Source: Thermoplasmata archaeon
GTDB lineage: Archaea; Thermoplasmatota; Thermoplasmata; Thermoplasmatales; Thermoplasmataceae
Reading direction: 5' to 3'
Length of the DNA stretch: 64,000 nucleotides
Assembly: GCA_021797555.1 (NCBI GenBank)
Contig: JAJZZM010000001.1
Location: 104,874-168,873 of the forward strand
Part shown: in pieces, positions 1-64,000 of the stretch
Layout: each line of letters starts with the position of its first letter
Position numbering within the stretch: position 1 is the first letter of the stretch
The notes under the pieces: generated by a model
The model's input: only the letters and a program-made list of their open reading frames with translations
What the model was told of the DNA's origin: nothing
The model's database searches: none
Made by a program: the position numbers and the translations under genes

Positions 1-344
1 TTTTCCTGTTCTGAGAATGCGCATAGCATTGCTTCTATGTCATCATGGCCTTCTGCTTTTGCTGCCATTGCAACATTTGTGTATTCTGATACGTGCTGTT
101 CTGATTCTTCCTTTGCCATGTCCTTTACAAACGCGTTTAATCCTTCATATTTCACTAATGTTGAGAATATTGCATTGAAATGGCCCTGCTCTACATTTGC
201 CTTGTCCATTAAATCCTTTGCAGTTTCCTTGTTTCCCATTTTCTCAAAATATTCTGCTGCCGCTTTTAATCTCATGTGGTCTTCTGCATTTGCCGTCAAC
301 AACTCTTTTAATCCCTGTTCTGTTTTTTCTCCTAATACTGACAT
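1..344 (-). CDS. Rubrerythrin/ferritin-like diiron protein (partial, C-terminus off the window)
   Basis: The first 114 residues of a protein whose 3' end lies beyond the window edge. Family role: a four-helix diiron protein (rubrerythrin/sulerythrin group) that reduces peroxide in the cytoplasm. What is seen: an all-helical, charged sequence with ferritin-like E-x-x-H signatures (EQGH at about residue 52 and ESEQH near 80) and an N-terminal EDHMRLKAA segment. Start ATG at 344 follows an AT-rich promoter with TATA-like sequence around 355-380. The C-terminal rubredoxin domain, if any, cannot be judged. The plus-strand open frame across the same bases is an antisense shadow. Confidence 0.8.
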   Translation of the reverse strand, partial: MSVLGEKTEQGLKELLTANAEDHMRLKAAAEYFEKMGNKETAKDLMDKANVEQGHFNAIFSTLVKYEGLNAFVKDMAKEESEQHVSEYTNVAMAAKAEGHDDIEAMLCAFSEQE

Positions 345-492
345 TCTTATCAATATTATTAAATATATGTTTATATATATAGTTTTCCCTCATTAATATG
401 AATAAATGGGAAAAATAAAAATAATTTTTATATAATAAATTAAAAATGGAATGGTTATGAAATTCTTTAAATAAAAGTTTTTATACTTGTAT

Positions 493-1359
493 TTAAATAA
501 ACCTTATTTCCTTTACACCGGGCAAAAGATTATTTTTCTGCATTGTGTCATAAAAAAATCTTAAGCCGGATTTTACATCGTTGAGGTTTACATTATATTC
601 CTGGACATCGGTATCTATTGTTCCCCTTATTATGTCTTCAGGAATATCGGCATTCTGTATTTCCCTCATCAATTTTATATCTATTGGCAATATTTCATCC
701 ATATGCTCCTCGGCATATTTTTTGCTCCTATTATAAAGTTCCTTAAATTTAACCGCGTTTTCTTCCCCAATTTCAGAATTTATAACAACTGTACCCATAG
801 GCATGGGCTTATTGCCGGATAATTCCTTCCACATATCCCACATGCTTATGACCTTTTTAGGCACTATACCCATTTCCTTTAAAGCATACATGGCCTTTAA
901 TTCATGAACTGCAACCATAACGGCATCTTCATTTACCATTGCATTAACCTCATCCAAAACCCTGTGCACAACAATTAATTTCTTATATTTTCCTATTAAT
1001 AGCTTATATAAATTAAATGCTGTTGTATTCAATCCGTGAACTATTATTTTTGAATCCCTCACATCATCCAAAGACATATCGTTAAGTGATAAAACCGGCA
1101 TTCCCGTAATTCCATCAACTGCGGATGCAACCGCCGATGATAATATATAGTAGTCTTTCTGTATATATGGGTATAATGCAGCGGATGGAACCGAGACATC
1201 AACCTCCTTTTTGACCACTTTATCATTTACATCCTGGACAGTCGGTATATATTCAAACTCCAGGTCAAAATCTGGAGATTTAATTTTTCCCTCAATTAAC
1301 GGAATAAACGGATATAAATCCCCGGAATCTGCAAGCGCCCCTATTCTTAATGTTTCCAT
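493..1359 (-). CDS. mqnD: 1,4-dihydroxy-6-naphthoate synthase-like protein (MqnD family)
   Basis: Probable last dedicated step of the futalosine route to menaquinone: converts cyclic dehypoxanthine futalosine to 1,4-dihydroxy-6-naphthoate. At 288 residues it has the usual length and the two-lobed solute-binding-protein-like fold of the MqnA/MqnD family. The pattern LNTTAFNLYKLL near residue 110, the later PMPMG segment and the C-terminal tail fit MqnD better than MqnA: Thermus MqnD as I remember it has TTAYFLL and PLPLG at these places. No other mqn gene is in the window, so the rest of the pathway must be elsewhere. It is a single gene, divergent from the nitrilase. Start ATG at 1359 follows an AT-rich promoter. 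Confidence 0.78.
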   Translation of the reverse strand: METLRIGALADSGDLYPFIPLIEGKIKSPDFDLEFEYIPTVQDVNDKVVKKEVDVSVPSAALYPYIQKDYYILSSAVASAVDGITGMPVLSLNDMSLDDVRDSKIIVHGLNTTAFNLYKLLIGKYKKLIVVHRVLDEVNAMVNEDAVMVAVHELKAMYALKEMGIVPKKVISMWDMWKELSGNKPMPMGTVVINSEIGEENAVKFKELYNRSKKYAEEHMDEILPIDIKLMREIQNADIPEDIIRGTIDTDVQEYNVNLNDVKSGLRFFYDTMQKNNLLPGVKEIRFI

Positions 1360-1438
1360 ATGTTAGTATTATAATTTATTATATAAATTTATCAAAATAA
1401 ATGATAAGGTTTTTATTAATTATTATAATGCATTAATA

Positions 1439-2221
1439 ATGATAAAGGTTGCATTAACGCAATTAAAGCCGGTGCATGATAAAAATATTAGTTTAAAAAA
1501 TATAGAATATTATTCAGGCATTGCATCAAAAAACAATTCCGATTTAATTGTATTCCCCGAATATTACATGTTTTATTCAAATAATAAAAATGACATTGTT
1601 AATGGATCTGAAACTCTGGACGGAGATTATATAAACAATGTGAAAAAAATTGCAGCAGATAACAATATAAATATAATAACCGGAATAAATGAAAAAAATG
1701 GAAATAATTATTATGACACATCTATCTATATAAATAAAAATGGTGAATTATCAAATTATTACAGAAAAACGCATTTATATGATGCCTTTGATTATAAGGA
1801 GTCCGATATTTACAATTATGGCAATGGCCCATTTAACATTTTTAAAATAAATGATATAAATCTCGGAATGCTTATATGCTATGATGTAAGATTCCCGGAG
1901 GTGTTCAGGAGTTATTCGTTGAATAATGCGGATGCAGTTGTAATAATATCGGGCTGGTTTTCCGGGCCTGTAAAGGAGGAGCAGTGGCTATCACTGATTT
2001 CTGTGCGGGCACTTGAGAATACAATTTTTATCGGGACCTCAAATTTAATAGGCGATGGCTTTACAGGCATAACCTCATTTGTAGACCCTATAGGAATAAT
2101 AATAAACAGGTGCTCTGAAAGTGAAAATATTATATATTCAACAATTGATGGTGAAAGAATAAAAAATGTAAGGAAGATTATGCCATTGTTAAACCAGAGA
2201 AGGCCGGAATTGTATAGATGA
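1439..2221 (+). CDS. Carbon-nitrogen hydrolase (nitrilase/omega-amidase-like)
   Basis: Cytoplasmic hydrolase of C-N bonds in amides or nitriles. The full 260-residue single-domain family length is present. The catalytic triad is visible: Glu41 in VFPEYYMF, Lys110 in YYRKTHLYD and the nucleophile Cys147 in MLICYDVRFPE. The ICYD-R-FPE motif is typical of omega-amidase and Nit-type members, so a small dicarboxylic-acid amide is a likely substrate, but this cannot be settled from sequence. The gene is divergent from mqnD and is followed after 5 bp by a small ORF, possibly in one transcript. Confidence 0.87.
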   Translation: MIKVALTQLKPVHDKNISLKNIEYYSGIASKNNSDLIVFPEYYMFYSNNKNDIVNGSETLDGDYINNVKKIAADNNINIITGINEKNGNNYYDTSIYINKNGELSNYYRKTHLYDAFDYKESDIYNYGNGPFNIFKINDINLGMLICYDVRFPEVFRSYSLNNADAVVIISGWFSGPVKEEQWLSLISVRALENTIFIGTSNLIGDGFTGITSFVDPIGIIINRCSESENIIYSTIDGERIKNVRKIMPLLNQRRPELYR

Positions 2222-2226
2222 TATAA

Positions 2227-2466
2227 ATGATTTATGTTTTAATGAGAAAAGAAATATCAAAATATTTGGTAACAAAAATATCATGCGACTACCTTTTTGA
2301 TAGGATGAATAATTTAAACGAAAATGAAATAAAGCTGGATTTTACCCTGGTTTATTATATAAGCAATGAATTCATGAAAGAATATAAAATTAATAAAAAC
2401 AGCTGCAAAAAAAATATAACTGAAGTAAATATGCCATTAAATTTTAAAAATTTTATATACAATTAA
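2227..2466 (+). CDS. Small protein, possible STAS-like (DUF4325) fold
   Basis: 79 residues; an alternative start at 2242 would give 74. It begins 5 bp after the nitrilase stop, so it is probably co-transcribed with it, and its 3' end overlaps the convergent radical SAM gene by 14 bp. I do not recognise it firmly. The stretch KLDFTLVYYISNEFMKEY resembles the core of DUF4325/STAS-like domains (DF-x-x-V-x-x-IS-x-x-F-x-x-E), and the ending VNMPLNFKNF also fits their C-terminus. This is pattern similarity only. Function unknown. Confidence 0.55.
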   Translation: MIYVLMRKEISKYLVTKISCDYLFDRMNNLNENEIKLDFTLVYYISNEFMKEYKINKNSCKKNITEVNMPLNFKNFIYN

Positions 2467-3466
2467 TTATCCTATTTTTTAATTTTATGCCCGCATTAAA
2501 TCCGCATTTTTTGCATTTTCCGTTGCCATCCAGATTAACAATTTTTGATACGAAACCATGCCTTTTTATTAATAATGAATTGCATTCAGGGCAGTAAGTA
2601 TTCTCATAATTTTCCTCAGGCACATTGCCTATGTATACATATTTCATTCCCAAATCCCTGGCCAAATCATAATGCTTTTTTAATGTTTCAAATGGCGTTG
2701 GATATATATCCAATTTATAATCAGGATGGTACCTTAAAAAACTTATTGGAGTATATTCCCCTAAAATATCTTTTATTTTTAATACCATTTTTTTTGCATC
2801 CTCCAGGTTATCGCCTATCCCGGGTATTACCAAATCCGTTATTTCAGTGTGTATATTATATTTCTTTGCGCGTTCAAAATTTTCATATATTTTATCTGCC
2901 GTTAAAACAGATATGTATTTGTTATAAAAATTATTATTTGCATTGCCCTTGAAATCGATGGTCATTGCATCCAAAAATTCCGATGCGCATTCCATTGATT
3001 CTGATGTTTCATAGCCGTTTGTAACAAATATGTTAATCAGGCCATGTTTCCTTGCCAGTACTCCTATGTCGTGTGCGTATTCCATGAATATTGTTGGTTC
3101 ATTGTATGTGTATGCTATGCCATCAACATTGTATTTTAAAGCCAGGTCTATTACATCCTCCGGTGAGAAATATGATCCTTCAACTGTTTTTCTCTGGCTC
3201 ATGTCATAGTTCTGGCAGTATTTACAGGCAAAATTGCATCCTGCCGTGCCAAATGATAGTATCCTTGAGCCGGGATATATGTGCAGTACAGGTTTTTTTT
3301 CTATAGGGTCTATATTGAATCCATAGGGCACATTATAGACATCCAAAACCAATTTATTATTTTTATTTGACCTGACGCCGCAGAATCCCCTTTGGTTGCC
3401 GGATAACAGGCAATAACGGTAACATGCAGTACACCTTATTTTATTGCCCTCAACACTATAAAGCAT
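2453..3466 (-). CDS. amrS: AmmeMemoRadiSam system radical SAM enzyme AmrS
   Basis: Radical S-adenosylmethionine enzyme of the AmmeMemoRadiSam trio. The 337 residues contain an N-terminal Cys-rich segment (C12, C15, C19, C29), the radical SAM cluster motif C77-NFA-C81-KY-C84, a TIM-barrel body, and a C-terminal zinc-ribbon (YCPEC ... CKKCG, about 293-320). The family is related to pyruvate-formate-lyase activating enzymes, but its substrate is not established to my knowledge. It lies just downstream of the Memo gene (31 bp gap, same strand) and near AMMECR1, which strongly supports the assignment. Start ATG at 3466. Confidence 0.92.
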   Translation of the reverse strand: MLYSVEGNKIRCTACYRYCLLSGNQRGFCGVRSNKNNKLVLDVYNVPYGFNIDPIEKKPVLHIYPGSRILSFGTAGCNFACKYCQNYDMSQRKTVEGSYFSPEDVIDLALKYNVDGIAYTYNEPTIFMEYAHDIGVLARKHGLINIFVTNGYETSESMECASEFLDAMTIDFKGNANNNFYNKYISVLTADKIYENFERAKKYNIHTEITDLVIPGIGDNLEDAKKMVLKIKDILGEYTPISFLRYHPDYKLDIYPTPFETLKKHYDLARDLGMKYVYIGNVPEENYENTYCPECNSLLIKRHGFVSKIVNLDGNGKCKKCGFNAGIKLKNRIINCI

Positions 3467-3497
3467 AATATATTAATGCATAAAATAATATATAAAT

Positions 3498-4316
3498 TTA
3501 TTCAATATATGCAACCATTGAAGAGTAGCCTACTACCCTTTTATAATCATTGTTGGCATCGCCTGAATTGCTATGGTTCAAAAGCCTGATTTTGCCCTTC
3601 ATATTTTTTGTTATTAACATTAATGTTGCTATTGCCCCATAGCCACATGCTGTTATATGGTACTTTTCTATATCCTCATAGAATTTGGTTACCTTCAGAT
3701 TTATTATGTCGTTTATTAATATATTATCATTTTCATCATTTCTATTGGCAGGCAAATAATGATTCATATCGGAACTTATAATTATGAATGGCTTATCATT
3801 TATCGATAATACGGTTTCTGATAAATCCCTCGCAATGCCTATATTCTGTTTCCCAAGGATTATAGGCGTAAATTTAAAATTATTATTAAAAAGGTATTGC
3901 AGAAACGGTATTTGAACTTCAATGGAATGCTCAATTGAATGGGCTTCCTTGTCATCCTTTATGATATCTGATTTTGTAATTAGTTTGTCTGAAAATGAAC
4001 TGTCAATAGGGGCATTACCCAGTGGTGTATTCCAGAAACCGTCAGGATAAATTGCAGGATAGAATGGATATCCGTAATGATTTGGACCTATTATCAAAAA
4101 TCTTTTTTTGCTGTAATGCTTTATAATATTATATGCATAGCCGGCAGTTTTGCCTGAATATGCATATCCGGCATGCGGAACTATAACACCTATTATTTTT
4201 TTATAGTCAAAATCTTCCGGCTTATTTTCAATATAGGGCCCTATCACTGATAATAAGGATTCCTCATCATCGGGATAAAATGCACCTGCCACATATGGCT
4301 CCCTAACATTTTCCAT
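3498..4316 (-). CDS. amrB: AmmeMemoRadiSam system protein B (MEMO1 family)
   Basis: MEMO1-like protein related in fold to class III extradiol dioxygenases; the mammalian homologue has been described as a metal/redox protein. At 272 residues it is full length. Putative metal ligands are visible: H48 in VPHAGYAYSG, H80 in IGPNHYG and C224 in TACGYGA, with further conserved histidines at 127, 130 and 186. It is probably transcribed with amrS downstream and shares a 71-bp divergent promoter region with the AMMECR1 gene. What the trio does in archaea is unknown to me. Confidence 0.92.
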   Translation of the reverse strand: MENVREPYVAGAFYPDDEESLLSVIGPYIENKPEDFDYKKIIGVIVPHAGYAYSGKTAGYAYNIIKHYSKKRFLIIGPNHYGYPFYPAIYPDGFWNTPLGNAPIDSSFSDKLITKSDIIKDDKEAHSIEHSIEVQIPFLQYLFNNNFKFTPIILGKQNIGIARDLSETVLSINDKPFIIISSDMNHYLPANRNDENDNILINDIINLKVTKFYEDIEKYHITACGYGAIATLMLITKNMKGKIRLLNHSNSGDANNDYKRVVGYSSMVAYIE

Positions 4317-4387
4317 AGCTGGAAATTACTATTATTTATTTAAAAGTTATATAAATGTTTAAATTCTAAAATTCATTATATATAAAC
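4317..4387. promoter_or_regulatory. Divergent promoter between Memo and AMMECR1 genes
   Basis: 71 bp between two divergent starts. AT-rich, with TATA-like elements for both directions (TTATATAAA near the centre). Both genes would be leaderless or nearly so. Shared control of the AmmeMemoRadiSam genes is inferred from the layout. Confidence 0.55.
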
Positions 4388-4948
4388 ATGAATACATTAA
4401 TGGATGATTTTCTTGACTCAATTAATGATAATGACAGAAAAATACTTATAGGAATTGCAAAAAATGCAATCAAAAATAAATTTAATATAAAATATGATGA
4501 AATAATTATACCTGAAAAGTTAAAGAAAAGATACGGTGCATTTGTAACAATAAATGAAAACAATTCATTGAGGGGCTGCATTGGCTACCCCTATCCCGTT
4601 ATGGAATTATATAAAGCTGTTGAAAGCTCTGCAGTGGAAGCGTCATTCAATGACCCAAGATTCATGCCATTAAAAAAGGAAGAAATTGATAAAATAGAAA
4701 TAGAAATAACCATTTTAGGTGGGATGAAAAAATTTGACTATAAAAAAATAGATGATATTACACTGGGGAAACATGGATTATACATTAAAAATAGCATTTA
4801 TTCCGGAATTTTATTGCCACAGGTGGCAGTAGAATATAACCTTACAAAAAAAGAATTTTTGGAGGAAACGTGTTTAAAGGCAGGATTAAATAGAAACTGT
4901 TATATTAATTCAGAATTATATGTTTTTGAGGGAAAAATAATTAAATAG
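4388..4948 (+). CDS. amrA: AmmeMemoRadiSam system protein A (AMMECR1 family)
   Basis: AMMECR1-domain protein, 186 residues, a complete single domain. The hallmark LRGCIGY motif is at about residues 60-66, followed by the family's DPRF-x-PL segment and the C-terminal region ending with VFEGK. The human homologue is linked to the AMME syndrome; the biochemical activity of archaeal members is not established to my knowledge. It is transcribed away from the Memo and AmrS genes and followed after 6 bp by a glycosyltransferase, which may be a second cistron. Confidence 0.92.
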   Translation: MNTLMDDFLDSINDNDRKILIGIAKNAIKNKFNIKYDEIIIPEKLKKRYGAFVTINENNSLRGCIGYPYPVMELYKAVESSAVEASFNDPRFMPLKKEEIDKIEIEITILGGMKKFDYKKIDDITLGKHGLYIKNSIYSGILLPQVAVEYNLTKKEFLEETCLKAGLNRNCYINSELYVFEGKIIK

Positions 4949-4954
4949 GTTTAT

Positions 4955-6061
4955 ATGATAAAAATAACATTTGTTATACCTGCAAATATTCATTTCAACG
5001 GTGGTATTGAAAAAACTGTAAAGAAATATGTTGATTATAAAACTGAAAATTTTGATGTTACAGTGCTTGAAGGTAAAAATGATAATAAAAATGATGATTA
5101 CAATAAAATAGTAATAAACTCAATTTACTGTAATTATATATTAAAAACTTCAGGAGCCAAAAATTTTCTTATAAGGATTATGTCTCCATTATTATTGGAA
5201 ATAGATAGGATAAGAAATCTAAAAAAAATAATTTATATTGAAAAAAATTCAGATATAATTTATTTAACAAACAATGATTTATATTTTTTATTTAAAAGGC
5301 CTAAAATAATAATATGGAGCGAACATGGCAATCTGCCATTCAATTATACCGGATTAAATGTATTTAATAAAATATTATCAAAACTAATGCTGAAAAAGGT
5401 AATATTTAAAAAAATAAGTTATTTCCATATAATTAATTGCTATTATGATAGGTATATTTCATCCTATGGAAAATATTTCTGCGTGCCCAATGGTGTTGAC
5501 TCCGGTAAATTTGTCCCGGAAAATGTTAAAAACAGCAAAATTAAATTATTGTTTGTTGGAAGGCTTGAAAAATCCAAGGGCATAGACATGATCATAGAAT
5601 TATTTAATGAACTGAATGATAACTATGATTTAACGGTGGTTGGATCGGGGACCATGGAATATATGATGGAAAATAATAAAAATATACATTACTATAAAAA
5701 TATAGATATAGATAAATTAACGGAAATCTATAAAAATTCAGATGTTTTTATTTTTCCATCGGTGCTTGAGAATTTCGGGCTGGCAATACTGGAGGCCCTA
5801 TCATCAGGATTGTATGTTATAACGTCCAGCAATATGAAGCCCAGATTTGATTATTTTGAAAAAATGGAATATCTGGAGTATATTAATCCTGACATTGATA
5901 GCATAAAAAATGCATTAAAAAATATTGATAAAAAACTCGAATATGCAAATATTTATGAAAATAAAATAAAAATCCATGAATATATAAGCAAAAATTACGA
6001 CTGGAAAAATATTGTAAATATATTATATAAAGACCTTGAAGATGTATATAATAATGAATAA
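4955..6061 (+). CDS. Glycosyltransferase family 4 (GT-B fold)
   Basis: Transfers a sugar from a nucleotide-sugar donor, probably in cell-surface glycan or glycolipid assembly. The N-terminal half carries the acceptor-side Rossmann fold with the motif HFNGGIEK near residue 14. The C-terminal half has the family signature LLFVGRLEKSKGID at about 200 and the E-x7-E motif in FPSVLENFGLAILEA at about 268-282. Length 368 is normal. No transmembrane segment is evident, so it should act at the inner membrane face. It follows the AMMECR1 gene by 6 bp; donor and acceptor unknown. Confidence 0.85.
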   Translation: MIKITFVIPANIHFNGGIEKTVKKYVDYKTENFDVTVLEGKNDNKNDDYNKIVINSIYCNYILKTSGAKNFLIRIMSPLLLEIDRIRNLKKIIYIEKNSDIIYLTNNDLYFLFKRPKIIIWSEHGNLPFNYTGLNVFNKILSKLMLKKVIFKKISYFHIINCYYDRYISSYGKYFCVPNGVDSGKFVPENVKNSKIKLLFVGRLEKSKGIDMIIELFNELNDNYDLTVVGSGTMEYMMENNKNIHYYKNIDIDKLTEIYKNSDVFIFPSVLENFGLAILEALSSGLYVITSSNMKPRFDYFEKMEYLEYINPDIDSIKNALKNIDKKLEYANIYENKIKIHEYISKNYDWKNIVNILYKDLEDVYNNE

Positions 6062-6062
6062 T

Positions 6063-7055
6063 TTATATGAAGTTCAGTTTTTCTGAATAAACATGGTTTG
6101 ATAATTGCCTTAACTGTTCATTTCCGTAGAATATGGATTTCAATATTACCGCATCCCTGTAGAATTTTTCAACGCCAAAGTCTTTAAAATAACCGTAGCC
6201 ACCGTGGATGTTTACAGAAAATCTTGCTATTTCAACTATTGAATCCATTGCAAAGTTGAATGTGTAATATTTATCCAGATTATTGTAAAGTATTGACCTG
6301 AGTATATTTTCCTTTGAATGCATCTCTGATAATTTAAATGCTAATGGTTCATAATTTTTTAAATACGCACCGAACGTTGTCCTTACCTTTGAATATTCCA
6401 TGGCCTTATTTATTGCACCTGATATTATCCCCAGGGCAATTGCAGATAAATCATTGTATGAATTCAATATTATATCCTCCTTCCTGTTTTTATCATCCAC
6501 CACATTATATTTATTATCCAATTCAATGTCCCCGAATTTTAAACCCTTGAATCCCATGAAATCCTTTTCATTTATTTTAAATGGGGATTCTGCAATAATG
6601 GTTTTTTTATCAAACAAAACTATATTTTTCGAATCAGGGTTTAATATATTTTTAATAATGCCGCTTACATTGCTATTATAATCAAGGCTGTACTTATCAT
6701 TCATAAAATCAACGGAAACGTTAACCTTCCCCGATGAAACGTCAGATAAAATTGATTCATATTCTGTATTTATCACTGCCGGCATATATAATGAATTGAT
6801 CATGAAAATTTTCATTGCAATGGATGGCGAATACTTTGATATTTCCTCCAAAATTATATGGTATGATGTATCATCCAGAGCTGAACCACCGTATTTATCT
6901 CCAATTTTTGCACCCAAAAATCCCTGTGATGCCAGAAGAGAATTCATGTTTTTTCCTATTTTTTCTTCCTCTATTTTTTTCTCATCAATATTTTTTTCAC
7001 AGAACTCCCTTACTGTATCAATTAATATATTGTTTTCCTCATCCAAATTACTCAC
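6063..7055 (-). CDS. Acyl-CoA dehydrogenase-like protein, divergent/short
   Basis: Acyl-CoA dehydrogenase fold, but only 330 residues against the usual 375-390. The C-terminal domain is recognisable (RTTFGAYLKNYEPLAFKL, then HGGYGYFKDFGVEKFYRDA). The central TEP-x-x-GSD flavin/substrate motif seen in its neighbour is missing, and where the neighbour has EGTSDVEK with the catalytic Glu this protein has FYGNEQLR. It may therefore be a non-catalytic partner. It overlaps the 3' neighbour's frame by 8 bp (start at 7055, neighbour stop at 7048), so the two are translationally coupled. Confidence 0.8.
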   Translation of the reverse strand: MSNLDEENNILIDTVREFCEKNIDEKKIEEEKIGKNMNSLLASQGFLGAKIGDKYGGSALDDTSYHIILEEISKYSPSIAMKIFMINSLYMPAVINTEYESILSDVSSGKVNVSVDFMNDKYSLDYNSNVSGIIKNILNPDSKNIVLFDKKTIIAESPFKINEKDFMGFKGLKFGDIELDNKYNVVDDKNRKEDIILNSYNDLSAIALGIISGAINKAMEYSKVRTTFGAYLKNYEPLAFKLSEMHSKENILRSILYNNLDKYYTFNFAMDSIVEIARFSVNIHGGYGYFKDFGVEKFYRDAVILKSIFYGNEQLRQLSNHVYSEKLNFI

Positions 7056-8127
7056 CTTTTAATATGAATCTTGATATTATCAACTTCTCAACGTCGCTTG
7101 TGCCTTCCCATATTTCCATAATCTTTGCATTCCTGAATATTCTTTCAACATTTTCATTTAATGAATTTACACCTAAAATTTCCATTGCCTTTTCGGATGA
7201 ATAAACGGCAGTTTCGCCTGCATAGGCCTTTGCCATGCTTGTAAGCTGGGGCCTCGGCTCAAATTTAAATAAATATGATGCCGCATTGTATGTTAATTCT
7301 TTGGATGCCTCTATCCTTGTAGATATATCCGCTATTCCGAACATTGTATTTTCATCCTTTATTTCATTTGATTTGACATAGTTCAATATTTTATCAAATG
7401 CACCTTCAGCTATGCCCAGTGCCTGTGCTGCAACATATATCCTGCTGATGTTGAAAAATGTCATTATATAGTAAAATCCCTTGCCTTCCTCTCCGATTAA
7501 ATCATCCTTGCTTAATTCTATATTATTGAATGTTAATTCTGCAGTATTTGTTGCCCTTACCCCCAATTTCCCTTCCAGCTTATTTGCCTTGAATCCGTTT
7601 AGTTTTGTATTCAATAAAAATGTGCTTAGGCCATGGTGTGGCTTTTCTTCATTGGAAGTCCTTGCCAGAACAACCAGATAATCTGCAATTGCGCCGTTTG
7701 TTATGAACATCTTGGAACCGTTTAATATATATTTGTCCCCCTTTTTTGTTGCTGTTGTTTTTATATGTGCAACATCACTGCCTCCTGATGGCTCTGTAAC
7801 ACCCAGGCCCAGTATATATTTCCCGGAATAAACATCGTTTAGGAATTCTCTCTGCTCATCATTGCCGAATAGCATCAAAACCTCTGCCCCGAAATATGGC
7901 GTTGTAACCGATATGCCCAAACCTGCATCAATCCTGCACAGTTCCTCTATTGCTATCAATATTTTAGCTGGATTCTGCATATCAATGATCCCCAGCGATA
8001 ATGATTTTTTCCTTAAATCATCAGGGTATTCTTCATCCCGGTCGTATTTTGCTGCCACCCCATCCGTAAATTCCTTTAAGGCGAAATCCCTTATAGTTTT
8101 TCTATAATCATTGTATTCCTCAAACAT
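7048..8127 (-). CDS. Acyl-CoA dehydrogenase
   Basis: FAD enzyme that desaturates acyl-CoA at the alpha-beta bond, the first oxidative step of beta-oxidation. About 359 residues from ATG at 8127. Seen: LGVTEPSGGSDVAHIKTTA (flavin and substrate loop), RIYVAAQALGIAEGAF and the C-terminal IWEGTSDVEKLIISR, which carries the likely catalytic Glu. A longer frame reaches 8175, but a GAGAGGG ribosome-binding sequence inside the thiolase 3' end sits just before 8127 and fixes that start. There is one base between the thiolase stop and this start. Part of a four-gene oxidation operon. Confidence 0.9.
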   Translation of the reverse strand: MFEEYNDYRKTIRDFALKEFTDGVAAKYDRDEEYPDDLRKKSLSLGIIDMQNPAKILIAIEELCRIDAGLGISVTTPYFGAEVLMLFGNDEQREFLNDVYSGKYILGLGVTEPSGGSDVAHIKTTATKKGDKYILNGSKMFITNGAIADYLVVLARTSNEEKPHHGLSTFLLNTKLNGFKANKLEGKLGVRATNTAELTFNNIELSKDDLIGEEGKGFYYIMTFFNISRIYVAAQALGIAEGAFDKILNYVKSNEIKDENTMFGIADISTRIEASKELTYNAASYLFKFEPRPQLTSMAKAYAGETAVYSSEKAMEILGVNSLNENVERIFRNAKIMEIWEGTSDVEKLIISRFILKGE

Positions 8128-8128
8128 T

Positions 8129-9304
8129 TTAAGCCCTCTCAATAAGCATTGAATAGCCCTGGCCGCCGCCGACACATAATGTTGCTATTCCAAGGTCCTT
8201 CTTCCTGTCATTTAATGTTCTTGCCAATGTGCCTGCCAGCCTTGCCCCGGTGGCGCCTAAGGGATGGCCTATAGATATGCCGCCGCCGTGTATGTTGACC
8301 CTGTCCAGATCCAAATTAAACGCCTTGACCGCATTTAAAACAACAACTGCAAATGCCTCATTGATTTCCCAGTAATCTATATCGCCTGCCTTTAAATTAT
8401 TTCTCTCCAATACCTTTTCTGTAGCCGGCACAGGCCCTTCGCCCATTATTGTTGGATCAACGCCTGCAGCGGCAAAGTCAACGATTTTTGCCATTGGCTT
8501 TAAACCATATTCCCTTACTTTGGAACCGGACATTAACATTACCAGTGAAGCGCCATCATTTAATGATGATGAATTGCCCGCTGTTATTATCCCGTCCTCC
8601 TTAAATGCGGGCTTCAATGACTCTATCTGCTCCAGTGAAACATTTCTCCTTATTCCCAGATCAGATTCTATTGTATTCCCATTTACAGTAACAGGCATGA
8701 TTTCGTCTTTCATAAAGCCATCATCGTATGCCTTTGCTGCCCTGATATGCGAATTATATGAATATTTATCCATCTCATCCCTTGTTATGTGCTTTAATGC
8801 TGCCAGTTTTTCTGCGGTTAACCCCATATTGTATGATAAATTCATATTATATTTTGAATATTTCGGATTTACTATTAATTCCATATCCGGCTTTATATAA
8901 GGGTCATCTATCCCTAATGGAACGTGGGTCATATGCTCCATGCCACCTGCAAGGATTATCCCAGCCTTATTTAGCATAATTTCCATTGAACCTATTGAAA
9001 TTGCATTCAGTGATGATGAGCATGCACGGTCCATGGACATTGCAGGCACACTCACGGGAAGCTCTGCCATAAGGGCAGGGTGCTTGCCGCCATATGTCCA
9101 GTTTTCTCCTGCCTGAAGGGCGCATCCTGTAATGACATCGTCTATTTCCGATGGATTTATTTCAGTATCCTTAACCGATTTCCTTATCAAATCTGATAAC
9201 AATTTATCCATCCTCAAATCATTGTATGCATCCTTCTCCGGGTCCCTGGGCCTTGCCCTTGAAAATGGAACCCTCTTATAATATACTATATATGTTTCTT
9301 CCAT
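8129..9304 (-). CDS. Thiolase (acetyl-CoA acetyltransferase/3-ketoacyl-CoA thiolase)
   Basis: Cleaves 3-ketoacyl-CoA with CoA, or condenses two acetyl-CoA. Full-length family member of about 391 residues with the nucleophile Cys in DRACSSSLNAI, the GGISIGHPLGATGARL histidine motif and the second Cys in CVGGGQGYSMLIE. A GTG at 9313 is possible, but ATG at 9304 is preceded by AGGTGATT at a good distance and is preferred. One base separates it from the ligase stop upstream, the same spacing as to the next gene. The operon context points to beta-oxidation rather than isoprenoid synthesis. Confidence 0.92.
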   Translation of the reverse strand: MEETYIVYYKRVPFSRARPRDPEKDAYNDLRMDKLLSDLIRKSVKDTEINPSEIDDVITGCALQAGENWTYGGKHPALMAELPVSVPAMSMDRACSSSLNAISIGSMEIMLNKAGIILAGGMEHMTHVPLGIDDPYIKPDMELIVNPKYSKYNMNLSYNMGLTAEKLAALKHITRDEMDKYSYNSHIRAAKAYDDGFMKDEIMPVTVNGNTIESDLGIRRNVSLEQIESLKPAFKEDGIITAGNSSSLNDGASLVMLMSGSKVREYGLKPMAKIVDFAAAGVDPTIMGEGPVPATEKVLERNNLKAGDIDYWEINEAFAVVVLNAVKAFNLDLDRVNIHGGGISIGHPLGATGARLAGTLARTLNDRKKDLGIATLCVGGGQGYSMLIERA

Positions 9305-9305
9305 T

Positions 9306-10892
9306 TTAATCACCTAATCTTTCTTTCAATACTTTTTTATCTATTTTACCTGTCCCTGTTTTCTCAAATTCATTAACATGTTTATACTCATCAGGAAGCC
9401 AGAACTTTGCTATCCTGCCGGTATCAACGTATTCATCCATTTTCTTCCTTATATCTTCTTCCCTGGCTTTTCCCTTTATGAATGCCACGGGCCTTTCTCC
9501 CCATTTTTCATCCTTTCTGGCAACAACAGCAACTTCCTCAACACCGTCAACTGTGCTTAATAAATCCTCTAAAACCATTGATGGTATGAATTCGCCGCCC
9601 GATTTAATTGCATCGTTTTCCCTGTCAACAATTTTTATATAATTGTACTTATCCATTGTTGCCAGGTCGCCGGTGTGCAACCAGCCGTCCCTCCATAATT
9701 TTTTAGTTTTTTCAGGGTCTTTTATATAGCCTTCCGTTAGCCATGGCGCCCTTACAATAATTTCTCCTATCTCAGTATCATCCTTTTTTACGTCATGGTT
9801 ATCCCTGACAACCCTTAAATTAACCATGGGTATTGTTATTCCGGTTTTTCTTTTGTATATCCTTTTTGCCATGTCATCCATTTTCATTACATAATTATTA
9901 TATGTGGCCAGTGTTAGTATAGGCCCGGTTTCAGACATGCCATATCCTGTTACCAGGGATAAACCCAATGATTCTGCCCTATCTGCAAGGCCCGCATTTA
10001 AGGCCGCACCGCCTATGGTTGCCCTTAATTTCAATTTGCCCAGAATTTCCGGGCCGTTTTTATCCGATAATAACATATATAATATTGACGGCACCATGGC
10101 GGAAATGGTAACTTTTTCTTCCTCCATGGTTTTTAGTATATTCGGCCAGTCATATTTCCCGGGCAATACATATCGCATGCCCTTCATTATTGAAAAATAT
10201 GGTATGCCCCATGCGTGTACATGAAACATTGGAACCAGAGGCATCATGGTATCAGTCCTCTTTAAATTTATAGGTTCATCGGATAATGCCGATGATGATG
10301 CCAAAGCATGCAATACAAGCTGCCTGTGGGAATAGTATACACCCTTGGGCAAACCGGTTGTGCCCGATGTGTAGAATAACGTTGCCATTGCATTTTCGTC
10401 AGGTTTTTCTATTTCATAATCGGCATTGCCAAACATGTTATGTGTATAATAAACATTGCTTAATCCATAGTCATTATCCTCATCCATATCTTCTGAATAT
10501 ATAATAAATCCCTTTATAAATGAAAACATGTCCTTATATTTTGCAATCAGCGGCATAAATACGGAATTTACTATTATGTATTTATCCTCCGAGTTCTCTA
10601 TTGTATAATATAATACTTCTGGAGGGTATCTTATATTTACCATATGCATTGTTGCACCGATCATCGGGATTGAATAATAGCAGTACATATAATTTATTGT
10701 GTCGTAATCAAGTATTGCTATTCTATCACCTTTTTTTACACCTATTTTTAAAAGATTTTTTGCAAAATTATTGGCATTTTTATAAAACTCATCATAGCTA
10801 ATGCTTTTATTATTATATACAATCTGCTGGTCCCCGTTAAATTTCACAGCACTTTCCAGCAGGTTGTTTATTGTAAGGTCATAATTCGTCAT
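9306..10892 (-). CDS. Acyl-CoA synthetase (AMP-forming, fatty-acid CoA ligase)
   Basis: Activates a fatty or related acid to its CoA thioester using ATP. 528 residues with the adenylate-forming motifs in order: LFYTSGTTGLPKGV, GYGMSETGP, DGWLHTGDLATMD and the C-terminal GTGKIDKKVLKERLG, whose Lys is the usual catalytic residue of the adenylation step. First gene of the minus-strand operon; its ATG at 10892 lies about 26 bp after TTTATAAG (10913-10920), so it is probably leaderless. Medium- or long-chain substrates are likely by operon context. Exact specificity unknown. Confidence 0.9.
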   Translation of the reverse strand: MTNYDLTINNLLESAVKFNGDQQIVYNNKSISYDEFYKNANNFAKNLLKIGVKKGDRIAILDYDTINYMYCYYSIPMIGATMHMVNIRYPPEVLYYTIENSEDKYIIVNSVFMPLIAKYKDMFSFIKGFIIYSEDMDEDNDYGLSNVYYTHNMFGNADYEIEKPDENAMATLFYTSGTTGLPKGVYYSHRQLVLHALASSSALSDEPINLKRTDTMMPLVPMFHVHAWGIPYFSIMKGMRYVLPGKYDWPNILKTMEEEKVTISAMVPSILYMLLSDKNGPEILGKLKLRATIGGAALNAGLADRAESLGLSLVTGYGMSETGPILTLATYNNYVMKMDDMAKRIYKRKTGITIPMVNLRVVRDNHDVKKDDTEIGEIIVRAPWLTEGYIKDPEKTKKLWRDGWLHTGDLATMDKYNYIKIVDRENDAIKSGGEFIPSMVLEDLLSTVDGVEEVAVVARKDEKWGERPVAFIKGKAREEDIRKKMDEYVDTGRIAKFWLPDEYKHVNEFEKTGTGKIDKKVLKERLGD

Positions 10893-11009
10893 ACTATTGG
10901 ATATTGATTTAACTTATAAAACTTATTATCCGTACGTATGATAGGCAAAAGTACCATTTTTATAGCCATAACTTCCATATCAAAAAGAATTTAAAGACCT
11001 AAAATATAC
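10893..11009. promoter_or_regulatory. Divergent promoter of the fatty-acid oxidation genes
   Basis: 117 bp between the ligase operon and the hydratase/dehydrogenase fusion gene. A minus-strand TATA box (TTTATAAG, 10913-10920) fits a leaderless start at 10892. In the middle (about 10934-10955) a stretch begins with GTAC and ends with GTAC, a possible operator for a regulator shared by both directions. The operator idea is a guess from position and symmetry. Confidence 0.45.
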
Positions 11010-12935
11010 ATGAGCATGATTAAAAACGTTACCATAGTAGGGGCCGGTGTAATGGGGCACGGAATAGCCGAAGTTTTTGCATTGAACGGCTTTAATGTAA
11101 ACCTGGAAGATTTTTATCCCGAAGTAATAGAAAAAGCAAAGAAGGGAATAAATGAGAGTTTAAATAAATTAATAGCATCAAAAAAAATTGATGAAAATAA
11201 GAAAAATGAAGTATTGAAAAATATAAATTATTTTAATAATATCAGGGATGCAGTAAAGAATGCGGACCTAACGGTAGAGGTTGTGCCCGAAATATATGAA
11301 ATAAAGGTAAAAGTTTTAAAGGAAATATCTGAAAACACAGACAATATAATAGCATCCAACACCTCAAACATAAGAATAACGGAAATGGCATCGGAAATAT
11401 TGAAGCCTGAAAGGTTAATAGGAATGCACTTTTTTAATCCTCCGGTTCTGATGAAGCTTGTTGAGGTAATAAAGGGGGATAAAACTTTGAACAAATATGT
11501 GGATGAAATATATGACCTTGCAGTAAAATTAGGCAAAAAACCCATAAAAGTTTTAAAGGACGAAGCTGGATTCGTTGTTAACAGGATATCTGCACCGGAA
11601 TCACTGTTATTATGCATAGCATACCAGAAAAAGGTGGCAAAGCCGGAAGAGATAGATAAATATTTCAAATCACAGGGATTGCCTATGGGGCCATACCAGT
11701 TATTCGATTACGTTGGAATAGATACAGTGGTTGATTCATTAAAATATTACGCAAAGGAATTATCCCCGGACTATGGAAAATGCAATGCCCTTGATTCATT
11801 TATTAAATCAAAGGAGCTTGGCATGAAAACAGGTTCTGGAATATATAAATGGGAAAATGGAAAGGCCATAATTCCGGAGGCTAATGAAAGCGACAAAATA
11901 AGCTTAATGGATGCGCTTTATTTGGAAGTCAATGAGGCTACAAAATTGCTCGAGGACGGTGTTGCATCGCCAGAGGATATTGAAACCGGGGTTAAATATG
12001 GATTAAACAGGCCATTTGGGCCTATTACGGTTGCAAATGGGTTAAGCAATGATGAAATTCTTGAAACATTAAATAAATTATATGACGAGTATAAAATTGA
12101 TGTATTTCTGCCGTCAAAAACGATAAAAGATCATAAATTGAGGGAAATATTAAATAAAAAGCCTGAAGTTAAAGAACAAAAAAGCGATTTGATAAAATAC
12201 GAGGTTAATGGCAAAGTAGGAATAATAACACTGAATAATGGGAAAAACAATTTAATGAGCATGGAACTTTTAACAGAAATAGAGAAACAGTTAAACATTA
12301 TAGAGAATGATAATGATGTACATGTTATAATTATAAAGGGAAATGAAAAAGCATTTTCTGCCGGAGCTGATTTATCACAGTTTGTCAGCAACCCTTATAA
12401 CTTCATGAAAATATCAAAGCGCGGGGAAGATATATTTGATAGAATAACGAGGATTAATAAAATTTTCATAGCAGAGTTAAAAGGCTACGTTCTTGGCGGT
12501 GGCTTTGAACTTGCACTGGCATGCGATATACGTGTATCCGATAAAAATATAACAATAGGATTCCCTGAAACCAGCCTGGGATTAATACCCGGATATGGTG
12601 GAAGCCAGAGATTGCCAAATTTAATAGGTGCATCAAGGGCGATGGACTTGATATTAACCGCCGATAGGATTAATGGTGAAAAAGCCCATGAATATGGAAT
12701 AGTAACAAGGCTATTTGATAATATTGATGAGGAAACTTTAAAATTTGCCACAGATTTATCAGAAAAAATATCGCCGGCCTCTGCCTATGTTGCAAAGAGA
12801 TTAATATATAATACTTCGAAAATAAACTTCGATGAGGAATCGTTATCAATGGGCATGCTATATGCAGGTAATGATTTAAAGGAAGGAGTAAAGGCTTTTC
12901 TTGAAAAAAGAAAACCGGATTATAAAGGGAATTAA
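11010..12935 (+). CDS. 3-hydroxyacyl-CoA dehydrogenase/enoyl-CoA hydratase fusion
   Basis: Bifunctional enzyme for hydration of enoyl-CoA and NAD-dependent oxidation of the 3-hydroxyacyl-CoA. Of 641 residues, 1-285 form the dehydrogenase with Rossmann motif GAGVMGHGIAE (9-19) and catalytic-region HFFNPPVLMKLVEV. After a second dehydrogenase C-terminal domain, the hydratase runs from about 395 to the end with AFSAGADLS, the Glu-bearing GGGFELALACDIR and FPETSLGLIPGYGG. The domain order (dehydrogenase first) is the archaeal-type arrangement, opposite to bacterial FadB. It is divergent from the ligase-thiolase-dehydrogenase operon and completes the beta-oxidation set. Confidence 0.93.
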   Translation: MSMIKNVTIVGAGVMGHGIAEVFALNGFNVNLEDFYPEVIEKAKKGINESLNKLIASKKIDENKKNEVLKNINYFNNIRDAVKNADLTVEVVPEIYEIKVKVLKEISENTDNIIASNTSNIRITEMASEILKPERLIGMHFFNPPVLMKLVEVIKGDKTLNKYVDEIYDLAVKLGKKPIKVLKDEAGFVVNRISAPESLLLCIAYQKKVAKPEEIDKYFKSQGLPMGPYQLFDYVGIDTVVDSLKYYAKELSPDYGKCNALDSFIKSKELGMKTGSGIYKWENGKAIIPEANESDKISLMDALYLEVNEATKLLEDGVASPEDIETGVKYGLNRPFGPITVANGLSNDEILETLNKLYDEYKIDVFLPSKTIKDHKLREILNKKPEVKEQKSDLIKYEVNGKVGIITLNNGKNNLMSMELLTEIEKQLNIIENDNDVHVIIIKGNEKAFSAGADLSQFVSNPYNFMKISKRGEDIFDRITRINKIFIAELKGYVLGGGFELALACDIRVSDKNITIGFPETSLGLIPGYGGSQRLPNLIGASRAMDLILTADRINGEKAHEYGIVTRLFDNIDEETLKFATDLSEKISPASAYVAKRLIYNTSKINFDEESLSMGMLYAGNDLKEGVKAFLEKRKPDYKGN

Positions 12936-13081
12936 AAATAATTTTATTTTATTATATAAATAATTCATTAATAAACAGTTTTTCAATGAAATATTTAATA
13001 TATGAAATATGGCAATTCTGTTAACAAAACTATGCGATATATATTCCAGGCATATATTATAAAATTATAAAAAATTGAACC

Positions 13082-13690
13082 TTAAAGCCATTTTATATTC
13101 TTCATTATTTGTATAATTTCTTTAATATTCTCTATTTCATAATCCTTGTGGTCTGATTCCTTTTTATTCCCATGTGTGACCAGGACGGAAATGCAGTGCA
13201 AATTTTTGGCAGGAATTAAATCATTGTCTATATCACCAACAACCACGGTATCCTCAGGTTCTATTCCCATTAGATTTATGGCCTTTAAATATGGTTCCGT
13301 GCTGGGCTTCCCATTTTTGACATCATCCATTGTAATTATGGCATCAACGCTTAAATTGAGTTTATCTATTAATTTCCTTCTGGATGATGTTACAACTGCT
13401 ATTTTTATATTATTGGATTTTAAAATGCTAAATGTGTCTTCAACATCACTAAAAAATCTTACATTGCCTATATTTTCATAAAAATATTTTTCCTCACGCA
13501 TCTCAATTTCGGGATTGACCGCATTCATTTTTTTTATTAGCATTGAGCCGGGATAACCGATCATCAGCTTGATTACCTCTGGGTCTGAATCAATATTATA
13601 ATCCTTGAATGCCCTTTTCCATGCCTCTACCCGATAATCTATTGAATTCCATATTGTTCCATCAAGATCAAATATTATTCCTTTTACCAT
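13082..13690 (-). CDS. HAD-superfamily phosphatase (phosphoglycolate phosphatase-like)
   Basis: Haloacid-dehalogenase hydrolase, probably a small-molecule phosphatase. About 202 residues from ATG at 13690. Motif I is FDLDGTIWN right after the start, motif II is AVVTSSRR, motif III is the Lys in NGKPSTEPY, and motif IV is VVVGDIDNDL. An alpha-helical cap lies between motifs I and II. A longer frame starts at 13708, but GAGGTGG upstream of 13690 acts as the ribosome-binding site, and 13690 gives the canonical short N-terminus. Substrate unknown. It follows a 66-codon ORF by 14 bp and may be co-transcribed with it. Confidence 0.85.
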   Translation of the reverse strand: MVKGIIFDLDGTIWNSIDYRVEAWKRAFKDYNIDSDPEVIKLMIGYPGSMLIKKMNAVNPEIEMREEKYFYENIGNVRFFSDVEDTFSILKSNNIKIAVVTSSRRKLIDKLNLSVDAIITMDDVKNGKPSTEPYLKAINLMGIEPEDTVVVGDIDNDLIPAKNLHCISVLVTHGNKKESDHKDYEIENIKEIIQIMKNIKWL

Positions 13691-13704
13691 AAATGTGAGC
13701 CACC

Positions 13705-13905
13705 TCATGCCAATGCATAGAGTCTTCCTGATTCATGGACTATACTTGCCTTTACATGCGGACTTATATTTCCTTCCAGGGTATTGGCATTCATCTCCAC
13801 AGGCGTAAATTCCCTTAAGCACCCCACAGGTATTATTATAAGGGTTGAAGCGTTATTTTTAAGTGCTTCTATTATTCCCCCTGTTAAATGCAATATAAAA
13901 TACAA
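13705..13905 (-). CDS. Small hypothetical protein upstream of HAD phosphatase
   Basis: A 66-codon frame from TTG at 13905 to TGA at 13705; I do not recognise it. The translation has a hydrophobic beta-like stretch (TLIIIPVG) and polar ends. AGGGGG lies inside the frame near its start, so a shorter product is possible. The phosphatase ribosome-binding site overlaps its last codons. It could be a real upstream cistron, or the remnant of a longer gene truncated at the border of the island that begins here. Confidence 0.35.
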   Translation of the reverse strand: MYFILHLTGGIIEALKNNASTLIIIPVGCLREFTPVEMNANTLEGNISPHVKASIVHESGRLYALA

Positions 13906-13928
13906 TTATATAAATATTATTTATTACT

Positions 13929-14033
13929 TTATTTCCAGAAATTCATCCACATCACAGGTTCAGTGGCTTTCTTTTTGGTATGTTGATTTGTAAATTTAAC
14001 CCTTGTTATTACTACATCACCTGGATCAGGCAC
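13929..14033 (-). pseudogene. Truncated PemK/MazF-like toxin remnant
   Basis: A 34-codon frame from GTG at 14033 to TAA at 13929. Its start overlaps the upstream antitoxin stop by 8 bp, the usual coupling of a toxin-antitoxin pair. The translated beginning PDPGDVVITRVKFTNQ matches the N-terminal beta-strand of PemK/MazF-like toxins (P-x-x-GDVV-x-x-x-F-x-F-T). Family toxins are about 100-120 residues, so this copy has lost roughly two thirds and should be inactive. A related stretch recurs at 19000-19065. Confidence 0.6.
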
Positions 14034-14250
14034 GTTCCCACCCTGAGTAATCACCTTCCTCCCAGAGCTTTTTCATCCTCTCCTTCTGAGCTTTTTGTAG
14101 GAATATTCCCAACTCCTTTGCTTCTTCTGCATTTTTTATGAGATTAAGAATGGTTTCACTATAAGTCTCCCGAGGATATCTCTTAATTTTTTTAAGTTCG
14201 TTTAAAACCGATCTTTCAATCCGAATTGTTGTGATTTCCGATTTTATCAC
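14026..14250 (-). CDS. Ribbon-helix-helix-like antitoxin
   Basis: 74 residues. The beginning TTIRIERSVLNELKKIKRYPRETYSETI fits archaeal ribbon-helix-helix antitoxins with the K-R-x-x-RETY element (DUF7557-like). The charged C-terminal half would wrap the toxin. The start is GTG at 14250. Its partner downstream is a truncated PemK/MazF-like frame, so the antitoxin has probably outlived its toxin. Family role: binds its operator and neutralises the toxin. Confidence 0.7.
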   Translation of the reverse strand: MIKSEITTIRIERSVLNELKKIKRYPRETYSETILNLIKNAEEAKELGIFLQKAQKERMKKLWEEGDYSGWERA

Positions 14251-14609
14251 TATTAATCATCTATATTTGGCATATAACTATTTATATTTTAATACATAGG
14301 ATACTATATAATATTTTTGAATCCAGATTTTTATGCTATCAACAAATAAGATGATTCGCTTCTAACTTTTATCAGCAATCTATTGAATTTATTTCAAACT
14401 TATATAGAAAATAATACATTCCCTGTGATGCTGTTACTAATAATAAGTTCATTTATAGTTAGAATGTTTAAGTAGAGATTTCATTAAAGTTTTAAGCTAA
14501 TACCAAGTGAATGCAAAGATTCCCTATATAATGATTCTCTCTTTGTAGTTTATTTTAGATTACATATAGTAATACATAATTTTAATATAGATATAAAATA
14601 TTATGTAGT
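14251..14609. other. Intergenic region between two divergent toxin-antitoxin loci
   Basis: 359 bp of AT-rich DNA between two divergent antitoxin genes. I see a TATA-like box (about 14585-14592) for the VapB gene at 14610, at leaderless distance, and nothing else: no frame with a recognisable product and no clear repeat. Confidence 0.5.
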
Positions 14610-14837
14610 ATGAAAATGTATACCACGGTATCCGCAAAGATCTCAGAGGAGGAAAGGGAAGAATTAAAGAAATTAGGATTAAATCCAACAGAAATTATCA
14701 GAAAGGCAATAAGGGATGAAATAAGAAAAGCGCATAATAAAGCCTTAATAGAGAAAATGAAGAGTGTAATGCCAGTTATATCAAAATTGAATATGGATGA
14801 AATAGTTTCAGACATCAGGGAGGATAGGGAAAGATGA
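14610..14837 (+). CDS. vapB: VapB-type antitoxin
   Basis: 75 residues; YTTVSAKISEEEREELKKLGLNPTEIIRKAIRDEI is a ribbon-helix-helix-like DNA-binding domain, followed by a charged helix and SDIREDRER, a typical VapB tail that blocks the PIN active site. It overlaps the PIN gene by 4 bp (ATGA). A TATA box about 25 bp upstream suggests a leaderless transcript. Role: represses its own operon and neutralises the adjacent VapC. Confidence 0.85.
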   Translation: MKMYTTVSAKISEEEREELKKLGLNPTEIIRKAIRDEIRKAHNKALIEKMKSVMPVISKLNMDEIVSDIREDRER

Positions 14838-15217
14838 ATCTGCTTGATGCCTCCGCAATTTTTAACCTATTTCAGAGAGGCAAGTATAATGAACTTATTG
14901 CCGGGGCAACGAATCAGCTCGCCAGATACGAGATAGGTAATGTTCTGTGGAAAAGCTATAAAATTCGAAATGAAATTTCCAAGAAAGAGGCAATGGAATT
15001 GGGTAATGTTATATTTGAATTAATTGATTCGATGGAGCAGATAAAGCCATCACCAGATTCTGTACTTAAACTCTCAATAGAGGATGGAATTACATTTTAT
15101 GATTCATCCTATCTCGTATCTGCTATTGAATCAGGTTATGATTTTGTTACCGATGATTTAAAACTGTACAGGATTGCAAGCCCTAAAGTGATTACACGAA
15201 AGAGCCTGGATTTATAA
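14834..15217 (+). CDS. vapC: VapC-type PIN-domain toxin
   Basis: PIN-domain ribonuclease toxin, 127 residues. The acidic residues expected for the metal site are present: Asp in LLDASAIFNL at the start, Glu in ARYEIGNVLW, Asp in TFYDSSYLVSA and Asp in DFVTDDLKLYR. It overlaps the antitoxin by 4 bp, so the pair should be translated together. The frame is intact and probably functional. Characterised VapC toxins cut tRNA or rRNA; the target here is unknown. Confidence 0.88.
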   Translation: MNLLDASAIFNLFQRGKYNELIAGATNQLARYEIGNVLWKSYKIRNEISKKEAMELGNVIFELIDSMEQIKPSPDSVLKLSIEDGITFYDSSYLVSAIESGYDFVTDDLKLYRIASPKVITRKSLDL

Positions 15218-15428
15218 TTAACCGATTATTCGCTATCATTGTAATTAACTACTTAATCCCAGAGCAGAGAAACTTTATAATCTATATACTAACTTGCCTT
15301 AATAAATATATTATATTTTGTATTTAATATAATGTGTTCATATTTATCTATAAAGGCTTAAATTATCTAATATTAGCATGTATTTAATAAGAGCCTTGTT
15401 TATTGAGCACTTTATTACTGATTTGTGA

Positions 15429-15884
15429 TTATCCAAAATAAATAGAATTTAATCCGGAGGAGAGTGCTACTTTATGAAGTTTTTCATCTCCAGTATAAAA
15501 CTCGTTACAACCAACTTTAATAGCACTTGTAATCTGTAATGCATCAGCAGCATACATATGGTGCTTAATTACAACATCCCAGCTGCTTTCCATTAAACTT
15601 TCCGATAAGATGATTATCCTTATTCTGCCTATCTTCCTGAGCCGGGAAGTCTCGTTGGAGAATATCCCCATAATTTCATCCAACTGTTCCTCTGTAATTC
15701 TTTTTTGCCTGTGTGCCCTGTCAAATACTCCAAGTACTTCTCCGATATTCCAAATATTAAATGAAAGCAGAACATTCCCTAAATATGCTTCGTGGTATTG
15801 TTCACGAATAACTTCCGAACCGGTTTCATACACATATCTCTTTATTATTGCACTGCTATCAAGATATACGATTTTTTCTGTCAT
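15429..15884 (-). CDS. vapC: VapC-type PIN-domain toxin (second module)
   Basis: 151-residue PIN-domain ribonuclease, convergent with the other vapC. The acidic motif residues are present: VYLDSSAIIKRY, then WNIGEVLGVFD, then MYAADALQITSAI and EFYTGDEKLHKVA. The start at 15884 overlaps the antitoxin frame by 26 bp, a longer overlap than usual but with a good ATG. It is unlike the first VapC in sequence, so it was probably acquired independently. Confidence 0.86.
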   Translation of the reverse strand: MTEKIVYLDSSAIIKRYVYETGSEVIREQYHEAYLGNVLLSFNIWNIGEVLGVFDRAHRQKRITEEQLDEIMGIFSNETSRLRKIGRIRIIILSESLMESSWDVVIKHHMYAADALQITSAIKVGCNEFYTGDEKLHKVALSSGLNSIYFG

Positions 15885-16119
15885 CCCTCATGCTCCTTAT
15901 CAGATCTGAAACGTTGCCCTTGGATTTAATTGGCTCAAAATCCAGATCAGCCTTGCTGTATTTTGAATATTTCATTAAGTATTCATCTAAATTTAAATAC
16001 AGCTCATTTTCTATGGTTTCTTTTAATACAGAACTTATGTCCATACCCCGTTGCAATGCAAGATTCTTGAGTTCCACCCAGATCTGTTTATCTATAGATA
16101 TGCTTGTTTTCACTTTCAT
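15859..16119 (-). CDS. vapB: VapB-type antitoxin (second module)
   Basis: 86 residues. The N-terminal TSISIDKQIWVELKNLALQRGMDISSVLKETIENEL is a ribbon-helix-helix domain. The C-terminal SDLIRSMRDDRKNRIS is the toxin-binding tail ending within the start of vapC. It should form a complex with the downstream PIN protein and autoregulate. Start ATG at 16119. Confidence 0.83.
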   Translation of the reverse strand: MKVKTSISIDKQIWVELKNLALQRGMDISSVLKETIENELYLNLDEYLMKYSKYSKADLDFEPIKSKGNVSDLIRSMRDDRKNRIS

Positions 16120-16320
16120 ATAATTTTAAATAGTATGATGGTATATAATTATTTACCTTTATACCGCAGTTATTTAGGTCTTTATCAAGAAAACATAATG
16201 CCATTTTATTGCAATGAGGTTAAATTTATAATAAATTTATGATTATGGTCATTATAATTTAAACAAACTATTATACAAGAAAAAAGGAACCAATACTGGA
16301 AACTAAATATAGACAAATAA

Positions 16321-16713
16321 TTAGCCTTTAGACTTTTTGTATGTGATTAATCCACCTTGAATAATCAATCTGACTATGCCAACTAAAATAAACAAAATAC
16401 CAATTCCTAGAGAACCGGACCATATAACATAACTAACCTTGAACCGGAATGATACCATCCCAAAAACAAACAATGTTATTCCTGAAACAAGACTCATAAT
16501 ACCTGTCCTGAAAAGATAGGGATAATTTCTAGTAATTATAAAAAGAACCGACATGCTAAAGAAAACAAGTGCAAAGACTATAGGTAAAATTAAAGGCAAT
16601 GCAGAAACAAAATTATCATTATACTTAAAGTAATGAGAAATTAAGATAGAAATGTAAAGAAGTATTATACCAATTACGTAGAAAATTATGGATTTATAAA
16701 TATTTCTATTCAC
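16321..16713 (-). CDS. Small four-helix membrane protein, unknown
   Basis: About 130 residues with four hydrophobic segments (roughly 8-28, 38-60, 70-90 and 95-118) and a basic C-terminus, giving a multi-pass inner-membrane protein. I do not recognise the family. GTG at 16722 opens the frame, but AGGTGA lies directly before the second GTG at 16713, which I prefer. It sits alone between a toxin-antitoxin module and a small zinc-binding protein, in a region rich in mobile-element relics. Confidence 0.6.
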   Translation of the reverse strand: MNRNIYKSIIFYVIGIILLYISILISHYFKYNDNFVSALPLILPIVFALVFFSMSVLFIITRNYPYLFRTGIMSLVSGITLFVFGMVSFRFKVSYVIWSGSLGIGILFILVGIVRLIIQGGLITYKKSKG

Positions 16714-16903
16714 TTTTTTCACCTTTCAAATTTTGCTTTTTTTGTGTATTTCGTTTATCTTAGCCCAGTTTGTTCTCATCTTTTCATCACTTTAATTTTC
16801 TGTTATGCTATATACCACTTGCCCCCTCCTGCAATTTCCAGCTCCTGACTGCTGATATGGCTTGAATAAATATTATTTTAACCACAAATAAGAATAAAAG
16901 ATT

Positions 16904-17143
16904 TTATGCATTGGTTCTTTTGTCCAGATATACCATCTTGGTTTTCAAAGGCTTACTTTGATCCAGTTCAGGATTATTACATTTACAATCTTTCCATTTG
17001 CACTCCAGAGTGATTACATGTCCTGCAGGCCAGTGCGGATACCCAAGAAGCTTACTCCGTGTGATGTGATGAAACAAATTTGAATTATATTTAACCACTT
17101 GATGTCCACAGTTTTTGCAGATACCGAATTCCAAAAGTTCCAT
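16904..17143 (-). CDS. Small zinc-ribbon-like protein, unknown
   Basis: 79 residues with paired metal-binding motifs: CKNCGHQVV at about 9-17, a HH pair near 26 and CKWKDCKC at about 50. This looks like a small zinc-binding fold. AAGGAG sits 9 bp ahead of ATG 17143, an unusually good ribosome-binding site for this genome. I do not recognise a specific family. It could be a cargo gene of the decayed element around it. Confidence 0.55.
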   Translation of the reverse strand: MELLEFGICKNCGHQVVKYNSNLFHHITRSKLLGYPHWPAGHVITLECKWKDCKCNNPELDQSKPLKTKMVYLDKRTNA

Positions 17144-17372
17144 AATTAAAACTCCTTATGTTGTTTATTATTAAATGTATCTGATAGTGTTATAAAAAGA
17201 ATTCTATAGGGCTTAATGTACCGGCCTGGATTTGAACCAGTGCCATCTTGCTTGTGAATCCCTAAAACATATATACATTATCTCTCCAGCTTAAAGCAGG
17301 ATGATTACTAGCATAACAGGTCAAATAAATGTAACAACCGTCTCCGATTATCACAGCTATATCATCATATAG
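17144..17372. other. Gene-free stretch with a tRNA T-arm-like sequence
   Basis: On the minus strand at about 17221-17250 the bases CTGG-TTCAAAT-CCAG form a perfect-looking T-arm followed by GCCGGTACA, as at the 3' end of a tRNA. I could not find a matching 5' acceptor strand, D-arm or clean anticodon arm within 200 bp. It may be the 3' tRNA fragment left by an integrated element, or chance. Nothing else is recognised here. Confidence 0.3.
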
Positions 17373-17651
17373 CTGAGGCTAGATAAGGTTTTTTATGATT
17401 TCTATGCTTACAATTTAAGGTGGAATATAGCTGAATTATTTAAAAGAATGAAATCACAGCTTAAAATAGACCATTTATTATCAAAGATGATAATATAAAT
17501 ATTTTCATACATAATAGCATATATTGTTGTGAACATGATAATGGAATTAATAGGTATTATGGTTTCATTCCCTGAGATTATAAGAGGTATAAGGCATGGG
17601 TCTATAAGCTACTTCAATAATATTTATAATATTAATTTGTCTAAAATATAG
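17373..17651 (+). pseudogene. Transposase C-terminal relic (DDE type)
   Basis: Between stops at 17370 and 17651 the frame reads as the C-terminal part of a DDE transposase: LRLDKVFYDFYAYNLRWNI followed by AELFKRMKSQL, with the usual Y-x-x-RW-x-I-E-x-x-FK-type motif. It is interrupted by one in-frame TAA at 17496-17498, then continues in the same frame as AYIVVNMIMELIGIMVSF and SFPEIIRGIRHGSISYF. The N-terminal catalytic part is gone. Insertion-sequence family uncertain (IS4/IS1634-like by feel). Confidence 0.7.
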
Positions 17652-17926
17652 TTAAAATAAATCAGCACAGCATCCCCATATGGGAATGTCTTACCCATAC
17701 TCCAATAAATATTATAAACTTTTATTTAAGAATCAGTATTTAAATGATAATAATTGTCATTGATTATAGATTAAATGATAATAGTTTGGTGTGGCAATAG
17801 TAAAGAAAAGTATTAATATTGGAAACTGTTAAGATAATTTTATAAACAAAATATGTAAATATAAATTTATTTTGCTATTAATAAAATTATAAAAAAATTT
17901 ATAAAATGCTAATTTATAACCAATTA

Positions 17927-18286
17927 ATGGATAATATAAATAAGGAAAGTGCAGTAAAATTGTACAAACTCCATTATTTAGTTCTTTACATCTCAATAGC
18001 AGTATATATAATTGACGCAATATTTTTTGCATTTGCAATTAAAACAACAGTTAAGGTTGCATCAGGATATGGATTACCATGGATTGATGCACACCCGCTA
18101 ATAGGTTTTTCTGTTTTCTTTTTATTGCTTGTTATAGCAACAGTTTTAAATTTTTTTGCATTCACAGCAGGCAGGAAGGGAATATATTTATACACCGGTT
18201 TAAAATGGTATAACATGAACCCTGAGCAATTCTGGGCAGCAAGGGATCAGCTCAGAGCCGAAACAAAGAAAAATTATAAGCATTAA
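17927..18286 (+). CDS. Small membrane protein, unknown
   Basis: 119 residues with two strong hydrophobic segments (about residues 18-40 and 62-86) joined by a loop, and a positively charged C-terminus. I do not recognise the family. A frame from 17906 is possible, but TTTATAAA at about 17895 places a leaderless start at 17927. The frame is clean and the promoter looks intact, so this is probably expressed despite lying among relics. Confidence 0.6.
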   Translation: MDNINKESAVKLYKLHYLVLYISIAVYIIDAIFFAFAIKTTVKVASGYGLPWIDAHPLIGFSVFFLLLVIATVLNFFAFTAGRKGIYLYTGLKWYNMNPEQFWAARDQLRAETKKNYKH

Positions 18287-18656
18287 TTGGTGACAGTATT
18301 TGCATTATTTTATTAAATTTGCCTGATAATTTATATTTTGTTAGCCAGTAAACAGTTTTAAAGAATCCCGATAATGAATTCGTATTTATATTTAAAAAAT
18401 CCTCTGATTTGTGTCACTTTGTTTTTAAAGCTCTTTAAATATACTATCAAGATGCGAAAAAACAGTATCAGTAATTAAATCAACTATTCTTCTTGTTACT
18501 GGCTTCATTTTTTGCCTTTTCCGGTATTATCTCCCTTCTTGTTTTGAAGTCATATTTCTATATCAAGATATAATAATATAAAATATTAAAAGTATATATA
18601 GTTATTAGAATATTTAACTATATATTGCATTATAGTTTATCTTTAGCTTTTCCTGG
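18287..18656. other. Gene-free stretch downstream of the membrane protein
   Basis: AT-rich, with no gene I can support. On the minus strand at about 18430-18555 there are short broken frames (for example KPVTRRIVDLITDTVF) that may be decayed coding sequence, but I cannot assign them. Confidence 0.3.
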
Positions 18657-18815
18657 TTATATAATAACATATGGTCCTTTATAGCCATAGTCTTCTTCCT
18701 TCTCCATTATAAGTTCCTTAAGCCTTTTATCTATACCATTTACAAATACCCTTCTTCTGTATTTAGGTGTGAATATTAAATGGTACTGGCATGAAAACAC
18801 TAAATGATCATATGA
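18657..18815 (-). pseudogene. tnpA: IS200/IS605 TnpA (Y1 transposase) N-terminal fragment
   Basis: A 52-codon minus-strand frame ending at TAA 18657 encodes QYHLIFTPKYRRRVFVNGID then KRLKELIMEKEEDYG. This is the highly conserved beginning of IS200/IS605-type HUH transposases (YHLVFCPKYRR). The catalytic HUH and Tyr regions are missing and no TnpB is nearby, so this is a dead fragment. It lies between the membrane protein gene and the OLD-like ATPase gene. Confidence 0.8.
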
Positions 18816-18999
18816 TTAGTGTTATTTCCATATATCAAATAAAATACATGATAATAACATATAAATGATGCTATATAGAGATAGATTATTGTTATCTCAA
18901 AAATATTTTATCTATTGTTATTTTAAAAATTACATCATGCATGAATTATGAAAATATTCAAAATAATGATAATTTATTGACACTTTAACAATATTTGGT

Positions 19000-19065
19000 T
19001 ACAGGAATTCATACATATCGTAAACTCGGTGGCGTTCTTTCTGCATATTGATTTGTGAAATTTAT
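19000..19065 (-). repeat. Second decayed copy of the PemK/MazF-like remnant
   Basis: About 66 bp aligning by eye with 13935-14000 on the same strand at roughly 75% identity with one gap. The translation INFTNQYAERTP parallels VKFTNQHTKKKA of the first copy. It sits just downstream of the large ATPase gene's stop. Both are probably leftovers of related toxin genes. Confidence 0.5.
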
Positions 19066-19084
19066 GGTAAATATTTTTATATTA

Positions 19085-21787
19085 TTAAATTAAATTTTTG
19101 TCAATTGATACATCCAGATGGTTATTAACAACTTTCGGAACGATGGTTGTATTTACATACATTGACAGGCTATCATGGTAATTTTTAGATTCAGAGGTAA
19201 GAAGTATTAATTCTTCATGTATAAACGAATTGATAAACTGGAAAAATACCCTCCAGAATTCATTCTGATAAATCATTGAACTCCCTCTTTTCTGTATCGG
19301 TACAACATCATCAATTTTATAAATAACAAATAATGACCCTTCAAAATTAGATATGCTATTCTTTACTTCAATATACAATTTGCCGGCCAATGTCATTGCC
19401 TGGCCTACATCGCTAACGGGGCGCTGCCTGAAATATGCAGGTGAAAGTGAAAGCATATCTACATCACTGATATCCTCAAGATAGCTATTTATTTCCCTCT
19501 CATGCGATGTTGTAAGTATAATTACATGCCTGCCATTATTATGTGCATATTTAATAATTTCCGATAATAAACGTATTTCATTGCCAGAATTTCCGGCCAA
19601 TAGTGCTACACCGTTTGAAACAGCTATGCTTAAAATATTGCTTTCTGCATTAAAACTGAACTCAAAGTTTTTGGTATTTTTCTTGCCTGATAAATTTATT
19701 ATTGGAGTGTCCTTGACCCTGGAAAACGGATTAAACTTTGAAAGTATAGACCTGACATCATCCTTTGGCTCGGGTGAAATATCCTCATCATGGAATTCTT
19801 CAACGGCATGGTATGAATAATCTTCTTCTACAATGAACGGAAACACAATGTTATATAAATTAATAATAGGGCTATCCTCTTTCTGGGATTTCATCAGATT
19901 AACAATTTCATTTGCCGTTCCAGACCTGTTATATTCAATCCCGTTTTCTACAGAGTATTTCTCCAGCAAACTAACTACGCCATTTTTCTTCTTTAGCCAG
20001 TTTTCAACATCTTTTAACTGGCTATCATTGTATATTTTATGATATTTTACATAGGCTTTTGCTATAACCTCCGGGTCTATGAAGTCCTCAATTGTGGAAT
20101 TTTCCACTCCGATTTTTGATGGTATTAATTTTATCCTGCTTTCTGCCACATTCATTTTCTTTAGTTTTTCCTTTGTATCACGCCCATAAGCATTGTCATT
20201 TAATATAATGTAGAATGGCGTTCCATTATATTGCATCCATAATATATATGAATATATATTGTTGGGTTTATTCTGCCCTATAAAGGTAACATCCATTCTA
20301 GGTATGTTATTTTTAATTATATTGTATTTATTCCAGATAAAATTTAATAAAATTTGATCGGATTTGGTTTCAACAAAAAACACTGTTTTGTTTATAAATA
20401 AGTTATCCAGTATCCCATATCCAAGGGCGGCATATATTGGGGCAAGCACATCCTTCTGGGTCTTCCATCCCTTTTTAAGGTTCATTAAATCTGTAATGGT
20501 GCTTGAGCTCCCGCTTCTCGAAAGAAGAAGAATGCTCTCTGGTATGTCAAGCGGGATAAAAAATGGTAGATGTGTGGTATATATTATGTATATGTTTTTC
20601 GGCAGGTTTTCCCTTAAAAATCCCAGGAAATTTTTCTGTTTACCAGGATGCAATAATATTCCAAGGTCATCAAGCATTAAAAATGAATTATTATACTCGC
20701 CATCCGTTCTTGAATTTAAGTTGATAAATACGCTTAGGAACCATTGAAAACCATCGCTTTCCATGCTTGGTGGCACAAGGTAATCCCGTGATTCCTCAGG
20801 TGTTACCATTACCAATAATATGGGCGATGTTGATTGCTCATATCTGATTTCTAGCCTGCCCTCATCAAAACCCCAGACAGTGGACAATCTTTTGCTGATA
20901 ATATTGCTTGCTTTTTCAAAATATGCTACACGCTGATCAGGATCCATATACTCTATCCTATCAAGTTCAACCTGTGCTAATCGCAGCAGGTTCATAAAAG
21001 TTTTATGCTCATTGGGATTCTCCTTTAATTCGGTTACTGTAACCCGATCCTCCAGCCGGTCATATGCGGAAAAATAAATAAATTTTGGAATTTCACTAAG
21101 AATTTCCGGCACATCAGTCATTGAAAGCTGATCACGCAGCATTTTAATATTTTCATCTATTTGTATTTTTATGTCACTTTCAAAGTCCATATCATTGATG
21201 ATATCAAGCAACATGAATATGCGGTTATAATCAAAATAATTATCATTAACCGCATTTTTTAAACTTTCAAGCTGGATTAACATCTGTGATGTTAATTTAG
21301 GATTATTTGACTGAACTGCAATACTCCGCAAATCATCTATGAAGGGCAGCATTTTATTCTGTATTTTGCCGGAATTTATTACATATTCCTTATTGCCAAT
21401 TTTAATATGGTATGATGAATCAAAAAATTTTGTTACTGTTAATAATTCATCGCTTTCTATGTTGCGCCGTATAGGTTCAAACTCGGCCTCTATTATTTTT
21501 ATCTGGTTGCCGTTTATTTTGCCATTCATATAATTAAAACCTATATCACCAAGCTGTGTAATGTCAAATTTATCAAATTCTGTATCGTAATTTAGTTTCT
21601 CAAGCGCATTTAAAAGGCTGCTTTTGCCTGCCCTGTTTGATCCTATTAAAACCGTGGTTTGATTTTTAATATCAACATATCCGGAATCTACTATCGATCT
21701 AAAATTGGTAACTCTAAAACGTTTTAACCTATATTTTACAGATAAATTCTGTTTATTTGGTTCAAAATTAAGGTTTAAATCTGTCAT
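19085..21787 (-). CDS. OLD-like ABC ATPase/TOPRIM protein with extra C-terminal RecA/KaiC-like domain
   Basis: A 900-residue protein. Residues 20-460 form an SMC/OLD-type ATPase: Walker A GSNRAGKS (49-56), signature-like SDGFQWFLS (344-352), Walker B FLMLDDLG with D373/D374, and H-loop Thr-Thr-His406. Residues 467-600 look like a TOPRIM domain (FFVETKSD with E473; IILNDNAYGRD at 527-537), but the usual DxD aspartates appear as Asn. Residues 705-895 resemble a RecA/KaiC-like ATPase core with a broken P-loop (AGNSGNEI, 731-738, no Lys) and a hydrophobic strand ending in D826/D827. OLD proteins act on DNA and several defend against phage; defence here is inference from family and from the surrounding toxin and transposon relics. 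Single gene with a TATA box about 26 bp upstream. Confidence 0.8.
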   Translation of the reverse strand: MTDLNLNFEPNKQNLSVKYRLKRFRVTNFRSIVDSGYVDIKNQTTVLIGSNRAGKSSLLNALEKLNYDTEFDKFDITQLGDIGFNYMNGKINGNQIKIIEAEFEPIRRNIESDELLTVTKFFDSSYHIKIGNKEYVINSGKIQNKMLPFIDDLRSIAVQSNNPKLTSQMLIQLESLKNAVNDNYFDYNRIFMLLDIINDMDFESDIKIQIDENIKMLRDQLSMTDVPEILSEIPKFIYFSAYDRLEDRVTVTELKENPNEHKTFMNLLRLAQVELDRIEYMDPDQRVAYFEKASNIISKRLSTVWGFDEGRLEIRYEQSTSPILLVMVTPEESRDYLVPPSMESDGFQWFLSVFINLNSRTDGEYNNSFLMLDDLGILLHPGKQKNFLGFLRENLPKNIYIIYTTHLPFFIPLDIPESILLLSRSGSSSTITDLMNLKKGWKTQKDVLAPIYAALGYGILDNLFINKTVFFVETKSDQILLNFIWNKYNIIKNNIPRMDVTFIGQNKPNNIYSYILWMQYNGTPFYIILNDNAYGRDTKEKLKKMNVAESRIKLIPSKIGVENSTIEDFIDPEVIAKAYVKYHKIYNDSQLKDVENWLKKKNGVVSLLEKYSVENGIEYNRSGTANEIVNLMKSQKEDSPIINLYNIVFPFIVEEDYSYHAVEEFHDEDISPEPKDDVRSILSKFNPFSRVKDTPIINLSGKKNTKNFEFSFNAESNILSIAVSNGVALLAGNSGNEIRLLSEIIKYAHNNGRHVIILTTSHEREINSYLEDISDVDMLSLSPAYFRQRPVSDVGQAMTLAGKLYIEVKNSISNFEGSLFVIYKIDDVVPIQKRGSSMIYQNEFWRVFFQFINSFIHEELILLTSESKNYHDSLSMYVNTTIVPKVVNNHLDVSIDKNLI

Positions 21788-22141
21788 ATTTCGTCAGACA
21801 ATCTAATGAAAATAAGTATATAAGATTATATTCACAGTTGTTCTTATCTACTATATGTATAACTGATACTGGAATCTTCGGCTTTTCTTCTAGTACTCCA
21901 TTCCACCCGGGTTTAAATATTTTTGGAATTTATTTTTTATAATATATCACTGAAAGTTATGATGTGTTTAACTTAAATTTATATTATATGGTTATGCTTT
22001 CATCCTTAAATTATTTTTAGGCATATATATTTATGGAATATTTTATTTGCAGTATACAATGCCATTTATTGATGAAGAGAATATGCACGGGTGTGAGCTC
22101 ATTAAAAATAAATTTATTTAATCATTAATAATAAACCAGCA
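21788..22141. other. Intergenic region between divergent ATPase and BluB-like genes
   Basis: 354 bp, AT-rich. Contains promoters for both flanking genes (TATA-like sequence near 21810 for the ATPase and near 22114 for the nitroreductase). A 20-codon frame at 22060-22122 (MPFIDEENMHGCELIKNKFI) is seen but is probably chance. Nothing else recognised. Confidence 0.4.
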
Positions 22142-22807
22142 ATGGATGTTTATGATGCAATAAAAAAGAGGAGGGATGTGAGATCATGGTTCAGTGATGA
22201 AAAAATACCGGATGAAATAATTTCAAAAATACTGCTTGCAGGTCATTATGCACCTTCTGTAGGATTATCTGAACCATGGAATTTTATTATGATAAAAGAT
22301 ATAAATATAAGAAAAAAAGTTAGGGATCTTGTGAATAAAAAAAGGTGTGAATTTTATAATTCGTTGCCCGAAGATAAAAAAGAAAAATTTGAAAAAATAA
22401 AAATAGAAGGCATTTTAGAATCATATGTTAATATAGCAGTAACATGTGATTTTAACAGAAAAGGCCCGGATATACTTGGAAGGGCATTCATAAGGGCAAC
22501 ATCGGAGTACAGCACTGTTCTGGCAATAGAAAATATGTGGCTGGCCGCAAGATCAGAAAATATTGGCATTGGATGGATAAGTTTTTTTAACCCGGAGGAT
22601 GTCAAAAAAATATTAAATATACCGGATGAAATAAAATTAGTGGCATATTTAACTTTGGGAAAATTAACAGAATATCATGATAAACCTGAATTAGAAGAAA
22701 AACAATGGGAAAAAAGGCATAATTTATCGGAGTATATATTTATGGATAAATGGAATAATAAACCGGATGATAATTTTATAAATATTATTAAAAATTCAAG
22801 GATTTAA
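22142..22807 (+). CDS. bluB: BluB-like nitroreductase-fold FMN protein
   Basis: Flavin enzyme of the nitroreductase superfamily, closest by motif to BluB, which breaks down FMN to make 5,6-dimethylbenzimidazole, the lower ligand of cobalamin. 221 residues. Seen: KKRRDVRSWF at the start, HYAPSVGLSEPWNFIMI at about 36-52, GILESYVNIAVTCD, ILGRAFIRATSEYST, ENMWLAARSENIGIGWISFF and the C-terminal PELEEKQWEKR. These match BluB rather than ordinary nitroreductases. No cobalamin gene lies nearby, so another flavin chemistry is possible. Overlaps the NUDIX gene tail to tail by 12 bp. Confidence 0.78.
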   Translation: MDVYDAIKKRRDVRSWFSDEKIPDEIISKILLAGHYAPSVGLSEPWNFIMIKDINIRKKVRDLVNKKRCEFYNSLPEDKKEKFEKIKIEGILESYVNIAVTCDFNRKGPDILGRAFIRATSEYSTVLAIENMWLAARSENIGIGWISFFNPEDVKKILNIPDEIKLVAYLTLGKLTEYHDKPELEEKQWEKRHNLSEYIFMDKWNNKPDDNFINIIKNSRI

Positions 22808-23218
22808 ATTTCTTATATAATCATTTAATATTCTATAGGTTAATCCGAATATTACATAATCATTATATAAATAGGATAAATTATCATATTTCAATTCATC
22901 AAAGCCTACCCAGAAATACTTTGATATTTCCTTATCTATGACAACATTGCTATTCAATGTAAAAGCTTCAAATGCAGCTACACTTAAATTATTATTCAAT
23001 GTATAATAAATACCTATGAATCTGTTAATTTTTATTTTTAAATTTACCTCCTCAAAAGTTTCACGTATTGCGGTTTCCTCACATGTTTCACTTATTTCTC
23101 TATGGCCACCGGGCAACGCCATCTGGCCAGACCACGGGTCATTTTTCTGCTCCGATCTTTTAATCAATAAAAATTTATCATCATTAAAAATTAGTGATAC
23201 TGCAGCCTCACATTCCAT
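22796..23218 (-). CDS. NUDIX hydrolase
   Basis: Hydrolyses a nucleoside diphosphate linked to another moiety. 140 residues with a complete NUDIX box: the G-x5-E-x7-RE-x-x-EE pattern begins at GGHREISE and ends RETFEEV (about residues 37-59). PWSGQMALPGG just before it is the CoA pyrophosphatase-type lead-in, so CoA or a related compound is a plausible substrate. Convergent with the BluB-like gene. Start ATG at 23218 is close to an AT-rich promoter. Confidence 0.88.
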   Translation of the reverse strand: MECEAAVSLIFNDDKFLLIKRSEQKNDPWSGQMALPGGHREISETCEETAIRETFEEVNLKIKINRFIGIYYTLNNNLSVAAFEAFTLNSNVVIDKEISKYFWVGFDELKYDNLSYLYNDYVIFGLTYRILNDYIRNLNP

Positions 23219-23282
23219 GAAATAATAATAAATAAATGTATATAATAATATTTAATTGATAAAAATAACATTATAAATTTAT

Positions 23283-23577
23283 GGAAATGCCCGGAGTAAG
23301 CCTCCTTCTGTTAGCCTTTCGGTTGGCAACATTCGACTATGCGTCTTACCTGAATCTCGCGGTCGGCTCATAAATTCTTTTTAGACTTGCACCCTGCAGG
23401 GAGAGTTCCCATCTGCACTCCATAAAACGTCATCTTTTCGAATCATTCTTTGTATGGAACAGTTTATTTCTTATCCCTTTACCATACCTCTCGGTATTAC
23501 GGCTTTCACCGTATGCAGTTGACCGTGGAGGGGGGACTTTCCTCACCTTTCGGCGTAAGTTGCCCTCGGGCTTTTCC
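23283..23577 (-). ncRNA. rnpB: RNase P RNA (archaeal type)
   Basis: Catalytic RNA of ribonuclease P, which matures tRNA 5' ends. On the minus strand the 5' end GGAAAAGCCCGAGGGC pairs with the 3' end GCCC...TTTCC (P1 region). The universal GAGGAAAGTC element (CR I) is at 23535-23544, and CR V-type ACAGAAGGAGGCTTA lies at about 23297-23313. AGACGCATAG and multiple short hairpins lie between. Length is about 295 nt. This is the only non-tRNA structured RNA I recognise in the window. Confidence 0.93.
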
Positions 23578-23761
23578 ATTTTAATAATTACAATGTTAAA
23601 TTTAAATTTAACCTTATAGTATATAAAAAATTGATAATATATGTTGTAAATAGCCTGCTCTCTAAATATAATAGTATTATACCACAGAACAATAGGATAA
23701 AAGGTGTAAACTACTCACCGGAAATCTCAGAGGATAAAGATTTAAAAATATAAAATTATTT

Positions 23762-25075
23762 TTAATTTATCCAGACAGTTTTAATATTTGTAAATTCAAG
23801 TAAGCCATATCTTGATAATTCCCTGCCTATCCCGCTTTTCTTTGTTCCACCAAATGGCAATCTCGGATCTGAAGCAACAATTTTATTTATTGAAACTGTT
23901 CCTGTATTTATGTATTTAGCCATTTTTTCAGCATTTTCATCGTTGCCCCATATTGAACAGCCAAGGCCATATTCTGTATCATTTGCCATCTTTATTGCTT
24001 CATCAACTGTTTTAAATTTCCGTAACAGTGCTATAGGGCCAAATAGCTCCTCAGTATATTCCTTATTTAACCTTATTATCGTGGGTTTTATGACATTGCC
24101 ATTATTTTCACCTGTTGATGTAATTTCCCCGTAATCCTTTAGGTCCTTTAACTGGCCCAATATTATTTTTGTCTGTGATTTTGATGATAATGGGCCTATA
24201 TATGTATCTTCGTTTAGCTGGTCTCCAACCTTTACTTTCTGGAATTCCTCCAACATCCTTTTATAAAATTCATCATATATATCTTCATGGACAATGAATC
24301 TTTTTGAGGCTATGCAGCTCTGGCCATTATTCTGCAATCTTGCATAAACGCTATTTTTTACTGCATTTTCAAGGTTAGAATCATCCAAAACTATGAATGG
24401 GTCTGAACCGCCTAATTCCATTACAAACTTTTTAATGTTTTTAGCAGCCTCTGCCGCTATAATAGACCCTGCTGCGGTTGACCCTGTAAATGAAACCCCG
24501 TCTGAATATTTTATTGCGTTATCTATAATTTCACCGGTGGTTATTACGGATTTAAAAACATCTAAATTGAATAGTTCCTGGATTTTTAATGATGTACCAC
24601 TTACTATTGATGCATGCTTTAATAGCACTGCGTTGCCTGCAAGCATTGCAGGTATGGCCGCCCTGGCAACCTGCCATAATGGGAAATTCCATGGCATTAT
24701 TATTATAACTACACCCAGTGGGTCAAATCTTATATAGGATCTTTTTGCTTCTGTTTTTACATATTCATTTTCTAAAAAGTTTTTCCCATTTTCAATATAG
24801 TAATCAAATAACCATAATGTTTTCTTTACCTCAGCAATACTCTGTGTAAGTGGTTTCCCCATTTCTGATGACATTAATTTAGCCAAATCATTGAGATTTT
24901 TTTCGAAGTTATTTCTGCTTTCCTTTAATTTATCTATTCTATAATCTATATCCTCCTTCCATTTATCCTGTTCATTTCTAAGGTTTATAATTATATTTTT
25001 GACCTCTTCAAGGTCATGAACTCTGTATTTTGCAAGCTCCTTTTCTGTATACGGGTTATATGTTGTAATTTCCAT
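23762..25075 (-). CDS. Aldehyde dehydrogenase (succinate-semialdehyde dehydrogenase-like)
   Basis: NAD(P)-dependent oxidation of an aldehyde to an acid. 437 residues, slightly short for the family but complete. Seen: IIMPWNFPLWQVARAAIPAMLAGN, the coenzyme loop SFTGSTAAGS, the catalytic Glu in MELGGSDPFIVL and the nucleophile Cys in QNNGQSCIASKRFIV. The C-terminal LPFGGTKKSGIGREL is typical of the succinate-semialdehyde or short aliphatic aldehyde groups. It follows the ThDP enzyme gene on the same strand with a 44-bp gap and may oxidise the aldehyde that enzyme releases. Confidence 0.9.
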   Translation of the reverse strand: MEITTYNPYTEKELAKYRVHDLEEVKNIIINLRNEQDKWKEDIDYRIDKLKESRNNFEKNLNDLAKLMSSEMGKPLTQSIAEVKKTLWLFDYYIENGKNFLENEYVKTEAKRSYIRFDPLGVVIIIMPWNFPLWQVARAAIPAMLAGNAVLLKHASIVSGTSLKIQELFNLDVFKSVITTGEIIDNAIKYSDGVSFTGSTAAGSIIAAEAAKNIKKFVMELGGSDPFIVLDDSNLENAVKNSVYARLQNNGQSCIASKRFIVHEDIYDEFYKRMLEEFQKVKVGDQLNEDTYIGPLSSKSQTKIILGQLKDLKDYGEITSTGENNGNVIKPTIIRLNKEYTEELFGPIALLRKFKTVDEAIKMANDTEYGLGCSIWGNDENAEKMAKYINTGTVSINKIVASDPRLPFGGTKKSGIGRELSRYGLLEFTNIKTVWIN

Positions 25076-25119
25076 GTATTAATTATTATTTTAAAATATT
25101 TAACATTATTTATATGTGA

Positions 25120-26853
25120 TTATGGGTTATATTTATCTAGCATAATATCTATTACAGACGGTTCGCCAATTTCTGCATTCTTGATTGCATCATTTATTGC
25201 ATCATCAAATTCATTTATTGCCCTTACAGTGTATGATTTTATGCTGAATGCAGATGCTATGGTGGCATAGCTTATTCTTGGCTCATCCAAATCTATAAAC
25301 TGGTGATCATGTTTATTTGAAACAACTTCCTCTATAGTATTTTCAAAATATGGCCATTCAACAGCCCATGAACCATTATTTAATATTATATATATTACAC
25401 CCAAATGATAATGCTTTACAGACCACAATGTTGATGAGAAATTACCGAATACTGCATCTCCATCACCCGTAATGCACACAACAGGCTTATAGTTTTTAAT
25501 CCCCTTTAAATAATTATCCTCATTTCTTGCCAGGAATACGCCATAGGCCATTCCGACCGGTGAACCCAGATGCCCACTTGGATTGCTAAAATAAGTGCCC
25601 GGTTCATTCAAATCAACCTGCATGTTTATTTTTGAATTGAACGTTATGCTCCCATTTACCAGTGCCATACCATTTTTCCAGTGCTTATTCATAATATATC
25701 CTATTGTATTTGCGGTTAATTTCTCATTTTTAAGGTCATCAAGTGCAATTTCATTAATCTCATCCATCAATTTATTATGCTTGTCCTCTATCCTTCTCTT
25801 TCTTTCATCAATAATTTTTTTATCTGCATTGTTCAATTTAATCCTTTTCATTATGGTTTCCAGCGTTGGACCAAGGTCACATATGATATCCATTGAATTA
25901 AACAAATTGGAAGAACCGTAATCACCGCCACTGTAGATATCACGGCGCCTTACAAAATCTGTTGAAAAATCGATTATATCAACATTTTCATTAATTCTGT
26001 TACCTGGCAAAATTCCGAACTCAAATAATAAAGCCAAGTCATCGTTGCTGAAATCAGGCGGTTTCATCCGGGATGTAAAACCAAGATGCATTTTGTCTTC
26101 CAGCGGGAAGCTCATAAAATATCTGCGCTCCATTACCTTTATTCCGAGCATATTTGCAAATTTTACCATGGTATCAACATATTCTGGATTTCTGCCGGCA
26201 TGTGATATTAATATTTCCGGGTGTTCAGATGATAAAATCTTGTCTGTAATTATTTTTATGGTATCATCGTCCGGAATCCTTTTATTATAATAAAAATTCT
26301 TTGTCCTGATCTTTGTGCCATTATACCTTTTTTGCATTAAATCATGCCTCAGGGTTATAAATGATATGCCTTTGGGTTCTAACTGTGTGATAAAAATTGC
26401 CTTTGACAAATCCTCCTCGAGCATTTTCTCTGATTGCGAGTTGTTTGACCACTTTACCCACGGTTCCACAATCTGCAAATGTTTTGAAGAATAATGGCTT
26501 GTTGGGTCCTTCAATAAATGTGTTCCCGCAATATCTCTTGAGGAAAAAACCAGTAAAGGTGCCATATTTATATATGATGAATATAAAGCACCTATTGAAT
26601 TCTGGGTACCTACTATTCTATCTACAAGTGCTATGCCTGTTTTATTTTTTGCAAGTGAATAGCCTTCTGCTGAACTTACTGCTGTAAACTCATGAAGTGC
26701 CTGAATCCACTTTATATCATCCCTTTTAGAAATAGCATCCTGTATTTCTGCTTCACCTGCTCCTGTTGTTCCAAAAATAAAATTATTACCATATAATTTT
26801 AATGAATGCATGACGAGTTGCGCCAGTGTTTTAATATCCTCAGATTCTTCCAT
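25120..26853 (-). CDS. Thiamine-diphosphate enzyme (2-oxoacid decarboxylase/acetolactate synthase-like)
   Basis: ThDP-dependent C-C bond enzyme of 577 residues with the three family domains: N-terminal Pyr domain with the activating Glu in ALHEFTAVSSAEGYSLA, a central domain, and the C-terminal PP domain with the ThDP/Mg motif ITGDGDAVFGNFSSTLW and downstream NNGSW. No FAD-type features are obvious. Sequence does not say which 2-oxoacid is used. The adjacent aldehyde dehydrogenase on the same strand suggests decarboxylation to an aldehyde. Start ATG 26853. Confidence 0.82.
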   Translation of the reverse strand: MEESEDIKTLAQLVMHSLKLYGNNFIFGTTGAGEAEIQDAISKRDDIKWIQALHEFTAVSSAEGYSLAKNKTGIALVDRIVGTQNSIGALYSSYINMAPLLVFSSRDIAGTHLLKDPTSHYSSKHLQIVEPWVKWSNNSQSEKMLEEDLSKAIFITQLEPKGISFITLRHDLMQKRYNGTKIRTKNFYYNKRIPDDDTIKIITDKILSSEHPEILISHAGRNPEYVDTMVKFANMLGIKVMERRYFMSFPLEDKMHLGFTSRMKPPDFSNDDLALLFEFGILPGNRINENVDIIDFSTDFVRRRDIYSGGDYGSSNLFNSMDIICDLGPTLETIMKRIKLNNADKKIIDERKRRIEDKHNKLMDEINEIALDDLKNEKLTANTIGYIMNKHWKNGMALVNGSITFNSKINMQVDLNEPGTYFSNPSGHLGSPVGMAYGVFLARNEDNYLKGIKNYKPVVCITGDGDAVFGNFSSTLWSVKHYHLGVIYIILNNGSWAVEWPYFENTIEEVVSNKHDHQFIDLDEPRISYATIASAFSIKSYTVRAINEFDDAINDAIKNAEIGEPSVIDIMLDKYNP

Positions 26854-27010
26854 GGTTTCTTAATCATTAAATTAAATTTAAACGTTTGTTATGGTAATTT
26901 AATTATAATTTTATTATATGTTAATGTGCTAATTCAAAGAATTCCTAAACTTAATTTTATACATTCTTATACATTGAAAAATTATATAAATGGCTTTTGG
27001 AAAACAATAA

Positions 27011-27187
27011 ACATACCCCGGATGTGTTGAATGGATTAAGTTCAATTCCAGGCCGTCACATGAGGTAAAGCCGGAATCATTAATTACAGTGGAGGAAGAA
27101 AATAAATTAATAAATGCATGCAGGAAATCAAGTGATAGTGACTTAATGTCTTTGTTATACGATTCTGGATGCAGGATGTCGCAATAA
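27011..27187 (+). pseudogene. Tyrosine recombinase (XerA/integrase) fragment
   Basis: A 58-codon frame between stops at 27010 and 27187. VEWIKFNSRPS and ESLITVEEENKLINACRK, then LMSLLYDSGCRMSQ, match the start of the catalytic domain of archaeal Xer/integrases (L-T-x-EE-x-x-x-L-x-x-A, LLY-x-SG-x-R). It stops right where the catalytic Arg (here in GCRMS) would begin helix B. The N-terminal SAM-like domain and all later catalytic residues are missing. A dead fragment; relics of the C-terminal end of a similar enzyme lie at 32.4 and 33.4 kb. Confidence 0.75.
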
Positions 27188-27235
27188 TAAATATAAAAGG
27201 GAATATTTATATAATTTAATGTGTTAATTATTAGC

Positions 27236-28966
27236 ATGGGAAAGTATGTAAAAATAATTGCCATAGCTATTATACTACTTTTTGTGCTTACTGCATTCCA
27301 GTTTTCAGGATTTTCAAATAATCATAACATAAATAGTATTAACTATTTAGATGTTGGTAGCAACAATAATTCGGGCCCGGTTATACCGCATCCTGCAAAT
27401 TCAATAGTTGTTGTGCCTGTATACAATGCATTTGTTTCCAGAACCGGAATATACGGTACAATAACAAATAATTCTGTCTGTTTCCCCACCGGTAATTTTA
27501 ATAAAATAACAGTAACATTTTTTGATACATATGTAAGCAATACATTTGATGATTCTTATATAGTTATTGTTAATAATACAGAAATAATGGCAGGAAATAC
27601 AATGGAATTAGAAAATACATATGTAATCGAAAATGTAACACAGTATTATCAAATATTACATGGTAAGCAATGTGTTTCTGTTACATCACCACAGTTTGAC
27701 CCGGGATTTTCATCTTATTTAAGTATCTGGTTCACATTTTATTATGGTAAAAAACCTGTAACTCCAGATAAAATAATACCGGTATTAACCGATTCTTCCC
27801 TATCAGCACCTAAAAATCCCATACCACATAATATAGAAATACCGTATAATGTTTCTGAATCAGAAAATATAACATTCCCTGATAATGTATCATCTGCTTA
27901 TCTCAATTTTTATGAGCAACAGAATGGAAATGATGAATTCTGGTATGCATTGCACCCACAGTTTGTTGAATTTAGAATTTTTATAAATAACACTTTAGTC
28001 GCTACCGTTGAACCATACCCGAATGTACAGACAGGTGGTGGAGATTTATTTTTATGGCAGCCAATATTGCCAATAGGAGCTTTACTATATCCACCACATA
28101 AAATATCATTAAATCCATATTTGTATTTATTAAAAGGTAAAAAGAATGTAACTATTGAAGCAATAAACGATGAAAATTTATGGATACGCATGGGATTAAA
28201 CTTTATGATATATACCGGCAATGAAAATATAGGTACAATATATAATAATTCACATTATTCATTCTATAATTATTATAAACAGATTCCTGAAACAAATTAT
28301 ACAACAGAAACAATACCATATAATGCAACTTATTTAAACGATACAGAAATAGTAAATGAAAATTTTAACTCATATGCATTATATAAATCAAATAATGGAA
28401 TAATAAAATCAGAAAATATAAAAAATGTTCTTTTCATGGCAAATTCAACATGTTATGACCCGAATTTTAATATAGAAAAAAATACATCATTTGGATATGG
28501 CTATGTTGAAATAGATAACTTTTCACTAAAGGAGTATATAAATGAAGTTTCTATAACTACCGGAAGAAATGTTTATAATAAAGAAATTACGAATAAATAT
28601 TATCAAATAAACGGGACAGATATATACTATTATATAGTTTCACCGGTACATGAAGTTGTCGTTGGATTTAAAGTAACGCAGATAAAAGAAATACACAGTG
28701 ATAATCAATATTTAAGTAATAATAGAATTATAAATAAAAACAATTATACATATAAAATGGTTTACGGTAACGGTACATTTGCGGGAACATTAAATTCACA
28801 TAATGAAATAACTGAATTAACATACAATAAAGCATTTACAGAAAAGATTGTTATGTACAAATGTAATAATCCATCTAGTTTCTATTATTTAAAGGAAAAG
28901 GCAATAAACAACTCCTTAATAAAAAGAAATGGTACATTAATATATTATAGGTTAGTTATATATTAA
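27236..28966 (+). CDS. Secreted PNGase A-like peptide N-glycosidase
   Basis: Probable extracellular amidase that removes N-glycans from glycoproteins. About 576 residues from ATG 27236, which lies about 27 bp after a TTTATATA box; a GTG frame start at 27221 is less likely. The N-terminus has a basic patch then a hydrophobic stretch (about 7-25), a signal peptide or anchor. Family features: FYEQQNGNDEFWY, VQTGGGDLFLWQPILPIGA and SLNPYLYLLKGKKNVTI, which match the PNGase A family (plants, fungi and acid-active bacterial PNGase H+). Rich in N-x-S/T, so it is likely glycosylated itself. No clear operon partner. Confidence 0.78.
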   Translation: MGKYVKIIAIAIILLFVLTAFQFSGFSNNHNINSINYLDVGSNNNSGPVIPHPANSIVVVPVYNAFVSRTGIYGTITNNSVCFPTGNFNKITVTFFDTYVSNTFDDSYIVIVNNTEIMAGNTMELENTYVIENVTQYYQILHGKQCVSVTSPQFDPGFSSYLSIWFTFYYGKKPVTPDKIIPVLTDSSLSAPKNPIPHNIEIPYNVSESENITFPDNVSSAYLNFYEQQNGNDEFWYALHPQFVEFRIFINNTLVATVEPYPNVQTGGGDLFLWQPILPIGALLYPPHKISLNPYLYLLKGKKNVTIEAINDENLWIRMGLNFMIYTGNENIGTIYNNSHYSFYNYYKQIPETNYTTETIPYNATYLNDTEIVNENFNSYALYKSNNGIIKSENIKNVLFMANSTCYDPNFNIEKNTSFGYGYVEIDNFSLKEYINEVSITTGRNVYNKEITNKYYQINGTDIYYYIVSPVHEVVVGFKVTQIKEIHSDNQYLSNNRIINKNNYTYKMVYGNGTFAGTLNSHNEITELTYNKAFTEKIVMYKCNNPSSFYYLKEKAINNSLIKRNGTLIYYRLVIY

Positions 28967-29056
28967 ATTAATTATTTTTTTATACAAGGAACTCAATTCG
29001 GTATACGATAGCATAAGAATAAAAAACTAAAAATTAAATGCTTTTTATTGTTATAT

Positions 29057-29248
29057 ATGAAATATACTGTTATAATAACAAAAGATGAATATGGGCATTA
29101 TGTTGTCAATGTCCCTGCACTTCCAGGATGCTTTACCCGGGGAAAACCGAAAAAAGAGGCTTTAAAAAATATGAAAGAGGCCATTACAGCATATATTGAA
29201 TCATTAAAAAACACAATGAAATTATATAAAGGAATAATGCAGAGGTGA
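29057..29248 (+). CDS. HicB-like antitoxin domain (orphan)
   Basis: 63 residues: YTVIITKDEYGHYVVNVPALPGCFTRG followed by EALKNMKEAITAYIESL is the HicB half-RNase H fold (usual YY-x-x-x-x-LPGC-x-x-x-G). The frame starts at 29048, but M4 at 29057 gives the normal N-terminus. No HicA is next to it and no DNA-binding tail is seen, so it is an orphan or remnant. A truncated transporter follows after about 10 bp. Confidence 0.7.
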   Translation: MKYTVIITKDEYGHYVVNVPALPGCFTRGKPKKEALKNMKEAITAYIESLKNTMKLYKGIMQR

Positions 29249-29257
29249 TAACTGTAA

Positions 29258-29635
29258 ATGCGGAATAAGGGCAACCCAATAAAAGTAAGTGGGGCAATAC
29301 TATTGGCTCTTGTTCCAATGATTTTATTCATTCCATTCAGTCCATCCTACATATACCTTATACCTGATCTATTTCTATTAATGTTTTCGGCCCAGATCTT
29401 AGGCGTGGTATTAAACACAATTTTTTACAAGGTGACTCCAGAGGATTACATGCTCCAGGTAGGAGGTGCCCACAGTTCAATGGCTTTATCACCGGCAGTA
29501 CTTTCAGGAATCATCCTCGGTGCCATAATACAACTCATATCTCTAGAATGTGCTTTCTTCTTTATGGCTATTATAGTAGGTTTATCGATATTTATCATCT
29601 GGAAGGCCAGAGAAATTGGAGAGTTCAAGCTTTAA
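29258..29635 (+). pseudogene. MFS-type transporter C-terminal part
   Basis: 125 residues with about four hydrophobic helices and the pattern KVTPEDYMLQVGGAHSSMAL, typical of the latter half of major facilitator transporters. A full transporter needs about 400 residues and no N-terminal half is found upstream, where the HicB-like gene ends instead. A start at 29258 is present, but this is probably a truncated gene. Multi-pass membrane segment, function lost or unknown. Confidence 0.55.
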
Positions 29636-29652
29636 TAATAAAATTAGGTGAA

Positions 29653-29721
29653 ATGATGATGGAAATTGAGATTCCAAGGGATGACCTTTTCTTCCATGAA
29701 TATATCCAGAAGGTTAAATGA
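29653..29721 (+). pseudogene. Small frameshifted ORF after the MFS fragment
   Basis: A 22-codon ORF with AGGTGA just before its ATG at 29653. After its stop a shifted frame continues as RRLNDLYVMDLAQKER, so one short protein (perhaps an antitoxin, by composition) appears to have been broken by a frameshift. The assignment is a guess. Confidence 0.3.
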
Positions 29722-29828
29722 CCTTTACGTCATGGATCTTGCGCAGAAGGAAAGGTAGAATGCCGGGGTGTATATTTATTCCATCCATGGACAGTGAATG
29801 TTATCTCTAAATTATGCAATAGCAATTA

Positions 29829-29930
29829 TATAATGTTATTTTTATATTACAAAAACAGGATCGTGAATATATAAGCAAAGCATTGAAAAGGCAAAATTAT
29901 CATGTTCATGCACTGGACTTTTATATCTAT
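29829..29930 (-). repeat. Conserved downstream flank of tRNA-Leu (copy 1)
   Basis: About 100 bp after the tRNA-Leu(TAA) 3' end. By eye roughly 70% identical to 35971-36074 after the second tRNA-Leu, with blocks such as TTTGTAATATAAAAATAA. This suggests the tRNA and its flank duplicated together. Confidence 0.6.
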
Positions 29931-30014
29931 GCAAGGGACGGGATTTGAACCCGCGAACTCCTTCGAGATAGGATCTTAAGTCCTACACCGTTGTCCAAGC
30001 TTAGTTACCCTTGC
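29930..30014 (-). tRNA. tRNA-Leu (anticodon TAA)
   Basis: 85 nt with discriminator A. Acceptor GCAAGGG pairs with CCCTTGC; anticodon stem TAGGA/TCCTA encloses loop CTTAAGA with anticodon TAA; long variable arm CTCGAAGGAGT; T-arm GCGGG-TTCAAAT-CCCGT. CCA is not encoded. It shares its variable arm, T-arm and about 100 bp of downstream flank with the other tRNA-Leu at 36.1 kb. Confidence 0.95.
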
Positions 30015-30162
30015 AACCCATAATTATTTTGTTATTAATAAGTTTTTTCAATTTTATTTTTTAATTTTATCTTTTCTAAATAATGAAATTACTTGTCAGG
30101 TTCCAATATTAATATTTTTGATTACAATTCCCCCAGTGACCTCCCTCTATCTAAACAGTAGA

Positions 30163-30360
30163 TCAAAAATCACCTCCAGTATGACTATCTGGATTAACAA
30201 TATTGGTAATAATAGGATTGGCCCCAATCAGTTTTGATGCTATTAATATCCTCATGTTATCGGCTATTATATCCACCCTTGATAATATGTTCACCAGAAC
30301 CCATATATTGTACAGAACTATTGCAAGATAGAAATAAAGAAGCCTGATTTGGTTATGGAT
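30163..30360 (-). pseudogene. IS4-like transposase C-terminal relic
   Basis: Minus-strand frame ending at TGA 30163. QIRLLYFYLAIVLYNIWVLV followed by NILSRVDIIADNMRIL and LIGANPIITNI is the typical C-terminus of IS4/ISH-type transposases (R-x-x-YF-x-L-x-x-x-LYN-x-WVL-x-N). Catalytic parts are missing. The upstream side ends against a pair of direct repeats at 30351-30437. Confidence 0.72.
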
Positions 30361-30388
30361 AGTTCAAATTTAAACACACGTAAAGAGC
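30351..30388 (+). repeat. Direct repeat copy 1
   Basis: GGTTATGGATAGTTCAAATT plus TAAACACACGTAAAGAGC; matches 30400-30437 at about 85-90% by eye with a 49-bp period. It lies between the transposase relic and a solitary orfA. Confidence 0.6.
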
Positions 30389-30399
30389 TCCATATAACT

Positions 30400-30437
30400 G
30401 GTTATGGTTAGTTTAAGTTTAAACACATGAAAAGATA
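30400..30437 (+). repeat. Direct repeat copy 2
   Basis: GGTTATGGTTAGTTTAAGTT plus TAAACACATGAAAAGAT; second copy of the repeat at 30351-30388. It precedes a TATATA run (about 30436-30451) and the orfA promoter. Confidence 0.6.
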
Positions 30438-30490
30438 TATATATATATATAACGAATGATTTATATAAATATATAAGGGAGGTAATGTAA

Positions 30491-30775
30491 ATGCCGGGAA
30501 GAATATATACAGGTGAGGAAAAGTTCAATATTATAATGGAAGCATTCCAGAATCCAAATATTACAATAACAGAAATATGCAGGAACCATGGAATATCAGT
30601 TTCATTGTTCTATAAATGGAAGGAGCAGTTCCTGGAAGGTGGAAGAAAGGGTTTAGATGGAAAGGACCCTGATAAGGCCTTAATAAAGGAAAATGAGAAT
30701 CTTAAATCAATAATAGGTGAAATGACAATAGCAAATGAAATATTAAAAAAAAATTATATGAGGAGGAAAAGGTGA
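30491..30775 (+). CDS. IS3-type transposase OrfA (HTH protein), solitary
   Basis: 94 residues. YTGEEKFNIIMEAFQNPNIT, then EICRNHGISVSLFYKWKEQF, is the HTH_Tnp_1 domain of IS3/IS911 OrfA; a leucine-rich helix with ENENLKSIIGEM follows as in OrfA oligomerisation segments. The ribosome-binding site GGGAGGT lies just before ATG 30491. No OrfB integrase follows, so the element cannot move by itself, although the OrfA frame and its promoter look intact. It is either a recent remnant or retained as a DNA-binding protein. Confidence 0.75.
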   Translation: MPGRIYTGEEKFNIIMEAFQNPNITITEICRNHGISVSLFYKWKEQFLEGGRKGLDGKDPDKALIKENENLKSIIGEMTIANEILKKNYMRRKR

Positions 30776-30814
30776 TGTTAATAACTATTTATTTGAAATC
30801 GGAGGCATGTAAAA

Positions 30815-31933
30815 TTGGATAAAGATGGCCGGTTAATAATTTCATCAAACCTTATTAACGGGTTTGGCTACTTTATTTTTACCTCTCTTTTTTTAATATT
30901 GTTTGTAAAGGAGGGTTTCAACACTTTTATATATTCAGTAGTTTATGCCACATCTCTTATAATTGAGGCAGGGGTATTATTTTTTAATCCGAGGATTATT
31001 AACCATCTCGGCCTGAAATATTCGGCCATATTGTTTTACATAATTCCTGGTATAGGAATTTTTTTAAGCACAGCATTCAGCGAATTGCCATTAATATGGT
31101 TTGGCTACATTCTTTTTATCATCGGTGGCGCCGGATGGGCACCCCTGGCAACAATGATTAGCAAAATATCTAAAGATGGAAATTTTACAAAAAATCTGGT
31201 AAATTTAATATCAAACAGCATAAGAGTCGGATATATAATTGGAGGTTTATTGACGTTTATGGCCGTGTTTTCTGGTTATCATCTGAGAATTACATTGATG
31301 ATATCATCGTTAATTGTTGTTATGTCTGGACTGCCACTTATCTTTCTCAGAAGATATAAATCTGCAGAAACATCATCTTCAATTAGAGTGAGGTCAATAT
31401 TTACATCACTGGGTTATGGCACTATGTCCCAGATTACCTTCATTTTTGTTCCATTATTACCATTATATCTTTATGACAGAAAAATATTCATTTATTTTAT
31501 ACCATTATTTCTGTTGTTTAGATATCTTGGTGCTATATTAATTGGACGTGTAATATCCACAAGATTTGACCGTAATAAAAAGTTTGTACTTTTAATCCAG
31601 TTTGTCCTGCTTCTATCTGTTTTGTTGTTACTCCTGCCATACTGGTATACAATATTAATAGCACTGTTTCTTATAGGTATTGGTGGCATGAATCACAATT
31701 TCTACTTCTCCATATATGCCAGGGAAAATAAGGAAATTTCTAGTTCCTCTGCATTTTCAATAGGTGTATTGATCTCAAGTGCCATGTTGATACTTGCCGG
31801 AGGTTATATATACAATATTTCCATAGTTATACTCCTGGTAATATTAATTATAGCCCTAGTGATATCAATGATTATTAGTTATTTTTTAATCCAAAAGATT
31901 CAAGAAAATGAAAATAAAAGTATTCCAGCCTAA
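30815..31933 (+). CDS. Major facilitator superfamily transporter
   Basis: 372 residues, about 11-12 hydrophobic helices, inner membrane. The start is TTG at 30815, chosen because GGAGG ends 9 bp upstream; an ATG at 30807 is followed at once by TAA. The motif RVISTRFDRNKK in the middle loop and the GIGGM helix fit MFS carriers. Substrate unknown. It follows the OrfA gene and may be cargo acquired with the mobile DNA of this region. Confidence 0.75.
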   Translation: MDKDGRLIISSNLINGFGYFIFTSLFLILFVKEGFNTFIYSVVYATSLIIEAGVLFFNPRIINHLGLKYSAILFYIIPGIGIFLSTAFSELPLIWFGYILFIIGGAGWAPLATMISKISKDGNFTKNLVNLISNSIRVGYIIGGLLTFMAVFSGYHLRITLMISSLIVVMSGLPLIFLRRYKSAETSSSIRVRSIFTSLGYGTMSQITFIFVPLLPLYLYDRKIFIYFIPLFLLFRYLGAILIGRVISTRFDRNKKFVLLIQFVLLLSVLLLLLPYWYTILIALFLIGIGGMNHNFYFSIYARENKEISSSSAFSIGVLISSAMLILAGGYIYNISIVILLVILIIALVISMIISYFLIQKIQENENKSIPA

Positions 31934-31935
31934 AA

Positions 31936-32085
31936 TTGATTATAATTTGTGAGGTACCGTGTTTTATAGACAGCAGCAATGGTGCCTTCCCGCTTAATAT
32001 TCATTTCCATCCAGGAAAGTATCCCGAAGATTATTTATCTGAATGGCCCAGCAGAGCCTTAAGATCTAGGAGAGGGGTAGGATGA
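31936..32085 (+). CDS. Short ORF, probably 5'-truncated, coupled to HTH gene
   Basis: A 49-codon frame from TTG 31936 to TGA 32085, overlapping the next gene's ATG as ATGA. Translation IDSSNGAFPLNIHFHPGKYP plus EDYLSEWPSRALRSRRG looks like real protein sequence but matches nothing I can name. It may be the end of a longer toxin-type gene coupled to the HTH protein that follows. Confidence 0.4.
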   Translation: MIIICEVPCFIDSSNGAFPLNIHFHPGKYPEDYLSEWPSRALRSRRGVG

Positions 32086-32294
32086 TAACTAACTGGAAAA
32101 TATCCGTGGACCTTACAGAAGACTGGAGGAAGATTATAAGAGTCCTCGAGGATGGGCAAGCATCCATGGCTGAAATAGTAAACAGGACCGGAATCAGCAA
32201 AAGGAAGGCAATATCCATTATAAAGACAATGAAGATTCTATACATGGTGGATAACCTTCCGGAACTGAAAATAAGGATGGGTGATAAGAAATGA
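32082..32294 (+). CDS. Small HTH protein
   Basis: 70 residues. DWRKIIRVLEDGQASMAEIVNRTGISKRKAISIIKTM is a helix-turn-helix, winged-helix-like domain. Its start overlaps the stop of the preceding short ORF (ATGA), which suggests a two-gene module such as toxin plus HTH antitoxin. Partner and target unknown. Confidence 0.5.
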   Translation: MITNWKISVDLTEDWRKIIRVLEDGQASMAEIVNRTGISKRKAISIIKTMKILYMVDNLPELKIRMGDKK

Positions 32295-32350
32295 TGCAGG
32301 CAACATTAGAGGATTTCAGGTAAAAAAGAAATATATTCCAAAAATTCGAT

Positions 32351-32701
32351 TACATTATCCTGGAATATATCAAGGCCTATGGCATTAAAATATATGATAA
32401 AAAAATAATTGAACCGATGCCTAAAAAATGCCCGAGATGCAATTCATTAAACCCGGAAGATGCAAAATACTGCCATAACTGCCGGCTTCCATTCGATGAG
32501 AAATTAGCATTGGAATATGAAAATGGGGAAAAACGGATTGAGGTCCCAATAGAGAAATCCGAGGCAATACCAGGAATGGCAAAGAAGATGATTGAATCAG
32601 TAACGGAATCCTTTAAATCTAAACTCATAGAGAATGTTTTAGAGGAAATATTAAAGGATCCTAAGCTGTTGAAGAAGTTCAGGAATGAGATGGAAAAATA
32701 A
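32351..32701 (+). pseudogene. C-terminal tail of archaeal integrase with zinc ribbon
   Basis: An open frame from about 32351 reads ILEYIKAYGIKIYDKKIIEP then PKKCPRCNSLNPEDAKYCHN-CRLPFDEK. That is the C-terminal linker and zinc ribbon (C-x2-C...C-x2-C) found on Thermoplasmatales-type Xer recombinases, followed by a helical tail (VLEEILKDPKLLKKFRNEMEK). An ATG at 32417 could express the last 94 residues alone, but the catalytic recombinase domain is missing. Its tail is repeated at 33361-33430. Confidence 0.65.
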
Positions 32702-32704
32702 GTT

Positions 32705-33013
32705 TTATAATTTCCCTTTTAATGATTCTGTTATCTTTGAAGCTTTTTCAAAAAATTTTAACAAATAATTTATAGAGAATGGAAGGAAAATAAGCGATAT
32801 TATTAAAAATATGAAAGAATAAAAATTTTCAATTACAGCTAATATTATGGTTATGCCAAAGAATAAAAAATTAATTAAAAGGTGGAATCTAACAATAGGA
32901 AGAGGTAGATAATTTAAATCTTTAGAAGATAGTGATAAAGTAATAGGGAAGAATAAAAAATATATTGTAAGGATAACTGCAGATGATTCGGCAATAGCGG
33001 CGTATTCAATCAT
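32705..33013 (-). CDS. Small membrane protein next to the integrase tail
   Basis: 102 residues with three hydrophobic segments (about 8-28, 42-62 and 65-85) and a charged C-terminus (FFEKASKITESLKGKL). I do not recognise the family. It is convergent with the integrase tail and separated from it by 3 bp. A decayed copy of this same arrangement is at 33.36-33.60 kb, so the two genes duplicated as a unit. Confidence 0.5.
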   Translation of the reverse strand: MIEYAAIAESSAVILTIYFLFFPITLSLSSKDLNYLPLPIVRFHLLINFLFFGITIILAVIENFYSFIFLIISLIFLPFSINYLLKFFEKASKITESLKGKL

Positions 33014-33031
33014 ATTTTAACCAATTGATGT

Positions 33032-33232
33032 TTAATGTTTATTAGTCTCAATGCCTAGTATTTCATATATCGCATTTTTAAGTTTTTCATCCGTGATGTT
33101 TTTATCTATTTTTTCCCTATCTGCTTTGGTTAAATTATATTCTTTTATAATTACTTGTGCTGTTGCATATAAACGAGATAGAGATTCTTTTACAACTATT
33201 GATAATGGCTCTTTTGCCTCGGATGAAATCAT
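33032..33232 (-). CDS. Small hypothetical protein
   Basis: 66 residues, helical and charged (KESLSRLYATAQVIIKEYNL, KADREKIDKNITDEKLKNAI). The frame is clean with ATG at 33232 and lies 18 bp before the membrane protein on the same strand, so they may form a transcript. No family recognised. Confidence 0.45.
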   Translation of the reverse strand: MISSEAKEPLSIVVKESLSRLYATAQVIIKEYNLTKADREKIDKNITDEKLKNAIYEILGIETNKH

Positions 33233-33360
33233 AATTAACTATCTATAAGTTGTATATAAACATTCGCAGATTTATGAAATATCAAACTGGAAATTAATAT
33301 CCAGGCAAATTCTTAATATTATCCTCGATTGAGGGGCAGGGATGAGCTACCTAAATTATA

Positions 33361-33600
33361 CAATGTTTTAGAGGAGATATTAAAGGACCCTGAGATGCTG
33401 AAGAAGTTTAGAAATGAGATGGAAAAATAAAGCATATTTAACTTTGGAGAACCCTTTCCAATTCCAATGACCTTAACATGGTATTTGATGAATAACCCAA
33501 TATTATCAATGACAATATTAAAAATAAAACTGAGTAGGGGCTATTCGTAATGGCCAGTATGATTGTTATGCCAAAAAATAACAAATTAAGAAGAAATTAA
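33361..33600 (+). repeat. Decayed second copy of the integrase-tail/membrane-protein module
   Basis: 33361-33430 repeats 32632-32701 at about 90% by eye and ends with the same protein tail LKKFRNEMEK and stop. Further on, ATTGTTATGCCAAAAAATAA (about 33562) resembles the start of the same matching block at about 32850. The gene-free stretch 33233-33613 otherwise holds nothing I recognise. Confidence 0.65.
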
Positions 33601-33613
33601 CGGTAAATAAATT

Positions 33614-34798
33614 TTAGTAATATTTAAAATCATCCCTGATAACTAAAAATCCCATAACTATGGAAAGTACAATAAAAGCGATGCCATAGTATAAAATGCC
33701 ATAAAAAAGTCCCGTTATTCTATCCAGCAATCCCAGGAGAATTACCGGAAATCCAACCCCCATATATATAATTATATAATAATTGGCAAGCATGTCTCCA
33801 GTTTTCTCCGGAGGTGAAATATCCTTAATCTCTCTTGTTGCGCCTGTGAAAGCAAAACCCTGCCCCATTCCAGCAAGTATGGTTCCTATAATAAATACAT
33901 ACAAAGAATTTCTCATAATCGATATAAGGATGAAGACTATTGCAAATGCAATAAATACCATGCCAGAAAACATTGAATTTTTAATTTTTAATTTTAATGA
34001 AATGATCTGGAAAATAGATGCTATGCCCAGCATAAGAAATACTATAATGCCACCAATAGCTATGTTATTTACGCCCGAAAGCTTTATTATATACACTGGA
34101 GCCAGGGACATAAAAAATGCTGTAATTGACCATGCAACAAATGCGACAAAGGAACTTAACAGGAACATCCTTATAACATTCCTGTCTATTGATGGGAAAT
34201 GTAATTTCAACACATAATTTTTTGTGGATGTATCTTTCAGTGGATACATTGCCAGAGCCGGTATTAAGACTAAAATAATGGAAACTAAATAAACAAGTCT
34301 CAGTGGATATGGCAAATACTGGGCCATGATGCCACCGATTAAAGGTCCTGTTGCGGTTCCTGCAGAAGTTCCTATTGAAGTCAAAACTGCACCCGCCTTC
34401 CTGTGATAATGAAATAACAACGCACTTGCAGGCCCTGCAATGGCTCCACTTGCCAGACCCATAAATGCGCGCCCAAGGAAAAGCATGTACACATTTCTGG
34501 CAAATAGAAAAGAAAGTAATCCAATAAGTTCCATAATAACACCTATGCCCACAGGAAATTTCCTACCGTGCCTATCTGAATACTGCCCCCAGAAGAGCAG
34601 CGATGGAATCAACATCAAAACGTATATTCCGAAAATATCTGTAATTATAAATGGCCCAAAATGATATCTTATTGCGTAAAGATCATAAATCGGTGCAGTG
34701 ACATTGGAAGCTGCCATGATAGAAAACAGAAGAAGAACTATAATAGCGCTTCCAGCATTGATCCATCTTCTTTCTGAATTATTATTCCCATATTCCAT
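33614..34798 (-). CDS. Major facilitator superfamily transporter
   Basis: 394 residues, 12 predicted transmembrane segments, with the MFS loop 2-3 signature in WGQYSDRHGRKFPVG (about 72-86) and GLASGAIAGPASALLFHYHRKAG in helix 4-5. The shape suggests a drug-efflux-type exporter. It is divergent from an ArsR-type regulator 95 bp away, which probably controls it. ATG 34798. Substrate unknown. Confidence 0.85.
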   Translation of the reverse strand: MEYGNNNSERRWINAGSAIIVLLLFSIMAASNVTAPIYDLYAIRYHFGPFIITDIFGIYVLMLIPSLLFWGQYSDRHGRKFPVGIGVIMELIGLLSFLFARNVYMLFLGRAFMGLASGAIAGPASALLFHYHRKAGAVLTSIGTSAGTATGPLIGGIMAQYLPYPLRLVYLVSIILVLIPALAMYPLKDTSTKNYVLKLHFPSIDRNVIRMFLLSSFVAFVAWSITAFFMSLAPVYIIKLSGVNNIAIGGIIVFLMLGIASIFQIISLKLKIKNSMFSGMVFIAFAIVFILISIMRNSLYVFIIGTILAGMGQGFAFTGATREIKDISPPEKTGDMLANYYIIIYMGVGFPVILLGLLDRITGLFYGILYYGIAFIVLSIVMGFLVIRDDFKYY

Positions 34799-34893
34799 GG
34801 AAGCTAATTATCCATTTTAAATTAAGGAGGATGTTATATAATGAAAATCTGATGCATAGCAAAGTATATTTATCAATTCAAATATAAGCATAT

Positions 34894-35595
34894 GTGCCCA
34901 GTTATAATAACAATTCAGAGCAAACTCATAAAATCTCCATGGATAGGTTATTTTACTGTCTTTCCAGCCCGGTAAGGCTCAAGATAATAAGAATTCTTTC
35001 AGACGGTAAAAAAACAGTAAAAGATATTTCAGAGTTATTGAACATTTTACAACCCTCTGTGTCAGGGCATTTAAAAATACTATCCGAATATGGATTTGTA
35101 AGTGAGCTCCAGTACGGAAGAGAGGTGTTTTATAAGATCATTCCTGAACGGGTTGAGCTTTTGACAACATATTTGGATGATATGGCCGGAAATCATAAAA
35201 TATCTATAACAACAAAACAAGCCCGTAATAATGTCTCTTTTTCAGAATGCAGAAGATGTTATGACCATCTGGCAGGTCATGTTGGCGTAATGCTTCTGAA
35301 AACACTGTTATTGAACGACTGGCTTATACAGATAAGCGATAAACCTGAATATGATTTAACCGATAAAGGTGAAATAAACATGCTCAGACTCGGAGTTAAA
35401 ATACCTGTAAAAAGGAGGCATGGACGAATTTTTGCCTATGGATGCAAAGACCTGACCGAAAAGGAATTCCATCTGGGTGGGGCACTTGGGTCTGAACTTA
35501 TGAAGGGACTAATTGCAAGAGGGTTTATTTCTATTTATGATAATTCCAGGGTTATAACAGTTATAAAACCTATAAAAGATTGGGTTGATATATAG
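34894..35595 (+). CDS. ArsR-family transcriptional regulator with C-terminal effector-like domain
   Basis: 233 residues. Residues 16-100 are a winged-helix ArsR domain (DRLFYCLSSPVRLKIIRIL, QPSVSGHLKILSEYGFV). Residues 118-233 form the extra domain found in some ArsR proteins with the motif CRRCYDHLAGHVGVMLL, then HLGGALGSELM. The start is GTG 34894, about 26 bp after a TATA-like box, though 34939 is possible. It is likely to regulate the divergent MFS transporter. The Cys pair could sense metal, but the usual ArsR Cys site in the DNA-binding helix is absent. Confidence 0.82.
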   Translation: MPSYNNNSEQTHKISMDRLFYCLSSPVRLKIIRILSDGKKTVKDISELLNILQPSVSGHLKILSEYGFVSELQYGREVFYKIIPERVELLTTYLDDMAGNHKISITTKQARNNVSFSECRRCYDHLAGHVGVMLLKTLLLNDWLIQISDKPEYDLTDKGEINMLRLGVKIPVKRRHGRIFAYGCKDLTEKEFHLGGALGSELMKGLIARGFISIYDNSRVITVIKPIKDWVDI

Positions 35596-36074
35596 AATAT
35601 TATAAATTTTCAATGTTAATTAGATATGATATTTCAGGTATTGTAGAATAAAGTTATCGCATTGAAATTCACTGTAATTTATTTGGTTTAGAGAGATTTC
35701 CTGCAAAACTATGTTATTCAGAGACATATGTAACATTATCCATGATAATATAGATTATACTTATAAGATAGGTTTAAAATTCTATCACCTGTTTCTAGGA
35801 TATATTAAAATTCTTTTAATTAACTAATTTTTGCAGCTTTTTTGTGGAAATGGACCATATTTGCTTTATAGATATTTAACAGGGTCTAGACAATTTATTT
35901 TTACTTTCTTCCTATATTGTAATCACCTCTCCATATATTTTTTATATCTTAATTATAATATAATTTATTAAGCATATAATATTATTTTTATATTACAAAA
36001 CGGTACCGTGAGTATATAAATAAAAACCTGAAAAGACCAATTAAATATGTTACCTACTTGAACTTTTATGATAA
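35596..36074. other. Gene-free region next to tRNA-Leu
   Basis: 479 bp. Its last 100 bp (35971-36074) are the conserved flank shared with the other tRNA-Leu. The rest is AT-rich; I see no gene. A minus-strand AGAGGTGATT near 35930 looks like a ribosome-binding site, but no frame follows it. Confidence 0.5.
35971..36074 (-). repeat. Conserved downstream flank of tRNA-Leu (copy 2)
   Basis: Matches 29829-29930 over about 100 bp at roughly 70% by eye, with the same blocks in the same order and the same distance from the tRNA. Confidence 0.6.
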
Positions 36075-36159
36075 TGCAGAGGACGGGATTTGAACCCGCG
36101 AACTCCTTCGAGACTAGACCCTTAATCTAGCGCCTTTGTCCTAACTCGGTAACCTCTGC
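36075..36159 (-). tRNA. tRNA-Leu (apparent anticodon AAG)
   Basis: 85 nt. Acceptor GCAGAGG/CCTCTGC, discriminator A, anticodon stem CTAGA/TCTAG, loop TTAAGGG, long variable arm CTCGAAGGAGT, T-arm GCGGG-TTCAAAT-CCCGT. The loop reads anticodon AAG. Archaea normally use GAG here, with loop TTGAGGG, so one G-to-A change at position 34 would explain it. All other features are normal. Confidence 0.9.
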
Positions 36160-36198
36160 ATATCTATATGTTTTCAAAATATATTAACTTTATAATAA

Positions 36199-38910
36199 AT
36201 GATAATACAATTTATTAATGATATCATAATTATTGCCCACATGATAAATGAGGATACACTGGTAATAGCCAATCCGGGAACGGGAAAAACAACCAGGATT
36301 GCCGAAGAGGTTGTTGGCCTTATTAAAGATGGAGTCAAAACCGATAGAATATTATGCATAACATTTACAAACAAGGCAGTAGAGAGCTTAGAAAATAAGA
36401 TAAATCAAAAATTAGTTGAAAATAATATAAATAATATAACGGCATATGATTTAAAAATAAGGACATTCCATAGCTTTGCATATGAGGAATTAAATGAAGA
36501 TGATACCATAAATGATATAATATCATATAACCTTGCCAGATATTTAATTTATAAAAAATTAAGAGAACTGAAAGCATTTAATTATTCAAGGGATTATGTA
36601 ATAAGTAATATAATACCAAAATTAGAGAATGCTATAAGATATTTAAAAAGTTTTGGAATAAAACCACACGATATTAAAAATAATAGGGATACAATAAAAG
36701 AATTAATAATTAAAAAACACGATGAAAATGTTAAAAACATCGGTCGTGAGGAGGAGGAATATTTATTTGATTATTTCTATGAGGCCTTTGACTATTATGA
36801 AAATAATAAAAAATATTATGATTATAATGATTTATTATTTGAATTTATTAAAAAGGAAAACAAAAACGAATATGATTATATATTTGTTGACGAACTGCAG
36901 GATGTAAATAATATAGAAGCAGAGATAGCAAATAATGCAGGGCATAAAAAATATTTTGTAGGGGATAAAAAACAGTCCATATTTGGATTCCAGGGTGGGG
37001 CCTTGTCCGTTTTTAAGGAGCTCATTGACAATAGCACCATAAATAAAATTTACCTGGAAAAAAACCATAGAAGCACTGACGCAATACTGAATTATTCAAA
37101 GGAATTTTATTTAAAATATTCCAATGACAATTCCGATGAACTGGATAAATTTAATGGCGAGAAGGGCAGGGGTGAACCTGTAAAAATAATTGAATCCGAT
37201 GAACCCGAAAATTCAATAATAGAAATTATAAACGAAATAGAGAAAAAATCCGATAAAAAAATAGGCATAATTGCAAGAACAAATGATCAGATAGATAAAA
37301 TATCAAAAATATTTGATGGCTATAATATAAAATATACAAGTGATTCAAATATACATACAGTAAATGAAGCAAAAAAGGATATAATAGATTTTTTTAGGGG
37401 AATATTTTATGATGATAATGATGATATTATAAAGGCGATATTCTCACCGTTTTCAGGCCTATCATTAAAGGCAGCATTTGAAATTTCAGATAAAATAAAT
37501 AATGAAAATAATTTACTGGAGTTTTATAATGAACCATTTTTTTCCCTAAAGAAGAAGGATTTCAATAAGGAAACAGTAAATGAATTATTTAACAAAAATA
37601 TATTGCCTATAGCAGCATCAATAAGCAATGAGTATTTTTTAACAGCCGCAACAGTAAAATCATCATTGAAAGAATTCTTTGATGTTGAGGATAATTATAC
37701 AAGAAAAAATTTTTTTGATTATTTGGAACTGGCATATTCTGAAAACGAAAACATATCGAATGAGGGGAAAATAATATTGACAACAGTACATAAGGCAAAA
37801 GGCCGTGAATTCGACAATGTAATATATTTACCAAAAAAGAAAAGGAAAACGGATTCGTATATAGATATAATAACATCATCAATTATTAGTGTAATAAAAA
37901 ATATAGATGTTGACAATGAATTAATGGAAGAGGATATAAGAGTGGATTTTGTGGCATTTACAAGGGCAAAATATAATTTATATATAGCTCTAAAATCAAA
38001 GGAATCCGATTATTATTATATAAATAATTATTCTGACATTAAAAAATTGTCAAATATAGAGAACAGTATTGCAATACCGGATAAAAATAGATATGATGAG
38101 GCATATATGAAATTTGTCAACGGAGAATATGAGGATGCTATAAAAATTTTAAATGAAAAAGATGACTGGCTAAGGAATTTGATTTATAATTTCTTTAAGA
38201 ATAAAACAAAATTATCATTTTCATTGATAAGCATAGATAACCCATACTGGTTTTTAAAGAATTACATATTAAAGTTAAATGAAAAAACCGATGCCCTGTA
38301 CTACGGTTCAAATGCGCATGATTTTGCAGAATCCATATATAAAAACGAGCTCGATATGGAATCTGTTGATGAAGAGTATAAAGATGTTGTAGCAAATATA
38401 AAATCGGTTATTAATGCGATAAAAACAGGATTCAACATGGAGCAGATAGCCGCCGAAGTTGGTGGGGCAATAAGGGTTAACCAGATGTTTGATGAATTTA
38501 AAAATGTTGATGATTCAATAACATTTTTCGGCAAGCTTGATGCGGTTTTCAGCGATGGCGATAAATATTTAATCCTTGATTATAAAACTGATAAAAATAG
38601 CAATAACATACGCCATCACAGGGTTCAGCTATTATCATATAAAATACTGTATTCGGTAAAAAATAACATAGACATAAATAAAATAAGCACTGCCCTTGGC
38701 TATATAAGCATGAGGGGCAACATAAATACCCACAGGAATGACAGCGGTGTTTTTTACAAGGAACCGGATAAATATTCTGAAAAAACGTTAAAAGGTTATA
38801 TAAAAAGGTTTTTGGATTATAGGGAAAACCCTGAAATATATATAAAAGACCTTATCAATTCTGATAACAATGATACCCTGTTTAACAGGTTGATAAATAT
38901 TCTTAAATAA
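36199..38910 (+). CDS. UvrD/AddA-like helicase with C-terminal RecB-type nuclease
   Basis: Superfamily 1 DNA helicase fused to a PD-(D/E)XK nuclease; family role is processing or degrading DNA ends in repair. 903 residues: Walker A NPGTGKTT (25-32), motif Ia ITFTNKAVESL, Walker B FVDELQDV with D231/E232, motif III GDKKQSIFGFQGG, motif V TVHKAKGREFDNVIYL, motif VI VAFTRAKYNLYIAL, then a nuclease near 690-860 with GKLDAVF (D781) and LDYKT (793-797). ATG 36241 would give a start just before Walker A and is also possible. No AddB partner is nearby. Confidence 0.88.
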   Translation: MIIQFINDIIIIAHMINEDTLVIANPGTGKTTRIAEEVVGLIKDGVKTDRILCITFTNKAVESLENKINQKLVENNINNITAYDLKIRTFHSFAYEELNEDDTINDIISYNLARYLIYKKLRELKAFNYSRDYVISNIIPKLENAIRYLKSFGIKPHDIKNNRDTIKELIIKKHDENVKNIGREEEEYLFDYFYEAFDYYENNKKYYDYNDLLFEFIKKENKNEYDYIFVDELQDVNNIEAEIANNAGHKKYFVGDKKQSIFGFQGGALSVFKELIDNSTINKIYLEKNHRSTDAILNYSKEFYLKYSNDNSDELDKFNGEKGRGEPVKIIESDEPENSIIEIINEIEKKSDKKIGIIARTNDQIDKISKIFDGYNIKYTSDSNIHTVNEAKKDIIDFFRGIFYDDNDDIIKAIFSPFSGLSLKAAFEISDKINNENNLLEFYNEPFFSLKKKDFNKETVNELFNKNILPIAASISNEYFLTAATVKSSLKEFFDVEDNYTRKNFFDYLELAYSENENISNEGKIILTTVHKAKGREFDNVIYLPKKKRKTDSYIDIITSSIISVIKNIDVDNELMEEDIRVDFVAFTRAKYNLYIALKSKESDYYYINNYSDIKKLSNIENSIAIPDKNRYDEAYMKFVNGEYEDAIKILNEKDDWLRNLIYNFFKNKTKLSFSLISIDNPYWFLKNYILKLNEKTDALYYGSNAHDFAESIYKNELDMESVDEEYKDVVANIKSVINAIKTGFNMEQIAAEVGGAIRVNQMFDEFKNVDDSITFFGKLDAVFSDGDKYLILDYKTDKNSNNIRHHRVQLLSYKILYSVKNNIDINKISTALGYISMRGNINTHRNDSGVFYKEPDKYSEKTLKGYIKRFLDYRENPEIYIKDLINSDNNDTLFNRLINILK

Positions 38911-38997
38911 AAACTTAATAATGTGTTATAATAAATATTTATATAATATAATTTTATTTTTAAAAAATAATAAATATAGTAAAGTAATAACAAACAA

Positions 38998-39990
38998 ATG
39001 ACTATTATTATAATAATATTAAAATTCCTGTCAATTGTATTTGGATCAATTATAGCGGGTTTTATAGGGTCTTTAACTGGTCTTGGTGGTGGAACCGTAC
39101 TGGTCCCTGTCTTAACATTATTTTATGGAATACCGTTTATATTTGCTGCAGGTGCAAGTTTGATATCAACAATAGCGACCTCTGCAGGCTCAGCAAGTGC
39201 ATACACAAAGAAAAAGATAGCAAATATAAGAATAGGCATTGGGCTGGAAATTGCAACAACCACCGGTGCCATAGTCGGGTCATTGACACTGGTTACAATA
39301 GATAGGGTACATTTAATATTTATAGTTTATATACTGTTTGGCCTTGTGCTATTATTTTCATTAATACCCACAATAAAGAAAATTGGGGCAGAAATACCGC
39401 CTGAAACAAAACCCGACTGGACAACAAAGCTCTTCCAGTTAACAGGTTCATATTATGATGAGAGGCTAAGGCAAACAATAAAATATCACGGCATCAGATG
39501 GTGGCTCGGTGAAATAGTAATGTTCTTTGCTGGCTTTGTTTCCGGTCTTCTTGGGATAGGGTCCGGGGCATTAAAGGTTTTAGGTATGGACTGGGCCATG
39601 AACTTGCCCATGAAAGTAACAACAACATCAAGTAATTTCATGATAGGAATAACGGCAGCAACAGGAAGTTCAATATACTGGTATGAAGGTTATATAAATT
39701 TGTTTATTGCCGCGGCTACTGCAATAGGCGTGCTAATAGGTGCATATTTTGGTGCCAAAGTTCTTGTCAGGATATCAAATGAGAATATCAGGTGGGTATT
39801 CTTTGCGATATTATCATTTCTAGGATTTGATATGGTATTCAAGGGATTACATTTGGCCAATTTTATAATAACGTTTTCATTAATGATACAGTTCTTTATA
39901 TCAATAGCAATATCTATAACTATGATAACGCTATTATATATCCATACAAAGAGAAAGGAGTATAAAAATAAAAATGGTGATAAAAAATGA
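38998..39990 (+). CDS. TauE/SafE-family anion exporter
   Basis: 330-residue multi-pass inner-membrane protein. Two repeated halves show the family pattern: FIGSLTGLGGGTVLVPVLTLFYGIP with AAGASLISTIATS near the start, and GLLGIGSGALKVLGMDWAMNLPMKVTTTSSNFMIG in the second half. The family moves organosulfonates, sulfite or other small anions. It overlaps the next gene by 4 bp (ATGA). With the DUF1634 protein it forms a pair that is often found together. Confidence 0.9.
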   Translation: MTIIIIILKFLSIVFGSIIAGFIGSLTGLGGGTVLVPVLTLFYGIPFIFAAGASLISTIATSAGSASAYTKKKIANIRIGIGLEIATTTGAIVGSLTLVTIDRVHLIFIVYILFGLVLLFSLIPTIKKIGAEIPPETKPDWTTKLFQLTGSYYDERLRQTIKYHGIRWWLGEIVMFFAGFVSGLLGIGSGALKVLGMDWAMNLPMKVTTTSSNFMIGITAATGSSIYWYEGYINLFIAAATAIGVLIGAYFGAKVLVRISNENIRWVFFAILSFLGFDMVFKGLHLANFIITFSLMIQFFISIAISITMITLLYIHTKRKEYKNKNGDKK

Positions 39991-40388
39991 AGAACCATGA
40001 TGATGAGGTAGTTATAAGTTACTTCCTGAAGGCAGGTGTTTTTATAAGTCTGGCATTTCTTGTAGCCGGCGTGATAATAATGTTCGCAAAGAATGGCGGT
40101 AATGGCGTTACATTAAGCCAGATATCATCATATCGTTATGCATATAACCACCATATAGATTCCGCAAGAATTTCATTATCCAATATACCATATGGATTGA
40201 CGACATTCGATGGTTTATACTTCATAACTGTTGGCCTTTGGGTTTTAATATTTACCCCGATAACGGTTGTTTTCATAGGCTGGTTATCATTCCTGGAGGA
40301 TAAAAACTATTTATACGTTGGCATGGCATCCATAGTATTATTCAATTTATTCTTTGCAATGCTTGTAATACCAAGATTTATAACCTGA
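39987..40388 (+). CDS. DUF1634-family membrane protein
   Basis: 133 residues with three hydrophobic helices (about 15-35, 75-97 and 108-128) and the family phrase FDGLYFITVGLWVLIFTPI. It overlaps TauE/SafE by 4 bp, so the two are translated together and probably act as one membrane complex. Its biochemical role is not known to me. Confidence 0.85.
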   Translation: MKNHDDEVVISYFLKAGVFISLAFLVAGVIIMFAKNGGNGVTLSQISSYRYAYNHHIDSARISLSNIPYGLTTFDGLYFITVGLWVLIFTPITVVFIGWLSFLEDKNYLYVGMASIVLFNLFFAMLVIPRFIT

Positions 40389-40474
40389 ATATATTTTATA
40401 AATTTTTATAAAATATAGTTATAGGAATATAAAAAAATTATAATATTTTAATATAATATATTATTTAATATAAT

Positions 40475-40933
40475 ATGGCGGTTAACAATACATTCTTCGG
40501 TTTTGTAAGGAAATTCGAGATAAGGGATGCAGAAAAAATAATGAAAATAATAAAATGCTCATTATCGGAATATTATACAAAATCATTGATTCTTGATCTA
40601 TACAGATCATGGCCGGAGGCTTTTCTGGTTTATGACAATTTTGATTCCGTTTCCGGCTTTATTATAGGTTCAAAATATTCCGGAACAGAGGGAAGAATAC
40701 TATTATTTGCTGTTGAAAAGGAATTTAGAAACAATGGTATAGGTTTAAAATTGCTGGATGGAATTACAAAGGTAATGTTTAATGCGGGATTATCGACAGT
40801 AAGGCTTGAGGTAAGAACGGATAATGAAAATGCAATAAAATTTTATAGAAAAAATGGTTTTTCCATAATATCTACATTAAAAAATTATTATTCAGATTTA
40901 TCCGATGCATATTTAATGTGGAAAATAATATAA
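40475..40933 (+). CDS. GNAT N-acetyltransferase (RimI-like)
   Basis: 152 residues. The acetyl-CoA motif A is LFAVEKEFRNNGIGLKLLDG (R-x-x-G-x-G/A type), followed by LEVRTDNENAIKFYRKNGF, the diagnostic RimI/NatA-type motif B. The likely role is N-terminal acetylation of proteins. A single gene, with its stop 4 bp from the convergent SAM synthetase stop. Confidence 0.87.
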   Translation: MAVNNTFFGFVRKFEIRDAEKIMKIIKCSLSEYYTKSLILDLYRSWPEAFLVYDNFDSVSGFIIGSKYSGTEGRILLFAVEKEFRNNGIGLKLLDGITKVMFNAGLSTVRLEVRTDNENAIKFYRKNGFSIISTLKNYYSDLSDAYLMWKII

Positions 40934-40937
40934 AAAT

Positions 40938-42152
40938 TTAAAATACATTGACTTTTCCATCAACAAACATATTTGTTAAATCTGATATGTGTGCCAATCT
41001 TTCATCGGCTATGGCCCTTATATTATTTTTATGCTTTGATGGATCAACGTTTTTTTCGTATATAACCTGCAGTGAAGCTACGTGTGGCTCATCAACAGGC
41101 CTGCCTATCTGTGAAACTATTCTTACCAAAACCTCTTTAATATCCCCGCCTTCTTCTTTTACTACCTGATCTGCTATAACGTTTGACAATACATTGTATA
41201 ATTTTCCCACATGTGTTACAGGGTTTTTACCTGCAGCTGCTTCCATGCTCATTGGCCTGTATGGTGTTATTAAGCCTGTTACCCGGTTGCCCCTTCCCAC
41301 AGATCCGTCATCGCCATTTTCCATTGATAAACCTGTTACCGTTAAATAATAAACGCTGTCATCCTTTAAATCACCGGTATTAACAAAGACATTTACATCA
41401 TTGTTTGTATATCTTGATGCATTATCCTTTATTTTATTTATTAATTCCTCCTTGACTGAGAAATATTCATCCGGATCATTTACATATTTATCCACATATG
41501 CTGCTGCCACCGTCAAATTTATTGTCTTATTTTTTCTGAAGCCCATTACCTTTACATCATAACCTATCTGTGGCAGGGATTTCTTTAATTCTCCATTTAT
41601 GTAATTTTCTGTTAGTTTTACGAGATTTTCAGTATCTGTAAAAGGTGCAAAACCCACGCCAAAGGATGTATCGTTTGCCTTGAATTTCTGCGTGTCGTAT
41701 AATCCCTTTAAATCTATTGATCCATTTCCTATCCTTGAATCCAGCATTATATCTGAATCAATATCTAAATCCGGGAAATGTTCTTTTAAATAATCCTTTG
41801 CCGCCTTTATTGATAATGATTTTACGGGTATTCTGTCATTCCCAACCGATGCTGTTGCCCTTCCGCTTAATAATATATATGTAGGCTCTAAAACATTGCC
41901 GCCCTTGAATTTCGGATCGGATTGACCACCAACAACCTCTACCTGATCTGTATTGTGATGCAAAATTCTTCCATAATGCTTGATATAATATTTACTTAAA
42001 GATCTGCTAACTGCTTCGGCTATTCCATCAGAAACGCTATCGGGATGACCTATGCCCTTTCTCTCAACTATCTCAACTTCCCTGCTTGCTGTAGGGCTCT
42101 GCTGTATTGCTTCAACCTGTATATTCCTATCAACTTTTAATTGCGATTCCAT
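40938..42152 (-). CDS. mat: S-adenosylmethionine synthetase (archaeal type)
   Basis: Makes SAM from methionine and ATP. 404 residues, the archaeal MAT family length, unrelated at first glance to bacterial MetK. Seen: ERKGIGHPDSVSDGIAEAVSR at about 30-50, HHNTDQVEVVGGQSDPKF, SRIGNGSIDLKGLYD and the late MSMEAAAGKNPVTHVGKLYN. It supplies SAM used by AmrS and feeds MTA to the phosphorylase at 57-58 kb. ATG 42152. Confidence 0.95.
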   Translation of the reverse strand: MESQLKVDRNIQVEAIQQSPTASREVEIVERKGIGHPDSVSDGIAEAVSRSLSKYYIKHYGRILHHNTDQVEVVGGQSDPKFKGGNVLEPTYILLSGRATASVGNDRIPVKSLSIKAAKDYLKEHFPDLDIDSDIMLDSRIGNGSIDLKGLYDTQKFKANDTSFGVGFAPFTDTENLVKLTENYINGELKKSLPQIGYDVKVMGFRKNKTINLTVAAAYVDKYVNDPDEYFSVKEELINKIKDNASRYTNNDVNVFVNTGDLKDDSVYYLTVTGLSMENGDDGSVGRGNRVTGLITPYRPMSMEAAAGKNPVTHVGKLYNVLSNVIADQVVKEEGGDIKEVLVRIVSQIGRPVDEPHVASLQVIYEKNVDPSKHKNNIRAIADERLAHISDLTNMFVDGKVNVF

Positions 42153-42284
42153 GATTGCCTTATAAATATTGGTTCTTAAATGTTTTGTATTGCGGCTAAT
42201 AAATTACTGGATATTAAAAAGTATTACTATAAGTAATTATGAAAAATATACATAAATTTTTATCACAAGTTTTAATAAAGTAAT

Positions 42285-43787
42285 ATGAAAGCATTGATAA
42301 GTGTTTATAATAAGGATGGCTTAATAGATTTTATCTCCTCATTGGGCAATAAAATAGATGAAATTTATGCAACGGAAGGCACATTAAAATATCTAAATGA
42401 GAATAATGTGAAGGCCAAATCTTCGTCACTGTTAACCGGATTCGATGACCTGCTTGATGGCAGGGTAAAAACACTGCATCCTGCCATATTTTCTGGATTA
42501 TTATCAAAAAGGGATGAAAAAAGCGAAGGACAGTTGAAAAAATATAATTATTTTGATTTTGATTTATTGATATGCAATTTATATCCATTCAGGGAAGCAG
42601 CAAAAAGCAATAATCTTGATAGGATGATAGAAAATATAGATATTGGCGGTTTATCATTGATCAGGGCTGCAGCAAAGAATTATAAAAATGTAACAGTTTT
42701 ATCCGATCCTGAAGATTATGCCTATGTCAAAAATGAAATGGAAAAAAATAATGAAATATCAATGAAAACAAGGGAATATTTAGCCTTAAAGGCATTTTCA
42801 AGGTCAGCGGATTATGATATTGCAATATATAATAATTTATATAAAAAATTAAATAATGAAGAGCCTGATGAATTTTTTGTACATGGTTATGATAAATATC
42901 CCCTGAGGTACGGCGAAAATCCGGATCAGGAAGGATTTATGTATAAAACAGATAATAAATATGGAATACCCAATAGTATACAGTTAAACGGCATGGAGCT
43001 GTCATATAATAATATTTTAGATGCAAATGCAGCATTGGAAACAGTCCAGGATTTTGATGAAACTACCTCCGTTATAGTTAAACATAGAACACCCTCCGGA
43101 GTATCTTCGGCAGAAACATTAAAGGAAGCTTTTATAAATTCATACAATGCAGACCCGGAATCAGCATATGGATTTGTTGTTGCTGTTAATAGAAAACTTG
43201 ATCTGGAAACTGCAAATGAAATGAAACATAAATTTATCGAGGTATTGATAGCACCTGATTATGATGAGGACGCCTTAAATTTGCTTAAAAAGAAAAAAAA
43301 TTTGAGAATACTAAGGTCCAATATGGAAAAGGACAATAATTATGCAGTTTCATCAATTTCCGGTGGAATATTAATCCAGACAAGGTTAACATACAGATAT
43401 GACAAACTTGAGTTAAAAAGCAATAAGGAAGCGGGCAAAGAAAAATTAAATGATTTATTATTTGCATGGAAGGTAGTTGCACATACAAAAAGCAATGCCA
43501 TGGTTTTGGCCAAAAATAAAACAACAGTAGGTATTGGTGCAGGCCAGACCTCAAGGATAGAGTCATTAAAAATAGCAATAGACCGCGGAAATGATAATGT
43601 TAATGGGTCTGTTTTGGCCTCAGATGCGTTTATACCGTTCGATGATTCCGTTATAGAATGCAATAAATATGGAATAGATGGAATAATAGAACCCGGGGGG
43701 TCCATAAGGGATGATGATGTTATAAAAAGATGCAATGAATATAACATACCATTATATTTCACGGGCAAAAGGGTATTCCTGCATTAA
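42285..43787 (+). CDS. purH: Bifunctional AICAR transformylase/IMP cyclohydrolase
   Basis: Last two steps of purine synthesis. 500 residues: an MGS-like cyclohydrolase domain (1-190) with GRVKTLHPAIFSGLLSKRD and NIDIGGLSLIRAAAKN, then the transformylase with IVKHRTPSGVSSAETL (the Lys-His pair) and NAMVLAKNKTTVGIGAGQTSR. Many archaea use PurP and PurO instead, so a bacterial-type fused PurH is a notable choice. Its ATG at 42285 follows a TATA-like box. Confidence 0.95.
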   Translation: MKALISVYNKDGLIDFISSLGNKIDEIYATEGTLKYLNENNVKAKSSSLLTGFDDLLDGRVKTLHPAIFSGLLSKRDEKSEGQLKKYNYFDFDLLICNLYPFREAAKSNNLDRMIENIDIGGLSLIRAAAKNYKNVTVLSDPEDYAYVKNEMEKNNEISMKTREYLALKAFSRSADYDIAIYNNLYKKLNNEEPDEFFVHGYDKYPLRYGENPDQEGFMYKTDNKYGIPNSIQLNGMELSYNNILDANAALETVQDFDETTSVIVKHRTPSGVSSAETLKEAFINSYNADPESAYGFVVAVNRKLDLETANEMKHKFIEVLIAPDYDEDALNLLKKKKNLRILRSNMEKDNNYAVSSISGGILIQTRLTYRYDKLELKSNKEAGKEKLNDLLFAWKVVAHTKSNAMVLAKNKTTVGIGAGQTSRIESLKIAIDRGNDNVNGSVLASDAFIPFDDSVIECNKYGIDGIIEPGGSIRDDDVIKRCNEYNIPLYFTGKRVFLH

Positions 43788-44662
43788 ATTTTTATTATTA
43801 GCAATGCTATTAAAAAACCTATTATTACACCGGTATTTATGTATGGCAATCCGGGTGCGGGCTTATTATTAAAATGAAATAGAAATATTAACGCTGCTAT
43901 GGCACCTATTATTGTCAGTGATGCAAATAATATTATATGATTTATATTGTATATCGATGCAGATACTATGAATAGTTCAGGTATTGCCATGTCACCAAAG
44001 CCAAGCATAATAATGTCATTTTCACCGCGGTTTTCAAATGTAACATTTTTCATTTTCAGATTCCTGTTTGATGGCAGTAAAAATAATAATGGGTATTCAT
44101 TATTTACAGCAGCTTTTGCAAGTGTAATCATATGCTTTGTTTTATAAACGGAAATATAATCGTAAACTGCAAAAACAATTAATAATACAAGTGCTATGTA
44201 TGTTTTTAATAAAATACCAAGGATTGAGGCAGCCCCGGCTATCATTATAAAGCCTGCAGCATCTGTTATATACCATTCGTTTTTAAATATTAACATATAT
44301 GCAAAAAAACCTGTTATAAAAACTATTATTAAATAATATTCAATTAAATTAACTGAAACTATATCTGAAATTATTGAAGAAACAACAAAAACCATGTAAA
44401 TTATTAATATAAGGAATACACCTTTCATAACATTTGCATGCTTTTTAATGATGTATAATGCAATTAATGTAAAAGCTACCATGAAAATTATATAGTATAG
44501 GACAAACACCAATGTTATTCCACTGCTTTCTGCTTTTATTCCAGGAATGCCATATAAATTCAATGCCAGATACAGTGAAAATAATGATGACAATATAAAT
44601 AACGTTATTCCAAAAATCTCACTGTTTATTTTTTTCAATTTTATCCTTCTTATTATATTCAC
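43784..44662 (-). CDS. Presenilin-like intramembrane aspartyl protease (A22)
   Basis: 292 residues and about nine hydrophobic segments. The catalytic pair is visible: YDYISVY with Asp in helix 6, GFGDMAIPE with the GxGD motif in helix 7, and PAPGLPYIN close to the PAL motif of helix 9. The family cleaves transmembrane helices. It starts inside the 3' end of topA (44-bp overlap); a TTG about 20 bp later is another possible start. Probably co-transcribed with topA. Confidence 0.85.
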   Translation of the reverse strand: MNIIRRIKLKKINSEIFGITLFILSSLFSLYLALNLYGIPGIKAESSGITLVFVLYYIIFMVAFTLIALYIIKKHANVMKGVFLILIIYMVFVVSSIISDIVSVNLIEYYLIIVFITGFFAYMLIFKNEWYITDAAGFIMIAGAASILGILLKTYIALVLLIVFAVYDYISVYKTKHMITLAKAAVNNEYPLLFLLPSNRNLKMKNVTFENRGENDIIMLGFGDMAIPELFIVSASIYNINHIILFASLTIIGAIAALIFLFHFNNKPAPGLPYINTGVIIGFLIALLIIKI

Positions 44663-46886
44663 ATTTCATATTCGGGCAGAACTTCCATCTTCTTTTTCCA
44701 TTGATCATAATTAATAATGGTGCTTTGCAGTAAGGGCATATTTCGCCGGAATCTATAATTAATCCCTTCTGTGGCAATGGATATGTAACCGTGCATTTTG
44801 GATAATTGGAACAGCCTAAAAATCTTTTGCCATACCTTGACTGCCTTAATATTAAATTGCCACCATCGGATGGGCATTTTCCATATGCCAATTTCCTTTT
44901 ATTGTATTCGCAGTTAGGATCGACGCACCGTAATTCCGGGGATTGCCCCCTGCGTATTATCTTTATTAATGGCAGTGAGCAGACATCACATTTTTTATCG
45001 GTTAACTGTATTAATCCGGTGATATTTAAATTGAAATTTATTTTACAATTTTCATTGGAACATTTAATCTTTGAAAAGTTTCTATATTTTATTAATGATA
45101 TATCGCCGCCATCAACAGGGCACTTGCCTATGATTTCTCCTCTATTGGCATAATCATTAATTGTATTTTTTATATCCAATTTATTATTCTGAAAGCCATT
45201 TAATGCCTCATGCAACATTTTCCTTGATTCATTTACAACATCATTTAAATTTTTCTTATTTTCGGCTATTAAATTCATTTCATTTTCCAGCTGTGCCGTC
45301 ATGTCGGGTTTTGCTATTGATGAATTTATTGAATTTACGGCCTTTATAAAGCCTATGCCCAGCTGTGTTGGCCTTAATGGATTGCCGGTTGCAAAGTTCC
45401 TGTCATTGAGTTTCTGTATTATATCGTGCCTTGTACTCTTTGTTCCTAAATTTAAGGACTCCATCAATTTCAATAATGATGCAACATCATATCTTCTGGG
45501 CGGTTCTGTTAATTTTTCATCCATGTTCCATTCCTTTGCCCTTACATTTTCATTTTCCTTTAATTCCGGCAATTTTACTTCATTTAATTTTCTGTATTTA
45601 TAAATGTCATACCAGCCATTGTCTATTATTTTTTCACCCTTTGCTATAAAATTATATCCATTGACATCTATTATAGCCTCCGATTTTTCAATTTTGGCAT
45701 TTTTATATAAAGTTGCCAGAAACCTCCTTACAATTAATTCATATATATTTTTATATGATCCTGTTAATGCTTTTTTTGGGTATGATACTGGATATATTGG
45801 TGGATGGTCCGTTGTTTCTATTTTCCCCCTTGATGGAATTATTTTTTCCTGGGACAGAACCATATCTGCTTCCCTATCAAATTCGGTATTTTTGAATTTA
45901 TTTACAATGCTTTTTAATGGTATCGACCTCTGGTATACCGTATTATCTGTTCTCGGATAGCTGATTAAACCGCTCATGTATAGTTTTTCTGCTATTTTCA
46001 TTGCGTTTGATGGGGTCACACCTATTCTTGATGCCTCCCGTAGGAAATCGGTGGTGCTGAATGGTATTGGTTTATAAACATCCTTTATTTCCTTATTATA
46101 TGATTTTACTATGCCGTTTTTATTTTTGATTTTATCATATATTTCATCTGCTAATTTTTTATCGTTTATAGTTTTTTCATATAAACCGGTAAAATCATAT
46201 TTTTTATTGAATAATATGGATATAACATAATATTTTTCAGGGACAAAATTTGTTATTTCCTCCTCACGCTGAACTATTAATGCTAATGTAGGTGTTTGAA
46301 CCCTGCCAACAGATATAAAATCCTTCCATAATCTATTGCTTGCAACAGAGAAAAATCTTGTTAAAACAGCCCCCCATAATAAATCTATTTCTTCCCTTGC
46401 CTGTGCAGAATCCGCCAATCCATAATTAACATCTATTAAATTATTGAATGCATCCTTTATTTCAGGAGATGTTAAGGCACTGAACTTTGCACGTTTTATC
46501 GATGTATTGTTCTGGTTTATAAATTTTAGTGATTCTACACCGATTAATTCACCCTCACGGTCATAATCTGTAGCTATAATTATTTTATCTATGCCAGTAA
46601 AAGCTTTTAATGCTGATTCTGCTCTTTTATTTTTTACATTATATATGATTTTTGAATCTATTAATTTATTCAAATCGGATTTTACCCAGTCCTTGAATTC
46701 TTCGGGAAAATCTGTTTCCAGAATATGGCCGCTTAATGAAACCATAATGTTTTTTTCATTGTTAGCATCAAATTCTATATAGCTAATGTTTTTTGTTTTT
46801 TTCTGCTTTGATGTTTTATCAGACAATATGTATGATATTCTACGGCCGGCATCCATTTTCTCTGCAATTATCAAATTTAAAGTCAA
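44619..46886 (-). CDS. topA: DNA topoisomerase I (type IA)
   Basis: Relaxes negative supercoils. 755 residues: TOPRIM at the start with IIATDYDREGELIGVESL, the catalytic Tyr in LISYPRTDNTVYQ, the IA core, and a C-terminus with several four-Cys zinc ribbons (CPVDGG...C, CDVCSLPL..., CPSDGGNL...GCSNYPKC, CPYCKAPL...FCPNMKC). No reverse-gyrase helicase domain, as expected for a moderate thermophile. ATG 46886. Confidence 0.94.
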   Translation of the reverse strand: MTLNLIIAEKMDAGRRISYILSDKTSKQKKTKNISYIEFDANNEKNIMVSLSGHILETDFPEEFKDWVKSDLNKLIDSKIIYNVKNKRAESALKAFTGIDKIIIATDYDREGELIGVESLKFINQNNTSIKRAKFSALTSPEIKDAFNNLIDVNYGLADSAQAREEIDLLWGAVLTRFFSVASNRLWKDFISVGRVQTPTLALIVQREEEITNFVPEKYYVISILFNKKYDFTGLYEKTINDKKLADEIYDKIKNKNGIVKSYNKEIKDVYKPIPFSTTDFLREASRIGVTPSNAMKIAEKLYMSGLISYPRTDNTVYQRSIPLKSIVNKFKNTEFDREADMVLSQEKIIPSRGKIETTDHPPIYPVSYPKKALTGSYKNIYELIVRRFLATLYKNAKIEKSEAIIDVNGYNFIAKGEKIIDNGWYDIYKYRKLNEVKLPELKENENVRAKEWNMDEKLTEPPRRYDVASLLKLMESLNLGTKSTRHDIIQKLNDRNFATGNPLRPTQLGIGFIKAVNSINSSIAKPDMTAQLENEMNLIAENKKNLNDVVNESRKMLHEALNGFQNNKLDIKNTINDYANRGEIIGKCPVDGGDISLIKYRNFSKIKCSNENCKINFNLNITGLIQLTDKKCDVCSLPLIKIIRRGQSPELRCVDPNCEYNKRKLAYGKCPSDGGNLILRQSRYGKRFLGCSNYPKCTVTYPLPQKGLIIDSGEICPYCKAPLLIMINGKRRWKFCPNMKCEYNKKDKIEKNKQ

Positions 46887-46995
46887 GATGATCTACTAAT
46901 AATAAAGAGTACTAATTAAACATTTTTGATTTTTTTATTATTCATGAAAAATAATTTTACAAATATTTAAATATAGATATTTGCTATCAATTATT

Positions 46996-47277
46996 ATGGT
47001 TGAAGTAATAGTAACTCATAAATGGAAAGATGATCAGAAAGATGCAGTAATGGGATTTGCCACAAAAATAATGGATATGGCAAAGGCAAAGAAATTGCCT
47101 GAAGGATTAAAATTGGAGGAATTATTTTTAGGCGAAAAGGAAAACCAGGCTGTCTGCAGATGGGATGTCGATAGTTTGGACCATTTAATGGAAACTGCAA
47201 AATCATTCAAACCCACATGGGAAATAAGCGCAGTAGAAGTTGATCAGAAGTATAAATATAAAAAAGGATTATTCTAA
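46996..47277 (+). CDS. Small conserved protein, ferredoxin-like fold (DUF3303-like)
   Basis: About 93 residues from ATG 46996, which lies 26 bp after a TTTAAATATA box (leaderless). An upstream start at 46981 is less likely. VEVIVTHKW near the start and AVCRWDVDSLDHLMETAKSF with a closing ISAVEVDQ resemble small alpha-beta-barrel-type proteins such as DUF3303/DUF4242. Function unknown. Convergent with the next gene, 6 bp apart. Confidence 0.6.
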   Translation: MVEVIVTHKWKDDQKDAVMGFATKIMDMAKAKKLPEGLKLEELFLGEKENQAVCRWDVDSLDHLMETAKSFKPTWEISAVEVDQKYKYKKGLF

Positions 47278-47283
47278 ACCTTT

Positions 47284-47676
47284 TTAAATTTTTTTATGTT
47301 TCTGTGGTGGAAAACCCACAGAGGTACCATATTTTTCAAGTTCAATTATCTGCTCTTTGTGCAATCCAAGGAATATGCCTTTGCCCTTGCCACCAACATA
47401 TATATTTCCATTCAATTTGATTAAATTGCCAAGTATATCGCTTTCAAGCTTTAATATATGGCCTTTTACCGGGATCTCAACATCAGGTGATTCCCATAAA
47501 ACTTCCGGGTAATCGCTATGCCTGGGCAAAATAATTTTTTTTAATTCCGGGTCCTGGATATCAATATGGGTTACCCTCGCCCTTGAATAGCCCTTTATGT
47601 GTATATATATACATGCATCTGTTAACTCTTTATTATCTAAAAATACTTTTCCACTGATTTTAATTTTGCCTTCCAT
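47284..47676 (-). CDS. Hypothetical protein
   Basis: 130 residues, beta-rich by look (KIKISGKVFLDNKELTDACI, HIKGYSRARVTHIDIQD, IPVKGHILKLESDILGNLIK). No transmembrane segment or signal. I do not recognise it. Start ATG 47676 sits next to an AT-rich promoter. Confidence 0.55.
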   Translation of the reverse strand: MEGKIKISGKVFLDNKELTDACIYIHIKGYSRARVTHIDIQDPELKKIILPRHSDYPEVLWESPDVEIPVKGHILKLESDILGNLIKLNGNIYVGGKGKGIFLGLHKEQIIELEKYGTSVGFPPQKHKKI

Positions 47677-47762
47677 TACATATAGATAATTTATATATAT
47701 TTAAAACATTATAATTTAATTAAACATAAAAATTATTATATTGTTAATCTATTATGTGTTAT

Positions 47763-47835
47763 GGGCTCGTAGTCTAGTGGTTATGATACCGCCCTTACAA
47801 GGCGGTGGTCACCGGTTCAAATCCGGTCGGGCCCA
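47763..47835 (+). tRNA. tRNA-Val (anticodon TAC)
   Basis: 73 nt. Acceptor GGGCTCG/CGGGCCC, D-arm GTCTAGTGGTTATGAT, anticodon stem CCGCC/GGCGG with loop CTTACAA, T-arm ACCGG-TTCAAAT-CCGGT, discriminator A. No CCA encoded. Confidence 0.96.
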
Positions 47836-48133
47836 TTTTATAACGGTAATGTGGTAATATTGAGATTAATTTCCATATTAAAATGTGCTAAATATAATAA
47901 TAATTTTTTTATGTGTATAATTTTAATTATTTTATTGCCACACCAATTTTATTTTCAGACAGATGGGGAGGCTTAAATTAGCCTATAAATGCAATAATTT
48001 GAAAATTATAATGCCGATTAATGGCATGGAAAATTTTTAAAGATAAAAATAAATGGTCCGTATTATCATATAAATGACTGAATCAATAAATTAATATTAA
48101 ATAATATCCATTTAAATGTATAAATTTAAAAAA
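47836..48133. other. Gene-free stretch after tRNA-Val
   Basis: 298 bp, AT-rich, with GGAGGCTT near 47968 and no supported gene. Nothing recognised. Confidence 0.4.
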
Positions 48134-48463
48134 TTAAAATGTCATTGTTACGTAACCTTCCCTAACATAATCCGAAATTAATGGACCAACGGGTTTTAAC
48201 TTTAAATTCATTGCCAGCAATTTATCCGTAAGCTTATTACCATCTGCATAATTCGTGCATGCCACAGGTATAATATTTTTGTCCATTAATTGCTTTATTA
48301 GCGGTGTTGCATCCTGATCATTTTCGGCTACAAGTGTTTCTGATGGACCAAATAAAATAACTTTTGTCTCCACTGTTGCATGCAATGAGAACATTAAACC
48401 TAAAATAGCCTTCTGTTTATCTTCTTTTCCTGAAGTTATAACAACCAGTAATTTATCTGCCAT
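48134..48463 (-). CDS. DsrE-like small protein
   Basis: 109 residues with the DsrE/DsrF-type fold: KLLVVITSGKEDKQKAILGL at the start, VETKVILFGPSETL in the middle and the C-terminal LKPVGPLISDYVREGYVTMTF. A Cys in VACTNYAD lies in the position often used for sulfur transfer in this family. It could take part in cytoplasmic sulfur or redox handling. Single gene; role unknown. Confidence 0.7.
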   Translation of the reverse strand: MADKLLVVITSGKEDKQKAILGLMFSLHATVETKVILFGPSETLVAENDQDATPLIKQLMDKNIIPVACTNYADGNKLTDKLLAMNLKLKPVGPLISDYVREGYVTMTF

Positions 48464-48757
48464 ATCTAAATAATGTTGTATAGATTAATAATAATTTTCT
48501 AGTTTAATAACATACTAAAACATTATATTGCATAAAAATAATAATTTTGAATATAACCCATATAACAACAGAAATAAGTATTTGTATAGATTATTTATCA
48601 TAAAATATTGAATGGTATTATCATAAATTAAAAATACCATTAATAAAAAAATTTAGAACAATTGTTTGAATATTTAATAAAGCAATAGAAATCACGTAAA
48701 TACTCAACAAAGGGAATAAAATCCAAGAGTTACCAAACCATTACCACCAGAATATAG

Positions 48758-48832
48758 TGGGGCTGACCGGATTTGAACCGGTGACCTCCCGGTTATCAGC
48801 CGGGTGCTCCAACCAAGCTAAGCTACAACCCC
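48758..48832 (-). tRNA. tRNA-Ile (anticodon GAT)
   Basis: 75 nt. Acceptor GGGGTTG/CAGCCCC, anticodon stem CCCGG/CCGGG with loop CTGATAA, T-arm ACCGG-TTCAAAT-CCGGT, discriminator A. Confidence 0.96.
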
Positions 48833-48869
48833 TCTTAAACCCCTATTATTAGAAATTTAATAAATATTT

Positions 48870-49808
48870 CTATGCTTTTATTTCTAATTTTTTTATGTTT
48901 TCAAGATCCTTGCATACCTCACATATGTCTCCTGCAGTTGGTGCACCGCATATTCTGCATTTATTTAATTTTATGTTTTCCTGCTGATAATAATCCCTTA
49001 AAGGGCCTCTTGTTTCATCAAAAAATTTTACTATTGCATATCTTGTTCCTGGGGTTTCAGTTTCAAGTTTGTCTATAATATCACGGTAGGTATTTCTCTG
49101 CGCCATATTATAATATGGGCACCAGCTATGGTCAAAATCTATATTATTCAATATGGCATATAAAACAACCTCCTTTTCAGGTATTTTTCTTAATGGCAGT
49201 ATTCTTGGAACAAGGCCTTCGCGGGTATATTTATGCGGTGCCATTCGGATATACCTTGAAACGTCGCCCTTTGTAACATTCATTAAAATTGACTGGGCAT
49301 AATCATCTAAATTTAAGCCCAATGCAACATAATCTGATTCATTGTATTCTGATATTTTGTTCATTAAATTTCTTCTCATGGGGCCACAGTGTGAACAGGA
49401 TATTGTTTTTTTATCGATTTCCATTATTTCATCCAATGTATATCCGAAATTTTCCTTGTAGGAAATAACATCATGCTTAATATTTAATGAATTGCATAAT
49501 TTCTCTGCCTTTTCAAGCCCTGAGCTGCGGTAACCTGCTATGCCCTCGTCAACGGTAAATGCAGTTAATTCAAGGTTCCTCCTATTTCCAAGTATTTTAT
49601 TCAGCAAATATAATGTTGCCGAGCTATCCTTTCCACCGGAAATAGCAACGGATATTTTTATATTTTTTTTATTATCGAAATTGATCTGGTTTCTTATCTC
49701 ACGCTTTACCCTTTTTTCAACATATTGTATAAAATGTTTTTTGCATAAATATGATCCATTGTATTTTACTTCGTATACCGCCTTATTATTACATATTGAA
49801 CAGTTCAT
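48870..49808 (-). CDS. tRNA 2-thiolation enzyme (NcsA/TtuA-type)
   Basis: Adds sulfur to a tRNA uridine. 312 residues: N-terminal CSIC zinc motif and CKKH, PP-loop SGGKDSSATL (55-64), SCSHCGPMRR with the cluster-binding Cys pair, a further Cys in DHSWCPYYN, and a C-terminal CRICG...CEVC zinc ribbon. The CxxC plus Cys set fits the [4Fe-4S] TtuA/NcsA group rather than TilS. Just downstream of tRNA-Ile but independent of it. Confidence 0.88.
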   Translation of the reverse strand: MNCSICNNKAVYEVKYNGSYLCKKHFIQYVEKRVKREIRNQINFDNKKNIKISVAISGGKDSSATLYLLNKILGNRRNLELTAFTVDEGIAGYRSSGLEKAEKLCNSLNIKHDVISYKENFGYTLDEIMEIDKKTISCSHCGPMRRNLMNKISEYNESDYVALGLNLDDYAQSILMNVTKGDVSRYIRMAPHKYTREGLVPRILPLRKIPEKEVVLYAILNNIDFDHSWCPYYNMAQRNTYRDIIDKLETETPGTRYAIVKFFDETRGPLRDYYQQENIKLNKCRICGAPTAGDICEVCKDLENIKKLEIKA

Positions 49809-49859
49809 TATATTATAAATGTTAAAAAGGTATTAATAATTATATTATGATAACCCATA

Positions 49860-50579
49860 ATGGATGCTTTGATTACGGCTGCGGGAAAAGGTACCAGGGC
49901 GAATCTCCCAGAAAATATGAGAAAGGAAATGCTGCCTGTATATTCAATAAGGAATAATAAAATTGTTTTAAGGCCAGTGCTCGATTGTATAATATATAAT
50001 TTAAATAAAATTAATATAAAAAAATTCTTTGTAATTTTAAATAAAAATGACAATGCCACAGAAAATTATTTAAAATCATTAAATTATAATATAGAATTTA
50101 TATACCAGAATAAGCCTGATGGCTTTGGAAAGGCAGTATTACTGGGAAAAGATTACATCAAAAAAGATTTTGTTTTAAACGCCGGAGATGGCATTGTATT
50201 AAATGAAAATAAAATGAGACTTGCAATAGATCTATACAAAAATAAAAATAATAATGTTTTAACGCTGATGAAGGTCAATAATCCTAAAAACTATGGAATT
50301 GCAACAGTAGATAAGGATTATATATCCAAAGTTGAAGAAAAACCTGTAAACCCTCAATCAAACTATGCGCTTGCAGCATTTTATATATTAAAAAATGAAA
50401 TATTTAATTATTTAAAATATGATGAATTAACACCTGCAATAAATGAAATGATAAGAAACAATATAAAAACAAATTATGTTAAAATAAATAAATATGAATG
50501 GGCAAGTATTGGAAACAGCAATAATTATTACAAAATCCTTGGGAGGACCCACAATTATTATAATAAACTATTTCCATAA
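49860..50579 (+). CDS. Sugar-1-phosphate nucleotidyltransferase (GalU-like)
   Basis: Makes an NDP-sugar from NTP and sugar-1-phosphate. 239 residues: DALITAAGKGTRANLPEN-MRKEMLP is the nucleotide-binding loop with the catalytic Lys in RKEMLP, AGDGIVL (usual LGDD) sits at the metal site, and the VEEKP motif is late in the chain. Overlaps the 3' end of the UDP-sulfoquinovose synthase gene by 12 bp tail to tail. By context it may supply UDP-glucose to that enzyme. Confidence 0.85.
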   Translation: MDALITAAGKGTRANLPENMRKEMLPVYSIRNNKIVLRPVLDCIIYNLNKINIKKFFVILNKNDNATENYLKSLNYNIEFIYQNKPDGFGKAVLLGKDYIKKDFVLNAGDGIVLNENKMRLAIDLYKNKNNNVLTLMKVNNPKNYGIATVDKDYISKVEEKPVNPQSNYALAAFYILKNEIFNYLKYDELTPAINEMIRNNIKTNYVKINKYEWASIGNSNNYYKILGRTHNYYNKLFP

Positions 50580-51707
50580 TGTTTTTGGCTTTATTGCATT
50601 TCTTAATGAGAGCAATCTTTTTTTATTATTATTCAGGTCATTTAACATCAATGGTATTTCATCATCCAGCGATCTCTGCCTTTTGTATCCAATTTTTTTA
50701 AGATTTTCATTTATAGGATTATAATAATGGTTTTCCGATTCTATTCTGGGGTCCTTTAAATGATCTATTTTAACATTTTTATTGAATATTTCATCGGCAT
50801 ATTCCTTAACCTTGCTCGCCAGATAATTCAATGAATAATATTCATCGAACTGGTTGTATACCTTATATTCGTGATCGGGCGGATTATTTAAAATTAGATT
50901 TAAGCAGTAAATACTGTCTTCCAGGGATAAAAACGTTCTTTTCTGGTTTCCCTCGCCATAAACTGTTAATGGGTCATCCATAACCGATTCGGCAATAAAT
51001 CTATTTAATACGGTTCCGTAAACCTCATCTATATCAAACCTTGTAGGTAAACTATATTTATTTATTTCCTCTGTCCTTGACCCATAAACAACACCCTGCA
51101 TAACATCTGAAACGTTTAAATTCCATATTTTATTTGCTAATATCAGATTATATGTGTCAAATACTTTAGATAGATGGTACCATGATTGCCCCATCCTCGG
51201 AAAAATTAAATTATCACTTCTGTTATTGTAATTTACATTAAAAGAGCCCTCAGGTATATCGATATTTGGTGTTCCGTATTCTCCCATGGACCCTAATTTT
51301 ACTATATGTATATCTTTTTTTAAATCCTTAACAGCATAAATAATATTCATTGTACTTTTAATATTTTTTTCCAGAGTTTCATTTGCGGTTTTCAGTGAAA
51401 TCATGGAATATGGCGCACTTCTCTGTTCAGCAAGATGTACTATTGCATCCGGCTTTATGTCCTTTATTAAATCATAAACAAATTTAGGATTGCTTACATC
51501 TCCCTTAAAAAATTTTATTTTGTTGTTCAGTTTGTTTATTCTTTCATCCATGGAATTTATTCTGATTGCCGATTTTGATTTTACTTCTTTTACCCTTTTC
51601 CTTGTGTAAAAATTATCAGCACCATAAACATCTATGCCATTATCCATTAATCTTAATGCCAGCGGGAAACCTATATAACCATCAATGCCTAAAATAATTA
51701 CCTTCAT
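50568..51707 (-). CDS. agl3: UDP-sulfoquinovose synthase (SQD1/Agl3-like)
   Basis: Converts UDP-glucose plus sulfite to UDP-sulfoquinovose. 379 residues of the extended SDR family. Seen: ILGIDGYIGFPLALRL for NAD binding, VHLAEQRSAPYSMI, YGTPNIDIPEGSF, the catalytic YHLSKV, QGVVYGSRT and YGTVLNRFIAES; these match SQD1. Sulfolobus Agl3 makes the sulfoquinovose of the S-layer N-glycan, and the same use is likely here. ATG 51707 with an AT-rich promoter. Confidence 0.9.
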   Translation of the reverse strand: MKVIILGIDGYIGFPLALRLMDNGIDVYGADNFYTRKRVKEVKSKSAIRINSMDERINKLNNKIKFFKGDVSNPKFVYDLIKDIKPDAIVHLAEQRSAPYSMISLKTANETLEKNIKSTMNIIYAVKDLKKDIHIVKLGSMGEYGTPNIDIPEGSFNVNYNNRSDNLIFPRMGQSWYHLSKVFDTYNLILANKIWNLNVSDVMQGVVYGSRTEEINKYSLPTRFDIDEVYGTVLNRFIAESVMDDPLTVYGEGNQKRTFLSLEDSIYCLNLILNNPPDHEYKVYNQFDEYYSLNYLASKVKEYADEIFNKNVKIDHLKDPRIESENHYYNPINENLKKIGYKRQRSLDDEIPLMLNDLNNNKKRLLSLRNAIKPKTLWK

Positions 51708-51780
51708 TAAAACTTTATAAACAATAGGTATAATATTTTTTCCTTATATATATTAATATATTTAATTAATATATACTGCT

Positions 51781-52383
51781 ATGTCTTTCATTGTTGACTT
51801 TCTTAAGGTATTCATGCCATTACTTGTTGTAATAGACCCATTCGGCACACTGGCAGTTTTTGTTGCCATGACAGGGTCTTTCAACAGGATATCAAGAAGG
51901 TCAATAGCCAGAGACGCAGTGATGTATGCCGCTGCAATAATATTAGTATTTGCACTGATAGGCGATATAGTAATAGAATTTTTCGGGATATCTATAGAAG
52001 CTTTGGAAATAGCCGGCGGTATAATATTGCTGCTTATGGGAATAGAGATGGTAAGGGAGGGTGCAAAACCTGACACATCAAATGAAGACATAAAAAGTAT
52101 GGGCATAGTTCCATTTGCAACGCCATTTCTGGCAGGCCCGGGTGCAATATCCCTTGTAATAATATTAATGAAAGGTCCATATGAAACAAGAGTTTTAACA
52201 ATAATTTCTGCACTGCTTGTCCTTGTAATTGTATATATATTCTTTATCTACTCCGGCAAAATACTGGAAATACTTGGGGATAAAATAATGACTGCAATAA
52301 CCAGAATTTTCGGCCTATTGGTTGCCGGATTTGCAATACAGTATTTCATAGACGCATTAATAGCATTGAATGTAATAAAATAA
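51781..52383 (+). CDS. MarC-family membrane protein
   Basis: 200 residues, six hydrophobic helices, inner membrane. IDPFGTLAVFVAMTGSF at the start and GIVPFATPFLAGPGAI in the middle are MarC/NAAT signatures. Proposed to transport small neutral amino acids; the real function of the family is uncertain. ATG 51781 follows a TATA-like box. Confidence 0.88.
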   Translation: MSFIVDFLKVFMPLLVVIDPFGTLAVFVAMTGSFNRISRRSIARDAVMYAAAIILVFALIGDIVIEFFGISIEALEIAGGIILLLMGIEMVREGAKPDTSNEDIKSMGIVPFATPFLAGPGAISLVIILMKGPYETRVLTIISALLVLVIVYIFFIYSGKILEILGDKIMTAITRIFGLLVAGFAIQYFIDALIALNVIK

Positions 52384-53346
52384 TTAATATCCCGCAGTTC
52401 CCTTTATTATATTATGTGGAATGTATTTTTCTTCTATTCTTTCCATATCGTCATTATTTAAATTTACATCCAGTGAATTTATATTATCTTCAAGGTATTC
52501 AATCCTGGTAACCCCAATTACCGGCAAAAATCCCTTTTTAAGTAAATATGCCAGGGCAATATTTACCGGCTTAACACCTTTTTCCTTTGATATCTCAATT
52601 ATATTGTCAAGAACATCGAAATCATAGTCCTTAAAGTATCTTTTCTTCATTACCGGATATGACTCTGTTCTTATGCTTTCATTATTTTCATTTCTCCTAT
52701 ATTTGCCGGATAAAAATCCTGCAGCCAGTGGCGAAAATGGGGAATATTCAATACCTTTCTTTTTGCAGAATGGTATAACACCATTTTCATCCTCACGGTA
52801 AACCGCATTGTAATGGTTCTGCACCATTTCAATTCTATTATTGAATAATTCACTGGACAATGTAAAAAACTCTGCCAGCTGGTAACCTGAGAAATTGCTT
52901 GCACCCAAATAATTTATTTTATTATTTTTTATATTGTTGTCTAAAGTTTTTAATGTGACTTTCATATCTATATTATCCAGCATTGTATGCAAATAATAGA
53001 TATCAATATAATCTGTTTTTAATCTTTTTAAGCTATCGTTTATTGCTTTATTTAAATACTTATTATTAAACCCATAATAAAAATCATTCATTTTCCCTGC
53101 ACCCTTTGTTGATATTATTAAATCATCCCTGTAGCCATTAATAGCCTTGCCTATTATTTCCTCTGATTTTCCATTCGAGTAAATATTTGCGGTATCTATA
53201 TAGTTTATGCCATAATCTATGGCTTTTTTAATAATTTTTATTGAATTTTCTTCATCTGCCATCCATTTTGAATTGCCAAACGACATGCCGCCAAGGCATA
53301 GCCTTGATGCTTTTAAATCTGTATTTCCTATTACTGTATATTCCAT
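52384..53346 (-). CDS. Aldo/keto reductase
   Basis: NADP(H)-dependent reductase, 320 residues, TIM barrel. The catalytic tetrad is visible: Asp and Tyr in YIDTANIYSNGKSE, Lys in ISTKGAGK and His in YYLHTM, and ASNFSGYQLAEF follows. Its stop is immediately next to the MarC stop (convergent). Substrate unknown. Confidence 0.9.
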   Translation of the reverse strand: MEYTVIGNTDLKASRLCLGGMSFGNSKWMADEENSIKIIKKAIDYGINYIDTANIYSNGKSEEIIGKAINGYRDDLIISTKGAGKMNDFYYGFNNKYLNKAINDSLKRLKTDYIDIYYLHTMLDNIDMKVTLKTLDNNIKNNKINYLGASNFSGYQLAEFFTLSSELFNNRIEMVQNHYNAVYREDENGVIPFCKKKGIEYSPFSPLAAGFLSGKYRRNENNESIRTESYPVMKKRYFKDYDFDVLDNIIEISKEKGVKPVNIALAYLLKKGFLPVIGVTRIEYLEDNINSLDVNLNNDDMERIEEKYIPHNIIKGTAGY

Positions 53347-53417
53347 ACTAAAAATATACCGATATGGTAAATATATTTTGTTAATATCTTTTTTATAATA
53401 ATATTATATTATCATAT

Positions 53418-54056
53418 GTGTTTAAGGGATTATATAAAGACCTATATGATCATTACGGTGATTTGGGGTGGTGGCCATCAGAGAATGATGATGAAACCAT
53501 AATAGGATGCATGTTAACACAGAATACTTCATGGAAAAATGTTGAAAAATCAATAAAAAACCTAAAAGAAAATAATATAAAAACATTAAGTGACATTGTA
53601 AAATTGGATGAAAACAATCTAAAAAATTTAATAAAGAGTTCAGGTTTTTATAATGTAAAAGGCAAATATTTGATGAATGTTTCAAAAAGTATTATTGGTA
53701 AATATGGGAATGTAAATAATATGAAGAATAAAAATGTTGATGAAATATTAAAATTTATAATAAATTTAAATGGCATTGGAAACGAAACCATGGAATCAAT
53801 AATGCTATATGCCCTTGATTACCATATATTTGTTGTTGATTCATACACATTAAGATTCTTGAAGAGATATTTAAATATGGATTTAAAACGCAGTGAATTA
53901 AGGAAAATAACTGAAGATGAATTTGAAGATAATTATGAGTTGAAAAACTTGCATGGAATGATAGTTGAGATATCAAAGGATTACTGCAGGAAAAAACCAT
54001 TATGCAATAAATGCTTTTTAAATAAGAAATGTGTCTATTATTCTATAAACCGGTAA
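53418..54056 (+). CDS. EndoIII/HhH-GPD DNA glycosylase (MagIII-like)
   Basis: Base-excision glycosylase, 212 residues. LTQNTSWKNVEKSI, then LNGIGNETMESI is the helix-hairpin-helix with the catalytic Asp in VVDSYTLRFLKR. The EndoIII Lys in the HhH is absent (NETMES), which points to a monofunctional glycosylase such as MagIII. C-terminal CRKKPLCNKCFLNKKC gives four Cys (C-x5-C-x2-C-x5-C) for an iron-sulfur cluster. The start is GTG 53418. Overlaps the next gene tail to tail by 14 bp. Confidence 0.85.
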   Translation: MFKGLYKDLYDHYGDLGWWPSENDDETIIGCMLTQNTSWKNVEKSIKNLKENNIKTLSDIVKLDENNLKNLIKSSGFYNVKGKYLMNVSKSIIGKYGNVNNMKNKNVDEILKFIINLNGIGNETMESIMLYALDYHIFVVDSYTLRFLKRYLNMDLKRSELRKITEDEFEDNYELKNLHGMIVEISKDYCRKKPLCNKCFLNKKCVYYSINR

Positions 54057-54525
54057 TTGAATTAATATTATTTATATATTCTTTATATTTATAGTATGTT
54101 TTTATTGATTCACCTATTATTAATCCAAGTGTTACAGCCAGCAATGCATCAACAATAAAATCTGCAGTTATATTATATGGATAAACTATTTCCAGTATAA
54201 TTCTTGCTATAAATGCTATGGCCCATGCAACAAGTATATACGGTGACCTTTTATAGTATAATAAATTATTTTTCATAAAAAATAATACTTTTTCTCCATA
54301 GATATATCCTGGCATTATGCCTGCAAATATCAAAAATATTACTATTGTCAAATAGTAAATATTACTTATAAATATTTCAAGGAAAAACATCAGCAATAAA
54401 AGGTAAATAACAGGCAGGTAAAATAGCCTTCCAATTTTAAATTGCCTTCCATTTAACCCCCTCTGAATTCTTCTTATTAATACATATATAACAAAAATGA
54501 GTAGTATAACTATTGTGTAATCCAT
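54043..54525 (-). CDS. Membrane protein (possible DUF1453/CcdC-like)
   Basis: 160 residues, about five hydrophobic segments with RRIQRGLNGRQFKIGRLFYL after the first. The helix-charged-helix layout reminds me of DUF1453/CcdC, weakly. Multi-pass inner-membrane protein of unknown role. ATG 54525. Confidence 0.55.
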   Translation of the reverse strand: MDYTIVILLIFVIYVLIRRIQRGLNGRQFKIGRLFYLPVIYLLLLMFFLEIFISNIYYLTIVIFLIFAGIMPGYIYGEKVLFFMKNNLLYYKRSPYILVAWAIAFIARIILEIVYPYNITADFIVDALLAVTLGLIIGESIKTYYKYKEYINNINSITGL

Positions 54526-54606
54526 TGCCGTTTATTTTTTATTAAAATATAAATATTTGTAAACATTATTGCATTATAATAAATATTATAATTATATTAT
54601 AAATGG

Positions 54607-55320
54607 ATGGAGATAGAGTGGAAAATAGCATATTTATACATTATATACGGCATTATAATGTTAATAGCATATATGCTAACAAAAATTTATTACCTTGCCA
54701 TTATTTCAGAATTTATTTTTATATTTATATATTTTTACCATTCATTAAAATATAAAGGTAAAATTTATACAGTAAAATTCTTTTTAATTTCCTATTTTAT
54801 ATCATTTATAATAGAAATTATAGGTGTTAATACAGGAATTCCTTTCGGCAATTATTATTACACGGATATATTGGGGGAAAAATTTTTGGGTGTTCCACTG
54901 GCAATACCATTTTTATGGTCATCATTATTATATTTTACATCAATAGCCGGTAATTTCAATATTTATAAATCATCGGCATTAATGCTATTCCTTGATTTGT
55001 CATTTGACCCTAGATTTTCAATGCACTTATGGCACTGGGTAAATAAGGGGATATACTTCGGTGTTCCGTTAACAAATTTCTTTGGATGGTTTATATCATC
55101 ATTAATAATATTCTTAATTTTGAATAAAGCATTAAAATTTAATAAAAATTATGATTTAAACGGCGTGATATTCTATTTTCTTCTTGGAATATTCCAGGGC
55201 ATAGAGGATTATACTGTAGCATTATATTATCTATCATATATATCATTTGCAATGTTCATAATAATTTTCTATTTCATGTATAAAAATTATATAAATAATA
55301 AAAATTTTAATAATAAATAA
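54607..55320 (+). CDS. Carotenoid biosynthesis membrane protein (CruF/DUF422 family)
   Basis: 237 residues, seven or so hydrophobic helices. GVNTGIPFGNYYYTD, GVPLAIPFLWSS, LFLDLSFDPRFSMHLWHWVN and GVPLTNFFGWF match the CruF/bisanhydrobacterioruberin hydratase family, which adds water to carotenoid ends. No other carotenoid gene is nearby. Promoter AT-rich; ATG 54607 chosen (a frame-shifted ATG at 54603 is not used). Confidence 0.85.
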   Translation: MEIEWKIAYLYIIYGIIMLIAYMLTKIYYLAIISEFIFIFIYFYHSLKYKGKIYTVKFFLISYFISFIIEIIGVNTGIPFGNYYYTDILGEKFLGVPLAIPFLWSSLLYFTSIAGNFNIYKSSALMLFLDLSFDPRFSMHLWHWVNKGIYFGVPLTNFFGWFISSLIIFLILNKALKFNKNYDLNGVIFYFLLGIFQGIEDYTVALYYLSYISFAMFIIIFYFMYKNYINNKNFNNK

Positions 55321-55354
55321 TAAATATTTTATAACAATTTTAAATTGTATCTAA

Positions 55355-56077
55355 ATGGAAAAAATCAATGGCATACCATATTCAGAATTTAAGGAAATAC
55401 ATAAAATAAAAAAATCAGGAAATAGATTATTATTTATCAATGAACTGAATAATTTTTCCGGCAAAAAAATTTATCATGATATATTCATATACTGGATAAC
55501 AGATGATTCTATTATTTATGGCAAAAAAAATATAAAAAGAGTTATGGTAAATGGAACGCTGTTCAATAGAAAAACATTGTTTAGAAAAAGCCTTTTTGAT
55601 AAAACTGAAACAGTGGAATGGGCATTCAGTTTGCCTGATAATATTAATAATGCACTAATATTATGCTATTACCATAACAACAATTTCTCAGAGAAAATTT
55701 TATATATATTGCTGGATAAGCATAATAAAAGGAAATATATAAAAAAAATAAATGAGGTACTATCAAAAGCCTTTGAAGAATATGGATTTCCATTGAATGA
55801 CAATTATGTTTTCTATGATTATATAAATGATGATTATAAAGATGAGTTTGAAAAAAATGATGAAAGCAATAATAAAGAAATAAACAATGATGAAAATTTA
55901 TTTTCCATACTTGAAATGGAACCTACAACGGATATAAAGGAAATAAGGAATTCATATATAAAACTGGTGAAAAGGTATCATCCTGACCTCGCTGAAGACA
56001 GGTACAAAAATGATTTTGAACAGAAAATAAAGGAAATAAATAATGCATATGAATATTTATATGAAAAATATAGATAA
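55355..56077 (+). CDS. Protein with C-terminal J domain
   Basis: 240 residues. The last 65 (about 176-240) are a J domain with the HPD motif in VKRYHPDLAED, the co-chaperone signature that stimulates Hsp70. The first 170 residues do not match a family I know and have no Gly/Phe or zinc regions. An acidic linker (KNDESNNKEINNDE) joins them. A J domain at the C-terminus is unusual compared with standard DnaJ. It may recruit DnaK to an unknown partner. Confidence 0.75.
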   Translation: MEKINGIPYSEFKEIHKIKKSGNRLLFINELNNFSGKKIYHDIFIYWITDDSIIYGKKNIKRVMVNGTLFNRKTLFRKSLFDKTETVEWAFSLPDNINNALILCYYHNNNFSEKILYILLDKHNKRKYIKKINEVLSKAFEEYGFPLNDNYVFYDYINDDYKDEFEKNDESNNKEINNDENLFSILEMEPTTDIKEIRNSYIKLVKRYHPDLAEDRYKNDFEQKIKEINNAYEYLYEKYR

Positions 56078-56079
56078 AT

Positions 56080-57309
56080 TTAGTTTATTTCAAATTCATG
56101 GCCGTTGTATGGCAGTATAAAGTTGTATTCAGGCAATGCTTCCTGTAGTTTTTCCCTCTGATCACCGTGGCAAAGCACTATTGTTTCAGGGTCTATGTCC
56201 TTTATGAATTTTACAAGGTCAGAATGCCCTGCATGTGCAGATAAATCAAAGAAATCTATTTTCATTGCCGGTTTTATTGTTGCACCTGCTATCTGTATAG
56301 TGCCATTTTCCAATAGGCTTCTGCCATTTGTTCCATCTACCTGGTAACCTGTTAGAAATATGGCAGATTTTGAATCCTGGGCATATGCATCTATATAACC
56401 TAAAACAGGGCCGCCATCAAGCATGCCTGAGGTTGTTATTATTATATCCGCCTCGTCTATTGCTTCCTTTCTCATTCTATTATTTCTTATCTGTATTACC
56501 TTTCCGATAGACCTCCTGAATAATTTCGGGTCTTTCAAAAATCCAGGTGTTTCCATGTATATCCTTGATATGCTGTTGCCCATGCCATCAACGTATATTG
56601 TATAGTCCATATCCCTTAGTATCATTACCATTTCCTGTGTCCTGCCTATTGCAAATGTTGGCAGGATTACCCGGCCACCGTTATCAATTACTTCCTTGAT
56701 GCTATCCTTTAATCTCTGTATTACCTCATCCCTGTCCTCATGATCCCTTCCTGCATATGTGGATTCCATCATCAGTATATCTGTTTTCACAGGTTTTGCA
56801 CCGGATAACAAATTTGTATCCCTTGTATATAAATCGCCTGTAATCATAAATGATTTCGAATTCTGGAACCACCACATGGATGAACCTGGTATATGGCCTG
56901 CAGTGTATGGTATTGCAGTTAAACTGCCCACTTCCATTGATTCGCCGTATTTTGATGTTACTAATGATTTAAACAGATTATCAACATCGTCTTCGTTAAA
57001 AACTTTTGTATAATTTTCAAGCCTCATTATTTTTAATGAATCGTTTAATATTGGCCTTATACTGTTTGCAGTCATTGCCGTAGCATGCAGGTTTGCCTTA
57101 AAGCTATGGTAATATACAGGCAAAGCTCCTGTATGGTCTAAATGTGCATGTGTTATGAATATGTCATTTACCTTTTCTGGTGGCAATGGATATTCTGGCG
57201 GCTTTTCGGGCTCTATACCATAATCTATCATTATTTTGCTATCTCTATCTTCTATTTTTATTGCAAGTCTTCCGACTTCCTCGGCTCCACCGAGAAATTT
57301 TATTTTCAT
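56080..57309 (-). CDS. beta-CASP metallo-beta-lactamase ribonuclease (aCPSF2-like)
   Basis: Zinc RNA nuclease of the aCPSF2/RNase J-type group, about 409 residues from ATG 57309. Motifs: THAHLDHTGALP (HxHxDH), AGHIPGSSMWW, TGDLYTRDT, MMESTYAGR, then beta-CASP features GRVILPTFAIGRTQE, SAHAGHSDL and LCHGDQ. No N-terminal KH domains, so it is not aCPSF1. The longer frame from 57348 overlaps the MTA phosphorylase gene; 57309 gives the standard start and comes 5 bases after its stop. Part of an operon with that gene. Confidence 0.9.
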   Translation of the reverse strand: MKIKFLGGAEEVGRLAIKIEDRDSKIMIDYGIEPEKPPEYPLPPEKVNDIFITHAHLDHTGALPVYYHSFKANLHATAMTANSIRPILNDSLKIMRLENYTKVFNEDDVDNLFKSLVTSKYGESMEVGSLTAIPYTAGHIPGSSMWWFQNSKSFMITGDLYTRDTNLLSGAKPVKTDILMMESTYAGRDHEDRDEVIQRLKDSIKEVIDNGGRVILPTFAIGRTQEMVMILRDMDYTIYVDGMGNSISRIYMETPGFLKDPKLFRRSIGKVIQIRNNRMRKEAIDEADIIITTSGMLDGGPVLGYIDAYAQDSKSAIFLTGYQVDGTNGRSLLENGTIQIAGATIKPAMKIDFFDLSAHAGHSDLVKFIKDIDPETIVLCHGDQREKLQEALPEYNFILPYNGHEFEIN

Positions 57310-57314
57310 TTTTA

Positions 57315-58088
57315 TCACGCCTTTGCATTTTCTAATCTCAAAGAACATTTACAGTTCCTTTGACCTTTAATTTCTGGAATTAAATTATATAACATGTTTG
57401 ATACTTTCTCTTCACTTTCCTTCATTATTTCCATTACATCCGATGCCTCCACGGCCTTTGTTGACCATGCATCGTAATCTGTAACGGTTGCAATCATACC
57501 ATAACATAATGATAATTCTGCTGCTAGATTTATTTCAGGCACTAAAGTCATGCCTATTATATCTGCAAAATTTTTAAACATTTTTGATTCGGACCTTGTT
57601 GAAAATCTTGGCCCCTCTATACATAAATATGATCCGTTGTTATGAATTTTATAATCCAATTTTTTCCCGGTTTCGTATGCTTTTATACTTATATCGCTGC
57701 AGAACGGGTCTGCCATTGATATATGGTAAACCTCAGGGCCATCATAATATGTTAAATCCCTTCTCTTTGTGAAATCTATAAACTGGTCTGGAATTACTAT
57801 ATCTCCTGGATTATAATCTTCATTTAAGGACCCTACTGCATTTAACCCTATTATTCTTTCAACACCCAATTTATGCAGTGCAAAAATATTTGCCTTATAA
57901 TTAACCTTATGCGGGGGTATAGTATGCTTTTTGCCATGCCTTGGCAAAAATGCCACATCAACATTGTTTATTTTTCCCACTTCTATTTTATCCGATGTAT
58001 TTCCATATGGTGTATCCACATTTATTGATTCCTTGCTATCCATTATATTGTATAATCCGCTACCACCAATTATTCCTATGTATGCCAT
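57315..58088 (-). CDS. mtnP: S-methyl-5'-thioadenosine phosphorylase
   Basis: Recycles methylthioadenosine made from SAM. 257 residues: [54 protein letters not shown] and TVTDYDAWS form the phosphorylase active site. Usual length. Followed closely by the beta-CASP nuclease on the same strand. ATG 58088. Confidence 0.92.
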
Positions 58089-58146
58089 TGTTTATCCCAT
58101 TATTTATATACTATATACTACAATAATATTTATTCATTTCTAATAA

Positions 58147-58857
58147 TTATTTTAAATTCCTCAATATGAATTTATTAATGCCTGAGCCATACTGTGCAGC
58201 TGTTTTGCTTCTATTGTAGAGTTCCTCCGGCATGTTAATTTTCTGTGCTATCTCCCTGAGAACCATTTTATTTTTATTGTTATATATATTTATATCCCTC
58301 GTTATTTTATATTTTATTTTAAGTATGTCCGGAGATAGATATGGTGTTATTAATTCCTTGTCATAATATTCTGCCATCTTCTTTTCCCTGGGCAATGTTA
58401 CATTTAATAGCCTGTTTAAATATGAATCATTTCTTAAATTCGGGCTGTCAAGGAATCTATGGTAACCATAAAACAATTCATCAGCGCCCTGCCCTGTTAC
58501 AACGTATTTTTCAGATATATAATCCATAAGTATGAATAGGACCAGCTCATAACCCAGTTCAAGCTTTGTAATCTTTTTGTCTATTTTATATAATTCATCA
58601 ATATAATTATTTATATCCATATCATCTAAATATATTTTTTTAACATTTATATTTAATATTAATGATGAATTATCAACGTTCTCTATGTCCCTTGAATCAG
58701 AAAATCCAAGGGAGTATGGAATCAATTTATAATCAGATAATGCAAATAGCAGTGAACTGTCCAAACCGCCAGAATATGCAATTGCACATGGTTTATCTTT
58801 TATTTTTTCCATTTCCGATTTTAAATAGGAATAAACTTCATTTACAACCTCTTTCAT
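58147..58857 (-). CDS. Asparagine synthase-like protein, amidotransferase domain missing
   Basis: 236 residues that correspond to the synthetase half of AsnB: PP-loop AIAYSGGLDSSLL (26-38) and GQGADELFYGYHRF. The N-terminal glutaminase domain of about 200 residues is absent, so it would need ammonia directly or do another ATP-PPi reaction. It is also shorter than the usual C-terminal half. Single gene. Possible roles: ammonia-dependent asparagine synthesis or amide formation on another substrate. Confidence 0.78.
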   Translation of the reverse strand: MKEVVNEVYSYLKSEMEKIKDKPCAIAYSGGLDSSLLFALSDYKLIPYSLGFSDSRDIENVDNSSLILNINVKKIYLDDMDINNYIDELYKIDKKITKLELGYELVLFILMDYISEKYVVTGQGADELFYGYHRFLDSPNLRNDSYLNRLLNVTLPREKKMAEYYDKELITPYLSPDILKIKYKITRDINIYNNKNKMVLREIAQKINMPEELYNRSKTAAQYGSGINKFILRNLK

Positions 58858-58997
58858 ATATTATTAATTATAACTGAATATTTAAACTTAATATTGAATT
58901 AAATTAAAGGAATAATAATTTAAGTAATAATAAGAAAATAAGAATACAAAGTTAATTTTTCGTTAAAGTTTATAATTATTAAAGCATTCACAATAAT

Positions 58998-59417
58998 ATG
59001 ATAAGGGTCATGGCATCAGGAGTATTCGATATATTGCATTTAGGTCATATACATTATTTAAAGGAATCTAAATCTTTCGGGGATTACTTAATTGTCGTAA
59101 TAGCCTCAGATTATACTGCAAAAAAACACGGTAAAAATTTAATATTCAATGAAAATGAAAGAAAGGAATTAATCTCGGAATTAAAAATTGTTGATAAAGC
59201 AATTATAGGCCATAGCGAGGATAATATTTTTCAGACTGTCAGAGAAGTAAAGCCGGATATAATTACCCTGGGATATGACCAGAAATTTGATGACGAATAT
59301 ATAGAAAATGAATGCAGGAAAATGGGCTTAAAAACAACTGTAAAAAGAACTTCACCCTATAGTGGCATTTTAAACAGTTCATCAAAAATAAGGCAAAAAA
59401 TTATGGAATCAATGTGA
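58998..59417 (+). CDS. ribL: FAD synthetase (RibL)
   Basis: Adenylyltransferase that turns FMN to FAD in archaea. 139 residues: FDILHLGHIHYLKESK with HLGH, VDKAIIGHSEDN, PDIITLGYDQKFDD and C-terminal NSSSKIRQKI, the family layout. FAD is needed by the acyl-CoA dehydrogenases elsewhere in the window. Ends 1 bp before the convergent prefoldin stop. Confidence 0.9.
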   Translation: MIRVMASGVFDILHLGHIHYLKESKSFGDYLIVVIASDYTAKKHGKNLIFNENERKELISELKIVDKAIIGHSEDNIFQTVREVKPDIITLGYDQKFDDEYIENECRKMGLKTTVKRTSPYSGILNSSSKIRQKIMESM

Positions 59418-59795
59418 TTAATTTATTCCCTGGTTCCCTTTTGTGGATTCTTCATATTTTCTCTGTATTGTTTCTTCAAGTTCTTTATATTTTCCTTCCA
59501 TTGATTTCTGCTGATTTTCTAAAGTTTTTAATCTCATCTGCCCTAACTCCTTCTGTTCCTCTAAATCGGATATTAACTTATTTTTGTCGTCTATTTTATA
59601 TATAACTGGCCCGACATTTTTATAAACGGGTGTATCGTTACCGATGCCATTTAACTCTTTTAATGTTTTGTCAAGTTCCTTTACCTTTAAATCTAACTGG
59701 TATCTCTGATTTGCTATCTGCTCTATTTGGGCCTGCAAATCCTGTGCCTGCTTTATCTGATTCTGCAAATATGCATTTATATTTGGTTCTACCAT
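59418..59795 (-). CDS. pfdB: Prefoldin beta subunit
   Basis: Jellyfish-shaped chaperone subunit that hands unfolded proteins to the thermosome. 125 residues: two long coiled-coil helices around KNVGPVIYKIDDKNKLISDL, which is the conserved beta-hairpin centre. It overlaps the pcc1 gene by 7 bp. The same pcc1-pfdB order is typical of archaea. Confidence 0.94.
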   Translation of the reverse strand: MVEPNINAYLQNQIKQAQDLQAQIEQIANQRYQLDLKVKELDKTLKELNGIGNDTPVYKNVGPVIYKIDDKNKLISDLEEQKELGQMRLKTLENQQKSMEGKYKELEETIQRKYEESTKGNQGIN

Positions 59796-60022
59796 ACATT
59801 TACCTCCATTATTTTTTTGACAATGCTTAAAACCCTTGTAATTGATGATATGCTTGCTCTTAGTGATGAAGTATCAGGAGCCTTGATTATTATGTATATA
59901 TTATCACTGTCGGTTTCCATGTATACCTTTGATCTGCCAAAGGTCTCTGTTAGCTCCGGCTCTATTGATTTTATATAGCTGTTGTATTCGCTTTTCTTTA
60001 GGGTCAATTTAACCTTAAACAT
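59789..60022 (-). CDS. pcc1: KEOPS subunit Pcc1
   Basis: Small dimerisation subunit of the KEOPS complex for t6A tRNA modification. 77 residues with the typical C-terminal APDTSSLRASISSITRVLSIVKKI helix. Translationally coupled to pfdB by overlap. ATG 60022. Confidence 0.9.
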   Translation of the reverse strand: MFKVKLTLKKSEYNSYIKSIEPELTETFGRSKVYMETDSDNIYIIIKAPDTSSLRASISSITRVLSIVKKIMEVNVW

Positions 60023-60201
60023 CCTTAAATCATAATGTTTTATTATTATATAACTATTTATAATTTATTGCATTAAAAAATTAAATGTGGATATGTATAA
60101 TAATTGCCATATTTTTAATGCTTTCTAACTGGCAATTCAATATACCGAATTTTACTGTATATAATAGAAATACTTATATTTAATCTTTAAATTATGGTAG
60201 T

Positions 60202-60276
60202 GGGCTCATGGCCTAGTATGGATAAGGCACCGTCCTTCTAAGTCGGTGATCGTGGGTCCAAATCCCACTGAGCCCG
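60202..60276 (+). tRNA. tRNA-Arg (anticodon TCT), with two irregular positions
   Basis: 75 nt. Acceptor GGGCTCA/TGAGCCC, D-arm GCCT/AGGC, anticodon loop CTTCTAA, T-arm GTGGG/CCCAC, discriminator G. Anticodon stem CCGTC/GTCGG contains a T-T mismatch at 30:40, and the T-loop is TCCAAAT, with C at position 55 in place of the near-universal T. Confidence 0.88.
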
Positions 60277-60345
60277 CTTGTATATAAATGATTTTAATAT
60301 AATATTCATAAATATATTTAAATATATTCATATTATAGTTTTAAG

Positions 60346-60717
60346 ATGAATAATAAAGATAATAATTCTATAATGTATTTGATTGCATATTTAGTTCCCG
60401 TGCTTACCGGTGCAATTGTTTATGTAATGTATGGTGAAAATGATAAAAGGTTAAAATTTTATAGCGTTCAATCAATACTTCTTGGCATTGTTATTATTGT
60501 GCTTTATATAATTTTTTCAATTACATCAGCATTGATAATAATGCCCGGGCATTACAGTGGAATAATAGTCTATTTATATATATCATATATATTTGATATA
60601 ATAATTACATTATTATGGCTATACGGAATATATGTTGGATATAAAGCATCATTAAATGTTAACATAAAAATTCCATATATAAGTAATTATGCAGCATCAA
60701 TAACAAATTATAATTAA
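60346..60717 (+). CDS. DUF4870-like small membrane protein
   Basis: 123 residues, three hydrophobic helices (10-30, 42-65 and 78-102). IMYLIAYLVPVLTGAIVYVM followed by RLKFYSVQSILLGI is the typical DUF4870/TIC20-like start. Function unknown. Single gene. Confidence 0.75.
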   Translation: MNNKDNNSIMYLIAYLVPVLTGAIVYVMYGENDKRLKFYSVQSILLGIVIIVLYIIFSITSALIIMPGHYSGIIVYLYISYIFDIIITLLWLYGIYVGYKASLNVNIKIPYISNYAASITNYN

Positions 60718-60773
60718 ATAATAATTTTTTTATTTTATAAAAAACATAATAAATGACTTTTTTATACACAAAT

Positions 60774-61367
60774 ATGGGTACATATTTATTTGTAAGGCAT
60801 GGCGAAAGCAATATAAATGTTTCAGGTACATTATCCGATGAAACAGACAAAAACCCTTTAACTGAAACAGGTGTAAAACAGGCAAGGAGAACCGGAGAAC
60901 AGTTAAAGGGGTTAAAATTTGATGGAATTATTTCAAGTCCGATTAAACGTGCATATGAAACTGCTAAAATTATATCGGAATATGTAAATTTGGATGTTAA
61001 AACCGATAATAGATTACGTGAAATTGGTTTAGGCAATGCCAATGGGCACAATATAAATGAATTCGTGGATGAACTGTATAAAAATTCGCACATAACCGGT
61101 GATATGAGAAAAAAAATTGAAATGGAGGACTGGGATAAACTAATATCAAGGATAAAGGACTGCATGAACGATTATAATGGAAAATATATTTTTGTGTCAC
61201 ATTCGGACCCTATAAGGGCTATAAGTTCATATTATCTTGGATTTGCTGAAAATGATAGCTATGGCATCGCAATAAAAAATGCATCGATGACCGTTATATC
61301 AGAAAATAATGTATTGTGTTTAGGTGCAATAAATCTTGATAATAAAATAAAATTATTATTTAGGTAA
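60774..61367 (+). CDS. Histidine phosphatase family protein
   Basis: Phosphoglycerate-mutase-like phosphatase, about 197 residues from ATG 60774. Motif TYLFVRHGESNINVSG carries the phospho-His, ISSPIKRAYETAKII has the second Arg, and FVSHSDPIRAIS the late His. An upstream start at 60753 is possible but adds an atypical N-terminus. The substrate may be a sugar phosphate or a cobalamin intermediate such as alpha-ribazole-phosphate. Overlaps the MFS gene tail to tail by 12 bp. Confidence 0.85.
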   Translation: MGTYLFVRHGESNINVSGTLSDETDKNPLTETGVKQARRTGEQLKGLKFDGIISSPIKRAYETAKIISEYVNLDVKTDNRLREIGLGNANGHNINEFVDELYKNSHITGDMRKKIEMEDWDKLISRIKDCMNDYNGKYIFVSHSDPIRAISSYYLGFAENDSYGIAIKNASMTVISENNVLCLGAINLDNKIKLLFR

Positions 61368-62582
61368 TTTTTTATATGCTGTAATTTTTTTACGCATATT
61401 TATGTTCATGCGTTTTAAGAATAGATTATTTATTGACAGGTATAATAATGAAACTATAAGGCTGCCTATTCCAATTAAAAGCCAGAATGTGGCCGTTGAG
61501 CTTGCATAATATGATAGCATATACAATCCAACTATTGAACCTGAAAATGAGCCAAAACTTATGAATAGATTATATATTCCTATATATGTACCTTTCATAT
61601 TATCAGGGGCTATTGAAGTAACTATTGTCTGTGTTGTCGGTGCGACGAAATCTTCGCCCACAGTCATGATTCCCATGGATAGCAGAAAATAATATATGTC
61701 CCTTGAAAACATTAATACTATAAAGCCCAAAAAGTAGAATAGCATTCCAATAAACCTGAAAAACACAGGCCTTGTCTCCTTATTCATTATTTTAAATATG
61801 GGGTACTGCAATAAAACCACTAAAATACCGTTTAAGGAATATATATATGCTAAATAAAGTATGGGCAATCCCTCAAAGTCAAATGCATATAATGTTAATG
61901 ATGCGCCTCTCTGCCGGAGCACAAATGCCATGATTATTCCGATAACTATGAATAAAATGAAGAACCTATCATTATACGCTGCCTTAATATCACTCTTTGT
62001 TAAGTACCCTATTTTTGATGGGAAATATGTTTCCTTTACATTGAAGTATAGTATTATTATTTCAATAAATGTTGCTATTCCTGCCATTAAAAATATGTAC
62101 TGGAAACCGTAAACTGATAAAATGGCACCAAGTATGGGACCTATTGCAGCACCGGCATTTGCCATTACACGAATTTCTGTATAGCCGGATAGCCTCTGGC
62201 TTAATGATGTAACATCAGCTATTGAAGCCTGTATTGCAGGATATTGCAGTGCATTGATTACAATAGTTGAATAGAATAATAATATCAATAATATAACCGG
62301 CATTCTATAAAGGACAGTAAAATACATGGATATGTATAATAAACCTGCAGGAATTGGTATTAATATTAAAAATACCCTCCTTCCAATTTTATCCGTTAAT
62401 ATGCCGGAATAATATTGAATTATCGACATTAATAAAATTGCTATTCCCAGTACTATTCCTGTTTCAATAAATGATATATGGTATATGAAAACAAATATTA
62501 ATGGCAGGAATATAAAGGATGAAACCCTACCCGATGCACGTATAAGCCTTGTTAAGCCAAGATAAAATACACGTTTATCCAA
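61356..62582 (-). CDS. Major facilitator superfamily transporter
   Basis: 408 residues, 12 hydrophobic helices. GILTDKIGRRVFLI is the loop 2-3 MFS signature. It follows a second MFS gene with a 4-bp gap and the two are distantly alike, suggesting an old tandem duplication. Inner membrane; substrate unknown. Confidence 0.87.
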   Translation of the reverse strand: MDKRVFYLGLTRLIRASGRVSSFIFLPLIFVFIYHISFIETGIVLGIAILLMSIIQYYSGILTDKIGRRVFLILIPIPAGLLYISMYFTVLYRMPVILLILLFYSTIVINALQYPAIQASIADVTSLSQRLSGYTEIRVMANAGAAIGPILGAILSVYGFQYIFLMAGIATFIEIIILYFNVKETYFPSKIGYLTKSDIKAAYNDRFFILFIVIGIIMAFVLRQRGASLTLYAFDFEGLPILYLAYIYSLNGILVVLLQYPIFKIMNKETRPVFFRFIGMLFYFLGFIVLMFSRDIYYFLLSMGIMTVGEDFVAPTTQTIVTSIAPDNMKGTYIGIYNLFISFGSFSGSIVGLYMLSYYASSTATFWLLIGIGSLIVSLLYLSINNLFLKRMNINMRKKITAYKKLPK

Positions 62583-62586
62583 TTAT

Positions 62587-63816
62587 TTACACCTTCGTTT
62601 TTTCTATTTTATTACTATTTTCTGGGCGCCATGATTTTATCATTGTATAATATAAAACGCCACCTAAAGCCTGCAATGACCCACCTATAACTAATGGAAA
62701 TGCCATGTTGAAATCAAAGAGATAGCCTGAGGCACCGGAAGTTAATTGGGACCCCCTGCCTGAAACACCCTGAATTGCTGTTGATGTACCATAATCTTCC
62801 TTATTTATGCCACGCACATTTATTGCACCACGCATTGGAGAACCAATACCGGCCACACCCATTCTCATAACATATACAAAACCTGCCAGGAATAAAAATG
62901 GTGTGAAAGCCATTATTATAAACAATGCACCCTGTAAAACATGTGCTATGGATGCAATTTTTAAATTATTAAACCTGCCGTTTATATATTTCCCTGATAC
63001 ATATGAACCTATTGCAGTGGAGGCATATGCTAATGTATAAACATAGCCAACAACACTTGGGTCTACATGGTACTTTAATTCAAAGAATAATGGCAGTAAT
63101 GGCATTGATATGCCTATTGCCGCAGCATTTATACTGTTGGGCAGTATTATTCTCAACAGATATTTGAAACTCTCTTTTTTCATAACCCTTGTTGTTTTCT
63201 TTGGCCTTTTGTATTCCCTTAGCCTTGATAATGATATTAATGATGATAGTACAAGTATAAATGATATAAAAAAGAAAACTCTATAAAATAATACTGCACC
63301 TATTATACTTTCTATTAAAACATAGGTACTTAGGAATACTCCCCCGAATACAGAGAAAACAGAGGCAGTAGCAAATAATAATGATAATTTTCCGACCCTA
63401 TCATTTTCTATGCCATAGTTATTTGCTATAAATGCGGTCATGCCCGGGGAAAATGCTCCACGCAACCCGCCTGCACTGCCTGATATGCCTGCTATTGTTG
63501 CACCAACGGCAATAAAATATATATTTGTTGATATGGTCATTAATAACAATCCTGCTGTAGGGAATATCTCTCCTATAAACAATATCCTTGAATAGCCAAT
63601 TTTATCTCCAAGTCTTCCCAGAATTAATGTTAAGAAAACGTTGAATAAAGTTATCGGTATATATAAAAGCCCTATAAATATCACTGAAAAATGTAAATAA
63701 TGTAAATATAATGGCAATGCCAATGTAACAAATATAAGTCCCGAACTACGGGTAGCCCTTGAAATTAATAGGTATTTAAACGATTTGTTTACAATTTCAG
63801 TAGAATCTGAAAACAT
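62587..63816 (-). CDS. Major facilitator superfamily transporter
   Basis: 409 residues, 12 hydrophobic helices, loop 2-3 signature LGRLGDKIGYSRILFIGE. Upstream partner of the MFS gene at 61356. ATG 63816. Substrate unknown. Confidence 0.87.
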   Translation of the reverse strand: MFSDSTEIVNKSFKYLLISRATRSSGLIFVTLALPLYLHYLHFSVIFIGLLYIPITLFNVFLTLILGRLGDKIGYSRILFIGEIFPTAGLLLMTISTNIYFIAVGATIAGISGSAGGLRGAFSPGMTAFIANNYGIENDRVGKLSLLFATASVFSVFGGVFLSTYVLIESIIGAVLFYRVFFFISFILVLSSLISLSRLREYKRPKKTTRVMKKESFKYLLRIILPNSINAAAIGISMPLLPLFFELKYHVDPSVVGYVYTLAYASTAIGSYVSGKYINGRFNNLKIASIAHVLQGALFIIMAFTPFLFLAGFVYVMRMGVAGIGSPMRGAINVRGINKEDYGTSTAIQGVSGRGSQLTSGASGYLFDFNMAFPLVIGGSLQALGGVLYYTMIKSWRPENSNKIEKTKV

Positions 63817-63842
63817 ATTATAGTATATTGTTTATTGGTATA

Positions 63843-64000
63843 TTATTTATTTGTTTGTCCTTTTTGTACATTTTTCCTCTTAAGTTTCATGAATACATAT
63901 ATAATAGCTATAACAAAGGCTACAACACCAACGTATGAGAATTCATTGAAGTAACCAAGTATGATTTTCCAGTCTGAACCCAAAATAATGCCTATGTATA
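63843..64000 (-). CDS. DedA-family membrane protein (partial, C-terminus only)
   Basis: The last 51 codons before a stop at 63843. IIYVFMKLKRK at the end and GIILGSDWKIILGYF with a hydrophobic helix fit the C-terminus of DedA/SNARE-associated proteins. The rest of the gene is outside the window. Confidence 0.55.
   Translation of the reverse strand, partial: YIGIILGSDWKIILGYFNEFSYVGVVAFVIAIIYVFMKLKRKNVQKGQTNK

Follow-up and report, generated by a model that had tools for sequence, protein, structure and literature searches.

An archaeal OLD-family ATPase–TOPRIM protein with an altered TOPRIM site and a predicted RecA/KaiC-fold C-terminal domain

We analysed a 64,000-bp stretch of DNA from a Thermoplasmata archaeon (the window; contig JAJZZM010000001.1, positions 104,874–168,873) and found that one of its genes encodes a 900-aa protein in which an OLD-type ABC ATPase and a TOPRIM region are followed by a C-terminal domain (CTD) with a predicted RecA/KaiC fold. 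This architecture, seen in two related acid-loving archaea and built on a family best known for antiviral defence, is well supported; the function is inferred. The altered DNA-cutting site, together with the extra domain, suggests sensing rather than cutting. We favour, at a probability of about 0.4, the reading that this is a single-gene, accessory member of the OLD family, shifted from cutting towards sensing, with a dead RecA-like adaptor akin to part of an Hsp70-linked host protein, and that it probably acts against mobile elements.

Results

The gene and its OLD-type ATPase part

The genome, 1.94 Mb in size and 99.56% complete, carries the ORF on contig C14. A sister species (G148; JAJZZE010000052.1, a Thermoplasmata archaeon MAG, locus L035) has an orthologue that is equally long and 97% identical, and neither gene of the pair contained an internal stop. 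The features of the gene and its surroundings are collected in Table 1.

Table 1. Features of the 900-aa gene and its flanks in the window
Feature	Residues	Positions	Strand	Basis or remark
Whole gene	900 aa	19085..21787	(-)	ATG start; ORF call, 97% identical equal-length orthologue, dN/dS 0.04
OLD-type ABC ATPase and TOPRIM	~19-655	19823..21733	(-)	Pfam, alignment with relatives, AF2 model, fold search
Walker A GSNRAGKS, intact	49-56	21620..21643	(-)	alignment with relatives
ABC Walker B LMLDD	370-374	20666..20680	(-)	Asp at catalytic Glu position
TOPRIM region; E473, D477, T565, E567 kept	~466-570	20078..20392	(-)	alignment, AF2 model
NDN replacing TOPRIM DxD	530-532	20192..20200	(-)	alignment; sister protein identical here
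Acid-rich linker	~656-708	19664..19822	(-)	sequence; low pLDDT flanking on both sides
RecA/KaiC-fold CTD (predicted)	~709-898	19094..19663	(-)	AF2, fold search, sister profile match 709-898
GNSGNE at CTD P-loop position, without Walker A Lys or Ser/Thr	732-737	19577..19594	(-)	alignment, model
LFVIY at CTD Walker B strand position, without Asp	819-823	19319..19333	(-)	alignment, model
HAD hydrolase, one flank		13082..13693	(-)	Pfam HAD_2 1.7e-30; orthologues in G148, G110
VapB-like ORF		14029-14250		at its Pfam cut-off
PIN ORF		14834-15214		below Pfam cut-off
PIN ORF		15432-15884		over Pfam cut-off
RHH ORF		15862-16119		below Pfam cut-off
Nitroreductase, other flank		22142..22807	(+)	Pfam 3.2e-27

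The preliminary description of this DNA took the first 600 or so residues for an OLD-type ATPase plus TOPRIM, and Pfam, the alignment with relatives, and the model of residues 1–665 with its fold search all agreed with this. Pfam AAA_15 and AAA_21 matched the protein at 1.8e-10 (41.5 bits, cut-off 32.1) and 1.9e-8 (35.2 bits, cut-off 27). Five PADLOC models matched as well (AriA, the best, then AbiLi, PtuA, Old and GajA), and phmmer matched OLD relatives at E as low as 3.2e-47. The AF2 model of residues 1–665 (35 alignment rows) had a pLDDT of 79.1 and a pTM of 0.67. Its top Foldseek match was Thermus scotoductus OLD (PDB 6p74; E 1e-11, TMq only 0.27), closely followed by Rad50 and PtuA, and a VIA comparison, mainly covering residues 8–458, matched the ABC heads of SMC, Rad50 and PtuA with Z of 17.9–19.7. 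Walker A, signature, Walker B and H-loop could all be aligned, as in an ABC head of the OLD/Rad50 type. The catalytic Glu position of Walker B varied among the 38 aligned rows (Glu 21, Asn 10, Asp 6, Ser 1).

The TOPRIM site reads NxN in place of DxD

No TOPRIM Pfam model scored on the 900-aa protein itself. The region was assigned by aligning the protein throughout with its relatives; PF20469 scored over its cut-off in 20 of 35 of these. In the model of residues 1–665, where the region was folded together with the ABC part, the predicted order of strands and helices fits a TOPRIM domain after an ABC head. The alignment comprised the 900-aa protein and 37 relatives (38 rows); the sister protein, two short or split frames (L048, L072) and a locus with no ORF (L066) were left out. 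The catalytic Glu of TOPRIM was present, and DxD was NxN. Of the 38 rows, 36 had Asp at the first DxD position and one (L073) had Ser, leaving the 900-aa protein as the only one with Asn. The second position was Asp in 21 rows and another residue in 17, including the 900-aa protein, which again was alone in having Asn. G535 lies at the usual spacing, five residues on, which argues against an alignment slip at NDN. G474 and a later GG were also changed, unlike the four acidic and threonine residues listed as kept in Table 1. Because its DxD is NxN, we regard the protein as homologous to OLD nucleases and do not class it as an OLD nuclease.

According to the accessible part of the work on Bp OLD, E400, D455 and D457 belong to metal A, and E404, T506 and E508 to metal B; mutants of single metal ligands were unaffected in activity, and a triple metal-A mutant lost the cleavage of linear DNA with some nicking left (PMC6755086). 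The metal-B candidates of the 900-aa protein were matched to these residues by motif and spacing, without alignment to Bp OLD. As Bp OLD stays active with any single ligand mutated and shows some nicking even with three, the TOPRIM of the 900-aa protein may still nick as well. We therefore predict nicking at most, which falls short of proven inactivity.

The C-terminal domain has a predicted RecA/KaiC fold and degenerate motifs

The CTD matched no Pfam family, and its sequence profile found nothing significant in the PDB, KaiC appearing at E 1.1. An AF2 model of residues 690–900 (13 rows) reached a pLDDT of 81.2 and a pTM of 0.80. The five models scored 81.2, 80.4, 79.6, 60.5 and 50.3, three of them agreeing and two being poor, and the first 17 residues had a pLDDT below 50. 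Foldseek matched the model to RecA and KaiC at E of about 1e-6, and VIA gave KaiC 8db3 as the best match (Z 13.7, 173 residues, 3.2 Å, 11% identity) and RecA 2zr9 at Z 13.5. The model thus predicts a RecA-type core, which bears out the earlier assignment of residues 705–895 to a RecA/KaiC-like fold and speaks against an unrelated one. We had ourselves considered, from its motifs, a domain of the HerA/VirB4 type; the matches listed were RecA, KaiC, Rho, FlaH and others, and the absence of HerA among them is no disproof.

Judged by the Walker A and Walker B consensus, the CTD lacks both the Lys-Ser/Thr and the Asp of a RecA/KaiC ATPase. ATP hydrolysis by the CTD would be unexpected because its P-loop is GNSGNE and its Walker B strand LFVIY. 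Other residues were invariant between the CTD and its relatives despite these losses, for example LAxKL and E-W-x-x-FF. With NxN in the TOPRIM and neither P-loop Lys nor Walker B Asp in the CTD, two working enzyme domains are unlikely. A normal OLD tail, which would cancel the novelty of the architecture, was also considered for the CTD and ruled out: none of the 37 aligned OLD relatives has the domain, and they have at most 31 residues after position 640. Among 41 OLD ORFs, the CTD profile matched the sister protein alone.

RecA/KaiC-fold proteins form rings or filaments. This habit would suit the view that the 900-aa protein is an OLD defence nuclease with a weakened or nicking TOPRIM, and that its CTD serves solely for oligomerisation or stability. 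The retained E473, D477, T565 and E567, the non-Asp residues at the second DxD position in 17 rows, and the tolerance of Bp OLD for single ligand changes, with some nicking by its triple metal-A mutant (PMC6755086), point the same way. The Asn at the first DxD position, found in this one row of 38, and the changes at G474 and the GG after it argue against such a nuclease, and we consider it rather unlikely.

The CTD is related to a host protein encoded beside an Hsp70-like gene

The CTD was related (24–30%) to the C-terminal half of a protein of ~430 aa. In the same genome this protein is encoded on contig C21, and it matched CTD residues 715–895 with 30% identity. Genus g1 had it in 9 of its 10 genomes (one copy cut) and genus g11 in 3 of 3. 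Across 292 genomes sampled from the phylum, the CTD profile found it in 9, each of them g1 or g11, and a profile of the full-length protein found it in 10 of 250 genomes of a class sample, with three further weak matches (E 0.003–0.012). The ~430-aa protein matched no Pfam family and exceeded the cut-off of no NCBIfam model, and its sequence profile matched nothing in the PDB. Its P-loop-like GKKGDGKI keeps the Lys and not the Ser/Thr, and the loop was shortened in two genomes. By its kinship to the modelled CTD, the C-terminal half of this protein is judged to be RecA-like and degenerate. In the CTD tree, a single long branch (2.16) carried the window and sister proteins; the tree program cautioned that long branches meet.

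In every one of 12 genomes (nine full loci and three partial), the ~430-aa gene and an Hsp70-like gene lay side by side in divergent orientation, and the Hsp70-like protein had 565–584 aa where complete. The window genome encodes a separate DnaK elsewhere, which scored higher (670 vs 404 bits). The pair in this genome, on contig C21, is L096:7883-9169 (the ~430-aa protein) and L096:5992-7743 (the second Hsp70); the other loci are L104, L101, L099, L105, L100, L102, L103, L095, L007, L019 and L020. The host protein to which the CTD is related may therefore, as judged by gene order, work with the second Hsp70. The link to Hsp70 belongs to the ~430-aa relative and not to the 900-aa gene. As a separate observation, genome G200 encodes a 646-aa protein (L094:5240-7177, the same as L089:274-2214) in which a different C-terminal part follows the N-terminal half known from the ~430-aa family; its gene adjoins a probable family-2 glycosyltransferase gene, judged by eye.

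Distribution of the architecture and neighbours of the OLD relatives

A pattern-based scan of one genome per species (84,980 species) found 41 relatives of the OLD protein. An ORF of at least 150 aa was recovered in 40 of the 41 loci, and one of 635–690 aa in 26. The full architecture, OLD part plus CTD, was found in the window species and one sister species only; the proposed search for it in other archaea thus did return a second case, which is limited to the 97% identical sister protein. Within its own genus, 2 of 10 genomes had the gene; within its family, 2 of 77 did. Among plasmids, 78 records matched, but no single place covered 80% of the query, and one phage record matched residues 335–614 only. 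Searching viral contigs with a few short patterns gave no confirmed relative of the whole protein, its OLD part, the CTD or the ~430-aa family.

Several OLD relatives had features of their own. In L041:1526-4378 and L047:5998-8829 (the same gene as in L004), the ABC part contains an inserted prenyltransferase/squalene-cyclase alpha-alpha toroid (PF00432, 2.7e-56 and 7.7e-60). Three haloarchaeal relatives (L046:4750-7812, L050:1484-4486 and L055:4609-7743) carry ~430 aa ahead of the OLD part, with no Pfam match in this extension in L046 and L055. L057:2026-4023 and L059:5932-7992 have Ala or Gly as the second DxD residue, and the latter adjoins type III R-M genes.

No defence gene adjoined the 900-aa gene by Pfam. 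The neighbours of its homologues, which it had been suggested to list for defence genes, did include named R-M or BREX genes in 5 of 40 loci: type I specificity (L036), type ISP R-M (L037), type III R-M (L038, L059) and BrxL (L065). These came from six genes picked by eye and checked by name. R-M models were matched by the nearest ORFs of the 40 loci (63) and by far ORFs (53) alike, and because this far-gene control also matches them, the defence neighbours are cases and not an enrichment.

The locus and its history

The window shows a HAD hydrolase gene, then toxin–antitoxin (TA) genes, the 900-aa gene, nitroreductase and NUDIX. In G148 it is HAD, the 900-aa gene, nitroreductase and NUDIX, with a phage-type integrase gene (PF00589, 6.9e-23) beyond HAD. 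In G110, a third species without the 900-aa gene, HAD and nitroreductase are 75 bases apart, and the nitroreductase frame is interrupted. The search for a HAD orthologue next to the nitroreductase gave none in G034, G052 and G096. The TA stretch of ~5.4 kb, missing between the same flanks in G148, is a difference separate from the 900-aa gene. In the window, positions 14026-16119 hold the VapB-like ORF and two PIN/antitoxin-like pairs. The gene had been placed in an island of TA genes and transposon relics; TA genes do lie on one side, but the other side holds nitroreductase, NUDIX and aldehyde dehydrogenase genes. Elsewhere in the window, a 94-aa ORF (32417-32698), 65% identical to part of the G148 integrase near HAD, is probably an integrase remnant, and a 903-aa ORF (36199-38907), a UvrD-type helicase by eye, lies 14 kb from the OLD gene, is 80% identical in G110, which has no copy of the OLD gene, and is not linked to it.

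Between window and sister species, dN and dS were 0.014 and 0.36 for the whole gene, 0.012 and 0.37 for the OLD part (dN/dS 0.03), and 0.020 and 0.33 for the CTD (dN/dS 0.06). The low ratios in both parts indicated strong purifying selection on both halves. The dS of the gene was below that of four neighbouring genes compared with G148 (0.60–0.89), of the ~430-aa relative of the CTD (1.28) and of the Hsp70 neighbour of the latter (0.89), which hints at a more recent common history, for example by transfer. The presence or absence of the gene between HAD and nitroreductase and its lower dS than the four neighbours fit an accessory gene.

Comparison with known systems

The best sequence-profile match of the 900-aa protein was Thermus scotoductus OLD (6p74, class 1; 8.2e-24), which likewise has an ABC ATPase followed by TOPRIM. 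It differs in having 528 aa, the TOPRIM aspartate and no RecA-like CTD. PtuA (Septu, retron Ec78/Eco7) and AriA (PARIS) share the OLD-type ABC head, as the fold matches and the best PADLOC model, respectively, indicated. The HNH partner of PtuA, PtuB, is encoded by a separate adjacent gene; in the adjacent ORFs tested, Pfam found no HNH. The PARIS effector AriB is likewise a separate gene (PMC12839542, in the part available). No AriB-like TOPRIM nuclease adjoined the 900-aa gene by Pfam, and its own TOPRIM has NxN. GajA of Gabija (class 2 OLD; profile matches from 1.3e-13) also combines ABC ATPase and TOPRIM. It has no RecA-like CTD and works with the helicase GajB, encoded downstream, as described in the accessible text (PMC7049728). 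No UvrD-like helicase was found directly downstream of the 900-aa gene, where the ORFs encode 126, 79 and 133 aa and have no Pfam match.

RecA/KaiC ATPases share the predicted fold of the CTD, which differs from them in lacking the Walker A Lys and the Walker B Asp and in its 11% identity. Dead P-loop domains are described in DndH (PMC10853773), and inactive domains of BREX-related systems have been proposed to be sensors, binders or decoys (PMC12839542). These proteins with dead P-loop or nuclease domains belong to other families, and the available parts of the two papers describe no OLD-RecA fusion. A literature search upheld the earlier view that the order OLD ATPase, TOPRIM, RecA/KaiC belongs to no described family, as far as the accessible portions of the papers extend; the portion available of PMC5512222 names both KaiC and OLD, in unrelated places. 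The preliminary description had seen here a candidate for an undescribed system. The papers found do not describe the order, but the gene stands by itself, without an evident linked partner, and has the narrow distribution given above.

Cran1 (class 5 OLD, Sulfolobales) is, like the 900-aa protein, an archaeal OLD-family protein with ABC and TOPRIM parts. The accessible text describes it as a cell-cycle factor and active nickase that is not antiviral, keeps every active-site residue and is vertically inherited in its order (PMC12796447). It weakens a defence reading of the 900-aa protein, and with the kinship of the CTD to the Hsp70-linked ~430-aa protein it would be the precedent for a stress or cell-cycle regulator that is tied to the second Hsp70 and is no defence protein. 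The 900-aa protein, in contrast to Cran1, has NxN at DxD and a patchy presence (2 of the 10 genomes in its genus, with no copy at the site in G110), so that such a regulator appears unlikely.

Discussion

Our preferred reading, a shift from cutting towards sensing, draws on the NxN, the lost CTD motifs beside invariant residues, the selection on both halves, the Hsp70-like neighbour of the ~430-aa relative, the accessory character of the gene and the R-M or BREX neighbours at five OLD loci. It can be put as a mechanism. The ABC heads would bind ATP, dimerise and serve as a nucleotide-gated switch. The TOPRIM would bind nucleic acid without processive cutting, nicking it at most. The RecA-like CTD would be a protein-binding adaptor engaging a partner that it has in common with the ~430-aa host relative; this partner might be the Hsp70-like chaperone or one of its clients. 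In this way the CTD might pass information on the state of the cell, or on an invader, to the OLD switch, and defence against mobile elements is the likeliest purpose. A role against mobile elements is plausible from family membership, and the inactive domains of BREX-related systems (PMC12839542) and DndH (PMC10853773) are, in the parts of these sources that we cite, precedents for a sensor or decoy.

A more speculative proposal, which we rate as quite unlikely, is that of an integrated decoy or guard: an OLD protein would carry a dead relative of the RecA-like half of the Hsp70-tied host protein. An invader that targets the genuine host protein, or its chaperone, would strike the decoy too, and the OLD ABC switch would fire. 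Plant immune receptors have integrated decoys, and the 900-aa protein, if this proposal were true, would be their counterpart on an OLD scaffold. A non-functional relic fusion, which the eroded catalytic motifs of TOPRIM and RecA-like domain might bring to mind, is very improbable, being disfavoured by selection on both halves in two species (dN/dS 0.04), by the intact frames and by folded AF2 models for both parts.

OLD proteins are a recurring scaffold of defence, and the targets that they recognise are often unknown. The sensing protein that we prefer, with an altered cutting site and a fused relative of a recognisable host protein, would make the question of the sensor testable through a common partner. 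It also draws attention to an uncharacterised, Hsp70-linked protein family in two acidophile genera.

Follow-up and report, generated by a model that had tools for sequence, protein, structure and literature searches.

The window, a 64,000-nucleotide stretch from the genome of an acidophilic Ferroplasma species (1.94 Mb in 24 contigs, 99.6% complete), contains a gene for a leucine tRNA with the anticodon AAG. The features of the locus are as follows.

36075..36159, minus strand: tRNA-Leu(AAG) gene, 85 nt, intronless (ARAGORN, Rfam RF00005, 100% identity with nine other Ferroplasma genomes)
36121..36123, minus strand: anticodon AAG (sequence and ARAGORN anticodon call)
36119-36125, minus strand: anticodon loop TTAAGGG (sequence), with G37 on the 3' side of the anticodon
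36180..36191, minus strand: putative BRE/TATA promoter element AAAGTTAATATA (alignment of 14 genomes)

The sequence of the gene is GCAGAGGTTACCGAGTTAGGACAAAGGCGCTAGATTAAGGGTCTAGTCTCGAAGGAGTTCGCGGGTTCAAATCCCGTCCTCTGCA, and its wobble base, A34, lies at window position 36123 (T on the plus strand). ARAGORN predicts a tRNA-Leu with anticodon aag and boundaries 36074-36160, and the match to Rfam RF00005 scores 39.7 bits (E 7e-5). Pairing is complete in the acceptor stem (7 bp), anticodon stem and T stem; these and the variable stem were recovered by a single-strand fold (z -2.4). The long variable arm places the molecule among class II tRNAs, and the gene ends in A (A73, the discriminator), the base expected at this position in archaeal Leu tRNAs. 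Thus, the gene has the long-variable-arm cloverleaf, paired stems and A73 of a class II archaeal tRNA-Leu. Its leucine identity is further indicated by comparison with relatives, in which the typical archaeal tRNA-Leu(GAG) (e.g., in genomes G027, G017 and G020) has an orthologous body and the loop TTRAGGG. These relatives have G34, whereas the form in Ferroplasma and Acidiplasma has A34.

The same 85 nucleotides, letter for letter, are present in nine of nine other Ferroplasma genomes, three of which are single contigs and one of which is F. acidarmanus Fer1 (NC_021592.1). Because of this identity, and as judged from the assemblies, an assembly or read error at A34 can for practical purposes be excluded. 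A34 also occurs in three genomes of a second genus, taken as Acidiplasma (one is Acidiplasma aeolicum VT), where the tRNA body differs. There the anticodon stem carries a paired change, from CTAGA/TCTAG to CCAGA/TCTGG, with A34 retained. In a search of 117 Thermoplasmatales genomes, the A34 pattern matched 13, exactly the ten Ferroplasma and three Acidiplasma genomes, and none of the 104 others. The nearly identical strict pattern for the G34 form matched 63 of those 104 and none of the 13; the remaining 41 matched neither pattern, and their stems may differ from it. A loose GAG pattern was dropped, as it produced chance matches in nearly every genome. Across 84,980 species genomes the A34 pattern was found in this clade only, as judged by record titles, although a pattern with a Thermoplasmatales shape would miss other archaea. 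Among the G34 genomes, the nearest relative is G027, inferred to be probably Picrophilus; its tRNA is 87% identical to the AAG tRNA. This distribution is most simply explained if G changed to A once, before Ferroplasma and Acidiplasma diverged.

The RF00005 search identified 45 tRNAs in the genome of the window. The leucine anticodons among them are UAG, CAG, UAA, CAA and AAG, and no tRNA-Leu(GAG) was detected by this search in the 99.6% complete assembly. Every Ferroplasma genome has five Leu-like matches, and under the strict pattern the GAG form is absent from all 13 Ferroplasma and Acidiplasma genomes, including three single-contig ones. A T-loop pattern found only one real tRNA beyond those already known in the genome of the window, an intron-bearing tRNA-Trp. 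Thus, the AAG anticodon, the replacement of GAG and the absence of GAG, as published for Ferroplasma tRNA-Leu-AAG, are all found here. The sequence-only reading had described a Leu tRNA with an AAG anticodon in a TTAAGGG loop in an archaeon, standing in place of the usual archaeal GAG. ARAGORN, Rfam and the sequence itself agree with the first point and the Leu tRNA set bears out the second. It had also named a G at this site in other assemblies, or a second intact tRNA-Leu(GAG) together with no expression of this one, as observations that would count against it; A is present in 13 of 13 Ferroplasma and Acidiplasma genomes and no such second gene was found.

One expected tRNA, tRNA-Phe(GAA), was not found in the 24 contigs by RF00005, by the T-loop pattern or by a Phe-shaped pattern; an assembly gap, an intron or an unusual sequence are candidate causes. 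This assembly thus has single-gene gaps, but the absence of a GAG gene from single-contig relatives makes it unlikely that one was missed. Also identified were two identical tRNA-Ala(GGC) genes (G000:C14:10779-10850 and 10963-11034), 184 bases apart start to start; all other anticodons found in this genome are single copy, except CAT. An archaeal RNase P RNA is encoded in the window at 23285-23575 (minus strand).

The putative BRE/TATA element is located 21-32 nt upstream of the 5' end of tRNA-Leu(AAG), the usual archaeal TATA/BRE position. It is kept with small variations in 14 of 14 aligned genomes, and the flanks are divergent. The same putative element precedes the G34 orthologue in G027 (the genome for which this was checked), which supports substitution of G34 by A in place. 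The tRNA is 85/85 identical across the ten Ferroplasma species. By comparison, the neighboring helicase protein shows 55-80% identity among those Ferroplasma species in which the helicase adjoins the tRNA, and the Leu tRNAs with anticodons UAG, CAG, UAA and CAA, unlike the AAG tRNA, differ between the genome of the window and F. acidarmanus. Because the tRNA is identical despite this divergence, and the upstream element is kept while its flanks are not, tRNA-Leu(AAG) looks like a working gene under selection. The helicase gene itself (36241-38910, plus strand) is transcribed divergently from the tRNA gene and encodes a UvrD-type helicase with a C-terminal PD-(D/E)XK nuclease domain, an AddA/RecB-like layout. 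It adjoins the tRNA in several Ferroplasma species and was not found beside it in F. acidarmanus or Acidiplasma.

We did not identify a TadA- or ADAR-type deaminase in the genome of the window, and no A_deamin domain was detected in five genomes of the A34 clade and its neighbor. Only one CDA-fold protein was found in the genome of the window. It has dCMP-deaminase motifs, its best PDB matches are deoxycytidylate deaminases, and its score with the TadA model NF008113 is 33 bits, far short of the cut-off of 150; species with G34 carry the same dCMP deaminase. This protein was considered as an archaeal TadA candidate via PF14437 (MafB19-deam), which also matches TadA in control genomes. The family matches 58 of 61 genomes, including that of the window, and the candidate was rejected as a dCMP deaminase on the basis of motif, NCBIfam and PDB comparison and its occurrence in G34 species. 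This dCMP deaminase, conserved across the Thermoplasmatales, passes the PF14437 cut-off and could be misannotated as TadA-like. Of the components of an inosine-34 system, the A34-encoding tRNA gene is present and a TadA or ADAT2/3 deaminase gene was not found. Given this negative search for TadA/ADAT, the base at position 34 is most likely left as adenosine. A preprint on high-throughput mapping of archaeal tRNA modifications makes no mention of Ferroplasma, Acidiplasma or inosine (PMC12247713).

The C-ending codon of the CUN box is still in use in the absence of a G34 tRNA. In sampled genome stretches, CUC occurs at 2.3 per 1000 codons in the genome of the window, 8.6 in F. acidarmanus, 9.8 in genome G005 and 6.2 in Acidiplasma. 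Among Leu codons it ranks last in the genome of the window (2.4%) and accounts for ~10% in F. acidarmanus. CUC is present in the ribosomal-protein region too (located by L14, since ribosomal protein L2 had no PF00181 match above cut-off in the genomes compared). Given this persistence, the codon must be read. The sequence-only reading had expected the reading of CUC to be affected unless another tRNA-Leu covered it, and this is not reflected in codon usage, where CUC is used without clear clade-specific avoidance. No clear A34-specific shortage of CUC relative to other C/U-ending pairs was found, and the strongest shortage is in the G34 relative G027. A34 and G34 genomes are not separated by the ratio CUC/(CUC+CUU) when it is compared with those of the other pyrimidine pairs. 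From bulk genes to the ribosomal-protein region, CUC goes down in three of four A34 genomes and up in four of five G34 genomes. This shift leans toward the prediction for unmodified A34 but is not evidence, as G027, the nearest G34 relative, behaves like the A34 group. Since there is no A34-specific CUC shortage, A34 and I34 cannot be told apart from codon usage.

Our preferred interpretation, to which we give a probability of roughly 60%, is that this tRNA-Leu(AAG) is functional, took the place of the GAG form once in an ancestor shared by Ferroplasma and Acidiplasma, has been retained by selection, and reads both CUU and CUC with an unmodified A34. An ancestral tRNA-Leu(GAG) would have become tRNA-Leu(AAG) by one substitution of G34 by A before the two genera split, and would have been maintained by selection since. 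CUU would be read through a Watson-Crick A-U pair and CUC through an A-C wobble; the latter would be harmless to protein because the whole CUN box encodes leucine. CUA and CUG would be read by tRNA-Leu(UAG) and tRNA-Leu(CAG). That unmodified A34 has some capacity to read CUC is indicated by work in E. coli: a tRNA(AAG) derived from M. jannaschii and carrying A37G, in which no inosine was detected, reads codons ending in U and C at 87:13 (PMC11066159). G37 is common to that tRNA and to the Ferroplasma tRNA-Leu(AAG).

Alternatively, A34 could be converted to inosine by a deaminase not recognizable from sequence (a new fold, or a moonlighting dCMP deaminase), and the resulting tRNA-Leu(IAG) would read CUU, CUC and, in part, CUA. 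Outside this clade, almost every A34 tRNA is modified to inosine (PMC11066159), and inosine would easily explain the lack of any special avoidance of CUC in genomes with A34. We nevertheless consider this unlikely, given the lack of a TadA or A_deamin homologue in the genomes searched, the ordinary appearance of the sole CDA-fold protein and its presence in species without an A34 tRNA; moreover, unmodified A34 is sufficient for some reading of CUC in E. coli (PMC11066159). It is also conceivable that A34 reads CUU only, and that CUC is read by tRNA-Leu(UAG), which is present in the genome of the window, through U34 superwobble. The rarity of CUC in this genome and the general preference of unmodified A34 for U-ending codons (PMC11066159) are consistent with this. 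However, loss of a dedicated tRNA should make CUC costly, and F. acidarmanus, with CUC at ~10% of its Leu codons, shows no clear avoidance of it compared with G34 relatives; we judge this route to be quite improbable. There is only a negligible chance that we are dealing with a sequencing error, a pseudogene or an extra tRNA beside a hidden tRNA-Leu(GAG): the missing tRNA-Phe indicates that one tRNA can escape detection in this assembly, but A34 recurs in two genera and 13 independent genomes, the gene is invariant in Ferroplasma, its fold is intact and its upstream element conserved, and single-contig genomes are among the 13 without a GAG form.

The AAG anticodon in F. acidarmanus is already known. 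It was reported in 2016 as the only case among archaea so far of AAG on a Leu tRNA (PMC4810243), and in 2018 the F. acidarmanus tRNA-Leu-AAG was described with GAG absent, a G-to-A origin was proposed, and it was called a species-specific gain (PMC6000648). The tRNA in the window is the same 85 nt, and a GAG gene was likewise not found in the genome of the window. In contrast to a species-specific gain, AAG is present in all ten Ferroplasma and three Acidiplasma genomes examined, which indicates that the substitution is older. Fixation across the clade, including Acidiplasma, together with the missing deaminase, appears to be new. The comparisons made here also add the clean mutual exclusion of A34 and G34, the 85-nt identity and the conservation of the apparent upstream element. 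According to a 2024 paper, archaea have no A34 tRNA genes (PMC11066159).

As in bacteria and eukaryotes with tRNA-Leu(IAG), a gene-encoded A34 is found in the sole tRNA dedicated to CUU and CUC, but those systems have TadA or ADAT2/3, no relative of which was found in the genome of the window. Unmodified A34 tRNAs, with A34 genes but no recognizable deaminase, are known in tRNA-Thr(AGU) of Mycoplasma and tRNA-Arg(ACG) of yeast mitochondria (PMC11066159). These belong to highly reduced tRNA sets, whereas Ferroplasma retains four further tRNAs for leucine, UAG and CAG among them. The complete replacement of G34 by A34 in this clade, whose members are free-living, have a tRNA set that is normal in other respects and lack a recognizable deaminase, constitutes a natural test of wobble reading by unmodified A. 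Some species of the A34 clade are cultured.

The clade possibly also tests whether cell acidity alters wobble rules. The acidic Ferroplasma cytoplasm may aid the reading of CUC by a protonated A+-C pair. In its stronger form, which we regard as doubtful, low internal pH is what lets unmodified A34 read C-ending codons via A+-C wobble, doing the job that inosine does elsewhere; if true, Ferroplasma and Acidiplasma would have a natural pH-dependent codon-anticodon pair. For F. acidarmanus, the reported internal pH is 4.9 +/- 0.5, and C-A pairs are reported to be in excess in the stems of its tRNAs (PMC3372908; the word 'wobble' is absent from that paper), and A+-C mismatches in RNA have an elevated pKa of ~6-7 (PMC12714568). 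Together, these make an acid-favored A+-C wobble a reasonable refinement of unmodified A34 reading. The pH idea is not required, codon usage carries no clear signature of it, and acidity cannot be the whole story, because G027 keeps G34 though the interior of Picrophilus, which it probably represents, is reportedly just as acidic (internal pH about 4.6; PMC3372908). In line with the published C-A excess in F. acidarmanus tRNAs (PMC3372908), the tRNAs of the genome of the window have C-A mismatches at 7 of 726 stem pairs (acceptor, anticodon and T stems, counted with a simple parser), five of which are the first anticodon-stem pair (in Gln, Gly, two Glu and Arg tRNAs).
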